Shown piece after piece: positions 1 to 43,598 of a stretch of 43,598 bases of DNA. The translations under genes were made by a program, and so were the position numbers. The notes below the pieces were generated by a model that was not told where the DNA came from, did not search any database, and was given only the letters and a program-made list of their open reading frames with translations. Within the stretch, counting starts at the first letter, position 1. Each line of letters begins with the position of its first letter. The stretch is from Planctomycetota bacterium (GTDB taxonomy: Bacteria > Planctomycetota > Phycisphaerae > Phycisphaerales > SM1A02), in the NCBI GenBank assembly GCA_024230295.1, contig JAAERN010000075.1, forward strand, positions 1-43,598, written 5' to 3'.

Positions 1-52
1 AACGTATACCGGTTTTCAAGACCGGCGCATTCAACCGCTCTGCCACCCCACC
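1..52 (-). tRNA. tRNA-Ser(UGA), 3' part cut by window edge
   Basis: Read on the minus strand this begins with a 7-base acceptor strand GGTGGGG, then TG, a D-arm GCAGAGCGGTTGAATGC and an anticodon arm CCGGTCTTGAAAACCGG with anticodon TGA (complement of bases 16-18). The long serine-type D-loop and the start of a variable arm fit tRNA-Ser for UCA codons. The rest of the variable arm, T-arm and 3' acceptor strand lie outside the window, so folding of the whole molecule cannot be verified here. Confidence 0.93.
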
Positions 53-143
53 TTTGGGAGCGTGCATCGTACCAAGGCTTCCCTGTATCCTGCCCCCGAA
101 GCCGAGGCGTCGTCATATAGCCCCTCGCAGAAGGAGATCGGGC

Positions 144-503
144 ATGCGTACACAATGGATCACACTGGGAGCGTTGATGTTCGTATTGTCTGGCTGCAAT
201 CAACCACTGGACACGACGGGGCTCCCCGAGCAGGAGGCCGCGCTCGCTGCTGAGGGTTCCAACGACATGCGGGCGCAGGATGGCACTGCGGGGAATCCAA
301 ACCTGGCCACGCTGGACGGCGATTACGTCGGCCCAAACGATCCATTCGATCCGGATCCATTCATTGCCCGAGAGCAGATCGATCGGACAGCCGATCTCGA
401 TAAATCGGATTTGGCCCCTGGGGCGTCCACGCTGGAGCCAGGCCCGGAGTCACCGACGGGAGATCCGATGGATCAGCCCAGTGTGAATGTGCAGGACGAG
501 TAG
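144..503 (+). CDS. Small acidic lipoprotein, unknown function
   Basis: A 119-residue protein. The start at 144 is chosen because AAGGAG (131-136) sits at ribosome-binding distance and because it gives a proper lipoprotein signal: Met-Arg, a hydrophobic core TLGALMFVL and the lipobox LSGC with Cys18. The mature part is rich in Asp, Glu, Pro and Gly, has no visible fold or repeat, and looks extended. It should be exported and lipid-anchored. The reading frame stays open upstream to base 54, but that extension would overlap the tRNA-Ser region and bury the signal peptide. It converges on the ROK kinase gene with only 7 bp between the two stops. I do not recognise a family; a lineage-specific envelope protein is the most that can be said. 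Confidence 0.72.
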   Translation: MRTQWITLGALMFVLSGCNQPLDTTGLPEQEAALAAEGSNDMRAQDGTAGNPNLATLDGDYVGPNDPFDPDPFIAREQIDRTADLDKSDLAPGASTLEPGPESPTGDPMDQPSVNVQDE

Positions 504-510
504 GCTGCGA

Positions 511-1386
511 TCACAGCCGAGCGGCACCGAAGACACCACTGCTATCGCCGTGCATGGCCGGGACGACTCGGGTTTGCACCGAGTCGCTGAACACCAAGCT
601 CGGCCACCGCAGAGGGACCTCGGTGTAGATGGCCTCGATCCTGCTGAGCCCACCGCCGATGACAAGCACCTCGGGATCAACGATGTCAATGATGACCGCG
701 GTGGCCCGCGCAAGGCGGTCGAGCCAGCGCGTCATGAGAGGTGAATCGGCGTACTGGCTGGCGATATCGGTGGCCGGGAGCGGTTCGCCGCCCGAGTGAA
801 CCCAAGCCTCTTCGATGGCCGGCCCGGAGAGCCAAGTCTCTAGGCAACCGTGACGCCCACACCAGCAGCGTGGTCCCGGCGACTCGTCCAAGGTGGGCCA
901 CGGCAGGGGAATGTGTCCCCACTCGCCCGCGACGCCATTGACGCCTGAGTGCAGGACGCCGCCAACGACAACGCCGCCGCCCACGCCGGTTCCAAGAATG
1001 ATGGCAAAGACCGATGCCGCGCCCTGCCCCGCGCCGTTCCATGCTTCGGACAGGGCCAGGCAATTGGCGTCGTTGGTCAGTCGGATCTCGCGGCCAATGG
1101 CCCGGGTGAGGTCGCTCCCGAGCAGTTTCCCGTTGAGGACGGTTGAATTGCAATTCCGCATGAGCCCACTACCGGCCGCCGGGCTTCCAGGGACACCGAC
1201 GCCGATGTGCTCGCCGCCACCGCCCGCTTCACGCTCCGTCGAGGCAACCAAATCTGCAATCGCGCCGACGATTCCGTCATAATCCCCTTTCGGCGTCAGA
1301 ACACGGTTCCTCGCCAAGACCTGATCCTCGTGGTCGATGACGACCGCTTCTATCTTTGTTCCGCCGAGATCGACACCGGTTCGCAT
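511..1386 (-). CDS. ROK family sugar kinase (fructokinase/Mak-like)
   Basis: A 291-residue cytoplasmic kinase expected to phosphorylate a hexose (fructose, glucose or N-acetylated sugar) with ATP. The N-terminus MRTGVDLGGTKIEA is the ROK phosphate-binding strand; NDANCLALSEA carries the catalytic Asp; GTGVGGG follows; EWGH and CWCGRHGCLET form the ROK zinc-binding signature (Cys-x-Cys-Gly-x2-Gly-Cys). GDSSGVFGAA closes the C-terminus. As far as I recall it, E. coli Mak (manno(fructo)kinase) is similar across this whole length, including ANCLA.SEA, the zinc signature and HGDSSGV.GAA, so fructose is the best substrate guess, but ROK specificity cannot be read reliably from sequence. The start at 1386 is chosen over an upstream in-frame ATG (1455), which adds 23 unrelated residues and runs into the divergent ettA gene. 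The two genes share a 55-bp promoter region. Confidence 0.9.
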   Translation of the reverse strand: MRTGVDLGGTKIEAVVIDHEDQVLARNRVLTPKGDYDGIVGAIADLVASTEREAGGGGEHIGVGVPGSPAAGSGLMRNCNSTVLNGKLLGSDLTRAIGREIRLTNDANCLALSEAWNGAGQGAASVFAIILGTGVGGGVVVGGVLHSGVNGVAGEWGHIPLPWPTLDESPGPRCWCGRHGCLETWLSGPAIEEAWVHSGGEPLPATDIASQYADSPLMTRWLDRLARATAVIIDIVDPEVLVIGGGLSRIEAIYTEVPLRWPSLVFSDSVQTRVVPAMHGDSSGVFGAARL

Positions 1387-1441
1387 GACGGCACTGTACG
1401 TTCCCGACCGGTGATACAGGCAATCTGGAGACAAGGCTGCC

Positions 1442-3112
1442 ATGCCCGACATCATCTATTCCATGCTCGGTGTGTCCAAGACGATCGAGAAGCGAACGAT
1501 CATCAAGGACATTTCGCTCTCGTACTTCTACGGGGCGAAGATTGGGGTCCTCGGGCTCAACGGGGCTGGCAAGAGCACCGTCCTCAAGATCATGGCTGGT
1601 GTCGATACAGAATTTGACGGGCAGGTGCAGAAAGTGCCCGGGTTTACAGTTGGATACCTCGAACAGGAGCCGCTGCTCGGCGAGACCCGAACGGTTCGCG
1701 AGGTCGTCGAAGAGGGCATGCAGGAGACCGTCGACCTCATGAGGGAGTTCGACCGGATCAACGAAGCGTTCGCCGAGCCCATGGATGACGATGCGATGCA
1801 GACGTTGCTCGATCGTCAGTCTGAGGTGCAGGAGGCGCTCGACGCGGCCAATGCGTGGGATCTTGACTCTCGGCTCGAGATGGCGATGGATGCGCTTCGG
1901 TGTCCTCCCGATGATCGGACCGTCGATACGCTCTCGGGCGGTGAGCGTCGGCGCGTGGCGCTCTGCCGGCTGCTGCTCTCGTCACCCGACATTCTGCTGC
2001 TCGATGAGCCGACGAACCACCTGGATGCCGAAAGCGTTGCGTGGCTTGAGCAGCACTTGCAGCGGTATGCCGGAACGATTATCGCGGTGACGCACGATCG
2101 GTATTTCCTCGACAACGTCGCGGGGTGGATTCTTGAATTGGATCGGGGCGAGGGCATTCCTTGGGAAGGTAATTATTCGTCATGGCTCGAGCAGAAGCAG
2201 CAGCGATTGGCGATTGAGTCGAGGCACGAGGGAAAGCGGCAGAAGGCCTTGCAGCGGGAACTCGAATGGGTTCGGCGGAGTCCTCAGGCGCGGCAGGCAA
2301 AAAGTCAGGCCCGCATTACTGCCTACGAAAACCTCATGTCACAGGATCGAAAAGAGCAGGAACGCGCTGTGGAGATCTTCGTGCCACCGGGGCCGCGGCT
2401 GGGCGATCTTGTCATTGATGTCAAGGGTGTGAGCAAGGCCTACGGAGACACCGTGCTGGTGGACGACATGGACTTCTCACTGCCGCCGGGGGCCATCGTC
2501 GGGATCATCGGTCCCAATGGCGCCGGGAAGACGACGCTGTTTCGGATGCTTGTGGGGGACGAATCGCCCGACAATGGCGAGGTGCGAATTGGCGAGACCG
2601 TCGTGATGGCGTGCGCTCAGCAGGGGCGCGATGCGCTTCCGAATGCTCGAAGCGTCTGGGAGGCTGTGAGCGACGGCGATGAGGAAATCGACTTGGGCGG
2701 AATCAAGGTCAACTCACGCGCCTACGTCTCGAAGTTCGGTTTTCCCGGAACGATGCAACAGCGGCAGGTCGGAACATTGTCCGGCGGGGAGCGAAACCGA
2801 GTGCAACTGGCATGCACGCTTCGCGAGGGCGCCAATGTGCTGCTGCTCGATGAGCCGACCAACGATCTTGACGTCAACACGATTCGCGCGATCGAGGAAG
2901 GCCTTGAATCCTTCGGAGGCACCGCACTGATCATCAGCCACGACCGATGGTTCCTCGACCGAGTTGCCACGCACATTCTGGCCTTTGAAGGCGATTCCAA
3001 GGTTCGATTCTTCTACGGGAATTGGACGGCCTACGACGAAGATCGGCGCAAGCGACTTGGTGCGGCCTCTGAGCAGCCACACAGGATCAAGTACCGAAAG
3101 CTCACGCGGTAA
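1442..3112 (+). CDS. ettA: Energy-dependent translational throttle protein EttA (ABC-F)
   Basis: A 556-residue soluble ABC-F ATPase, the length expected of EttA. It binds the ribosomal E site and gates the first elongation step according to ATP/ADP level. There are two ABC domains: Walker A GLNGAGKST at about residues 38-46 and GPNGAGKTT at about 356; signatures LSGGERRRV at about 163 and LSGGERNRV at about 445; each followed by LLLDEPTN..LD. There is no transmembrane segment. The linker region reads GWILELDRGEGIPWEGNYS, which is highly characteristic of EttA rather than Uup or YheS. AAGG lies 5 bases before the ATG. The stop codon abuts the stop of the convergent Fe-S protein gene with no spacer. 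Confidence 0.97.
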   Translation: MPDIIYSMLGVSKTIEKRTIIKDISLSYFYGAKIGVLGLNGAGKSTVLKIMAGVDTEFDGQVQKVPGFTVGYLEQEPLLGETRTVREVVEEGMQETVDLMREFDRINEAFAEPMDDDAMQTLLDRQSEVQEALDAANAWDLDSRLEMAMDALRCPPDDRTVDTLSGGERRRVALCRLLLSSPDILLLDEPTNHLDAESVAWLEQHLQRYAGTIIAVTHDRYFLDNVAGWILELDRGEGIPWEGNYSSWLEQKQQRLAIESRHEGKRQKALQRELEWVRRSPQARQAKSQARITAYENLMSQDRKEQERAVEIFVPPGPRLGDLVIDVKGVSKAYGDTVLVDDMDFSLPPGAIVGIIGPNGAGKTTLFRMLVGDESPDNGEVRIGETVVMACAQQGRDALPNARSVWEAVSDGDEEIDLGGIKVNSRAYVSKFGFPGTMQQRQVGTLSGGERNRVQLACTLREGANVLLLDEPTNDLDVNTIRAIEEGLESFGGTALIISHDRWFLDRVATHILAFEGDSKVRFFYGNWTAYDEDRRKRLGAASEQPHRIKYRKLTR

Positions 3113-4564
3113 TCATCCGTCGTCAGCGTGGCCAGACGCGGCGCGGGCATCGCGGAGCACGGCTTTGACACGATTGCTGCTGGGCCACTGTTTCGACAGA
3201 CGCTCAAGTGGTTCGATGGCTTGGTCTGGGCGATTGAGCAGGATCGCCGTTCGGGCGAGGCGATCGTTGACGTAGGGAGGCGTCCACAAACCCCACTGGT
3301 GGATCCAGTCGAGTTCCTGCATGAGTTCGTAACCGGCCTGCACCGAGCCCGCGTGGCCAGCCTCGACCTGCGGCCACAATTGGTGGACTCGGTGTTCGTG
3401 CAAACGCACAACGCTGCTATGAACGGTGAACGCGAGAAAGGCCACGGCCAGTCCGCCGGCGACCCACCCCACGAGCCTGATCCGCCCGGCCCGTTTGAGT
3501 TGGAAGGGCTTGAGCCTGAGATCTCTGCGGCGAATCGTGTGGATGATCAGGACTGTGGCCCAGCCTGCGAGAACGCCAAGCGCGGCGGCAAGCAGGAGGG
3601 GGACTTGCCCGTAGAGGCTTCGGAACGCAAAGAAGCCGATGACGCCCACGGCCAAGGCTGCAAGTTCCTCGCCCCAGGTGAAGTCGTATCGGCGATGCCG
3701 CGAGGCGGAGGACCATGACCTCCAACCCGAAGGTCGAGCCCAGCCCCATCGCAGTGCCCCACTTGGACACGCAGCGACGCAGTCGAGGTCCTTGAGGCAA
3801 GACGGGCTGACGACCGCGCCGAAGCGTTTGATCTCCTCGTGTACGCGAATGTCGGACGAGCATGCTGCCGTGCATGCCGCGCAGGAAGCGCAGTCCGCGC
3901 CAGCATCGAGTCTGATCCGGCTCGGGGCGATGCGGTCGGACAGACTGAAGATGGCTCCGTACGGGCACACATACCTGCAGAATGAGCGGCTCCCAAGGAG
4001 GTACACAATGAGGCCGCCGCAGATCAGGAAGGTCAGAATCGTGATTCCAGGCCCGGGGAGATTGCGGAGAAAGTCTGAGGTGATGAGCGAGCCGAACCCC
4101 TCTTTGTCAGTCGAGAGATGCAAGCTCGGAAACGGTCGGCCGTCGGTCATTCGCTCAATCTGGGGCCAGATGAACATGGCGGCCATGACCGCCAGTGGAC
4201 CAAGAAGCAGCAAACGGCTGCGAACCGGTTTGGGCTGAATGTGAATCTTCTCGAGGATCCATGCGGCCAGATCCTGAAGGGCCAGCACGTGGCATCCCCA
4301 CGAGCAGAAGAACCGCCCGAAGATCAGCGACGAGAGCACGATCAGTCCCATGAAGATGAACCCGACCGTGACGATGCCGAGTTCGAGGGTGAACATCGTC
4401 TCATTGAGTTCCAGAGGCGCGAGGGTCTCTCCCAGAATGAGCCATGTTGCGATGTGGATCGCGATTACCAGGTGGACCAGGATCAGCACGATGGCGCGGC
4501 GGCGACCGTAGCCCTTTCGAGGTGGAGTGGGGGTATCGCTGGTAGGTGGGGAGATCGACGGCAT
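3113..4564 (-). CDS. NapH/NosR-like membrane 4Fe-4S protein with C-terminal TPR-like tail
   Basis: A 483-residue polytopic protein likely to move electrons across or along the inner membrane. About four hydrophobic helices precede and surround two CxxxC motifs typical of the NapH/NosR/CcoG family (Cys87-x3-Cys91 in RFFCSWGCH, Cys196-x3-Cys200-Pro). A ferredoxin-type pair follows: Cys225, 228, 231 and 235, then Cys256, Cys262 and Cys266-Pro. In the second motif the position of the missing ligand is Asp259. Two more helices (about 300-345 and 365-385) and a soluble tail with a helical-repeat look complete it. The start at 4564 avoids overlap with the divergent Sel1 gene; an in-frame ATG at 4636 is possible. 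No partner reductase is nearby, so the physiological acceptor is unknown. Confidence 0.8.
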   Translation of the reverse strand: MPSISPPTSDTPTPPRKGYGRRRAIVLILVHLVIAIHIATWLILGETLAPLELNETMFTLELGIVTVGFIFMGLIVLSSLIFGRFFCSWGCHVLALQDLAAWILEKIHIQPKPVRSRLLLLGPLAVMAAMFIWPQIERMTDGRPFPSLHLSTDKEGFGSLITSDFLRNLPGPGITILTFLICGGLIVYLLGSRSFCRYVCPYGAIFSLSDRIAPSRIRLDAGADCASCAACTAACSSDIRVHEEIKRFGAVVSPSCLKDLDCVAACPSGALRWGWARPSGWRSWSSASRHRRYDFTWGEELAALAVGVIGFFAFRSLYGQVPLLLAAALGVLAGWATVLIIHTIRRRDLRLKPFQLKRAGRIRLVGWVAGGLAVAFLAFTVHSSVVRLHEHRVHQLWPQVEAGHAGSVQAGYELMQELDWIHQWGLWTPPYVNDRLARTAILLNRPDQAIEPLERLSKQWPSSNRVKAVLRDARAASGHADDG

Positions 4565-4674
4565 ATTGAGATCTTCGAGTCCAGTATGACCGGGATGCCG
4601 GGTTGTGCAACCGAGGTCAGGCCGGTTTTGGGGCATTGGCAGAGGTTCCGTTCAGCCTGTATCGGCCCAATCCG

Positions 4675-5538
4675 ATGGGGAGGGTGCCTCAACCGTCTGG
4701 AGTTCCAATCGTGCATTGCCTTGCCTTCATCGTGGTTTCTTGTTCTTTGGCTCCCACTCCCTCCGTGGCTCCCACTCCCTCCGTGGCAGACATCGAGCCC
4801 GTTGCTCCGAGTGAGCAGCAACTTCGCTCAAGCGCCGAAACCGGTGATTTACGAGCAATGCGGGGTCTTGCGGTGGCGCTCCTTGAGACCGGGCAGTCTG
4901 ATGCTGCCTACGAGGCCGGCGATTGGCTCTCCTCCGCGGTTGAGCATGGTGATACCGAGGCAATGCACCAACTGGCGTGCCTGCGGTTCTCTGGTCGGGA
5001 CGGTCACCGTGATCTTCGGGCTGCGGTATCGCTGTGGCAGGCCGCGGCATCGCTGGGGCACTGCGATGCGATGTACAACTTGGCAGTGTGCTACCGCGAC
5101 GGGCGAGGCACGTTCCGCAGCGGCTCCCGGGCATCCATGTGGTTTCACCGTGCCGCCGAGGGCGGACAGACCGAGGCGATGACCGCGTGGGGGCGATGTC
5201 TCTTTGATGGTGTTGGTACCGGGTACGACGAAGTGGCGGCGATTGAGTGGTGGACCCGCGCTGCCCAGGCTGGCGATATCGATGCCATGGTTTCGCTCGC
5301 GATTGCCGCAGAAACCGGGCGAGGTCTGCCACGAGACGATCGAACGGCGGTGCGATGGTGGCGGCGGGCCGCCGATGCTGGGAACCGCGCATCGATGGTG
5401 GTTCTGGCTGCCCACTATGAGATGGGCCGCGGAGTCACTCAGAATCCTGCAACAGCAAACAAGTGGTATCGGCAGGCCAGGCGGACCGATATCCCGGCAG
5501 CCGTTGCAGGCGGATTGGTGCTGGCGCTCCCTGAGTAG
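4675..5538 (+). CDS. Sel1-repeat protein, probable lipoprotein
   Basis: A 287-residue exported repeat protein. The N-terminus has a hydrophobic stretch ending in a lipobox-like VVSC, then a Pro/Thr linker APTPSV present twice, encoded by two perfect tandem 18-bp units. The rest is about six Sel1-type helical repeats of roughly 36 residues, recognisable by recurring AM..LA....GRG......A..WW..AA..G. Such solenoids mediate protein-protein contacts, often in the envelope. The start at 4675 is preferred because it keeps the gene clear of the divergent Fe-S protein, but its ribosome-binding site is poor, and a TTG at 4603 cannot be excluded. tRNA-Glu begins 50 bp downstream. Confidence 0.8.
   Translation: MGRVPQPSGVPIVHCLAFIVVSCSLAPTPSVAPTPSVADIEPVAPSEQQLRSSAETGDLRAMRGLAVALLETGQSDAAYEAGDWLSSAVEHGDTEAMHQLACLRFSGRDGHRDLRAAVSLWQAAASLGHCDAMYNLAVCYRDGRGTFRSGSRASMWFHRAAEGGQTEAMTAWGRCLFDGVGTGYDEVAAIEWWTRAAQAGDIDAMVSLAIAAETGRGLPRDDRTAVRWWRRAADAGNRASMVVLAAHYEMGRGVTQNPATANKWYRQARRTDIPAAVAGGLVLALPE
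4749..4784 (+). repeat. Two perfect tandem 18-bp units inside the Sel1-repeat gene
   Basis: The unit GGCTCCCACTCCCTCCGT occurs at 4749-4766 and again immediately at 4767-4784. It is in frame and encodes APTPSV twice, in the linker just after the predicted lipidated Cys. It looks like a recent slippage duplication that lengthens a flexible tether. Confidence 0.95.
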
Positions 5539-5588
5539 GGGTCGCCCCATTGGCGTAATCGACCGTCCTTGTTAGAATCCCCCGCTTC

Positions 5589-5660
5589 GGCCCCGTCGTC
5601 TAGCGGCTAGGACGTGAGGTTCTCATCCTCAAAACAGGAGTTCGATTCTCCTCGGGGTCA
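5589..5660 (+). tRNA. tRNA-Glu(CUC)
   Basis: A 72-nt cloverleaf. The acceptor strands GGCCCCG (5589-5595) and CGGGGTC (5653-5659) pair with one G-T. The anticodon stem TGAGG/CCTCA encloses loop TTCTCAT with anticodon CTC (5622-5624). The T-arm is AGGAG-TTCGATT-CTCCT, and the discriminator A is at 5660. CCA is not encoded. A strong hairpin terminator follows within 6 bases, so it is probably transcribed alone or at the end of the Sel1 transcript. Confidence 0.96.
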
Positions 5661-5665
5661 TTGTC

Positions 5666-5699
5666 AAGGAGGTTTCCCCGATGGGGGAGCCTCCTTTTT
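5666..5699 (+). terminator. Rho-independent terminator after tRNA-Glu
   Basis: The arms AAGGAGG-TTTCCCC (5666-5679) and GGGGAG-CCTCCTT pair almost perfectly around a GATG loop with a single bulged base. A run of T ending in C follows. Its position directly after the tRNA fits termination of the tRNA-Glu transcript. Confidence 0.88.
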
Positions 5700-5773
5700 C
5701 GTAGCGGGGCCTCGTACAACGGCATATCTGGCCCCCTCAGAAGAGATCCCTGGGTCCAGAGTCTCTAAATCTC

Positions 5774-5802
5774 TTGGCGAGTGATCTTTAGACTTGTAAA
5801 AT
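5774..5802 (+). promoter_or_regulatory. Sigma-70-like promoter for the PEP-CTERM-type gene
   Basis: TTGGCG (5774-5779) and TAAAAT (5797-5802) are separated by exactly 17 bases in an AT-rich patch unlike the rest of the window. If real, it gives a leader of about 175 nt before the ATG at 5985. No other coding potential is seen between the tRNA-Glu terminator (5699) and 5985; the remainder of that gap holds only the leader described separately. Confidence 0.5.
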
Positions 5803-5949
5803 AGGCCAAAAAATAGTCACTATTACGGGTTGATGGGCGATGGAATCTACTAGAGTGGATCCCGGAAGCGGCGTTCAGTGCTTGCATTGGACGATCACGA
5901 AGAGAGACCGGTAGACACCATTTGTGTGTCAATGGCATAGGAATTGATC

Positions 5950-5988
5950 CCCACCTTTATGGTGGGAGGAATGAGGACTACAAAATGA
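5950..5988 (+). promoter_or_regulatory. Leader hairpin and five-codon reading frame before the PEP-CTERM-type gene
   Basis: CCCACC (5950-5955) and GGTGGG (5961-5966) form a 6-bp GC-rich hairpin with a TTTAT loop. Its 3' arm is part of a GGGAGGA purine run. Directly after it, ATG-AGG-ACT-ACA-AAA-TGA (5971-5988) is a five-codon frame whose stop overlaps the real ATG as ATGA. A second purine run, GAGGA (5973-5977), is the likely ribosome-binding site of the gene. Whether the short frame is translated cannot be told from sequence. Confidence 0.4.
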
Positions 5989-6656
5989 AAGCAACGATTA
6001 TGCTTGGCACTGCTGGCGCGCTGACGCTCGCTGGCTTTGCACAAGCGTCCCCATATGGGGGCTTTACTTTCGAGTCACTTGGCAACATGGGCTACGGTGA
6101 AACGTACCGCATGTCTGTCAACATCGACGAAGGTTGTCGAATTGACGCCGTGTTTGGTAATTCGGTCGGCCCCCTGTCGATCGGCCTCCAAGGTGGCATG
6201 AGTTTTTATCAGAACGCCCTCGGTGGACCGACTTCGACGTCCATCAACAGTGCATTCTTCGCGCTTGCCCCCTCGCTTGAGTGGGACAGTTACACCACAA
6301 TCGGTGCCCTGTACGCCAACGGTGATCCCTACCCAGAGAACAAGTTGCTGGACATCGGCATCGACTGGGCTAGTTTCGAAGCTGGAGGGGAACTCGCGAC
6401 CAACAACGGCTCGTGGTTCGTGACCCCAGTTGATCCGCAGGGTGCGTCGGTCGGTGGCACAGTCCTGATTGGCCAGTTCACCGTTATCGGTGGCAGTGGC
6501 AACGGACTCGCTGACCTCACCGGTCAGATCAGCATCCAAGGTAAGGATGCAAATGGCAACACCTTCCAGGATCTCGGTATCACATGGGTACCCGCTCCTG
6601 GCGCTTTGGCCCTCCTCGGCGTTGCCGGCCTCGCCGGTCGCCGTCGTCGTCGCTGA
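5985..6656 (+). CDS. Secreted PEP-CTERM-like protein with PAPG sorting tail
   Basis: A 223-residue exported protein. It has an N-terminal signal peptide (MKATIMLGTAGALTLAG ending near FAQAS). The middle is a beta-rich, Gly/Ser/Asn-rich body with few charges. The C-terminus is VPAPGALALLGVAGLAG followed by five arginines, which is the tripartite pattern of a PEP-CTERM/exosortase-type sorting signal (short motif, hydrophobic helix, basic cluster), in the PAPG version common in Phycisphaerae. It is probably processed and attached at the cell surface or released. The ATG at 5985 is chosen because GAGGA lies 7 bases upstream and the signal peptide begins there. The gene stands alone between a candidate promoter and a strong terminator. 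The function of the body is not recognised, and no exosortase is in the window. Confidence 0.85.
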   Translation: MKATIMLGTAGALTLAGFAQASPYGGFTFESLGNMGYGETYRMSVNIDEGCRIDAVFGNSVGPLSIGLQGGMSFYQNALGGPTSTSINSAFFALAPSLEWDSYTTIGALYANGDPYPENKLLDIGIDWASFEAGGELATNNGSWFVTPVDPQGASVGGTVLIGQFTVIGGSGNGLADLTGQISIQGKDANGNTFQDLGITWVPAPGALALLGVAGLAGRRRRR

Positions 6657-6722
6657 ATGCGATGACTTGACCCTCTGATCTTGTCCCTCTTCTGGGACAG
6701 TGGTTTATCCCACGCAACTCTG

Positions 6723-6759
6723 ACTCCGCCGCGGCTTACACCGCGGCGGAGTTCTTTTT
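6723..6759 (+). terminator. Rho-independent terminator after the PEP-CTERM-type gene
   Basis: A perfect 12-bp stem, ACTCCGCCGCGG (6723-6734) with CCGCGGCGGAGT (6741-6752), encloses the loop CTTACA and is followed by TCTTTTT. It lies 66 bp after the stop codon. Confidence 0.95.
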
Positions 6760-6787
6760 GGATGCGGATTTCTGCATGCAGAAGAAG

Positions 6788-6816
6788 GGGTCAGGTATCG
6801 AGGTGATACCTGACCC
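6788..6816. repeat. Perfect 12-bp inverted repeat downstream of tRNA-Met
   Basis: GGGTCAGGTATC (6788-6799) and GATACCTGACCC (6805-6816) are exact reverse complements around a 5-base loop. On the minus strand the hairpin lies 13 bases after the tRNA-Met 3' end and is followed by CTTCTTC, so it could terminate that tRNA. On the plus strand it is followed by GCGGTTTTG. The hairpin core also resembles REP-type palindromes found as dispersed repeats. Confidence 0.7.
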
Positions 6817-6829
6817 GCGGTTTTGTGCA

Positions 6830-6903
6830 TGGCGATAGTTGGATTCGAACCAACGACCTAGGGCTTATGAATCCCTCGCTCTAACCAACTGAGCTATATC
6901 GCC
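6830..6903 (-). tRNA. tRNA-Met(CAU), elongator type
   Basis: Read on the minus strand, the acceptor strands GGCGATA and TATCGCC pair perfectly. The D-arm is GCTCAGTTGGTTAGAGC, the anticodon loop TTCATAA carries CAT, and the T-arm is GTTGG-TTCGAAT-CCAAC. The discriminator is A and CCA is not encoded. The first base pair is G-C, unlike bacterial initiator tRNA-fMet. A CAT anticodon could also belong to a lysidine-modified tRNA-Ile, but the overall sequence looks like elongator Met. Confidence 0.9.
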
Positions 6904-6967
6904 GAATAGGGGCAGTGTACGAACCTATTGCGCCCGGAACAAGCGACGGGCGAACACGCAAGGTGCG

Positions 6968-8866
6968 TCACGGGCTCAGGCTGCCGGCCGATCTGGGGAC
7001 GGCCGCGGCAGGATCCCCATCGTCGCTGCCGTCGTCTTCGGGGAGCCATCGCGTCGAGATCTGAGTGCGGTCCAGATTTGGGTGGGCCCGGCGAATGGCT
7101 GCGGCTAGGAGTCCCATGAACATGGGCTGGGGGCGAAGCGGGCGGCTTGTGAGTTCGGGGTGGAACTGAGCGCCGATGAAGTAGGGGTGCATCGATGTGG
7201 GCAACTCGAGCACTTGCATGATCGGGTGGGCGGGGTGGCGCCCTGAGAATCGAAGGCCAGCCGCTTCCAACTGGGCGATGTGGGCAGGCTCGACCTCATA
7301 GCGGTGCCTGAAACGCTCGCGGGCATCGGTGACGCCGCCATAGAGGTGCGAAGCGAGTGAATCTGGCGTCAATGCAACGTCCTGGCCGCCCAGCCGCATC
7401 GTGCCACCCAAACCCTCGATTTCCTTCTGCTCGGGCAGTTCCGAAATCACCGCATCGGGCCCATCGGGCCTGAACTCCGTGGAGTGCGCCCCGGGGATGC
7501 CCGCAACGTGCCGCGCATATTCGATGACGGCGACTTGGAATCCAAGGCAAATGCCAAGGAATGGAATCTGCTGCTCGCGAATCCACTTGACACCGGCGAT
7601 CTTGCCCTCGACGCCCCGCTCGCCAAATCCGCCAGGAACGATGACGGCGTGAAGATCGTGCGGCACGAGTTCGGCGTCGACGCGATCAGAGGTCAACTCC
7701 GTGACGTCAATCCACTTCACGTTGGCATCGATGGAGAGGTGCGTACAGGAGTGTTCGATGGCCTTGTCGATCGACGCATAGGCATCGCGGAGCGCGGTGT
7801 ACTTCCCGAGAATACCCAGATTGACCGAGTGCTTTCTAGGGGCGTTGATGCTCGTTGCGTAGGATTGCCATTCCCCGCGGGCGCGATCCTCATCGACGGG
7901 TTTGACCAGATGATGCCGGTCGAGAATCGTGAGGACCTCCCGGTCGAGACTCTCTGCTCGCATCGCCTCCGGAATGGAATAGATCGAGTCGCGGTCATGC
8001 ATCGAAAAGACCCGAGGCAGAGGGACGTTGGTGAACATTGCGACCTTCTGCCGGACTGTCTCCGTTACGGGACGCTCCGCGCGGCAGGCGATGAGTTGGG
8101 GCTGAATGCCCGACTCCATCAGTCGCTTGATGCCAAGTTGTGCGGCCTTGGACTTTTGCTCTCCCAGCGTGGGCGGTTCCAGCACGTAGGTGAGCGCGAC
8201 AAAGCAGAAGTTCTCGCGTCCTTCTTCAAAGGCGAGTTCCCGCAGCGCTTCGATATAGAAGCTGTTTTCGTAATCGCCCACCGTGCCGCCGACTTCGACG
8301 AACACGACATCGGCAGGTTGTCCGTTGCCGCCTCCGGTCATGGCAAGTGATCGCAGTCGCCGCTTCACTTCGCCAGTCACGTGCGGAATCATCTGGACAT
8401 CGCGGCCGAGATAACCGCCGCGGCGTTCTCGATCGAGAATGCCTGAGTAGATCTGCCCGGCGGTCGTGAAGTTGGAGCGGGTGAGGTTCTGGTCGAGCAG
8501 TCGCTCGTAGGTTCCAAGATCCATATCGCACTCGGTGCCATCATCCAGCACGAAGACTTCGCCGTGCCGGTATGGGTTGAGTGTGCCGCTGTCGACGTTC
8601 AGATACCCCTCGAGTTTGACCGGGGCGACTCGAAGTCCTTTGTCTTTGATCAACTTGGCGAGTGAAGCGCTGAAGATTCCCTTGCCGAGCCCCGACATCA
8701 CCGTTCCCATGACCGCCACGAAGGCGGTCCGCCCAGGGACATAGCCATCGGGCATGGGCGAGTAGAACTCGGTTGATTCCGTGGAGCGTCCAAACTGACT
8801 GAGGAATCCTTCGGATCCTGCGGTAGGCTCGCCAGATGAACGCAAGGGCATTTGGTGGTGGGGCAT
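6968..8866 (-). CDS. pyrG: CTP synthase (glutamine-hydrolysing), divergent form
   Basis: Converts UTP to CTP with ATP and glutamine. From the ATG at 8866 it is 632 residues, against about 545 in E. coli. The synthetase domain has the P-loop-like GTVMSGLGKG (54-63), KLEGYLNVD (84-92), DLG..ER, and EVGGTVGDYEN (191-201). The class I glutamine amidotransferase domain has GICLGFQ with Cys440, and QFHPEL with His569 and Glu571. The N-terminal 45 residues and the acidic C-terminal 35 residues are extra. An in-frame ATG at 8755 would remove 37 of the N-terminal residues, and neither start has a clear ribosome-binding site. The usually invariant nucleotide-binding stretch KTKPTQ reads KSKAAQ (238-243). 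The catalytic residues I can identify are present, so it should be active. It lies 31 bp downstream of kdsB, which consumes CTP. Confidence 0.95.
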   Translation of the reverse strand: MPHHQMPLRSSGEPTAGSEGFLSQFGRSTESTEFYSPMPDGYVPGRTAFVAVMGTVMSGLGKGIFSASLAKLIKDKGLRVAPVKLEGYLNVDSGTLNPYRHGEVFVLDDGTECDMDLGTYERLLDQNLTRSNFTTAGQIYSGILDRERRGGYLGRDVQMIPHVTGEVKRRLRSLAMTGGGNGQPADVVFVEVGGTVGDYENSFYIEALRELAFEEGRENFCFVALTYVLEPPTLGEQKSKAAQLGIKRLMESGIQPQLIACRAERPVTETVRQKVAMFTNVPLPRVFSMHDRDSIYSIPEAMRAESLDREVLTILDRHHLVKPVDEDRARGEWQSYATSINAPRKHSVNLGILGKYTALRDAYASIDKAIEHSCTHLSIDANVKWIDVTELTSDRVDAELVPHDLHAVIVPGGFGERGVEGKIAGVKWIREQQIPFLGICLGFQVAVIEYARHVAGIPGAHSTEFRPDGPDAVISELPEQKEIEGLGGTMRLGGQDVALTPDSLASHLYGGVTDARERFRHRYEVEPAHIAQLEAAGLRFSGRHPAHPIMQVLELPTSMHPYFIGAQFHPELTSRPLRPQPMFMGLLAAAIRRAHPNLDRTQISTRWLPEDDGSDDGDPAAAVPRSAGSLSP

Positions 8867-8897
8867 GGTTGATACTACCGCGCCACCGGGGCAGAGA

Positions 8898-9635
8898 TCA
8901 ATCCGGATCGCAGCTTCGCCATCGCTTCACGAAGTCGGCATATTGCTCGGGAGTGTCAATGCCAGCATGCGCGGTGGCCACGGTTGCCACGGCGATTCGG
9001 ATGCCGTGTTCCAAGAGCCGAAGCTGCTCGAGCCGTTCGGTTGTTTCGAGCGGTGTCGAGGGCAGCGAGACATACTGTCGAAGGACTTGGGGGCGGTAGG
9101 CGTAGAGGCCGATGTGCCGCAGCGGCACGGTTCCTGATGCCTCCATGTCGTACGGGATCGGAGCCCGGCTGAAGTACAGGGCCTGCCCTGACTGGCCCAC
9201 CACAACCTTGACGATGTTGGGGTCGGCAACGTCATCATCGGCATTCAGGGGGGCCGCCGCCGTTGAGACGCCGGCCTCGCGGTCCGATCGGAGCGCCTCG
9301 ACGGTTGCTTCGATCGTCTCGGTGGCGATCTCAGGCTCATCGCCCTGAACATTCAGGATGATCCCGGCATCCATGGCGGCCGCGACCTCGGCGATGCGGC
9401 TGGAACCATTCGGGTGGGTATCAGCGGTCATCGCATGATCGATGGCGGCGGATTGGCAGAAGGCTTCGATTTCAGGATCTTCAGAGGCGACGATGACTCG
9501 ATCGACCACTTGTGCGCGAGAGACCGCTTCTACGACATGCAGCAGCAAGGGGCGGCCGGTATCGCGCGCCAAGGCCTTGCCGGGGAACCGGGTGGATCCC
9601 ATGCGGGTCGGAATAATGGCAATCACTTGGTCCAC
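8898..9635 (-). CDS. kdsB: 3-deoxy-manno-octulosonate cytidylyltransferase (CMP-Kdo synthetase)
   Basis: A 245-residue cytoplasmic enzyme that activates Kdo with CTP to CMP-Kdo for lipopolysaccharide core synthesis, which implies an outer membrane. The N-terminus AIIPTRMGSTRFPGKAL is the family's nucleotide-binding signature. SEDPEI, NVQGDEP and YFSRAPIP follow in the usual order, and the C-terminus with ET.E.LEQLR and GIDTPEQ is typical. The usual GTxR motif reads GSSR (HPNGSSRIAEV), a mild change. It starts with GTG at 9635, with AGGA about ten bases upstream. It is co-directional with pyrG directly downstream and with the TPR gene upstream (17 bp gap), so one transcript is likely. Confidence 0.96.
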   Translation of the reverse strand: MDQVIAIIPTRMGSTRFPGKALARDTGRPLLLHVVEAVSRAQVVDRVIVASEDPEIEAFCQSAAIDHAMTADTHPNGSSRIAEVAAAMDAGIILNVQGDEPEIATETIEATVEALRSDREAGVSTAAAPLNADDDVADPNIVKVVVGQSGQALYFSRAPIPYDMEASGTVPLRHIGLYAYRPQVLRQYVSLPSTPLETTERLEQLRLLEHGIRIAVATVATAHAGIDTPEQYADFVKRWRSCDPD

Positions 9636-9652
9636 GCGGCGGTCGTCCTGAT

Positions 9653-11122
9653 TCAGTTCAGTGATCGGAGAAGTGCGTCGATTTCGCGTCTGCGGTCACG
9701 GATGTCGCGGTAAGTGATGTCTTGGCGAGCGATTCCTGAGCAGATGTCGAGTGAATCTTGGGCGTGTTCACGCGACCCATCACGCTTCGCCAACTCAAGC
9801 AGCGAGAGCATCAGGTCATATCGAACTTCTACCTCTTTGGTTGCCTCGGTGGCATCAATCTTCGAAAGGACATCTTTGTACTCAGCGATCGCTTCGACCA
9901 GCCAGCCTTCGGCTGCGAAACACTGCCCGAGCAGGTGGCCTGATGCCGACCGGAGTCGCGGCTCATCCTTGGACTTTTGGAAGCAGCCCATGGCTGTTTC
10001 GGTGTCTCCGGATCGAAAGGAAATCTCGCCCAGATGAAATCGAACAGTTCGATCGGTTGGATAGCGCTCTGCTCGCTCTGTGTATTCCTTGGTCTCGAAA
10101 TCAAGCAACTGCTGCTCCAAGGCCTCCAGTCGGTCGGACTCGGCGGGGCCGCTGGCGTCGGCTCGAAGCTGTTTGATCCGGTCACGGAATCGCTGCATGC
10201 GAATATCACCTGCGGCCATGCGAAAGCGATACTCGCTCGTCGTCTTGAACCCTTTCAGAAAGACCTGCTCTGCTTCTTTGAGTGAACCCTCGGTGCCCTC
10301 TCGACGGAGGATTGTGCCGTAGCGGTTGATATTCTCCGCGACGTCCGGCGCTTCCTTGAAGCGAATGCGAGCACGTTCCTTGACCCGCTCCGATCCGCCG
10401 CCAGCGCCAGCGAGCGATTCTTCTTCTTCGAGTTCCCGCTGCTTGCTCATGTCCTTGACGAAGTCGCGGAAGCCACCCTCACGTCCGGCAGCTTCTTCGT
10501 AGCCCCCTTGTGACATCGCTCGCTGGGCTGAGAGATCTTTGATTTCGTGTTCGAGAGCACCATCAGTTGGATCCAATTGCATCGCTGCCTGCCCGGCAAC
10601 GAGGGCGATATCCCACGCCTCCAGCTCTTTGCAGAGATCCTTGACGCTGACATATTGCTGTTTGGTGGGCTTCTTTCCGCGGCTGACGATTCCCAGAACA
10701 TGTGGGGCGAAAAATTGTCCGGTTGTCTGCTGCTCGGCATTCTTGATGGCCTCAAGTGCCTTGATGCCAGCGGCAGAGTTCTGAATGTCACTCAACCACA
10801 ACGCAACTGCCGTCGCCATCTTGTCGATGGGGTCGTCTCCAGCCACCGCCTTGAGCGTCTTGCTCGAGAGCCGCTTTCCGCCACCTTGAACGTGGCGGAT
10901 TCCAGACTGCAGCATTTCTTCGAGTGCTTTCTCGTTGGCAGGATCGAACTTGATTCCGCTGGCGTAATAGACCAGGGCCGTCTCGAAGTTTGTGGTTTCG
11001 GACATGGCCCGGGCGTGCGTAAACCATTTGGTTGCACGTTCCGGCTGCGCCGTGAATGCGACGTTCTCGGCGTCGGGTTCGACTTCTTGGTCGTCAGAGT
11101 TCTTTCGTCCGAAGAGAGCCAC
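9653..11122 (-). CDS. Large TPR-repeat protein
   Basis: A 489-residue protein made largely of helical tetratricopeptide-like repeats. It starts with GTG at 11122, where GGAG lies 12 bases upstream. The frame remains open further upstream to 11380, but that part overlaps the divergent def gene and has non-coding character. Repeats are visible at about residues 37-70 (WFTHARAMSETTNFETALVY, FDPANEKALEEML), around 205-240 (AWDIALVAGQAAMQLDPTDG) and 385-460 (YPTDRTVRFHLGEI..SGDTETAMGCF). Between them is a charged, coiled-coil-prone stretch (about 255-330, with RELEEEES). There is no signal peptide and no membrane segment, so it is cytoplasmic. The function is not recognised. It lies upstream of kdsB in the same direction. 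Confidence 0.82.
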   Translation of the reverse strand: MALFGRKNSDDQEVEPDAENVAFTAQPERATKWFTHARAMSETTNFETALVYYASGIKFDPANEKALEEMLQSGIRHVQGGGKRLSSKTLKAVAGDDPIDKMATAVALWLSDIQNSAAGIKALEAIKNAEQQTTGQFFAPHVLGIVSRGKKPTKQQYVSVKDLCKELEAWDIALVAGQAAMQLDPTDGALEHEIKDLSAQRAMSQGGYEEAAGREGGFRDFVKDMSKQRELEEEESLAGAGGGSERVKERARIRFKEAPDVAENINRYGTILRREGTEGSLKEAEQVFLKGFKTTSEYRFRMAAGDIRMQRFRDRIKQLRADASGPAESDRLEALEQQLLDFETKEYTERAERYPTDRTVRFHLGEISFRSGDTETAMGCFQKSKDEPRLRSASGHLLGQCFAAEGWLVEAIAEYKDVLSKIDATEATKEVEVRYDLMLSLLELAKRDGSREHAQDSLDICSGIARQDITYRDIRDRRREIDALLRSLN

Positions 11123-11213
11123 GGTAGATCGTATCTCCAAGTGTGTTTGCCCCCACCCCCGGTCAAGGGTTCGGTACGGTATCGCGGGACCGTTGTTGGG
11201 GTCAATGATACCG

Positions 11214-11225
11214 CCCCATATGGGG
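11214..11225. promoter_or_regulatory. 12-bp palindrome between the TPR gene and def
   Basis: CCCCATATGGGG is a perfect palindrome, with outer CC/GG continuing the symmetry at two more positions. It sits in the 126-bp divergent intergenic region, 24 bp before the def start. It could be an operator for a dimeric regulator; nothing else supports this. Confidence 0.3.
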
Positions 11226-11248
11226 TGGGGAACGTTTACCATGGGACC

Positions 11249-11767
11249 GTGGACATTAACCCTGATGAACTTGAAATCGTGCTGCATCCCGACCCAGCGC
11301 TTCGGCAGAAGGCTGAGCCCCTTGAGTGTGTGACCGACGAGGTTCGAGCCGTCGCGGCTCGGATGCTCTGGCTGATGCACGAGGCGGAAGGGATCGGATT
11401 GGCAGCTCCGCAGGTTGGGCTGCCTTGGCGGCTATTTGTGACTCGAGACCCCGCCGTGCTGGATGGCGATGGTGGGTTGGTATTCATCAATCCGGAGATC
11501 GAAACACTCGATTCCGAACTGCTCGAGGACACGGAGGGCTGCCTGAGCCTGCCCGGCATCGAGGTGACCGTGAGGCGGCCGGTGGGAGTTCGAGTACGTG
11601 CGATGGATTTGGAAGGCTTTGATGTCGAGGAAGATCGCTGTGACCACTTTGCGCGGGTATACCAGCACGAATGCGATCATCTCGATGGCGTGTTGATTAT
11701 TGACCGAATGACCACCATGGATCGGCTTCGCAACCGCAAGGCGATCCGCGATCTTGAGCGGCGATAG
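11249..11767 (+). CDS. def: Peptide deformylase
   Basis: A 172-residue metalloenzyme that removes the formyl group from the N-terminal Met of nascent proteins. All three family motifs are present: GIGLAAPQVG (48-57), EGCLSLPG with the metal ligand Cys98, and HECDH (140-144) with two His ligands and the catalytic Glu. The C-terminus is short and charged, as in type 1 enzymes. The start is taken as GTG at 11249 just before the conserved beginning. The ribosome-binding site is weak (GGGG about 18 bases upstream), so a slightly earlier start is possible. fmt begins 7 bp downstream, so the enzyme that adds the formyl group and the one that removes it are encoded together. Confidence 0.96.
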   Translation: MDINPDELEIVLHPDPALRQKAEPLECVTDEVRAVAARMLWLMHEAEGIGLAAPQVGLPWRLFVTRDPAVLDGDGGLVFINPEIETLDSELLEDTEGCLSLPGIEVTVRRPVGVRVRAMDLEGFDVEEDRCDHFARVYQHECDHLDGVLIIDRMTTMDRLRNRKAIRDLERR

Positions 11768-11774
11768 GCGGGCG

Positions 11775-12689
11775 ATGCGAGTCGTCTTCTTTGGTTCTGG
11801 TGCCTTTGGCTTGCCGACGCTTGATTGGTTGGCGCAGGAACACGAGATTGTGTTGGTAGTGTCGCAGCCCGACCGCCCGGCCGGTCGCCGCCGCATATTG
11901 ACACCGACGCCGATCTCTCAGCGGGCGCTCGAATTGGGACTGCAACTCCAGCGACTTGAGTCTGTGAACGAACCGGACGCATCCGAACAACTGCGGGCGG
12001 TGGAGGCCGATGTCTGGATTGTGATTGCGTTTGGGCAGAAGTTCTCGCCCACACTGCTCGATGGCCGTACAGCGGTCAATCTGCATGGTTCGCTCTTGCC
12101 TCGGTGGCGGGGGGCTGCGCCCATTCATCACGCCATCATGGCTGGGGACGAGCGGACTGGGGTAACCGCCATAACGCTTGCCGATCGCATGGATGCGGGC
12201 GACATGCTCGCCCAGCAGGGACTCGCAATCGGCCCCAGCGATACAACCGGTGAACTTCACGACCAACTGGCGAACTTGGGGCCTGCCGTGATTGGTGACG
12301 TTCTGGCTGCTGTGGAATCAGGGACACTTGAGCGTTGCCAGCAGGATGAGAGTGATGTCACCCTTGCGCCGAAGCTCTCGCGATCTGACGCGGCCTTGGA
12401 TGTGACAATGTCGGCTGAGAGAATGCGACGCATGATCAATGGATGTTCGCCCTGGCCGGGATGCATCGCTCGCGTTGGAGACGAGAAGCTTCGGCTCCTC
12501 AAGGCTGATCCAGGAGAGGCAACCGTGCCCGCTGGCACCGTGACTCGATCCGGCGACGTGGGCTGTAAGAACGATGCGTTCCGCTTGCTGGTGGTCCAAC
12601 CCATTGGCGGCCGAGCCATGTCGTTTGAACAGTGGGCCTGTGGTCGCCGGCATGCGTGGCCAACAACATTTGTGATTGAGTCGCCATGA
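11775..12689 (+). CDS. fmt: Methionyl-tRNA formyltransferase
   Basis: A 304-residue enzyme that formylates Met-tRNA(fMet) with 10-formyl-tetrahydrofolate for translation initiation. The N-terminal Rossmann domain starts MRVVFFGSGAFGLPTL. The catalytic region has VNLHGSLLPRWRGAAPI and LADRMDAGDML, supplying the Asn-His-Asp set. The C-terminal OB-like domain for tRNA acceptor contact begins around SPWPG at about residue 230. The ATG at 11775 is preferred over a TTG at 11754 that overlaps def. Its stop overlaps the ATG of the next gene as ATGA. Confidence 0.96.
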   Translation: MRVVFFGSGAFGLPTLDWLAQEHEIVLVVSQPDRPAGRRRILTPTPISQRALELGLQLQRLESVNEPDASEQLRAVEADVWIVIAFGQKFSPTLLDGRTAVNLHGSLLPRWRGAAPIHHAIMAGDERTGVTAITLADRMDAGDMLAQQGLAIGPSDTTGELHDQLANLGPAVIGDVLAAVESGTLERCQQDESDVTLAPKLSRSDAALDVTMSAERMRRMINGCSPWPGCIARVGDEKLRLLKADPGEATVPAGTVTRSGDVGCKNDAFRLLVVQPIGGRAMSFEQWACGRRHAWPTTFVIESP

Positions 12690-13207
12690 CGTTCCGCCAG
12701 CGATCATTGTGGGGCCTGTTCAAGCGGAAGCCCCCCATGGCTCCACGCCCCGCCACGGCGCCACGCCGCCGCGCATCGCAGGATCGGTACGACCAGTTGG
12801 TTGATGAAATGAAGCGGGTCTGGAACATTCGCATCCGCAAGTGGAGATCGCGTACGAGCGGATGTGCATGGGAACTCCGAGCCCGGGACGGCACCGTCAC
12901 ACGGATGATCGAGTCGCCCTATCCACGCGGGCCGATGTCATGCGCGGTCTTTCTGCATGAGGTGGGGCACCATGCCATCGGATTCTCCCGATCCCGGATT
13001 CGGTGCTTGGAAGAACATCTGGCGTGGGACTGGGCGCTCCGTGAGATGGAATCGCGGGGATTCAACGTCACGCAGCGGGTTCGTGAACGCCGTGATCGGG
13101 CGATGCGATATGCCTTGGCAAAGGCCCTTCGGCGGGGGCTCAAGCGGGTGCCGGCCGATCTGATTCGATGGCTTCCCGAGGGGATTGAGGTTGAGGCGGC
13201 CCAGTGA
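12686..13207 (+). CDS. Small HExxH-motif protein, possible zinc metallopeptidase
   Basis: A 173-residue, very basic protein with no signal peptide or membrane helix. Residues 91-95 are HEVGH, followed 14 residues later by Glu109-Glu110-His111 and then LAWDWALREME. This spacing (HExxH, then Glu and a helix with an Ala-rich small-residue face) is that of gluzincin-type minimal metallopeptidases such as the ImmA/IrrE group. Whether it binds zinc is an inference. A short N-terminal tail (1-32) is rich in Arg and Pro and probably disordered. It is translationally coupled on both sides: ATGA with fmt and GTGA with queA. It is therefore a regular member of the def-fmt-queA operon rather than a chance frame. 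No established family name comes to mind. Confidence 0.8.
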   Translation: MTFRQRSLWGLFKRKPPMAPRPATAPRRRASQDRYDQLVDEMKRVWNIRIRKWRSRTSGCAWELRARDGTVTRMIESPYPRGPMSCAVFLHEVGHHAIGFSRSRIRCLEEHLAWDWALREMESRGFNVTQRVRERRDRAMRYALAKALRRGLKRVPADLIRWLPEGIEVEAAQ

Positions 13208-14280
13208 ATATCGATGAGTTGGAATACGACCTTCCTCCAGAACTCATTGCGACACGTCCGGCGGAACCCCGGTGCAGCGCGAGAATGCTCGTGGTTCGCC
13301 GAGACTCAGGGAAACTCGAGCATGCACACGTGCGTGATCTGCCGGATCTACTTCATCCAGACGACCTCCTTGTCCGCAACAACACCGCGGTGCTCGCTGC
13401 GAGACTCGTCGGTCGGCGAGCGATCGAGGGGAATCGTGGTGGTGGACGGGTGGAGGGGCTGTACTTGGAGTCATTCGGCAGCGACTGGCTGGTGCTGCTG
13501 ACGCAATCGGGGAAGTTGCAGATCGGTGAGCAACTGCATCTGGAGGGGCCGGGGTCCGAGCAGGTTGTGATTCGGATTCTGGAGCGGCGGGGCAAAGGAT
13601 GGCTCGTGCGTCCGGAGGATGCCGCTCCTGCGGAGGCACTTCTTCACGCGGTTGGTCGCACGCCACTCCCTCCGTACATTCTCCGGGCCCGCGATGCCCG
13701 TGGTGAAACGCTGGCAGATGAGCTCGATCGTGCGTGGTACCGAACACGATTTGCCGATCCGACGCGTTGTGGGTCAGTGGCTGCCCCGACCGCCGGGCTG
13801 CACTTCTCGGACGACCTTCTGCGGAGGCTTCGTGACCGCGGTGTTGGTGAAGCATCCGTCACGCTGCATGTCGGAGAGGGAACCTTCAGGCCAGTGTCAG
13901 CATCGCGACTGGAGGACCATGACATGCACGCCGAGGCGTGGCATGTGGATGAAGTGGCGCTCGCAGCGCTACGATCGGGACCGGGATCACAGGGGAATCT
14001 TGTTGCGGTCGGCACGACGACGACGCGGTTGCTGGAGTCGCTTCCAGATCCACTTCCCATTGAGGCGGCCTCGGGCGAAACAGACTTGTTGATTGCTCCG
14101 GGATTTCAGTTCCGCCGGGTGGAGTCGCTTCTGACGAATTTTCATCTGCCTCGATCGACGCTTCTGGCGCTTGTGGGGGCATTCATGGGAATGGAATTGA
14201 TGCGTGAGGCATATGCCGAGGCTGTGGCGAGCCGATATCGCTTTTACAGTTACGGTGATGCCATGCTTGTAATGCGCTGA
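13204..14280 (+). CDS. queA: S-adenosylmethionine:tRNA ribosyltransferase-isomerase
   Basis: A 358-residue enzyme that transfers and isomerises the ribosyl group of SAM onto 7-aminomethyl-7-deazaguanine in tRNA, giving epoxyqueuosine. The N-terminus YDLPPELIATRPAEPR is the family start. VRNNTAVLAARL, VAAPTAGLHF, LHVGEGTF.PV, HDMHAEAW and LLTNFHLPRSTLLALVGAF follow in order, and YSYGDAMLV closes the protein. It starts with GTG at 13204, overlapping the stop of the HExxH gene. No other queuosine gene is in the window. Confidence 0.97.
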   Translation: MNIDELEYDLPPELIATRPAEPRCSARMLVVRRDSGKLEHAHVRDLPDLLHPDDLLVRNNTAVLAARLVGRRAIEGNRGGGRVEGLYLESFGSDWLVLLTQSGKLQIGEQLHLEGPGSEQVVIRILERRGKGWLVRPEDAAPAEALLHAVGRTPLPPYILRARDARGETLADELDRAWYRTRFADPTRCGSVAAPTAGLHFSDDLLRRLRDRGVGEASVTLHVGEGTFRPVSASRLEDHDMHAEAWHVDEVALAALRSGPGSQGNLVAVGTTTTRLLESLPDPLPIEAASGETDLLIAPGFQFRRVESLLTNFHLPRSTLLALVGAFMGMELMREAYAEAVASRYRFYSYGDAMLVMR

Positions 14281-14294
14281 GTTTGAAGGGTGTT

Positions 14295-15830
14295 GTGAGC
14301 GGTGGTGAAGGGTCGAATGGACCTCGTGAGGCGATCAGCAGGTACGGTGCAGTCGTGAATGGACAATTGATAGGCTCGCTCTTGGATGGACTTGATGTCC
14401 AGCCCTGTCGTGGGGCCGAGGACTGTCTGGCTGTTCGTATGGTGGAGGACAGCCGGCATGTACGGCCGGGTGATGTGTTTCTCGCGAGGCGGGGGGAGAG
14501 TGTTGATGGTCGGAACTTCATTCGGTCGGCGGAGCAGTCTGGGGCCGTTGCCACGCTGAGTGATGATGAGGGGTGCGATCTGGCGACCGGCCCGGCGCTT
14601 CGGAGCAGTCGCCTCATGTATGACGGCGCAGTGTTGGCACACCGTTTGGCAGGACTGCCTTCGCATCATCTCGACCTTGTCGGAGTCACCGGCACCAATG
14701 GAAAGACCACCGTGACCACGTTGCTGCATCATGTGCTGCTCGGTTGCGGCCCATCAGCACTCATGGGAGGCGTCATGATCGACACCGGTGCTGCATCTTC
14801 CTCCGCGACGTTGACGACGCCGATGGCTTCGGATGTATCCAACTGGCTGGCCGCGGCGGTGCAGGCGGGCTGCCGGACAGCCACGATGGAAGTGAGTAGT
14901 CACGCATTGGATCAGGGCCGTGTCGAGAGTATTCGGTTCCGCAGTGCCATCTTCACCGGGCTGAGCGGTGATCACCTTGATTATCACGGCACGATGGAGG
15001 CCTATGAAGCCTGCAAACGTTCGCTCTTTGAAGGGCTTCGTCTCAGTGATGCCGCCATCGTCAATCTCGACGACGCGGCGGGAGAGCGAATGTCTGCAGC
15101 GGCTCAGGGCCGCGTGATCGGCTGCTCGCTCGATAGCCGTGGCGAAGTTCGCGGTGTGATTGCCCGGGTGAGTGGCGATGAAACTGTGATGGATGTGCAG
15201 ACGCCTTGGGGAACATGGCGGCAGCGGATTCAATTGCCAGGTCGGCACAATGCAATGAATGCTTTGCAGGCAATCGCCGCGGCACTGGATCTAGGAATCG
15301 ACCCTTCGAATGTGCAGGCTCGACTGGAAACAGCCAGTGGTCCTCCCGGTCGGCTGCAGTGTGTCTCGGTGGAGCCTCGTGTTCTGGTGGATTTTGCGCA
15401 TACCGATGGCGCACTGAAGACCGTGCTCGAGTCTTTACGAGGACTGGCTTTGCCTGATCAGAGAATTCTGCTTGTTGTTGGGTGCGGTGGAGATCGGGAT
15501 CGATCCAAGCGACCACGGATGGGGGCGGTGGCAGCCGAGGGTGCGCACGAGGTCTGGCTCACCAGTGACAATCCACGGAGCGAAGAGCCGGCTTCGATTG
15601 TTCGCGACATGGCGGCAGGCATTCCGGCAGGGCGATTGAATCGAGTGCATGAGGTGCTCGATCGCGCAGCAGCAATCGCTTCGGCCATTGCCTCTGCGCG
15701 AACAGAGGACATCGTGCTCATTGCGGGCAAGGGGCACGAGACACATCAGTTGATTGGTGATCAGGTGCTGCCATTTGATGACGTCGAGGTCGCTCGGGCC
15801 GCGTTGGCGGCGAGGAAGGTGTCGCCATGA
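14295..15830 (+). CDS. murE: UDP-N-acetylmuramoyl-L-alanyl-D-glutamate--2,6-diaminopimelate ligase
   Basis: Adds the third residue of the peptidoglycan stem peptide in the cytoplasm. DSR..RPGDVFLARRG marks the UDP-binding N-terminal domain, GVTGTNGKTTVTTLL the ATP-binding P-loop, EVSSHALDQGR and GDHLDYHGTMEAYEACK the central domain (the Lys is the carbamylation site), and the C-terminal domain carries SDNPRSE. The DNPR motif is the signature for meso-diaminopimelate over lysine. With GTG at 14295 it is 511 residues. GAAGGG lies just upstream and supports this start, but GTG at 14355 (491 residues, closer to the usual length) and TTG at 14283 are open. Its stop overlaps the murF ATG. This shows that the organism makes DAP-type peptidoglycan precursors. 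Confidence 0.96.
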   Translation: MSGGEGSNGPREAISRYGAVVNGQLIGSLLDGLDVQPCRGAEDCLAVRMVEDSRHVRPGDVFLARRGESVDGRNFIRSAEQSGAVATLSDDEGCDLATGPALRSSRLMYDGAVLAHRLAGLPSHHLDLVGVTGTNGKTTVTTLLHHVLLGCGPSALMGGVMIDTGAASSSATLTTPMASDVSNWLAAAVQAGCRTATMEVSSHALDQGRVESIRFRSAIFTGLSGDHLDYHGTMEAYEACKRSLFEGLRLSDAAIVNLDDAAGERMSAAAQGRVIGCSLDSRGEVRGVIARVSGDETVMDVQTPWGTWRQRIQLPGRHNAMNALQAIAAALDLGIDPSNVQARLETASGPPGRLQCVSVEPRVLVDFAHTDGALKTVLESLRGLALPDQRILLVVGCGGDRDRSKRPRMGAVAAEGAHEVWLTSDNPRSEEPASIVRDMAAGIPAGRLNRVHEVLDRAAAIASAIASARTEDIVLIAGKGHETHQLIGDQVLPFDDVEVARAALAARKVSP

Positions 15831-17191
15831 TGGAGTCACTGGGGCGATTGGCCGCCATGGCGGAAGGGACACTCGCACCGCAGTGGTGCGACTCGATTGT
15901 TGATGGCATCGGCACGGATACGCGAGAGAACCTCTCTGGCCAACTGTTCGTGGCGCTGCGGGGACAGCGGTTTGACGGTCATGATCACCTGAAGGCGGCG
16001 GTGGACTCCGGAGCAGCCGCGGTATTGGTGGAGCGTGGATCCCCGGTGCCCGAAGGCACTGCGTCGATCGAGGTGGACGATACGCGGCTTGCGCTCGGAC
16101 GCATGGCCGCAGCGTGGCGGCAATCGCTTCCGCAGCTTCGAGTCGTTGCCATAACGGGAACCGCTGGCAAGACGACGACAAAGGACGCGCTTGCGAGAGT
16201 CTGTCAAACGGAACTCAGTACGGTCGCAAGCCCGAGATCGTTTAACAATGACATTGGTGTTCCGCTGACAATCCTCGCGGCGCGATCTGGCGATGAGGTT
16301 CTCATCGCAGAAGTTGGCATCAATGCGCCTGGCGAGATTCAGCCACTGGCTGACATGTTGCGGCCCGACATCGCTGTTGTGACGCTGGTGGGTTCTGGGC
16401 ATTTGGAAGGGCTCGGTACGCTGGAAGAGGTTGCGAAAGAGAAATATCTGCTGCTGGAATCGCTGCCAGAAGACGGACTCGGATTTCTCAGACAGCAGAA
16501 CATGCGTGTGCCTGCCTGCCGCGGCTCGCTGGAGACGTTCGGCTTTACCGATGCTTCGGATCGGCCGATTCTCAATCGCGGGCCAGGCTGGATGGAGTTT
16601 CTGGGCCAGCGATGGACCATTGGGCTACCGGGAGCGCATGGCGCGCTCAATGCGGCGGCTGTCGTGCTTGTCGCGCGGGCACTTGGTGTGTCAGACGGAT
16701 CGATTGAGCAAGGGCTGTCGCACTTTCATGCCTCGCCGCAGCGGTTGTGTCGCCGAGCCGTGGGTGGGGCTGTCGTCTTGGATGACAGTTGGAATGCCAA
16801 TCCAGAGTCAATGGTGGCGACCATCGAAACACTTCCCGAACTTGTTGGCCGTGACGACGGACTCATGTTGGTTCTTGGAGACATGCTGGAGCTCGGAGCG
16901 TCGTCGGCGGCCCATCACCGCGGCCTTGCTCCAGTCATCGAACAGGCAGTGCGGGAGCTGTCGATCCGGAGGATTGTGCTTATAGGAGCTGAGATGCGGG
17001 TACTGGCGAATGAGTTTGGCGGCACGTGCGGCGAGATCCCGGTGCTTTACGAGCCTGTCGCAGATGATGAGGCGATGGCGAGAATTGCGGGCCTTGCGCA
17101 GGCCGGTGAGGCTGTGCTTCTCAAGGGATCGCGCGGTCTGGCGTTGGAGAGGATTATCTCGGTCATGGAATCAGGAGTCGCGGCCACCTGA
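15827..17191 (+). CDS. murF: UDP-N-acetylmuramoyl-tripeptide--D-alanyl-D-alanine ligase
   Basis: A 454-residue Mur ligase that adds D-Ala-D-Ala to the UDP-MurNAc-tripeptide. IGTDTRENLSGQLFVALRG is the N-terminal domain, ITGTAGKTTTKD the P-loop, RSFNNDIGVPLT and EVGINAPGEI the central domain, and SWNANPESM the C-terminal motif (usually YNANPxSM; here Trp replaces Tyr). The ATG overlaps the murE stop as ATGA, so the two are coupled. mraY follows after 22 bp. No fusion or truncation is seen. Confidence 0.96.
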   Translation: MMESLGRLAAMAEGTLAPQWCDSIVDGIGTDTRENLSGQLFVALRGQRFDGHDHLKAAVDSGAAAVLVERGSPVPEGTASIEVDDTRLALGRMAAAWRQSLPQLRVVAITGTAGKTTTKDALARVCQTELSTVASPRSFNNDIGVPLTILAARSGDEVLIAEVGINAPGEIQPLADMLRPDIAVVTLVGSGHLEGLGTLEEVAKEKYLLLESLPEDGLGFLRQQNMRVPACRGSLETFGFTDASDRPILNRGPGWMEFLGQRWTIGLPGAHGALNAAAVVLVARALGVSDGSIEQGLSHFHASPQRLCRRAVGGAVVLDDSWNANPESMVATIETLPELVGRDDGLMLVLGDMLELGASSAAHHRGLAPVIEQAVRELSIRRIVLIGAEMRVLANEFGGTCGEIPVLYEPVADDEAMARIAGLAQAGEAVLLKGSRGLALERIISVMESGVAAT

Positions 17192-17213
17192 TGGCCGATG
17201 AAGTCTCAGAGGG

Positions 17214-18404
17214 ATGCTCTACAACCTGCTTCAATACTGTGATCAATGGCTCGGCGAATGGGCCGGATACTCGATTCTGCAAGTGCTGTACCAGATCGAG
17301 TTTCGCGTATTCACCGCGGCGATTGCCGCCTTCACGTTCGTGCTTGTATTCGGCAAGCCGTGCATCAGGTGGCTGATTCGTCGAAAGATCGGCGACTCCC
17401 CCGAGTTCGAGCATGCGGATCTCAACGCGCTGATGGGATCCAAGCGACACACGCCGACCATGGGCGGCATCTTGATTGTCGGGGGAATCATCTTTGCCAC
17501 CGTGCTGCTCGCCGATCTGCAGAATCGATACGTGCATCTGGCGCTCCTGGTAACTGTGTGGCTCGCACTGCTCGGAGCAGCCGACGACTGGCTCAAACTC
17601 ACCATCTCCAGCAGGATTCCCGGATCTCGTGAAGGACTCAAGTCGTGGGAGAAACTGCTGTTCCAATTTGGAATCGGCTTCCTGGCGGCGATGTTCATCT
17701 GGAGGTTGGCTGGGGACAACGAGGCCGCTCGCTCCGTGGTGCTTCCATTTCAGCGCACCTACCAACCAGATCAGGAGTCGCTTCTCCTGGAGCCCGGCGT
17801 CATTGTGCTAGGCATGTGGGCTTTCTTGCCCTTGGTGGCGTTCTTCATCGCCGGGACGAGCAATGCCGTCAATATCACAGACGGAATGGATGGTCTGGCC
17901 CCCGGGACAGTTGTGATTGCTTCGCTGGGCGTGATGGTGTTGGCGTATGTCGCGGAGACACCAGAGCGGGCGCACATCATGCTGTTTCCGTGGATCGATG
18001 GCGCGTCGGAACTGATGGTGGTGGCTGCCGCCATGGCGGGGGCGTGTCTCGGATTCCTGTGGTTCAACTGCGCGCCCGCCTCGGTGTTCATGGGAGATAC
18101 CGGTTCCCTTCCGCTTGGCGGGCTACTCGCCACGATCGCATGTTGCATTCGGCAGGAAGCACTGTTGGTGCTGATTGGCGGCGTCTTCTACATCGAGATT
18201 CTGAGCAGCATGCTGCAGACCTCATGGTTCAAACTGACGCGGCGGTTCGGTCGCGATCACGAGGGCCGGCGACTCTTCTTGTGTGCGCCGATTCATCACC
18301 ACTTTCACTTGAAGGGTTGGCAGGAGCCTCAGGTCGTGGTCAGGTTTTGGATTGTTGGGGTCGTCTTCGTGGTCATGGCGATGGTGCTCACGAAGCTTCG
18401 TTGA
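17214..18404 (+). CDS. mraY: Phospho-N-acetylmuramoyl-pentapeptide transferase
   Basis: A 396-residue integral membrane enzyme that moves phospho-MurNAc-pentapeptide onto undecaprenyl phosphate, giving lipid I. About ten hydrophobic helices are visible. The catalytic motifs are GAADDWLKL (DDxxK), AVNITDGMDGLAPG and the cytoplasmic IHHHFHLKG. It is slightly longer than the usual 360 residues because of an insert at about residues 165-185. It is the last gene of the def-to-mraY run. murD, ftsW and murG, which often follow, are absent. Its stop is 8 bp from that of the convergent rluD gene. Confidence 0.96.
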   Translation: MLYNLLQYCDQWLGEWAGYSILQVLYQIEFRVFTAAIAAFTFVLVFGKPCIRWLIRRKIGDSPEFEHADLNALMGSKRHTPTMGGILIVGGIIFATVLLADLQNRYVHLALLVTVWLALLGAADDWLKLTISSRIPGSREGLKSWEKLLFQFGIGFLAAMFIWRLAGDNEAARSVVLPFQRTYQPDQESLLLEPGVIVLGMWAFLPLVAFFIAGTSNAVNITDGMDGLAPGTVVIASLGVMVLAYVAETPERAHIMLFPWIDGASELMVVAAAMAGACLGFLWFNCAPASVFMGDTGSLPLGGLLATIACCIRQEALLVLIGGVFYIEILSSMLQTSWFKLTRRFGRDHEGRRLFLCAPIHHHFHLKGWQEPQVVVRFWIVGVVFVVMAMVLTKLR

Positions 18405-18412
18405 GCCGCCTG

Positions 18413-19519
18413 CTACATGAGGTCATCAAGCAGCAGCACCGTTCCTGGCACAGTCGGTTTCTCGACCGGGCCTCGATCGCGAAGCAACCTGATCAAGCCA
18501 GCGATGTCCTCGGCGAGGGGCGCCTGAAACTCGGCTTCTTGCTCTGTCGATGGGTGCGTGAACCCGAGTAGCGCTGCGTGAAGGGCTTGCCTCCCGAGAA
18601 TGACCCTTCTGCGGTCGCCTGTACTGTGCCCCGCTGGGAGGACATTGCGCACCTCGATGTGCTGTCCGCCATACATGTCGTCTCCGGCGATCGGCCAGCC
18701 CAAGTGAGACAAGTGGACCCGTATCTGGTGCGTCCGCCCGGTTCTCAGTTCTACTTCAAGCAGTGTGAAATCGCCATAGCACTCAAGGACTCGGTACAGC
18801 GTGACCGCTTGCTTGCCGGTGTCATCCCATCGAACCGCGTTGCGGTGCTTTATTGTTGGGTGCTTCCCAAGTGGTAGGTCGATCACATCGGCCAGGGGTT
18901 CCACTCTGCCGTGAACAAGCGCAAGATACCGTTTACGGGTTCGCCGCTGTTCGAATTGACGCCCAAGACGCCAGTGTGCAGTCTCGTTCTTGGCGACAAC
19001 CATGACGCCCGAGGTGTGGCGATCGAGCCGATGGACAACACCGGGGCGGGCCTCGGCGGCGCCTACGTCACTCAAGGCCTCGCCGGACTTCCGCAAATGC
19101 CAGGCCAGTCCGTTGATAAGCGTTCCGCTTTGATTCCCTCGCGCTGGATGCACGATGATGTCATCGTGCTTGTCGATGATCATGAGGTCTGCGTCCTCGT
19201 AGAGAATCCGAATCGGTATGTCTTCTGCGGGAAGATCCGAACTGGGTGGAGGCGGAAGCACGATGTCAACCACGTCGCCTTTGCGTAGCTTGGTTGAGGG
19301 TTTTGGCTCGCGGCCGTTGACAGTGACGGCATGCTCGTGAATGAGACGCTGCAGCGAGGTTCGGCTGAGCCAAGGGATACGATCGCCGAGATACCGATCG
19401 AGACGCTTGTTCAGGTCACGCGACAGCGTGAATGTTGCGTGGGCTGGCCCATCATCGGAGTTGAGTTTCTCGGGATCAACCGCGCCACCGGGGCCGATCG
19501 GGTCCTCGGAATCACTCAT
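18413..19519 (-). CDS. rluD: RluA-family 23S rRNA pseudouridine synthase (RluD-like)
   Basis: A 368-residue RNA-modifying enzyme. An S4 RNA-binding domain covers about residues 38-92 (RLDRYLGDRIPWLSRTSLQRL). The catalytic domain has VVHRLDRHTSG with catalytic Asp166, then KRYLALVHG and the LRTGRTHQIRVHL motif near residue 260. Domain order and length match RluD, which modifies helix 69 of 23S rRNA, but RluC-type paralogues are similar, so the target is inferred. A Gly/Asp-rich 25-residue N-terminal tail is probably disordered. The ATG overlaps the stop of the upstream gene (ATGA), so it is coupled to the YfgM-like gene. Confidence 0.92.
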   Translation of the reverse strand: MSDSEDPIGPGGAVDPEKLNSDDGPAHATFTLSRDLNKRLDRYLGDRIPWLSRTSLQRLIHEHAVTVNGREPKPSTKLRKGDVVDIVLPPPPSSDLPAEDIPIRILYEDADLMIIDKHDDIIVHPARGNQSGTLINGLAWHLRKSGEALSDVGAAEARPGVVHRLDRHTSGVMVVAKNETAHWRLGRQFEQRRTRKRYLALVHGRVEPLADVIDLPLGKHPTIKHRNAVRWDDTGKQAVTLYRVLECYGDFTLLEVELRTGRTHQIRVHLSHLGWPIAGDDMYGGQHIEVRNVLPAGHSTGDRRRVILGRQALHAALLGFTHPSTEQEAEFQAPLAEDIAGLIRLLRDRGPVEKPTVPGTVLLLDDLM

Positions 19520-20346
19520 TGCGGGGCGGGATCGCCCTCGGCCTCAGGTGCAGGCTCGGTCGGAGCGGCCGTGGGCTGATCATCTGCTGGCGGTGCAGCT
19601 TCGGGCGCCGCCGGTTGGTCACTTGGTGGCGTGACGCCGAGCGCAGGGACTTGAAGGCCCTGTGGTGGAAGGATTGATGGCGGGGGCGCGGCGGGGGTTG
19701 CCAACTTAATCGCCTCGGCGAGTTGAGGAGCGGTTTCGGCGCGGGAGGCAGCCTGCGCGGCCAGTGCCGGTAGCCAGTCGCCAGCGCGAGCTTCGCTCTT
19801 TCGATACCACCCGATGGCTTGGTCAACTTCGCCCTGGCATTCGGCAACTGCCGCAAGCCCATTGAAGGCGCAGACCGTGGCGAGGGCTCGAGCCGGCGTG
19901 CCATCGTCGTCGCTGGTGATCTCCTGATAGATCCGTGCTGCTGATGCTAGGTGCTGCTCGCGGGCATCCGCAGTCAATTCGGTCGTTGACTGTCCGTCTT
20001 CGCTAATCATCTTGCCTCGTTGGACGTCTTGCAACAGCGAGTCCGCTGCTGTGAGGCGTGCGATGTCTGCCACGCCATCAATTTCGGCATGGCGGCGGGC
20101 CACATCTTCGAGCGACGCAGGCTGCGCCGTCGTCATCAAATCAACCCATGCTTCGTCTCTCGCGCGGGCTTCCTGCTGTTGCCAGCGGATCATGACGAGG
20201 TAGGCCACGATGAACGCAAGCACGATCAGGAGCCATGTCGGCCCCTTGGTCTTGAGCCACGTGACGAAGTCCTCGTTGAGGCGGCCTTCTTTGAGATCCT
20301 GTTGTCGTACCTCTGCGAGGCGTTCTCGGTCATCGTTACGGGCCAT
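19516..20346 (-). CDS. YfgM-like single-pass membrane protein with TPR region and Pro/Ala-rich tail
   Basis: A 276-residue type II membrane protein. It has a charged cytoplasmic N-terminus (about 36 residues), one transmembrane helix at about 37-55 (TWLLIVLAFIVAYLVMI), a helical region with TPR-like repeats (about 75-215, including GWYRKSEARAGDWLPALAA), and a C-terminal tail of about 55 residues dominated by Pro, Ala, Gln and Glu. The layout recalls YfgM, the periplasmic TPR partner of the Sec/chaperone network, but the sequence match is weak and the function is inferred. The ATG at 20346 (AGGA upstream) is preferred over a start at 20433 that adds 29 residues ahead of the charged segment. 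Confidence 0.75.
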   Translation of the reverse strand: MARNDDRERLAEVRQQDLKEGRLNEDFVTWLKTKGPTWLLIVLAFIVAYLVMIRWQQQEARARDEAWVDLMTTAQPASLEDVARRHAEIDGVADIARLTAADSLLQDVQRGKMISEDGQSTTELTADAREQHLASAARIYQEITSDDDGTPARALATVCAFNGLAAVAECQGEVDQAIGWYRKSEARAGDWLPALAAQAASRAETAPQLAEAIKLATPAAPPPSILPPQGLQVPALGVTPPSDQPAAPEAAPPADDQPTAAPTEPAPEAEGDPAPQ

Positions 20347-20448
20347 TGCTTGTGAGATTCCTGCACTAAGATGAGTGGGTGAAGTTGGACACCGCATCGT
20401 ACCTGATGCCCGGAAGAACCGCGAGGCATCCATCCACGAGGCTGCATT

Positions 20449-21402
20449 TCAGAGGCGGAGGCGGGGCATGGCGGCCTCCAACTGATCCAGAGCACCGGCC
20501 AGATGTCGGGGGTGTCCTTCGGTCTTCAGGAAGGCGGGAGACGTTGCTGCCATGAGGATTCTTCGAATGTCCGCCAACTCGGGTGAGAGAGGCTCATTCT
20601 GTAGCCCATGCCTACGCCGAGCTTGGGCCAGCGCCTTCACAGGTCGAGTGGCCTTGAGTCGGTCTGGGCGGCCCCAGAGCTGACGTTCGAGGTAGACCGC
20701 GTCTTCGGTCCAGTGGCCGGGGCGGACCTCGGCAAGGTCAATCAGAATGACGTCGCCGGTCTGGGGCGACGTTCGGCTCAACGCATTGGCAAGATGGAGA
20801 TCTCCGTGGATCCAGTGCGTGGCATCCCGTCTTCGCCACCGCTGGACAAGGTTGTCATGCCGCTTCTGGACAAGCTTGACTGCCTCTGCCCACCGTGGTT
20901 TCTGCGATAGTCGATTGTCACGAATCGACTTCCGTGATTGATCGAGAAGCGTTGTCCAGTCTTCAACTCGAGCCTCGGCAGTATCAACCGGCAGTGAATC
21001 CGTTTCAGCATGAAATCGGGCAGCAGCGTCAGCGACTCGCGAAATGTGATCCTTGTGCCACCGAAGTCCCAGCGGACCGTGGGGAAGTCGCTCCATGACG
21101 AGCCATGCCAAGTCGTAGTGCCCAAGCGTAATACCGGAGGCAAATAGGTGCGGAATCACATCCGGAGGCGTGCTGTCCGGAGTTTGGAGCCGCCGTGTCC
21201 AGAACAGTTCCTTGGGAATGATGGGAAACTTAACGATGACCTCCCGTGGAGGCCCCTCACCAGTCGTCCAGATAGCGCGGCCCGTACTGGCGCCGCCACG
21301 TTGCCAGTCGGCCCGAAACCACGACACCGGGCCAAGATGCCCCTTACAGGCTTCAATGAGCGTCGGAAGCAAGTTCTTGGCGAAGGTCGGGTCGTGATGC
21401 AT
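20449..21402 (-). CDS. APH-type phosphotransferase (aminoglycoside/choline kinase family fold)
   Basis: A 317-residue soluble kinase-like protein. IVKFP (Lys58) is the ATP lysine. The catalytic loop IHGDLHLANAL (198-208) provides Asp201 and Asn206, and LIDLAEVRPGHWTEDA carries Asp222 in the place of the second metal ligand. The N-lobe is short. The family includes aminoglycoside, choline, homoserine and small-metabolite kinases; nothing here indicates antibiotic resistance, and the substrate is unknown. The start at 21402 has GGAG 5 bases upstream; a GTG at 21429 is less likely. It is divergent from the HAD gene across a 160-bp region with direct repeats. Confidence 0.82.
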   Translation of the reverse strand: MHHDPTFAKNLLPTLIEACKGHLGPVSWFRADWQRGGASTGRAIWTTGEGPPREVIVKFPIIPKELFWTRRLQTPDSTPPDVIPHLFASGITLGHYDLAWLVMERLPHGPLGLRWHKDHISRVADAAARFHAETDSLPVDTAEARVEDWTTLLDQSRKSIRDNRLSQKPRWAEAVKLVQKRHDNLVQRWRRRDATHWIHGDLHLANALSRTSPQTGDVILIDLAEVRPGHWTEDAVYLERQLWGRPDRLKATRPVKALAQARRRHGLQNEPLSPELADIRRILMAATSPAFLKTEGHPRHLAGALDQLEAAMPRLRL

Positions 21403-21457
21403 GCAAGCTCCAGGCGCCTCTCCTGCCACCGCACCATGGGTGAGATCAAAGGGGCCA

Positions 21458-21499
21458 ACCGGTCTGGGATACGTACCGGTCTGCGAACCCTACGGTCTG
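21458..21499. repeat. Three direct repeats of (A/T)ACCGGTCTG in a divergent promoter region
   Basis: ACCGGTCTG occurs exactly at 21458-21466 and 21475-21483, and as TACGGTCTG at 21491-21499. Start-to-start spacing is 17 and 16 bases. They lie in the 160-bp gap between the APH-type kinase gene (minus) and the HAD gene (plus), placed where a regulator of either gene could bind. I see no gene for such a regulator next to them. Confidence 0.55.
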
Positions 21500-21562
21500 G
21501 TTGGAGCGGATTCAACCCCTCATTTCGTGCGGGACAATGACGATCCCTGCTACCGTTCCCGG

Positions 21563-22450
21563 ATGGGTCGGCCCGACCTCCTTGTCATCGATTTGGATGG
21601 AACCTTGCTCGATCGAACCGGGTTGGTTTCACCTGAGAATATCGCCGGTATCCGCCGCGCCGAATCCGAGTCGCTTCCATTGGTCATAGCGACAGGGCGA
21701 ACCCGTAGTGAGTCAGCCCACATCTTGGAGGCAATTGCCTATGAGGGGCTGTTGATTTCGGCAAGCGGATCATTGCTTGTGGACTCTCATGATGGCCACA
21801 CTCTGGATCGAAGGACGTTGTCGCCGGAGATCGTCGAGCAGACTGTTGCGTTTGTCCTCGCGGGAGGCGCGGCTGCGATGATTCTCAAGGATCGTCACAG
21901 CGTGGGTGTGGACTATGTTGTCGTCGGAACAGGCAACCTCCATCCGGTTTCCGACTGGTGGTTCGAGGTGACTGGCGCGACCTATACGCGGGTCGATCGA
22001 ATTGAGGCCGATCCGTTTCCGGAGCACAGTGTGCGCGTTGGAGCTGTTGGAGGAACGACAGAGTTCATCCCGATGATTGCGGAACTTGAACGCATGCTCG
22101 GCTCGCTTATTCAGGCACGGCATTGGGAGGCGGTCACCAGTTCAGAGCATGCCGGAGAGCCCGTACATCTGTTGGAGGTGTTTCACCCCGAGGCCGACAA
22201 GTGGACGATGGTGGAGGCGTGTTGTGGGCGCAAGGGATGGGACAGCACACGCGCAGCGGCTGTGGGCGATGGCCTGAACGATGTGCTCCTGATCGATCGC
22301 TGCGGACTTGGAGTTGCGGTGGAGAATGCCCGCCACGAAGTGTTGGCCGTGGCCGACGCGATTACCGATGCCCATCATGAACACGGCGTAGCGTCTCTTA
22401 TCAATGACATTCTCGATGGCAATTTGCTTCTTGGCGGAGTACGACCGTGA
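21563..22450 (+). CDS. HAD-superfamily hydrolase, Cof (type IIB) family
   Basis: A 295-residue soluble phosphatase-like protein. Motif I is VIDLDGTLLDRTG with nucleophile Asp10 and Asp12; motif II is the ATGRT segment. The conserved Lys is in EADKWTMVEA, and motif IV is AVGDGLNDVLLID, which binds magnesium. The cap between about 85 and 200 is of the large alpha/beta C2 type, as in Cof, YbiV and related sugar-phosphate or cofactor phosphatases. The substrate cannot be assigned. The ATG at 21563 is the first Met before motif I; upstream in-frame codons are non-conserved and overlap the other gene's promoter. The stop overlaps the GTG of the next gene (GTGA), so the two are co-translated. Confidence 0.9.
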   Translation: MGRPDLLVIDLDGTLLDRTGLVSPENIAGIRRAESESLPLVIATGRTRSESAHILEAIAYEGLLISASGSLLVDSHDGHTLDRRTLSPEIVEQTVAFVLAGGAAAMILKDRHSVGVDYVVVGTGNLHPVSDWWFEVTGATYTRVDRIEADPFPEHSVRVGAVGGTTEFIPMIAELERMLGSLIQARHWEAVTSSEHAGEPVHLLEVFHPEADKWTMVEACCGRKGWDSTRAAAVGDGLNDVLLIDRCGLGVAVENARHEVLAVADAITDAHHEHGVASLINDILDGNLLLGGVRP

Positions 22451-25400
22451 GCAGATTGGACGCTGAAGCTTCGCATCCATGGCACCACCACGAGGGCGTT
22501 GCCGTTCTGTCGGCTGCGGAGGCTGTCCTCAAGGGAGTATTGGAGGGGGAGGCCGTCGTACACCGAATGCTGGTGACGGACGGCAGATCGACAGGGCGAT
22601 TTCAGAAGTCACTCGAGCACGGCGATGTTCGCGATTTGCTTCGCAAGCATCGGCTCGTGTGTCGGGTGGTCGGGGATGCGGGCCGCGCCATTGAATTGGC
22701 CCAGTGGAACGCAACTGAGGGGCGTCACGTGGTGGCATTGGTAGGTGGTCCGACCGTGACAGCGAGCATTCAAGCGCTTGAACGCATTGGAAACTTTGGT
22801 GGTGCCGAATCCATGGCCCTTTTCATGGAGCTTCCTGGAGGGTCAACGGGAAGCAGGGCAAGAATCGCCGCGGCTGGCTTGCCGCTCCTTGAGGCTTCGT
22901 GTGTCGAGAGCCTTCGTGGCTCTGTAGAACACGGGCTCCGAATCAGCCGGGGCGCCTCTGCGCCCTGCGTTATCGCTGTGAGCCCTGAGATCATGCAGTC
23001 TGAGGAGAGCCTGACCCTTCGCCCCAATCGCATGGCGGATCAGCCGCCGGCGGGTCTGCCGCGAACGCGCGGTCCGCGCTGGGATGAAATGGGCGGCGCG
23101 CTACGGATTGCGAGACGGCTCGAGCTCAACATTTCAAGATCCATGCCGAGTCCAGGTGAGCGAGCAGAGCTCGGTTTTGTAACAGTCGGAAGCGCTGATC
23201 GAACACTTCGGCGTCTCGAGACGTTGCTTGGAGTAGAACGCCGCCTGCCAACACTTCACCTTCGGATGACACATCCAATTGACGACGCCGCGATCGAGCG
23301 ATTGCTTCGCCGATGCAGAACAGTTGTTGTGCTGGAGCCTCCAGGTCAGCTTGTCGAATTGGCGCTCGTTCGAATCGCCCAGCGAATGGGCCGAGATGCG
23401 ATGGATCCCGCACTCGTATTGGGACACTCTCTGCTGTACGAGACGGACGCCAAGCATCTTCTTCATCCGTCACCGATGGCTCGGATTCTCTCGCCGCTCA
23501 TCCAAACGGTGGTCACCGGACCATCTCTGGAGTCTCGGCTGGCCGAGCCTTCTCCATCTTTACCGCTCCATCTCGAGCCATATCGATTCGGAGACTCGGC
23601 GCACGCAGAGGAACTTCGAGAACTCCTCGTCGGAATGATTGAAGCCGAGTCTGATACGAGCGATGAGGAGGATGCGCCCGACCAGACTGGCCAAACTGAA
23701 CATCCGGTGCGATGGATGGTTCAGGGCAAGTGGGTGGGGCCGATCGAAGGCGTCACGGTGCACGCCGAATTCTGGGGTGCGTCGCGGTTTCGGCGATCAG
23801 GGGCTGCGGCAATCAGGCAGGCAGCTGTGGACGGGGGAACGTGGCTTCTCGTCATTGCAGCTGGCCCGCCCCCGCAAGGGAGGGAACTCGAGCGGCTTGT
23901 TGGAGGAATGGTCCCTGGCGAGAGAGCTGGGCAAACGCGGATTGTCCGAAGGAGCGGTCGAGCCCCCGCTGAGATCCAACGAAGTATGCGAGAGGCGTCC
24001 ACGGCGGACGGGTTGACCGTTCTCATCGTCGAGGACGATTTGCCAACGCGATTTGATGCAAGCACGATGGAGCATGCGCTGGCAGCAGTTGATCGAATCG
24101 GCTACCAACACACGCAGCGGGTCGCATGGCCCGCGGACCGGGCATGTGTCATTCGGGAGCCGTCCGATTTGCGGCAACGCGAACTGCGAATGGTCGATGA
24201 AGCGATTGCTGAGGGCACCACCATGAGCGTGGGACCGATTTCGTTGCGATGGCCGCCGCGGATGTCGGGTCGCGTGCAGCCGCTAGCAGAACAGGTCGAA
24301 GTAGTTCGAACGAGTCCGCCTACGCGTGGTATTCGCGGCGACGATGTTCCGGGGCAGCCTGTGTTCGAACATGCCTCTCAACCTGTGTGGTCAGCACATC
24401 TGGCAGGCTTCCGAGGGGGATCACCTGGGTTGGCCGCATCGGTATTGGAGCAGGCAGCGGTTGTAGCCGGATACCACGTCGAAGTTGGATGCGATCCCCG
24501 GCCGACCGGGCCGGGCAGACGGAAGCTCTCGCAAGTCGTCTTCTGCCGACCCAGAAACGAAGCGGAACGGGCAGCGGTCCCTCCGGTGATTCCGTGGGGA
24601 GAGGCGGATCTTCTTCTGGGCTTTGACCGAGGATCCACACTTGATGCAGTCGATCCCGACGGCAACTACAGGGTTGCCTCGGCTGGGCGGACGTCGATCT
24701 TCGCCAATACTGGTCTCTTTGAAGATGAACTGGATCGCTTTGATGACCAGGATGAGGCGGCAAGCGTCATTCAGGCCCACCTTAAAAAGGTTGCTGCGGC
24801 GGAGCCCGCGCTGTGTTCAGATCTGACGGGCGTGTGTCGGTACCGATTCCACAACGAACGATTGTCTGACCTCGTATTGGTGGGTCTTGCCTGGCAAGCA
24901 GGGCGAATTCCACTCTCGCTGGACGCGATGCATCGCGGTATCCAAAGTGTCGAGTCTCGGGGTTGGGCGAGGCTCGGCGAGGCCTTCGAGTACGGCCGTT
25001 CGGCCTGGCTCGATCCGGGTCGGTTGCTGCGGACTCAAGAAAGCGCTGTTGAGCCGGGGCTACGGTCCATCCGCCGCTATCGACTGATACTTGCCAGAGG
25101 TCGCCTGTTTGGCCGCGATCGCGCAGGGCGGTTCAGGCAGGTGGCAGGCCGGGTTCTCGATGAAGTCCCTGGTCTGCTCGAGACGGCTGCGGGACGGGAA
25201 GCGCATCGCGACTTCATCGTGGCGCTTCGGCGGTGTGTGACTTGGGGTGGCTTTGAGATGGCCGAGCGTTTTGCAGGTCGGATCATTTCGCTCTATCAGG
25301 TCGATCGGGCTGACACCGGCAGGGCGTTGACGCGGGCAGCGATCCTGCCGTTGGCAGAAACTCTTCTCATTCGCGATGCTATCTACGTGGCTTCGATGGC

Positions 25401-25797
25401 AATCAGTTCGGAGCACCGCCGCCAAACCCAGCAGCGGCTCAATGTGCGCCGCGGGCGAGGGGATCGTATTTCTATTCGATATCTGACGCGACTTGAGTGC
25501 GTCTTTGTTCGCTGGCGATTCCGCCTCGACCTGAGAACCAGCGATTGGATGGCACACGTATTGGCTGCGGCGAAGTACGTGCACCCAAAGGGGCTTCGTG
25601 GCCGACGGAGCCAGAGGCAAGTCCGAGCTTTGGTTTCGGAGGTCGTCATGCAGGCGACGAGTGCGCCCGACGATGATTACGAGTCATGGCGTGCTGTTCT
25701 CGAAATGTTCCATGCCATGGCGCTGGACGGGCGTCTTCGTCGAGTCAGTCCAGCATCGCTTCGGCGGGAGATTCGTCGCCTTCGGCCCGTCGGCTGA
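22447..25797 (+). CDS. Long-form indolepyruvate ferredoxin oxidoreductase relative lacking TPP and Fe-S motifs
   Basis: A 1116-residue protein whose domain order follows the fused (long) indolepyruvate:ferredoxin oxidoreductases. Residues 14-200 resemble the pyrimidine-binding domain and 240-310 the transketolase C-terminal-like domain (GFVTVGSADRTLRRLETLLG, LRMTHPI). Residues 420-600 are the TPP/Fe-S region, 645-760 the gamma domain (GEADLLLGF, GRTSIFANTG), 796-856 its second half (LVGLAWQAGRIPLS, EAFEYGR), and a C-terminal helical domain follows. The motifs needed for catalysis are gone: the GDG..N-type TPP-magnesium site reads GASRFRRSG then AAGPPPQ, the gamma-domain glycine loop reads GFRGGSPG, and neither the CxGCPH cysteines nor ferredoxin-type cysteine clusters remain. 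It is therefore probably not an oxidoreductase; its actual role is unknown. It starts with GTG, coupled to the HAD gene. Its last 53 bases overlap rlmN tail to tail. Confidence 0.75.
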   Translation: MSRLDAEASHPWHHHEGVAVLSAAEAVLKGVLEGEAVVHRMLVTDGRSTGRFQKSLEHGDVRDLLRKHRLVCRVVGDAGRAIELAQWNATEGRHVVALVGGPTVTASIQALERIGNFGGAESMALFMELPGGSTGSRARIAAAGLPLLEASCVESLRGSVEHGLRISRGASAPCVIAVSPEIMQSEESLTLRPNRMADQPPAGLPRTRGPRWDEMGGALRIARRLELNISRSMPSPGERAELGFVTVGSADRTLRRLETLLGVERRLPTLHLRMTHPIDDAAIERLLRRCRTVVVLEPPGQLVELALVRIAQRMGRDAMDPALVLGHSLLYETDAKHLLHPSPMARILSPLIQTVVTGPSLESRLAEPSPSLPLHLEPYRFGDSAHAEELRELLVGMIEAESDTSDEEDAPDQTGQTEHPVRWMVQGKWVGPIEGVTVHAEFWGASRFRRSGAAAIRQAAVDGGTWLLVIAAGPPPQGRELERLVGGMVPGERAGQTRIVRRSGRAPAEIQRSMREASTADGLTVLIVEDDLPTRFDASTMEHALAAVDRIGYQHTQRVAWPADRACVIREPSDLRQRELRMVDEAIAEGTTMSVGPISLRWPPRMSGRVQPLAEQVEVVRTSPPTRGIRGDDVPGQPVFEHASQPVWSAHLAGFRGGSPGLAASVLEQAAVVAGYHVEVGCDPRPTGPGRRKLSQVVFCRPRNEAERAAVPPVIPWGEADLLLGFDRGSTLDAVDPDGNYRVASAGRTSIFANTGLFEDELDRFDDQDEAASVIQAHLKKVAAAEPALCSDLTGVCRYRFHNERLSDLVLVGLAWQAGRIPLSLDAMHRGIQSVESRGWARLGEAFEYGRSAWLDPGRLLRTQESAVEPGLRSIRRYRLILARGRLFGRDRAGRFRQVAGRVLDEVPGLLETAAGREAHRDFIVALRRCVTWGGFEMAERFAGRIISLYQVDRADTGRALTRAAILPLAETLLIRDAIYVASMAISSEHRRQTQQRLNVRRGRGDRISIRYLTRLECVFVRWRFRLDLRTSDWMAHVLAAAKYVHPKGLRGRRSQRQVRALVSEVVMQATSAPDDDYESWRAVLEMFHAMALDGRLRRVSPASLRREIRRLRPVG

Positions 25798-26860
25798 CCC
25801 CGGCCCGCGACTCCTGGCGTAGTTGCCCGCATGCCGCGGCAATGTCGCGGCCACGGCTTGCGCGGATATGCGTGTTGATCCGCCGGCTCCGCAGCACACC
25901 TTGAAACGCGTGCACATCCTCGTCAGTAGGTCGCTCGAACGGCAAACCCTCGACCGCGTTGTAGCGAATCAAGTTGATGTTGCATCTGAGGGTTGTTGCT
26001 ATATCAGCGAGTTGCCTTGCATGATGACTGCGATCATTGACGCCTCGGAGCAGCAGGTACTCCAAAGTAATCTCGCGCCCTGTCGCTTCGAAGAAATCGC
26101 TGCAGGCCGAGAGGATCTCGCTGATCGTTGCGTACTCTGCCCACGGAATTAGTTGCCGCCGAAGTTCATCATTCGGTGCGTGCAGACTGAGCGCGAGGGT
26201 CACCGGTACCGGGAAAGCAGCCAGTCGCCGAATCGCTGGGGGGAGCCCCACGGTGGAGACCGTGATGCGGCGAGCGCCGATTCCGAGTCCCCATGACGCG
26301 TTCATTGTCGTGATGGCTTGGGTGATGGCGGCGTAGTTGGCCAGTGGTTCGCCCATCCCCATGAAGACGACGTTCGTTACGCGGCCGCCGCTGAGTTGGC
26401 CGAGTCGCCATGCCTGCTCCACAATCCTGCCCGCCGTGAGATTGCCATCGAGCCCTTCCATTCCGGATGCGCAGAAACGACAACCAACAGGGCAGCCGAC
26501 CTGGCTTGAGACGCACGCGGTCCGCCGGGCATCTGCGGGAATCAGCACGGTTTCTGTCGAAGGCGGTCTTTCAAGAACACTCATCTTCGTTCCGCTTCGT
26601 GGCCACTCAAGAAGCAGTTTCTGGGTGCCATCGGTAGCAACCTGCCTTCGAGACTCATGCCCTTCGAGGATGGGGAGCAACTCGGCGATCAGCATCCGAT
26701 GGTCTTTTGAGAGATTGCTCATCTCAGAGGGATCACTGACGCCTTTGCCGTAGACCCAGTTGATGATCTGGTCGGCAGTGAATCCGGGCAGGCCATGATT
26801 ACTGCACCAGTGGCGCAAGCTCTCAGGGTCATGATCAAAGAATGCGATGGGAGTACTCAC
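25745..26860 (-). CDS. rlmN: Dual-specificity 23S rRNA/tRNA adenine-C2 methyltransferase RlmN
   Basis: A 371-residue radical-SAM enzyme that methylates A2503 of 23S rRNA and A37 of some tRNAs. The cluster motif is Cys123-x3-Cys127-x2-Cys130 (GCPVGCRFC). FMGMGEPLANY, TVSTVGLPPAI and LALSLHAPNDELR are family signatures. The catalytic cysteines are Cys116 (TACVSSQ) and the C-terminal Cys in RDIAAACGQL. A 20-residue Arg/Glu-rich tail follows; its end overlaps the convergent oxidoreductase-like gene by 53 bp. The start is GTG at 26860, overlapping the ispH stop as GTGA, so it is the second gene of ispH-rlmN. Confidence 0.96.
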   Translation of the reverse strand: MSTPIAFFDHDPESLRHWCSNHGLPGFTADQIINWVYGKGVSDPSEMSNLSKDHRMLIAELLPILEGHESRRQVATDGTQKLLLEWPRSGTKMSVLERPPSTETVLIPADARRTACVSSQVGCPVGCRFCASGMEGLDGNLTAGRIVEQAWRLGQLSGGRVTNVVFMGMGEPLANYAAITQAITTMNASWGLGIGARRITVSTVGLPPAIRRLAAFPVPVTLALSLHAPNDELRRQLIPWAEYATISEILSACSDFFEATGREITLEYLLLRGVNDRSHHARQLADIATTLRCNINLIRYNAVEGLPFERPTDEDVHAFQGVLRSRRINTHIRASRGRDIAAACGQLRQESRAGVSRRAEGDESPAEAMLD

Positions 26861-27915
26861 TGGCTGGCGCCAATCGTCAGGCTGATAACTTGATGGGGGA
26901 CACTGTGGCGGGCGAGAAACTCATTGGTGGACGCGATGTTGTCCATGGTGATTCGGCGGCCATCTGGATCGATTGATCTGGATCTCATAAACTTTTTGAG
27001 AGTTCCCGGAAGTCCGAATTCGACGTTTTCGTGGAAGACGTCATGTTGCTCGACACTGCCGCCGAAGTTGGTATACAAGTGCAGGATGAGATCCTGAACG
27101 AGATCCTCTGGCGCGCTGGCACCGGCTGTCACAAGGACCGTCTCGGCTCCAGCGAGAACTTCTTCCGTGAGTTCCTTGCGATCATCGACGAGCACTGCCC
27201 GAGTTCCAGTTGATTCTGCGAGTTCCCGAAGCCGCTTGGAGTTCGAGCTGTTGCGTGAGCCAACGACGATTACCAAATCGCACTCCGAGGCCAAAATTCG
27301 CACAGCATGTTGCCGGTTCGTCGTCGCGTAGCAGATGTCATCGCTCGGCGGCTCATGGATTTCTGGAAATCGATCTTTGAGTGCCTTGATGATGACCGAT
27401 GCGTCAGTCATGCTCAGAGTCGTTTGGGTGAGATAGATGAGCATTGCTGGATCGTGGATCTGGAGTTCTGAAATGGCTGCGACCGAATCAACGACCTGAA
27501 TTGCATCGGGTGCCTCGCCTCGGGTACCGATGATTTCCTGATGCTCCTTGTGCCCCACGAGCAGAATCTGCCAGCCTCGTCGCGCATAGCGAATGGCTTC
27601 CGCGTGGACCTTGGTCACGAGCGGGCAGGTGGCGTCGATGGCGATCAATCGTCTCTCGGAAGCCGCCTCCCGGACGGCTGGACTGACGCCATGGGCGCTG
27701 AACACGAGAATGGATCCTTCCGGCACAGCCTCGATGGATTCGACGAATACGACTCCACGGTCGATGAATCGGTCGACGACGTGCTTGTTGTGGACGATCT
27801 CGTGATAGACGTAGATCGGTTCGTCGTCGATGACATCGAGAAGCTGATCCACGACATCGATCGCCATATAGACGCCTGCGCAGAATCCACGTGGGTTTGC
27901 CAAGAGAATCCGCAT
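26857..27915 (-). CDS. ispH: 4-hydroxy-3-methylbut-2-enyl diphosphate reductase
   Basis: A 352-residue Fe-S enzyme, the last step of the MEP pathway, making IPP and DMAPP. The three cluster cysteines are Cys12 (RGFCAGV), Cys97 (DATCPLV) and Cys195 (DICYATTNRQ). HEIVHN, FSAHGV, GHKEHQE and the TAGASAPE motif are all present. The ATG at 27915 has AGGAGA 5 bases upstream; the open frame upstream to 28098 is not conserved and overlaps the hpnC region. It is divergent from hpnCDE, whose substrate it ultimately supplies, across about 75 bp. A tail of about 40 residues after the usual end adds length relative to E. coli IspH (316). Confidence 0.97.
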   Translation of the reverse strand: MRILLANPRGFCAGVYMAIDVVDQLLDVIDDEPIYVYHEIVHNKHVVDRFIDRGVVFVESIEAVPEGSILVFSAHGVSPAVREAASERRLIAIDATCPLVTKVHAEAIRYARRGWQILLVGHKEHQEIIGTRGEAPDAIQVVDSVAAISELQIHDPAMLIYLTQTTLSMTDASVIIKALKDRFPEIHEPPSDDICYATTNRQHAVRILASECDLVIVVGSRNSSNSKRLRELAESTGTRAVLVDDRKELTEEVLAGAETVLVTAGASAPEDLVQDLILHLYTNFGGSVEQHDVFHENVEFGLPGTLKKFMRSRSIDPDGRRITMDNIASTNEFLARHSVPHQVISLTIGASQ

Positions 27916-27990
27916 GCCGTCTCCTGTGTGTTGGAATGCAGGCCAATGCCCGCCCGCGAATCGTGCCCCATGATAGCCTGCGGCTCCAAG

Positions 27991-28929
27991 ATGGATACCA
28001 AGATCATCGACATGTTGGAAAGGTGGGGGCCGGAACGCTGTGAGTCTCTCTCTCGAGATCAGGCTGCCGGATACTGCCAAAAACTGACTCTTGGGCATTA
28101 CGAAAATTTCAGCGTACTGAGCAAGTTCGTGCCAGAGCGGATGCGGGATGGTGTGTGCGCGGTGTACGCATTCTGCCGTTGGGCGGATGATCTCTCTGAT
28201 GAGTCTTGCGACACAGCAACCGCGCTCTCGCGGCTTGAGTGGTGGCGGAGCGAATTGGAACTGTGTCTCAAGGGCTCACCTCGCCATCCGGTGTTCGTGG
28301 CGCTGGCGGATGTGTGCGAGCGGCATGCGCTTGACGGCGATCTCTTCCTCGCCTTGATCGATGCCTTTGTTCAGGATCAGCACCAGTCTCGGTACGACAC
28401 ATGGGAAGACCTCATTGGCTATTGCCGCGGGAGCGCTGATCCGGTGGGGAGGTTGGTACTTCAACTTGCCGACGTACAGCCGAGTTTGGCGACGCTCGAA
28501 GACAGTGATGCGGTCTGCACCGGACTTCAACTCGCCAACCATTGGCAGGATGTCCGCCGCGACATACTTGAACGAGATCGCATCTACATTCCACGTGATG
28601 TGGTGAACGTGGACAATTTCGAATCCAGGCTTGTCTCGACCGCAAAGGTGGGGCACGCTCCAGATCGTGAGTTCCTCGTGAACTATCGCGACCTCATGGC
28701 AGGGCTCGTCTCGCGGACGCGACCACTTCTTGGGCGAATTCATTCGCTGCTAGAAGCAGTTCCGCCCGACCTTCACCCCATGCTGTGGCTCTTTGCTGCA
28801 GGCGGCAGCACGACCTTGAATCTTATCGAGCGGTCGGACCATGAAACCATTTTGTATCGCCCGTCGATTTCGAAGCCGAGAAAGCTGCTTCTTCTGTGGC
28901 AGGCGTCGCGTCAGGGGCGGGTCGCGTGA
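27991..28929 (+). CDS. hpnC: Squalene biosynthesis protein HpnC (hydroxysqualene synthase pair)
   Basis: A 312-residue trans-isoprenyl diphosphate synthase-fold protein. In the HpnCDE route HpnD makes presqualene diphosphate from two farnesyl-PP and HpnC turns it into hydroxysqualene. HYENFSV, AVYAFCRWADDLSDE (first Asp-rich motif) and LANHWQDVRRDI (second Asp-rich motif) are the expected signatures. The start is uncertain: ATG codons at 27970, 27991 and 28012 are all in frame without a good ribosome-binding site, and 27991 is a middle choice. The stop overlaps the GTG of hpnD (GTGA). Confidence 0.92.
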   Translation: MDTKIIDMLERWGPERCESLSRDQAAGYCQKLTLGHYENFSVLSKFVPERMRDGVCAVYAFCRWADDLSDESCDTATALSRLEWWRSELELCLKGSPRHPVFVALADVCERHALDGDLFLALIDAFVQDQHQSRYDTWEDLIGYCRGSADPVGRLVLQLADVQPSLATLEDSDAVCTGLQLANHWQDVRRDILERDRIYIPRDVVNVDNFESRLVSTAKVGHAPDREFLVNYRDLMAGLVSRTRPLLGRIHSLLEAVPPDLHPMLWLFAAGGSTTLNLIERSDHETILYRPSISKPRKLLLLWQASRQGRVA

Positions 28930-29801
28930 GCGGCGGAACCCTGGTGGCAGCGCCGCATCGTTCACTTGAGTGGTGTCGGGCGATTGTGCGCAAGCGAGCA
29001 GGCAACTTCTACTGGGGGCTGCGGCTTCTTCCTGATCCCAAACGCTCGGCACTCTTCGCGCTCTACGCCTGGATGCGGCGGGCCGACGACATCGCGGACG
29101 ACGCCGTCGACATACGCAGCGCGCAGGATCAACTTGCAGTGTTCGGAGCTCGAACTCGGGAGATTCTTTCTGGTGAGGACCCGGGGGATGAGGAACTCTG
29201 GCAGGCGATGGCCTGGGTGGCTCGGAACTGGTCGTTGCCAGCGGAGCCATTCGAGGAAATGCTGCGCGGACAAGCTGATGATCTGAGTGACCGGACGATC
29301 GAGACAACGGAGGATCTTCTGGACTACTGCCGGTGTGTTGCTTCGACAGTCGGTGTGTTGTGCGTCACGATTTGGGGCTACCACGGAGACGAAGCGTTGG
29401 ACTTAGCCATTGAACGCGGCGTGGCTTTGCAACTCACGAATGTACTTCGCGATGTTGGAGAAGACGTTGCTTCGGGGCGGTGCTATTTGCCAGCAGAGGA
29501 TCTCCGCGTCCACGGATTGAGCGCCTCGTCGCTTGTCTCGTGGCAGCGCGAAGACGTATGTGAATCATTCATTCGGCGGTGGATCGATACAGCTCGTGCC
29601 TGCTACGACGTATCGTTGCCCCTCGATGACATGGTGTCCAAGGATTGTCGGCCGACACTTCGGGCGATGACGGGCATTTATCGGGCGCTTCTCGATCGCA
29701 TCGATGCCGCGCCACGCCGAGTCACCAGTGTGCCCGGCGTCTCGATATCGAAGCTCGCCAAAATCATGATTGCGATTCGCTCTCGCAGAGGTTCATCGTG
29801 A
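28926..29801 (+). CDS. hpnD: Presqualene diphosphate synthase HpnD
   Basis: A 291-residue squalene/phytoene synthase-family protein. The first Asp-rich motif is RRADDIADD and the second LTNVLRDVGEDVASGRCYLP, which is the phytoene-synthase-like version seen in HpnD. LYAWMRRADD replaces the AFCRWADD of HpnC, which helps to tell the two apart. The gene starts with GTG at 28926 in a GTGA overlap with hpnC and ends in a GTGA overlap with hpnE. Its order between hpnC and hpnE strengthens the assignment over a carotenoid phytoene synthase. Confidence 0.92.
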   Translation: MSGGTLVAAPHRSLEWCRAIVRKRAGNFYWGLRLLPDPKRSALFALYAWMRRADDIADDAVDIRSAQDQLAVFGARTREILSGEDPGDEELWQAMAWVARNWSLPAEPFEEMLRGQADDLSDRTIETTEDLLDYCRCVASTVGVLCVTIWGYHGDEALDLAIERGVALQLTNVLRDVGEDVASGRCYLPAEDLRVHGLSASSLVSWQREDVCESFIRRWIDTARACYDVSLPLDDMVSKDCRPTLRAMTGIYRALLDRIDAAPRRVTSVPGVSISKLAKIMIAIRSRRGSS

Positions 29802-31198
29802 GCGGAGACGTGGTCGTGATCGGTGGGGGCCTCTCCGGACTTGCCGCTGCGCTGCGGCTTGGCGATGCTGGCTACCGGCCAATCGTTCTTGAATCGCGGC
29901 GACGGCTCGGTGGACGCGCCTCCAGTTTCGACGACAGTGTGAGCGGTCGTGTGTTCGATAACTGCCAGCACGTTCTCATGGGGTGCTGCACCAACCTGCT
30001 TGATTTCTACACCAGAATCGGCGTCGAGAATGCAATCGAGTGGCATGACACAATCGCATGGTGCCGCCCAGACGGGGGGCGCGACGTGATGCGTTCGCGT
30101 GCGCTTCCTGCCCCGCTACATCTCGCCGGGAGTTTCCGCCGAATGAAGCTGCTGGACCGCCCTGCCCGCCGCGCAGTCCGCCGCGCGATGTGGCGCATGC
30201 TTCGCATCGGGACTCGGGGACGACACCGATTCGGAGGCAAGACATTCCAGTCGCTGCTGGATGAGTGGCGGCAACCCGTACAGGCAGTGCGGTTGTTCTG
30301 GGAACCCATCGTGGTGAGCGCGTGCAATGTGCCCCTTGACGAAGTGGCCGCTGTTCACGCCCTGCAGGTCTTTCAGGATGGATTCCTTGCTGGGAAGTGG
30401 CACGCCACGATGGGCGTTCCACGGGTTCCACTTGCGGACCTGTACGCGCCTGCTTCGGCTGCGATTGCGGACGCTGGTGGAGAAATTCGCCTGGGCTGGA
30501 AGGCGACCGGCATCGGCGTATCAAGCAGGAGCGTGATTGGTGTGGAAACCAGTCGTGACTTTGTGCGGGCTGACCGCGTCGTCGCAGCGCTGCCCTGGGA
30601 GCAGTTGGATGGGATCCTTGATGCCAACATTCGTGAATTTGACCAGCGGGTGGGCGAACTTGCAGTTCTCGGGCACAGCCCGATTCTCGGCGTACATGTT
30701 CTGCTGGACCGCGAGGTGATGGGAGAGCCGCATCTGGTGATGCCCGGACGGAAGACTCACTGGTTCTTCAACAAGGGAGTGGCCGACGACGGGACGCAGC
30801 ACATCCATGCCGTGGTAAGCGCTGCCGATGCGTGGATGGATCGATCGAGCGATGAGATTGAGGCTGCAGTACTGGAGGATCTGGCGCATGCGTACCCGCG
30901 TGTTGCAGATGCCAAGGTATTGCAGGTTCGCCCGATCAAGGAACGCAGAGCGACCTTTCGCGCGGCGCCTCAGGCGGAGGTCGCCCGGCCGCACGCGAGC
31001 CCGAGCCCGGTTGGCGCAAGCGGCGGAGATTTGAATGGACTGTATTTAGCGGGCGATTGGTGCGCGACTGGTTGGCCTGCCACGATGGAGGGCGCGGTAC
31101 GCAGTGGATACCTCGCGGCGGAAGCGATCACCGGTGTTGAGGGCGTGGTTGCCGATGCGCCCGCAGGAGTTCTGGTGCGAGCGCTGGCGGCGGGGTGA
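29798..31198 (+). CDS. hpnE: Hydroxysqualene dehydroxylase HpnE (FAD-dependent)
   Basis: A 466-residue flavoprotein that reduces hydroxysqualene to squalene, completing the HpnCDE pathway. The N-terminal dinucleotide-binding motif is VVVIGGGLSGLAAALRLG, followed by the acidic strand end LESRRRLGGRASSF. The C-terminal FAD motif is LYLAGDWCATGWPATMEGAVRSG. FDNCQHVLMGC and the FWEPIVVSACN segment are typical of this branch of the amine-oxidase/phytoene-desaturase family. The start is GTG at 29798, coupled to hpnD. No squalene-hopene cyclase or oxidosqualene cyclase lies in the window, so whether hopanoids or sterols are made cannot be said. Confidence 0.92.
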   Translation: MSGDVVVIGGGLSGLAAALRLGDAGYRPIVLESRRRLGGRASSFDDSVSGRVFDNCQHVLMGCCTNLLDFYTRIGVENAIEWHDTIAWCRPDGGRDVMRSRALPAPLHLAGSFRRMKLLDRPARRAVRRAMWRMLRIGTRGRHRFGGKTFQSLLDEWRQPVQAVRLFWEPIVVSACNVPLDEVAAVHALQVFQDGFLAGKWHATMGVPRVPLADLYAPASAAIADAGGEIRLGWKATGIGVSSRSVIGVETSRDFVRADRVVAALPWEQLDGILDANIREFDQRVGELAVLGHSPILGVHVLLDREVMGEPHLVMPGRKTHWFFNKGVADDGTQHIHAVVSAADAWMDRSSDEIEAAVLEDLAHAYPRVADAKVLQVRPIKERRATFRAAPQAEVARPHASPSPVGASGGDLNGLYLAGDWCATGWPATMEGAVRSGYLAAEAITGVEGVVADAPAGVLVRALAAG

Positions 31199-31221
31199 TT
31201 GCCCTTGCCAGTTCTCCCCTG

Positions 31222-33345
31222 TCAGGGGCGCTGCAGCGGCGTCATGTCGAGCGCATCTACGAGAAACGACCACGTATCCGCGGCTTCATCGAGCCGCATG
31301 CTGGTGGGCTTGCCGGCGCCATGGCCGGCCTTGCGGTCGATGCGAATGAGAACCGGGGGGGCGTCGGCGTTCGTGGACTGCGCATGTTGTAGCGCCGCAG
31401 CGAACTTGAAGGAGTGGCCAGGTACGACGCGGTCATCTGTGTCGGCTGTCGTGACCAGCGTGGCCGGATAGCGGACGCCTTCCGTGAGGTTGTGGTACGG
31501 CGAGTAGGCGAGCAAGGCCTTGAATTCGTCTTCAACCTTGGGGTCGCCGAAGTCTGGGATCCAGGCTCGGCCAATCGTGAATTGCGGGTAGCGAATCATG
31601 TCCATCACGCCAACCGCAGGAAGGCAGGCGCCGAAGAGTTCCGGCCGCTGCGTCATGACGGCGCCAACCAGAAGTCCGCCGTTGCTCCCTCCCTGAATCG
31701 CGAGGCGGTCAGGACGGGTATAGCCATTTCGGATGAGCCATTCGCCGGCGGCGATGAAATCGTCAAACACGTTCTGCTTCTGCAACTTCGTGCCAGCGAG
31801 ATGCCAGTCTCTGCCGTACTCGCCGCCACCACGGAGATTGGCGATCGCCAGCACGCCGCCCATCTCCATCCAAGCCAGCCGAGAAGGAGAGAACACAGGG
31901 GTGAGTGGGATATTGAAACCGCCGTAGCCGTAAAGGAGCGTGGGAAGATCGCCGGTGCGTTTGATGTCGCGCCTGTGGGTGATGAACATGGGAACGATCG
32001 TGCCGTCCTTGCTCTCGTAGAACACCTGCTTGACGACGTAGTTGTTTGGATCGAAGTCGACGCTTGAACTTCGCCACTGCGTCGTCTCGCCCGATTCCAA
32101 GTCGTGCTGGTAGATCGAGGGGGGTGTCGTGAATGAGGTGAAGGAGAAAAACACTTCGTCATCGTCAGGCCAGCCACTGGGTCCGGAGGACGAACCGATG
32201 CCGGGAAGTTCGATGTCCTTGATGTGCCTGCCACTCATATCGTGAAGCGTCAGCCGCGTTGTTGCATCCCGCATCCAAGTGGCGGCGAGTACGCCGCCGA
32301 CGTGCGAGACGCTTCGCAGCGTATCGGTCGACTCGGGAATGACGTCCTTCCAGATTCGCTTGCTCTTGGGCGCATCGAGGTTGATGGCCATCACGCGTCC
32401 AAGCGGGGCGTCCTTGGTTGTCTGAAAGAAAAGCGTACCGCCGGTGCTTCCAACGAATCCCCAAGGCTCCTCAAAGTTGTCGATGAGCGGCTCAAGCGAT
32501 GTGCCGACCCGCGAGAGGTCTTGTACGAGGACCCTGTTCTCCTCGCCACCTCGCCAGACATGAACGACGAGCCAGCGGCCATCGTCACTGATTGATGGCG
32601 ACCATCCCCAGTCGGGGTGTTCGGCGTCACGGTGGACGAGCACATCTTCGCTTTGAGGCGTGCCGGGCCGGTGAAACCAGAGGGACTGGTTTGAATTCGC
32701 GGCCTGCATCGCTTCCGCGTCAGACGGCGCATCGTATCTGGCGTAATAGAAGCCGCTGCCATCGGGCATCCAGGTTGCGCCTGAGAACTTGCTCCACTGG
32801 ATTTGCTCGGGGAGATCCTGTTTCGTTTTGAGGTCCCGGATTCGCCATGTCTTCCAATCCGACCCACCGTCGGATCGCGCCCATGCCATGTATCGCCCGT
32901 CCTTGCTAAAGCCGACGCCGCTGATGGCGGCAGTTCCGTCTTCGGTGAGCGTGTTTGGATCGAGGAGCACCTGCGGTTCGGCTTCGAGCGAGTCGGCGAC
33001 GTACCAAACGCTCTGGTTCTGCAGCCCATTGTTGTGAGTGAAGTAGTACTTCCCGCCGATCTTTGAGGGTGTGCCGGTACGGGCGTAGTCCCACAACTGC
33101 TCAAGCCGAGGCCGAATGGTCTCTCTCGCTGGAATGGCATGCAGTTTCGCGAATGTCACTTCGTTCTGAGCATCCACCCAATCGGACACTTCCGGCGCAA
33201 CGCGGACATCGGCTTCCAGCCATCGGTAGGGATCCTGCACCTCGGTTCCGTGCATGGTTTCAACGGTTCCGTCACGACGGGAATCTGGATAGGTGTTCGC
33301 GGGGGGCGCTGCGAGTACCGGAGCAAGAAGCAGGGTTGCAAGCAT
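31222..33345 (-). CDS. Secreted prolyl oligopeptidase (S9A)
   Basis: A 707-residue serine peptidase that cleaves short peptides after proline. An N-terminal signal peptide (MLATLLLAPVLAAPPA) suggests a periplasmic or secreted site. A seven-bladed propeller covers about residues 85-430, closed on both sides by an alpha/beta hydrolase domain. The catalytic triad is Ser554 (QGGSNGGLL), Asp638 (TADTDDRVV) and His675 (KAGHGAGKP), the same arrangement and nearly the same numbering as the mammalian enzyme. LPTLLYGYGGF and NLRGGGEYG are family signatures. The ribosome-binding site GAGGAGA is 7 bases before the ATG. It may feed amino acids, including histidine, to catabolic genes such as the hut operon just upstream; that link is only contextual. 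Confidence 0.95.
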   Translation of the reverse strand: MLATLLLAPVLAAPPANTYPDSRRDGTVETMHGTEVQDPYRWLEADVRVAPEVSDWVDAQNEVTFAKLHAIPARETIRPRLEQLWDYARTGTPSKIGGKYYFTHNNGLQNQSVWYVADSLEAEPQVLLDPNTLTEDGTAAISGVGFSKDGRYMAWARSDGGSDWKTWRIRDLKTKQDLPEQIQWSKFSGATWMPDGSGFYYARYDAPSDAEAMQAANSNQSLWFHRPGTPQSEDVLVHRDAEHPDWGWSPSISDDGRWLVVHVWRGGEENRVLVQDLSRVGTSLEPLIDNFEEPWGFVGSTGGTLFFQTTKDAPLGRVMAINLDAPKSKRIWKDVIPESTDTLRSVSHVGGVLAATWMRDATTRLTLHDMSGRHIKDIELPGIGSSSGPSGWPDDDEVFFSFTSFTTPPSIYQHDLESGETTQWRSSSVDFDPNNYVVKQVFYESKDGTIVPMFITHRRDIKRTGDLPTLLYGYGGFNIPLTPVFSPSRLAWMEMGGVLAIANLRGGGEYGRDWHLAGTKLQKQNVFDDFIAAGEWLIRNGYTRPDRLAIQGGSNGGLLVGAVMTQRPELFGACLPAVGVMDMIRYPQFTIGRAWIPDFGDPKVEDEFKALLAYSPYHNLTEGVRYPATLVTTADTDDRVVPGHSFKFAAALQHAQSTNADAPPVLIRIDRKAGHGAGKPTSMRLDEAADTWSFLVDALDMTPLQRP

Positions 33346-33366
33346 GGTGAGTTCTCCTCAGTGGCG

Positions 33367-34179
33367 TCAGCCCACGAGATCGGGCAGTTTGAACATTTCG
33401 GCCGTGAGGTTCTCGTGGCCGTCTTCGGTGATGAGTACGTCGGCTTCGTAGTGCACGGTAAGACTTCCGTCGACGGTGCGGATGGGCCAGGCGAGTGTGT
33501 CTGAAGTCACTTCGTGATTTCCTGCCGCAAGCATCGGCTCGACGGCAAGCAACATTCCAGGTTCGAACACGCGAAAGGCGTCGGGCCATTCGTTGGGCGT
33601 CTTCGGAACGACGTTTGAGACGAAGGGCGGTGTATGCAGCGAGGTTCCGTAGCCGTGGCCTCCCAGACCTCGTATGAGCGAGAATCCCGCCTCCTCCTCG
33701 ACGCATGTCTGCACGGCGCGGGCCCAATCGATGAGCGGTCGCCCAGGCAGCATGGCGTCGACGCCCCGCCGTAGCGAATCAATGCCGACCGTCATCAGTC
33801 GGCGGGCTTGATCGCTCACGTCGACGATGCCGTAAGTCCACGCAGCGTCGCCGATCCAGCCCTTGTGAAGTACGCCGATGTCGACGCTTAATACGTCACC
33901 TTCGGCGAGTGGTCGCTCGACGTCGAGATGAGTTCCATGTACGACGCAATCGTTGAGCGAAAGGCAGGAGTGGCTCGGAAATGGACGCTGTCCCGGGATG
34001 CGATATCGAAGGAAGCACGACTTACTTTGGAGCGATTGCAGCGTTTTGCCGACGAAAGTGTCGATTTCAGCAAGCGTACGATCTGCGCCGAGGTACTCGG
34101 CGAGCGATTCGTGGACTTTGCATACCTGCTCGGCTGCTTTGCGAGCGCCGCTTATCTGGCTGGCCCTCTTCAGAATCAT
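33367..34179 (-). CDS. map: Methionine aminopeptidase, type I
   Basis: A 270-residue enzyme that removes the initiator Met from proteins. The five metal ligands are recognisable: Asp in SVDIGVL, Asp in GDAAWTYG, His in GLGGHGYG, Glu in AVEPML and Glu in VHYEADVLI. The start at 34179 (GAGG upstream) lies in an ATGA overlap with the hutI stop, so it is the last gene of hutH-hutU-hutI-map. The frame is open further upstream, but that part is inside hutI and looks non-coding. Compared with E. coli Map (264 residues) it is full length. Placement in a histidine-degradation operon is unexpected for a housekeeping enzyme; a second map copy elsewhere is possible. Confidence 0.94.
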   Translation of the reverse strand: MILKRASQISGARKAAEQVCKVHESLAEYLGADRTLAEIDTFVGKTLQSLQSKSCFLRYRIPGQRPFPSHSCLSLNDCVVHGTHLDVERPLAEGDVLSVDIGVLHKGWIGDAAWTYGIVDVSDQARRLMTVGIDSLRRGVDAMLPGRPLIDWARAVQTCVEEEAGFSLIRGLGGHGYGTSLHTPPFVSNVVPKTPNEWPDAFRVFEPGMLLAVEPMLAAGNHEVTSDTLAWPIRTVDGSLTVHYEADVLITEDGHENLTAEMFKLPDLVG

Positions 34180-35441
34180 TCTTCGCGGTCCTCTTCGCCC
34201 GCGGGGTCGGACTCGGCGAGAAACTGAACAGGTCGGCCGTCCAGGAGTACGATCGGCGGCGGTGGGCTCCCGAAGTGCCATACGACGCTTCGCGAATCAC
34301 GCTCGTCAAGGACCTGTAGATCTCCGCGTTTGCCGACCTCGAGTGATCCGACGTCGCCGTCAATGCCCAGCACGCAGGCGGCATTCCATGTCGCTGCGGT
34401 GATGGCCTCGGCGGGCGTAAGGCCACACCGGCGGCACGCGATCGCCATCGTCAGTGGCATCGAGGATGTTGGCGCCGACCCCGGATTGCAGTTTGTGCCG
34501 ATCGCAATCGATGCGCCCGCATCGATGAGGTCACGCCCCGGCGCGTACCGCTGGTCCAGATGAAATCCGCTCGACGGCAGAAGTACACCAATCGTGTTGC
34601 TGCGTCCGAGCAGTTCGACATCACTGGGCGTGATCGCTTCGAGGTGGTCTACGCTGCGCGCCCCAAGTTCGATAGCCATGGGAACACCACCAAGGCTGTT
34701 GAACTGATCAGTGTGCAGTCGAAGGGGGCAGCCGAGTGCTTGGGCATGCTCAAAGAGCCGCCGAGTCTGATCAAGCGACCATGCGCCTTCCTCAAGATAG
34801 GCGTCGCAGGTAATGCCTGGAAACTCATCGGTCACGGTGGGAAGTGTTTCTTCGATGACGCGATCGACGAAGTCCGGTTGTTCGGTGTCGATGGCATGGG
34901 CGCCCAGGAATGTGCCTGCCACCATGGTCTCGGCGTCTTGAGAGGCCGCATGGATGGCTCGGAGCATTTTGAGTTCGGATTCCGTTGTCAGGCCGTACCC
35001 GGACTTCACCTCGATCGCACCGGTGCCGAAAGACTGCAATCGTCCAAGTCGATCGAAGAGTGCTTCGGTCAGTTCCTCTTGTGTTGCTGATCGAACGGCG
35101 CGAACGGTCGAGAGGATTCCTCCGCCCGCTTCCAGAATTTCGGTGTAGTTCACGCCAGTGAGCATGGCCTCCCATTCATCGAGGCGTGAACCCGTCCAGC
35201 AGGCGTGCGTGTGGCAGTCGATCCAAGTCGGAAGGACGATTCGTCCATCCAGGTCCAGTACGACATCTGACACCATGTCCTCTGGAGGCGAGCCCTCGCC
35301 GAGGCCGTGGATACGTCCGTTTTCGATGGCGATCCATCCCGACTCGATCTCCGCGAGTTCGGACATTGCTTCGCCGCGTCTGGGTCCGGCTGGTCCAGCC
35401 ATCGTGACGAGGCGGCCGTTGATGATGGTGACATCGGGCAT
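34176..35441 (-). CDS. hutI: Imidazolonepropionase
   Basis: A 421-residue metal-dependent amidohydrolase, the third step of histidine degradation, opening imidazolone-5-propionate to N-formimino-glutamate. Metal ligands are in DCHTHACW and LHTDQF; SGYGLT and the TNCNPGSAPT segment, with the last catalytic Asp/Asn region, are typical. The N- and C-terminal strands (GRLVTMAGPAG; VGSLEVGKRGDLQVLD) form the small beta domain of this superfamily. It lies 3 bp downstream of hutU and is coupled to map. Length and motifs indicate an intact enzyme. Confidence 0.96.
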   Translation of the reverse strand: MPDVTIINGRLVTMAGPAGPRRGEAMSELAEIESGWIAIENGRIHGLGEGSPPEDMVSDVVLDLDGRIVLPTWIDCHTHACWTGSRLDEWEAMLTGVNYTEILEAGGGILSTVRAVRSATQEELTEALFDRLGRLQSFGTGAIEVKSGYGLTTESELKMLRAIHAASQDAETMVAGTFLGAHAIDTEQPDFVDRVIEETLPTVTDEFPGITCDAYLEEGAWSLDQTRRLFEHAQALGCPLRLHTDQFNSLGGVPMAIELGARSVDHLEAITPSDVELLGRSNTIGVLLPSSGFHLDQRYAPGRDLIDAGASIAIGTNCNPGSAPTSSMPLTMAIACRRCGLTPAEAITAATWNAACVLGIDGDVGSLEVGKRGDLQVLDERDSRSVVWHFGSPPPPIVLLDGRPVQFLAESDPAGEEDREE

Positions 35442-35444
35442 TCG

Positions 35445-37118
35445 CTAGTAGTCCCTCATTGGAATCTGGACATCCTGATCATCGGCGCACTCGCGGGCGG
35501 TCTTGTAGCCGGCATCTGCGTGCCGGATGACGCCCATCAGTGGATCGTTTCGTAGCACCCGCGACAGTCGCCGATCCGCCGCATCGGTGCCGTCACACAC
35601 GATGACTTGCCCGGCATGTTGGCTGTATCCGATGCCGACGCCACCACCATGGTGGAAGGACACCCATGAAGCACCGCTCGCGGTATTGACGGCGAAGTTG
35701 AGCAGTGGCCAATCACTCACGGCATCGGTGCCATCCAGCATGCCTTCGGTCTCGCGATTCGGCGAGGCGACCGAGCCGCAGTCGAGATGATCGCGTCCGA
35801 TCACGATCGGCGCCGAGACTTCGCCTGTGCGGACCATTTCGTTGAAGCGAAGGCCGGCGCGATCGCGCTGGCCCAAACCGAGCCAACAGATTCGGCAGGG
35901 CAGCCCCTGAAAGGCGACCCGCTCGCCCGCCATCTCGATCCAGCGACGGAGTCCTTCGTCTTCAGGGAAGAGTTCCAGCATGGCCTTATCGGTGGCGGCG
36001 ATATCCGCCGGATCACCCGAGAGCGCGCACCAGCGGAACGGGCCGCGGCCGAGACAGAACTGCGGCCTGATATACGCGGGCACGAATCCCGGGAAGTCGA
36101 AGGCATGTTCGAAGCCCTCGTCCAGGGCTCGCTGCCGAATATTGTTTCCATAATCGAATGTGCGGGCGCCGCGGGCTTGGAGATCCACCATTAACTCGAC
36201 ATGGTGGCGCATGGTGGCCATGGACTGCCGCAGATAATCATCCGGATCGGACGCTCGAAGGGCATCGGCTTGCCCGCGGGTGAGCCCTTCCGGGTAGTAG
36301 CCGTTGAGCGGGTCGTGAGCGGAAGTCTGGTCGGTCAATGCATCGGGCGTGACATCTCGTTCGATGAGTCTGGCGAGCAGATCGACGGCGTTCCCGAGCC
36401 AGCCGATGGAAACGGATTCTCCTGCAGCCTTGGCCGCAAGTGAGCGATCAATGGCGGCGTCCAAATCTTCGATGATCTCGTCGAGGTACCGATCGTGAAC
36501 GCGTTTATCCAGTCGCTCCCGGCACATTTCCGCGATGAGGCATACGCCATCATTCATGGTGACCGAGAGGGGCTGCGCGCCGCCCATGCCGCCGCATCCG
36601 GCCGTCACCGCGAGTCGTCCTCGCAGCGTGCCGCCAAAGTGTTGTCTCGCGCACTCGGCAAAGGTTTCGTAGGTGCCTTGCAGAATGCCCTGCGTGCCGA
36701 TGTAGATCCACGATCCGGCGGTCATCTGCCCGTACATGATCAGGCCGTGGGCAGCGAGCTCATCAAAGTGCTCCTGCGTTGCCCAGTGCGGAACGAGGTT
36801 CGAGTTGGCGATAATGACACGAGGGCTATCTTCGGTCGTTTGGATGATGCCGACGGGCTTGCCAGATTGCACAAGCAGCGTCTCGTCCGGAGCCATTGAC
36901 TGGAGCGATGCGATGATCGCGTCGTAGGCCTCCCATGATCGGGCAGCCTGACCACGGCCGCCGTAGACCACGAGTTGCTCTGGGATTTCGGCAACCTCCG
37001 GATCGAGGTTGTTCATGAGCATTCGCATGGCAGCCTCAGCCCCCCAACTCCTGCACGTCATATCGCTCCCGCGCGGAGCTCGAATTGTTCGCTGCGATGT
37101 ACTTGAGATCCGGGTCAC
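35445..37118 (-). CDS. hutU: Urocanate hydratase
   Basis: A 557-residue NAD-dependent enzyme, the second step of histidine degradation, turning urocanate into imidazolone-propionate; the length equals the known family size. The NAD-binding region is [56 protein letters not shown] and the Cys-containing [10 protein letters not shown] are conserved segments. GTG at 37118 is chosen because GGAG lies 6 bases upstream and the protein then begins like other urocanases. A GTG at 37157 would add 13 unrelated residues. It follows hutH after about 57 bp. Confidence 0.97.
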
Positions 37119-37175
37119 AGGAGACTCCGAGTGGGGCCCTTGGGGACTTTGAAGCACGAGTAGACGACGATGCTA

Positions 37176-38699
37176 TCAGGAGGCCAAGTTCAGAGAACCA
37201 TCGTGAATCAGGCCGTCGATCACCGCAATGTCCGGGGATGGAGACCGATCCTCGGTAAGTGGGGGAACCTCACGGCGGATCTCTGCATACAGGGCCTCGA
37301 CGCGGTCACCACTGCGGAGTGGCCGCTGATGCTCGAGCCCTTCCGCTGCGACGAGGAACTCGATCGCGACGGTCTGGCGAGTGAGCTCGACGGCGTGCCG
37401 CAGATAGGCCGCGGACGTCGCGCCCATCGAGTTGTAGTCCTCAATGCCCGCCGATGTCGGAACATTCCCGACGCTGGCCGGCGTGGCGATGCACTGCAAC
37501 TCATTACAAAGGGCGGCGGCGGTGTACTGCGTGATCATCAAACCGCTGTGCAGTCCGGGCGAAGGACTGAGGTGATGCGGCAGTGAATTCTCCTGATCGT
37601 GTGCACTCAGAAGCCAATAGACACGGCGTTCGGAGATGCCCGCGATATGGCACAAAGCGATCTTGGCCGTATCCGCTGCAATCGCCAGAGGCATACCGTG
37701 GAAGTTGCCGCCGCTGAGAATGTCCTGCTGGTCGGAAAAGATGAGCGGGTTGTCGGTGACGCCGCCGAGTTCTCGCTCGGTGATCAGTTGCACATAATGC
37801 AGGGCGTCGCGGGCGGCGCCGAGCACTTGGGGGATGCACCGAAACGAGTATGGATCCTGCACGCGAGGATCGTCTTCGGCATGATCGAGCAGGATCTGGC
37901 TGCCCTCAAGTGCGTCCAGAACTTCGGCAGCAATCACGGCTTGGCCGACTTGATTGCGAGCCGCATGAAGACGGGCATCGAGTGGCCCGCTGCTTGCTCT
38001 GGCGGCATCGATGCTCATCGCCGCGGCGCCGGCCGCTGCATTCAGGAGGACGTCCGCATCGTGGCAGGCCAAGGTGAGCGTGGCAGCCATCAGGTGCGTG
38101 CCGTTGATGAGCGCGAGGCCTTCCTTGGCGGCGAGCGTCAGCGGCGTGATCGCGGTCATGGCAAGGGCCTCGCTTCCCGGCATCGGACCACGTTCACCGA
38201 CAATGGCCTCGCCCTCACCGATGAGCAGAAGGGCCGCGTGTGAGAGCGGCGCGAGATCGCCCGAGGCGCCGACGGATCCCCGACAGGGGACGACCGGCAC
38301 AACGTCGTGGTTGAGCAGGGCGGCGAGCATGTCGAGGACCTCACATCGCACGCCGCTGTGACCCCGACAGAGGCTTGCCAGCAGGAGCAGCATCATGGCC
38401 CGCACGACTTCGGCGTCGAGTGGTTCGCCCACGCCAGCGGCATGTGAGCGGAGTAGGTTTCGCTGAATCTCGGCGACCTGGTCGGGTTCGACACGATGCC
38501 TTGAGAGCGAGCCGAACCCAGTATTGATGCCATAGACGGGATCAACGCCACCGGCCGCCGAATCAACGACGCTGCGAGCGTTGCTTGCCGCTTCGCGGGC
38601 CGTGCCATCGATTTTGACGCGCCACCCATACCGCGCCACACCGACTACATCGTGAATTGTCAATGCCGCTGAATCCAAGATGACGGTTGGGGCCTTCAT
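37176..38699 (-). CDS. hutH: Histidine ammonia-lyase
   Basis: A 507-residue enzyme that deaminates histidine to urocanate, the first step of the pathway. The self-made MIO electrophile comes from Ala145-Ser146-Gly147 in GSVGASGDLAPLSH. The catalytic Tyr is in VYGINTGFG (Tyr56). GLALINGTH, DNPLIF and GNFHGMPL are further signatures. It is first in the hut operon. Its ATG is 48 bp from that of the divergent membrane-protein gene, so the promoter must lie in that short gap or in the neighbouring coding sequence. Confidence 0.97.
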   Translation of the reverse strand: MKAPTVILDSAALTIHDVVGVARYGWRVKIDGTAREAASNARSVVDSAAGGVDPVYGINTGFGSLSRHRVEPDQVAEIQRNLLRSHAAGVGEPLDAEVVRAMMLLLLASLCRGHSGVRCEVLDMLAALLNHDVVPVVPCRGSVGASGDLAPLSHAALLLIGEGEAIVGERGPMPGSEALAMTAITPLTLAAKEGLALINGTHLMAATLTLACHDADVLLNAAAGAAAMSIDAARASSGPLDARLHAARNQVGQAVIAAEVLDALEGSQILLDHAEDDPRVQDPYSFRCIPQVLGAARDALHYVQLITERELGGVTDNPLIFSDQQDILSGGNFHGMPLAIAADTAKIALCHIAGISERRVYWLLSAHDQENSLPHHLSPSPGLHSGLMITQYTAAALCNELQCIATPASVGNVPTSAGIEDYNSMGATSAAYLRHAVELTRQTVAIEFLVAAEGLEHQRPLRSGDRVEALYAEIRREVPPLTEDRSPSPDIAVIDGLIHDGSLNLAS

Positions 38700-38747
38700 C
38701 CGGGCACTGTACTCGTTCCCACAAGGCCTTCGTTACCATCCCGCCCT

Positions 38748-39572
38748 ATGGAAGCTACCCGTCGCTGGACCCTCTTCATCGTTGGCTTCGTGCTGACGGT
38801 GCTCGCTTATTGGTCTGCGTGGCCTTGGCTGCGATCGGCAACCGGCGATCTGGGCCCAACTGTGGTGCAGTCGATGACGCCAGTGGCCGGCATCGTGGCG
38901 CTCCTGGCGGCCACGGCGGTCGCCATTGTCATCGCCGTGACCATTGCTCGGCTTGTTTCGCCACTCAGCGGAATGGCGATCTTTGGCGCGGGACTGGGCT
39001 GGGTGGGTCTGGAACTGGCAGGCATGCGGGATATTGTTCTTGAGGGCTCCGCCGGCTATGTCGTTGCCGATGGCATCGGCTGGGCAATCGCCGTGCTGGC
39101 GACGTCTTGGTTGATCATCGTGATGGGACGCCCTGTTGAGGATGTCCACCCCGAAGTTGCCGGGCATCCCCCCGATCCACTCTGCTCACCGGACGCGATC
39201 CGAATGCTCATTGTGGGTGTTGCGGCGCTTCCGGTCGTGTGGCTCTTTGCCGAAAGTCACATGCGTGGGCAGATGCTGGCCGCCACCGTGCTCGGTGGGC
39301 TGGCCGCGGCCTTTGTGGGGCGGATGTGGTCGCCGCACGTGCAGCCAATTCTGCTTCCGGTCGGAGTTGTGCTCGCCGGCTCGCTTGGGTCGTGGGTCAT
39401 GGCGATGTTTCTTCCCGGGGACGTCGCCCGGGCGTGGAGCACCGGCACGGTTCCAAACCTGATACTGCCAACGCCCGTTGATTGGGCCGCAGGTGCGATG
39501 CTCGGCGTGCCTCTGGGCTTTCGTCTGGCGGCCTCATTCATCAAGCACGAGGGCGAATCTGTCGCGGCATGA
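38748..39572 (+). CDS. Polytopic membrane protein, unknown function
   Basis: A 274-residue, very hydrophobic protein with seven or eight predicted membrane helices (about 8-28, 43-70, 75-93, 102-126, 150-169, 174-194, 199-222 and a last one near 240-260). The longest soluble segment (about 126-149, VEDVHPEVAGHPPDPLCSPD) is Pro/Asp-rich. No transporter or enzyme motif is recognised. It is divergent from hutH and lies 45 bp before the SucC-like gene in the same direction, so it may be the first gene of the citrate-cleavage-type operon, for example a permease-like protein, but this is only positional. Confidence 0.78.
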   Translation: MEATRRWTLFIVGFVLTVLAYWSAWPWLRSATGDLGPTVVQSMTPVAGIVALLAATAVAIVIAVTIARLVSPLSGMAIFGAGLGWVGLELAGMRDIVLEGSAGYVVADGIGWAIAVLATSWLIIVMGRPVEDVHPEVAGHPPDPLCSPDAIRMLIVGVAALPVVWLFAESHMRGQMLAATVLGGLAAAFVGRMWSPHVQPILLPVGVVLAGSLGSWVMAMFLPGDVARAWSTGTVPNLILPTPVDWAAGAMLGVPLGFRLAASFIKHEGESVAA

Positions 39573-39617
39573 TCGGTACCATGGGTGGCTTCCCAATTGA
39601 GGAGGTCCTTCTCGGTC

Positions 39618-41153
39618 ATGGCACGTTTACACGAGTATCAAGGCAAGGCGCTGCTCGCAGCGCGGGGTTTGCGTATTCCCGCTGGAGACGCAGTGCGAAC
39701 AGCCGAGCAAGCCCACGACGCCGCGTCCTCGCTTGGTGGCAAGGTCGTTCTCAAGGTGCAAGCCTGGATCACTGGGCGAAAGGCCAAGGGCGGCGTGCTC
39801 TTTGCCAGCAGTCCAGACGAGGCCGAGGCGGCCGCTGCACAACTCCTTCGCATGCGATTTGGGAACTTTCCGGTCGAGGAAGTGCTGGTCGAGGAACTCC
39901 TGGACATTTCACACGAGTTGTTCGTCTCGCTCACGATCGATGATGCGGCGCAGGCGCCCATGCTGTTGCTTGACTGCGAAGGCGGCTCGGGGATCGAAGA
40001 CAGGGCCGATTCGGTCGCAAGAATTCCTATCAGCGTGAGCGAAGGAATCGATCGCGGGCGGGTTCTGGCGGTGCTTGCAGAATCATCCATTCCCTCGGCG
40101 GCCCACGAAGCGCTGGCAGACGCGATTGCCGCGATCGTGCAGACCGCGGGCGACATCGAGGCAAGGTCCCTTGAAGTCAACCCGCTTGTTGTGCTCGCCG
40201 ATGGCAGTGTGTGCGCGGCGGACTGCCGCGTCACGATTGACGACTACGCAGTGTTTCGCCATCCGGAACTCGGTATCGAAATCGCCCGCGAACTCGATCA
40301 TCCCGCGACAGCACTCGAAAGCGTGGCGTATCGGCTTGAGCAGGAAGACCACCGCGGCACGTTCTACTTCGCGCAACTCCCGACCGAAGGCTGGGAGTCG
40401 ACCAAGGGCCTGATCGGCTTTCATGGTGCAGGCGGAGGCGGCTCGATGATGTCGATGGACGCTGTTACGAACGAGGGCTACACGCTTGCCAATTTCTGCG
40501 ATACCTCAGGCAACCCGTCGGCTGCCAAGGTCTATCGCGCGGCGCGAGTCATTCTTTCGCAGCAGGGGTTGACCGGCTACTTCGGCAGTGGCTCGGGCGT
40601 CGCGAGCCAAGAACAATTTCACTCGGCCTACGGGCTGGCCAAGGCCTTCAATGAATTAGGCATGACGCTGCCGGTCGTCGTCCGGCTTGGCGGCAACGCC
40701 GAGGACCGCGCCGTCGACATTCTCGAAGATGCCTGTCGTGATCTCCCCGCCGCCGTCGAGGGCTACCGCAAGGACGACACGCCGGCCTTCTGCGCCGAAC
40801 GATTTTCGGCCTTGATGGAGAACGCCTCTGGCGGGGCATCCGGCGAACTTACTCGCCGGGTTCCAGACTGGGTTGGCGGCGATGCCGAAGCCTTCCCGAT
40901 CGAGGGAGGACATGTGTGGATCGACATCGAGCGGTGCAATCGGGAAATCACGGCGAAGTTGGGCGAGTGGAGCAGCGGCATTCTTAAGGATGGAGGCGAA
41001 GGCACGCCGGTGCTGGCCTGTGACGAAGAGACGGCGGCCAAGTCGGACTCTGAGTTCATCGCGTGTGAAATTGAATGTCTGCGTGCGGGTCATCCCGTGC
41101 TGTTTGTTGACCTTCCCATCGCGGGCATCGACTGCCCGCAGGAGGTGTGCTGA
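39618..41153 (+). CDS. SucC-like (ATP-grasp) subunit of a citrate- or acyl-CoA ligase, with C-terminal extension
   Basis: A 511-residue protein homologous to the beta subunit of succinyl-CoA synthetase and to the N-terminal part of ATP-citrate lyase/CcsA. The N-terminus [10 protein letters not shown] is the family start. [16 protein letters not shown] is the nucleotide-binding segment of the ATP-grasp fold, [10 protein letters not shown] the metal-binding region, and [19 protein letters not shown] and [10 protein letters not shown] the CoA-ligase domain. E. coli SucC is 388 residues; here about 110 extra C-terminal residues (400-511) include five cysteines and match nothing I know. A strong GAGGAGG lies about 11 bases before the ATG. 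It is followed at once by the SucD-like and citryl-CoA-lyase-like genes, which favours citrate over succinate as substrate. Confidence 0.85.
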
Positions 41154-41154
41154 C

Positions 41155-42081
41155 ATGGCCATCATCATCGACGAAACGAAGAAGGTGATCGTGCAGGGCA
41201 TTACTGGCCGCGAGGGCCGCGCCCGCACGCGGCTCATGCGAGAGTTCGGTACCAATGTGGTCGGCGGCTGCACTCCCGGTAAGGGTGGGCAGGAGGTCGA
41301 GGGCATTCCCGTCTATGACACGGTGGCCGAAGTGGTGGATGCGTCTGGGGGAATCGATGTCTCGGTCGTCTTCGTGCCTGCCAGACTTGTGAAAGGGGCT
41401 GCAGTCGAAGCATTCGAGGCGGGTGTCAAACTCGTCATGCTTGTGCCAGACCGCGTGCCGCTGTGGGACGCGATGGCGATTGCCGAGTGCGGTGCCGCGA
41501 ACGATGCCGAGTTCATCGGTCCCAACACGCTGGGCGTCATCAGCCCCGGCCGCGCCGTCATCGGCATGATTGGCGGCAGGGCTGACTCCGCGAAGCAGTG
41601 GTTCAACGAGCCGATCCAGGGCAAAACCGTTGGCGTCATGAGCCGCTCCGGAGGCATGTCCAGCAGTTGCGGGTATTACCTCAGCCGCGCGGGGCTCGGC
41701 ATTTCGACGATCTGCCACGTCGGTGGCGACTCGGTACTCGGGCTCACTTTCCCCGAGGTGGCACTCAAGTTCCAGGACGATGCTGAGACCGAGGCGATCG
41801 TGCTCTTCGGCGAGATCGGTGGCTCGATGGAAGAGCGGCTTGCAGAACTGATGCAGGCGGGGCGAATTACCAAGCCGGTCGTCGCCTACATCGGCGGCAA
41901 GGCGGCGAAGGAAGGCACACGGTTCAGCCACGCGGGTGCCATTATCGAAGGCGATCGCGGCACGCACGCTGGTAAAGTCAGGGCGATCACCGAGGCCGGA
42001 GGCGTGGTTGTGGATGGGTTTGGCGATTTGCCGGAGGCTGCGTGCGCAGCCCTCGGCGTTGCTGTGGAGGCGAACCGATGA
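41155..42081 (+). CDS. SucD-like subunit of a citrate- or acyl-CoA ligase
   Basis: A 308-residue protein homologous to succinyl-CoA synthetase alpha and to the matching module of ATP-citrate lyase/CcsB. The CoA-binding Rossmann domain begins [19 protein letters not shown], with GCTPGKGG. The phosphohistidine is in RFSHAGAII, which shows it can carry the phosphoryl group. The middle motif [12 protein letters not shown] differs from the GPNCPG of true SucD and is closer to the citrate-using relatives. GGAGG lies 9 bases before the ATG. Its gene begins one base after the stop of the SucC-like gene and overlaps the lyase gene as ATGA, a tight three-gene unit. Confidence 0.88.
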
Positions 42082-42854
42082 GCGAAATGTGGCAGACTGC
42101 AATTACCGAGATCGAGCCCAACAGCGTCCGAGTGCGCGGCTACGACATCGCGGAACTCATGGGGCGTGTGTCCTTCGGGCAGGCGGTATTCCTGATCCTG
42201 CGAGGCGACCTGCCCGATGAGGCAACAGGCAAACTGATGGAGGCGATCATCGTTTCGTCGATTGATCACGGCGCAACGCCGCCGTCTGTGATGGCCGCGA
42301 GAACCCTCGCCTCGACCGGCGCGACGCTCAGTGCTTCGGTCGGCGCAGGGATCATGTCGATCAACGCCCATCACGGCGGCGCGATCACAAACTGCGCGAA
42401 GCAGCTCGGTGCGATCAGTGACCGCGCGAGCCATGAGCACTGCAGCCTTGAGGACGCCGCTGCCAAGCAACTTGCCGACTGGAAGAAGGTGGGGACCCGC
42501 ATGAGCGGCTTCGGTCACCGCATTCACTCCGCCGATCCACGCACCGCAAGGCTCTTCGAACTCGCGCGTGAGGCAGGTGCCTTTGGCGATCATTGTCGGA
42601 CGGCCGAGGCGACCGAGGCGGTCTTCAAGGCGGGAGGCAAGTCGCTGCCGATCAACGTCGATGGCGCCATCGGCGCCGTGCTGGCCGATCTCGGCTTCGA
42701 GCCAGAGGTCATGAACGGCCTCTTCATGATTGCGAGGGTTCCCGGACTGATTGCGCATGTACGTGAGGAACAGACACGCATGAAGCCGATGCGTGAGGTG
42801 GTCCCGGGCGGGCACCTGTATGACGGTCCGGGCAAGCGGTCGCTTCCGACGTGA
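42078..42854 (+). CDS. Citryl-CoA-lyase-like protein (short citrate synthase family)
   Basis: A 258-residue protein with the citrate synthase catalytic fold but lacking the long N-terminal helical part of real citrate synthases (about 430 residues); the length matches stand-alone citryl-CoA lyases such as those of Aquificales. The three catalytic positions are recognisable: His in NAHHGGAI, His in SGFGHRIH..DPR and Asp in PINVDGAI. IARVPGLIAHVREE is the usual C-terminal helix. With the two upstream subunits it would split citrate, CoA and ATP into acetyl-CoA and oxaloacetate. It overlaps both neighbours by 4 bases. An alternative C-C lyase on another CoA ester cannot be ruled out from sequence. 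Confidence 0.85.
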   Translation: MSEMWQTAITEIEPNSVRVRGYDIAELMGRVSFGQAVFLILRGDLPDEATGKLMEAIIVSSIDHGATPPSVMAARTLASTGATLSASVGAGIMSINAHHGGAITNCAKQLGAISDRASHEHCSLEDAAAKQLADWKKVGTRMSGFGHRIHSADPRTARLFELAREAGAFGDHCRTAEATEAVFKAGGKSLPINVDGAIGAVLADLGFEPEVMNGLFMIARVPGLIAHVREEQTRMKPMREVVPGGHLYDGPGKRSLPT

Positions 42855-43552
42855 GTACGCCAGCCGCCATCGAGACTGCCAGGCTGGTGCTACGCCCCTT
42901 CGGGGCGGCGGATGGTCTCGACGTGCAGCGGATCGCCGGTGATGAACGCGTGGCCAGAGAGATTTCCCTCATTCCGCATCCCTATCCTGACGGGGTGGCT
43001 CAGGCTTGGATTGCCACGCACGAGTCGTCCGAAGCAGCGGGGCGAACGTTCGTACGGGCTATTACGTGTAAGGATACGGGCGCCCTGCTGGGATGCATCG
43101 AACTGGCTCGCACCGGTTTCCTTCACAGCGCCGAGTTGGGCTACTGGCTCGGCGTGGACCATTGGGGGCAAGGAATTGTCACCGAGGCAGCCGAGGCGTT
43201 CGTCGCCTGGGCGTTTAAGAAGACCAGTTTCGAGCGGGTGCAATCCCGCCATGCCACGAGCAACCCTGCCTCGGGTCGCATCTTGCAGAAGATCGGAATG
43301 CGCCGGGAGGGCATCGCCAGTCGCATGCTGCAGGGCTTGCTCGATCACTGCTTTGACCAGATCGGACTGCATCGTATCTGGGCTGAGACATTCGTTGACA
43401 ATGAACCTTCACGGCGGCTTCTGGATCGCAACGGATTCTCCTTCGAGGGCGTCAAGCGGCAGGCGTACCTCAAGGAAGATCGGTACCTTGACACGGACAT
43501 GTGGGCAATGCTGGCCACGGACCCACGCCCTTGGAAGGAGCAAACCTCATGA
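42851..43552 (+). CDS. GNAT acetyltransferase (RimJ/RimL type) with duplicated C-terminal half
   Basis: A 233-residue acetyltransferase; RimJ/RimL relatives are usually about 180. ETARLVLRPF is the typical start, and YWLGVDHWGQGIVTEA contains the acetyl-CoA pyrophosphate loop (Gly-x-Gly near 107-110). Residues 112-158 (AWAFKKTSFERVQSRHAT, NPASGRILQKIGMRREG) are followed by a second, related copy at 159-222 (LLDHCFDQIGLHRIWAET, NEPSRRLLDRNGFSFEG, then the normal ending AYL...DTDMWAML). The C-terminal helix-strand unit is therefore present twice. The start GTG overlaps the lyase stop and the stop overlaps the next ATG. The substrate (a protein N-terminus or a small molecule) is unknown. Confidence 0.85.
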   Translation: MSTPAAIETARLVLRPFGAADGLDVQRIAGDERVAREISLIPHPYPDGVAQAWIATHESSEAAGRTFVRAITCKDTGALLGCIELARTGFLHSAELGYWLGVDHWGQGIVTEAAEAFVAWAFKKTSFERVQSRHATSNPASGRILQKIGMRREGIASRMLQGLLDHCFDQIGLHRIWAETFVDNEPSRRLLDRNGFSFEGVKRQAYLKEDRYLDTDMWAMLATDPRPWKEQTS

Positions 43553-43598
43553 GTTACGGCGTTGCTGAGATCGCGGACCTGTTTCCTAATCTGATGGA
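43549..43598 (+). CDS. Start of a further gene in the operon, truncated by window end
   Basis: An ATG at 43549 in an ATGA overlap with the GNAT stop, with GGAAGGAG 8 bases upstream, opens a frame reading MSYGVAEIADLFPNLM to the window edge. The strong ribosome-binding site and the overlap pattern shared with its neighbours make it very likely to be a real gene. Sixteen residues are too few to name a product. Confidence 0.7.
   Translation, partial: MSYGVAEIADLFPNLM

Follow-up and report, generated by a model that had tools for sequence, protein, structure and literature searches.

A probable core pseudoenzyme derived from long-form indolepyruvate ferredoxin oxidoreductase in one family of Phycisphaerales

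The window, i.e. the whole stretch of 43,598 nucleotides of DNA that was analysed, carries a gene for a 1116-residue protein which is probably a core pseudoenzyme, usually present in single copy, of one family of Phycisphaerales. It would have originated from a long-form indolepyruvate ferredoxin oxidoreductase (IOR) by loss of the cofactor sites, and a role as scaffold or regulator is considered probable. The preliminary description had already proposed a repurposed pseudoenzyme, and this reading is supported by the predicted retention of the fold, by the lack of the catalytic glutamate and of the CPGCPH cysteines in all 89 family sequences, by a near-universal distribution and by purifying selection. 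Two traits expected of a pseudoenzyme, homology to an enzyme family without the catalytic residues and upkeep by selection, are found here.

In the passages of PMC10211241 drawn on here, pseudoenzymes are family members kept without catalytic motifs, like the window protein, and scaffold and allosteric roles are described for them. The sole pseudo-oxidoreductase in those passages is an ALDH2 variant, and the text of that review contains neither 'thiamin' nor 'ferredoxin'; the main text of PMC11266412 contains neither 'indolepyruvate' nor 'ferredoxin'. A literature survey by titles and abstract openings, covering few subscription journals, returned no description of this protein or of any cofactor-lost OFOR. 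The family would represent a well-sampled instance in which a large redox enzyme with several cofactors became a conserved protein with no redox role. Moreover, naming by homology would mislabel the protein as indolepyruvate ferredoxin oxidoreductase, wrongly assigning 2-oxoacid fermentation or ferredoxin metabolism to mostly uncultured bacteria.

IOR ancestry, predicted fold and loss of the cofactor sites

The IOR-like blocks quoted in the preliminary description were all located in the translation of the open reading frame at 22447-25797 (GEADLLLGF at residue 718, GRTSIFANTG at 747, LAWQAGRIPLS at 814). The PRK13030 profile matched all 33 aligned sequences, a set which includes the window protein, with a best value of 2e-24; the window protein itself was matched at E=5.5e-14 with 50.8 bits, far below the curated cut-off of 816 bits. 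Its descent from IOR is far beyond chance. A Pfam search of the window protein with E up to 0.01 detected no domain, and the POR profile matched six of the 33 aligned sequences, the window's own not among them. Searching PDB sequences with the single protein gave no match, and with a profile only weak ones (best E 0.014).

The AlphaFold model (pLDDT 85.8, pTM 0.84) predicts an oxidoreductase body, the top Foldseek matches of which are PFORs (E 5e-11). VIA superposed residues 16-372 on 9bt4_A (Z 25.1, 315 aligned, rmsd 4.0) and residues 15-858 on 7plm (Z 23.6, 505 aligned, rmsd 4.7). Structure prediction, proposed earlier as a check on the ancestry, therefore returned the oxidoreductase fold, and in the model the OFOR fold and domain order are kept over residues 15-858. 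The place of the C-terminal domain in the IOR architecture is instead suggested by sequence matches to DUF6537, whose profile matches nine of the 33 aligned sequences and the window's own below threshold (E 0.018). When residues 786-1116 were modelled separately with AlphaFold (pLDDT 88.3), a PDB structure search with this domain alone gave no match with E <0.001 and returned mainly designed helical proteins, which is no proof of a new fold.

The domains and sites of the protein are as follows.

22447..25797, plus strand: probable OFOR/IOR-derived pseudoenzyme of 1116 aa, whose GTG start codon overlaps the stop of the upstream HAD gene (GTGA)
22489..23046, plus strand: domain I, former pyrimidine-binding (PYR) domain, approximately residues 15-200, from AlphaFold and VIA; mean identity in the family 0.33
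22678..22680, plus strand: Ala78, at the site once held by the TPP-activating Glu, from the alignment across groups
23089..23544, plus strand: domain II, approximately residues 215-366, the best-conserved region in the family (identity 0.44)
23707..24126, plus strand: former TPP diphosphate-binding (PP) domain with its motif gone, approximately residues 421-560; identity 0.34
23776..23802, plus strand: GASRFRRSG replacing GDGTFxHSG, from the motif alignment
23857..23877, plus strand: AAGPPPQ replacing the Asn-containing stretch (canonical ILDN..TAMTGHQ)
24145..24147, plus strand: Cys567, the sole cysteine position of the former ferredoxin domain remaining Cys
24367..24816, plus strand: gamma domain, approximately residues 641-790; identity 0.43
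24394..24429, plus strand: AHLAGFRGGSPG, holding Arg656: the gamma glycine loop, altered from canonical GVGGMGIG
24817..25794, plus strand: mainly helical C-terminal domain (DUF6537-like), approximately residues 791-1116; identity 0.40

Length class and domain order are those of long-form IOR (PRK13030/PRK13029; Pfam POR and DUF6537), from which the protein differs in lacking the catalytic Glu, the GDG..N motif, CPGCPH and, one position excepted, the ferredoxin cysteines, and in its altered gamma loop. The replacements GASRFRRSG (residue 444) and AAGPPPQ (residue 471) are present as first quoted; at the former catalytic and TPP/Mg sites the window protein has Ala78, Ala445 and Gly473 in place of Glu, Asp and Asn. 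The catalytic Glu occurs in all 23 cofactor-complete relatives (a group selected by motif presence), six of six intermediates and four of four outgroup sequences, and in none of the 89 dereplicated sequences on which the family counts are based nor of ten other stripped forms. The Mg-binding Asp and the motif Asn are each kept in one family sequence of 89. As regards the cysteines reported absent, those of CPGCPH are gone from the whole family (0/89) and six of the seven ferredoxin positions are never Cys; the claim fails for position 567, which is Cys in 77/89. A CxxC pair anywhere in the protein is found in 15 of 117 family proteins. The gamma glycine loop is altered as described, with Arg656 at its third position in 88 of 89 family sequences and in none of the 23 cofactor-complete, six intermediate and ten other stripped sequences.

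No examined family homologue keeps the set of cofactor motifs, a check that had also been proposed. Judging from the alignments, all examined family sequences have lost the TPP/Mg site together with the catalytic Glu and the ligands of the clusters, isolated residues excepted. Among 117 near-full-length family proteins a single regex match to a GDG-like motif was obtained, in L106 at residue 853 of its trimmed row; it lies off the motif position and was discarded. The absence of the pyrimidine-domain Glu (Ala78) is an addition to the preliminary description, which was silent on this residue.

From these losses, the protein presumably no longer performs oxoacid oxidoreductase chemistry and, as the parts which held the cofactors are gone, a new, non-redox job is probable. 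Pseudoenzymes with migrated catalytic residues do exist according to the passages of PMC10211241, and missing motifs are no proof of lost catalysis.

Relatives, distribution and shift of constraint

The closest intact relatives, from the same order and class, are IOR-like and cofactor-complete: unlike the window family, they have all cofactor motifs. They comprise f5, most of f6 and one each in f2 and f7 (e.g. L044, L046, L134). Six intermediates from the same order (L145, L146, L049, L147, L148, L152) keep the ten examined Cys and the catalytic Glu and have altered TPP motifs. Other cofactor-lost relatives in the order, namely f4 (L042 and others) and part of f6 (L050, L149-L151), have mostly intact long frames and share the losses of the window family, without the Arg at 656 (0/10). 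A tree built without the motif columns places all the fully stripped forms together, with an SH-aLRT support of 95 that rises to 98 when the long row L047 is removed. A separate branching-off of f1+f4 is not rejected by the AU test (p 0.48), by which one loss and two are indistinguishable. Since intact, intermediate and fully stripped forms coexist in one order, the order of the losses and the gain of constraint are testable. In the window's own genome (97.6% complete), the PRK13030 search matches this gene only, which speaks against a second intact IOR hidden there; the TPP-containing OFOR of the genome is a separate pair of genes.

Of the 111 family genomes with a completeness of 90% or more, 109 carry the gene, and so do all 37 genera; in genus g19, whose genomes are small (1.8-2.1 Mb), it is present in 11 of 11. 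The bacteria of this family are mostly uncultured planctomycetes (Phycisphaerales). The dN/dS analysis of homologues, another of the checks proposed, gave a median of 0.174 across 125 family pairs with dS <2, well below 1. The two pairs with the lowest dS have 0.119 and 0.091, each at >91% identity, and the eight lowest span 0.09-0.40, with six of the eight at 0.23-0.40; the pair L022/L023 stands at 0.286. Purifying selection maintains the gene, though dN/dS is not uniformly low.

Constraint has shifted away from the catalytic domains and now falls more on domain II, the gamma domain and the C-terminal domain. Mean identity of the PYR, PP and ferredoxin domains is 0.74, 0.73 and 0.76 in the cofactor-complete relatives versus 0.33, 0.34 and 0.33 in the family, where domain II, gamma and C-terminal domains reach 0.44, 0.43 and 0.40. 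Across the 89 family sequences 80 positions are conserved at ≥93%, 44 of them common (>80%) to the cofactor-complete relatives. The remaining 36 are not shared at that level; for 29 of them the family and these relatives have different consensus residues, and Arg, Glu or Asp occupies 21 of the 36. Lysine accounts for approximately 0.9-1.0% of residues in cofactor-lost proteins versus 4.9% in intact ones, a weak sign of new function because the window neighbours are also low (RlmN, HAD 1.1%).

Proposed role and competing explanations

The ancestor would have been a TPP- and iron-sulfur-dependent long-form IOR. In a plausible history, catalysis was handed to other enzymes while the large body retained a binding role. 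The present protein would then act as a structural or regulatory platform which binds a partner via domain II, the gamma domain and the C-terminal domain, and charged residues may occupy or stabilise the former pockets of the cofactors. The most testable partner candidate would be the adjacent HAD phosphatase, whose stop overlaps the pseudoenzyme start. It is from conservation and position that both the scaffold role and this partnership are suggested. The neighbouring genes are listed below.

21401..22450, plus strand: HAD-IIB phosphatase of the Cof type, in which the motifs DLDGT and GDGLND occur (Pfam Hydrolase_3 8.1e-38, residues 61-334); the real start may be near 21560, from the domain start
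20449..21429, minus strand: APH-type kinase, divergent neighbour (PF01636 1.4e-11), in 25 of 48 well-flanked loci
25745..26860, minus strand: RlmN, convergent, overlapping the pseudoenzyme 3' end (TIGR00048 1.1e-103), in 43 of 48 well-flanked loci

A possible, though less probable, narrower role, overlapping with the scaffold proposal, is that of a dedicated regulator or stabiliser of the HAD phosphatase, produced by translational coupling. The GTGA overlap points to it, as do the HAD gene, which in 75 of the 81 sufficiently flanked loci lies ≤600 nt upstream (63 on the same strand), and locus L122, which keeps APH and HAD though none of RluD, g19516, RlmN and IspH was detected at its usual position. 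However, in 12 of the 75 cases of adjacency the HAD gene is encoded on the other strand, and RluD, g19516, RlmN and IspH are kept around the pseudoenzyme gene about as well as HAD (in the 48 well-flanked loci: RluD 46, g19516 47, HAD 47). The exception for HAD, L112, retains APH and g19516 with HAD >1 kb away, and no HAD match was found at 14 examined loci from other families of the order. As HAD adjacency lies within a wider synteny, adjacency alone does not establish functional coupling; of the coupling first proposed, the adjacency holds and the functional part is the weaker one.

More tentative is a broader scenario in which a TPP/Fe-S body of a thousand residues, stripped of all its cofactors by steps that living relatives still display, became fixed as a near-universal family core protein whose new function is either an active site of charged residues or a structural hub, and in which the loss in a sister lineage coincides with an E1-lipoyl-KASIII fusion. 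Cofactor-complete f6 genes often adjoin a ketoacyl synthase gene, which was not found in seven of seven window-family genomes; stripped genes of f4 adjoin a Rho-family gene, and those of f6 a ketoacyl synthase gene and the E1-lipoyl-KASIII fusion. In the sister lineage this neighbouring fusion could have taken over acyl-primer synthesis, and this would account for the old catalysis having become dispensable.

It is rather unlikely that the protein is a new enzyme on the old fold, with conserved charges in the former cofactor pocket or gamma loop forming a new active or ligand-binding site. Candidates would be Arg80, which follows the lost Glu by two positions, Glu441, which precedes the former GDG motif by three, and Asp549, His651, Arg656 and Arg691, in keeping with the charged family-specific positions and the near-invariant Arg656 reported above. 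Nevertheless, the PYR, PP and former ferredoxin domains, which would house much of a refilled site, are the least conserved, and lone conserved charges may be structural salt bridges. The platform role proposed above remains preferred.

Far less probable still is a role as a non-catalytic component in a functioning oxidoreductase complex in which partners hold the cofactors. The genome does carry another OFOR with a TPP domain (POR_N 2.5e-50 beside TPP_enzyme_C 1.8e-31), and the domains that form the dimer are predicted to retain their fold. Those genes are nonetheless on contig C69 and the pseudoenzyme on C75, contigs which cannot be ordered, the ferredoxin ligands are gone, and the domains that would need to pair are the least conserved.

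A decaying gene or assembly error, suggested by faster evolution than in housekeeping neighbours (identity to L053 of 57% versus 81% for RluD; 59% for HAD) and by an f4 relative split across two frames (L051), is of negligible probability: the frame is open over its whole length, as first described, and a frameshift or assembly artefact is rejected because 103 of the 109 carrier genomes have open frames of ≥1000 aa and because of the dN/dS values. The six carriers without such a frame (G259, G460, G461, G029, G454, G281) are mostly cases of a fragmented gene or a gene at a contig end.

Ancestry and cofactor-site losses

The window protein had been described as a relative of the long-form indolepyruvate ferredoxin oxidoreductase (IOR), and profile matches bear this out. 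Its gene is located as follows:

22447-25797, + strand: pseudoenzyme ORF, 1116 residues, GTG start

The GTG overlaps the stop of the upstream HAD phosphatase gene (GTGA). Pfam assigns the protein no domain at E up to 0.01, DUF6537 remaining sub-threshold (E 0.018). It matches NCBIfam PRK13030, an IOR subfamily, at E 5.5e-14, as do all 33 sequences of the family alignment, the window's included (best 2e-24); among these, DUF6537 reaches the Pfam threshold of 0.01 in 9/33 and POR in 6/33. An AlphaFold model built on the 33-row alignment has a pLDDT of 85.8 and a pTM of 0.84, and its best Foldseek matches in the PDB are pyruvate:ferredoxin oxidoreductases (PFORs; 2c3y, E 5.3e-11); the global TM is low, about 0.3, which a difference in domain order probably explains. 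VIA-align superposes residues 16-372 on 9bt4_A (Z 25.1, 315 residues, rmsd 4.0) and residues 15-858 on the PFOR 7plm (Z 23.6, 505 residues, rmsd 4.7). Modelled alone, the C-terminal domain reaches a pLDDT of 88.3 and finds nothing in the PDB with E under 0.001; designed helical repeats top its VIA list.

Cofactor sites were compared across 89 dereplicated sequences of the window's family (from 117 near-full-length), 23 cofactor-complete IOR-like proteins, six intermediates, ten stripped proteins from families f4 and f6 (f2, f4, f5 and f6 being other families of the order or class) and four IORs from plasmids, of which three carry that annotation. As the 23 were picked by CPGCPH, GDxGC, GDG-type and cysteine-cluster patterns, their motif counts partly follow from that choice, which took no account of the catalytic Glu.

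Old cofactor-site residues retained in each group
Residue; cofactor-complete; intermediate; plasmid IORs; window's family; other stripped
Catalytic Glu; 23/23; 6/6; 4/4; 0/89; 0/10
GDG Asp; 23/23; 4/6; 4/4; 1/89 (L028); 0/10
TPP-motif Asn; 23/23; 5/6; 4/4; 1/89 (L087); 0/10

Within the family, the CPGCPH cysteines and ferredoxin cysteines 2 to 7 are kept in 0/89 sequences and the HGDTGC cysteine in 1/89, while the first ferredoxin position (Cys567, window 24145-24147) is still Cys in 77/89. The third Gly of the gamma loop is Arg in 88/89, and in none of the other groups.

The intermediate relatives (INTERMEDIATES) carry altered TPP motifs: GDGAFFHGG in L145, GDATFYHSG in L146, GDAAYFHTG in L049, GDVAFFHGG with CPGCAH in L147, and GAATFYHSG and GQGTFGHSG in L148 and L152, both with CAGCPQ. 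Each of the six retains the catalytic Glu and Cys at the ten positions examined. The f4 sequences and four from f6 (L050, L149-L151) have lost the whole cofactor set, barring a lone Cys at ferredoxin position 2 in 1/10. With the motif columns left out, the tree groups the window's family with f4 and the stripped f6 rows (SH-aLRT 95, or 98 without L047), and L147, then L146/L049, stand nearest to this stripped group. Partial loss seems to have occurred more than once, because L145 is placed among the cofactor-complete rows and L148/L152 on a branch of their own. Separate splitting-off of the window's family and f4 is not rejected by the AU test (p 0.48). One f4 copy (L051:3284-7298, genome G051) is broken up into a pair of overlapping frames, 1060 and 326 aa long, by either sequencing error or real decay.

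Distribution and constraint

Matches occur in 51/61 near genomes, including 36/37 of the window's family. A profile search of family genomes at least 90% complete recovered the gene in 109/111 and in 37/37 genera (not found by profile in G293 and G464), with an open frame of at least 1000 aa in 103 of the 109. Genomes almost always have one copy: two divergent copies occur in G028 (7% contamination) and two alike in G136, and other double rows are pieces. The small genomes of genus g19 (1.8-2.1 Mb) keep the gene in 11/11, ten of them with profile matches that start only around position 68-75. Across the whole order, 174/301 genomes match at E up to 0.001, some weakly; among 149 genomes across the phylum, the sole full-length match outside the order comes from the same class (G362, L174). 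Excerpts of PMC11266412 give the uncultured family SM1A02 a genome size and habitat resembling those of the window's family, a likeness and not a claim of identity.

Of 80 loci, most are titled as Phycisphaerae or other planctomycetes, eight as plain 'uncultured bacterium', and L121 and L127 as members of other phyla. The titles of L076, L103, L107, L121 and L127 name Candidatus Kuenenia, Singulisphaera, Limnohabitans or Chitinophaga; RlmN and IspH adjoin the gene in all five, which are probably mislabelled MAGs.

By simple Nei-Gojobori counts, in which many pairs are near saturation and pairs are not independent, median dN/dS is 0.174 in the family (125 of 186 pairs at 55-97% identity, dS being under 2) and 0.272 among cofactor-complete proteins (157 of 253 pairs). 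Of the eight family pairs with the smallest dS, the lowest two, each more than 91% identical, have values of 0.119 and 0.091, and the other six lie at 0.23-0.40. Averaged region by region over up to 600 random pairs per group, pairwise identity ranks the regions in inverted order in the window's family (PYR 0.33, domain II 0.44, PP 0.34, ex-ferredoxin 0.33, gamma 0.43, C-terminal 0.40) relative to the cofactor-complete group (0.74, 0.62, 0.73, ferredoxin 0.76, 0.66, 0.67). No inversion appears in f4 (PYR 0.63, domain II 0.62, PP 0.69, gamma 0.65, C-terminal 0.63) or in stripped f6 (0.40, 0.47, 0.51, 0.40, 0.57). The pattern in the window's family matches that expected of a fold retained for surfaces outside the former active site. 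Of the 80 positions at which the family is at least 93% conserved, 44 are common to the cofactor-complete proteins at above 80%; the other 36 are not, and the consensus residue differs in 29 of them.

Gene neighbourhood and possible roles

The window protein is best read as a core pseudoenzyme of its family, the evidence being strong for ancestry, loss and maintenance, and weak for any particular new role. A scaffold or regulatory function exerted through domain II, the gamma domain and the C-terminal domain is the reading we favour, and it is fairly probable. A partnership with the HAD phosphatase, which overlaps with it, is doubtful. The gene order is RluD, g19516 (a neighbour gene family), APH kinase, HAD phosphatase, pseudoenzyme, RlmN, IspH. 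Among 81 loci with enough upstream DNA, HAD lies on the same strand within 600 nt in 63, on the opposite strand in 12 and further off in three, with none found in three; at L122, APH and HAD alone remain of the neighbours. HAD is a faithful neighbour, but not the only one: in 48 well-flanked loci, HAD and g19516 are each in place in 47, RluD in 46, RlmN and IspH in 43 each, and APH in 25. The 14 loci examined in other families of the order gave no match to the rest of the window's genes. A refilled active site, the main rival to a scaffold or regulator, is unlikely; its case would lie in the conserved residues peculiar to the family, set against the low identity of PYR and PP. Passages in PMC10211241 treat pseudoenzymes as a well-known kind; the listings of our literature search yielded no cofactor-lost OFOR.

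Elsewhere in the window, three squalene-type genes (SQS_PSY protein, HpnD-like, HpnE) stand in a row past IspH (27541-31198), a trio near the pseudoenzyme in many loci, and a urocanase adjoins an aromatic amino acid lyase (35445-38699), a pair probably serving histidine breakdown. Two further features are:

5589-5660, + strand: tRNA gene (Rfam RF00005)
6830-6903, - strand: tRNA gene (Rfam RF00005)

Sister lineages

In 12/17 f6 and f2 loci (15 cofactor-complete plus the intermediates L145 and L146), 6/8 intermediate or stripped f6 loci (L148 by a short match), 1/6 f5 loci and 0/6 f4 loci, the IOR-like gene has beside it a ketoacyl synthase belonging to a single family; flanks vary. The synthase was not found in the window's family (0/7 genomes at E up to 1e-20); the same search found it in 9/20 genomes overall. 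The f6 copies (L046:1563-2777, - strand, and equivalents) are FabF-like, with VAACAS, HPHATGT and KGALGH motifs, and stand beside IOR-like genes in many loci; the two genes perhaps serve a lipid pathway primed by an aryl or branched group.

Since 4/4 fully stripped f6 genes have the ketoacyl synthase, we infer that the gene lost its sites at its original locus and not as a spare copy. In the same four, a long gene of one family comes next on the same strand. The copy directly downstream of the stripped gene at L050 (7177-10722), on which alone the domains were called, encodes a 1182-residue fusion of E1 alpha, E1 beta, lipoyl and KASIII (FabH) domains, with relatives beside L149, L150 and L151. 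Full-length relatives share 83% (G091) and 70% (G105), and one at 52% lies elsewhere in G041, the genome of intermediate L049. The fusion could hand an acyl group directly from lipoyl to a ketoacyl synthase, and an E1-type enzyme may have taken over acyl-group supply to the latter. In f4, a Rho-family gene follows the stripped gene (L042:7258-8466, PRK09376, 1.9e-117), with a relative in 6/6 loci.
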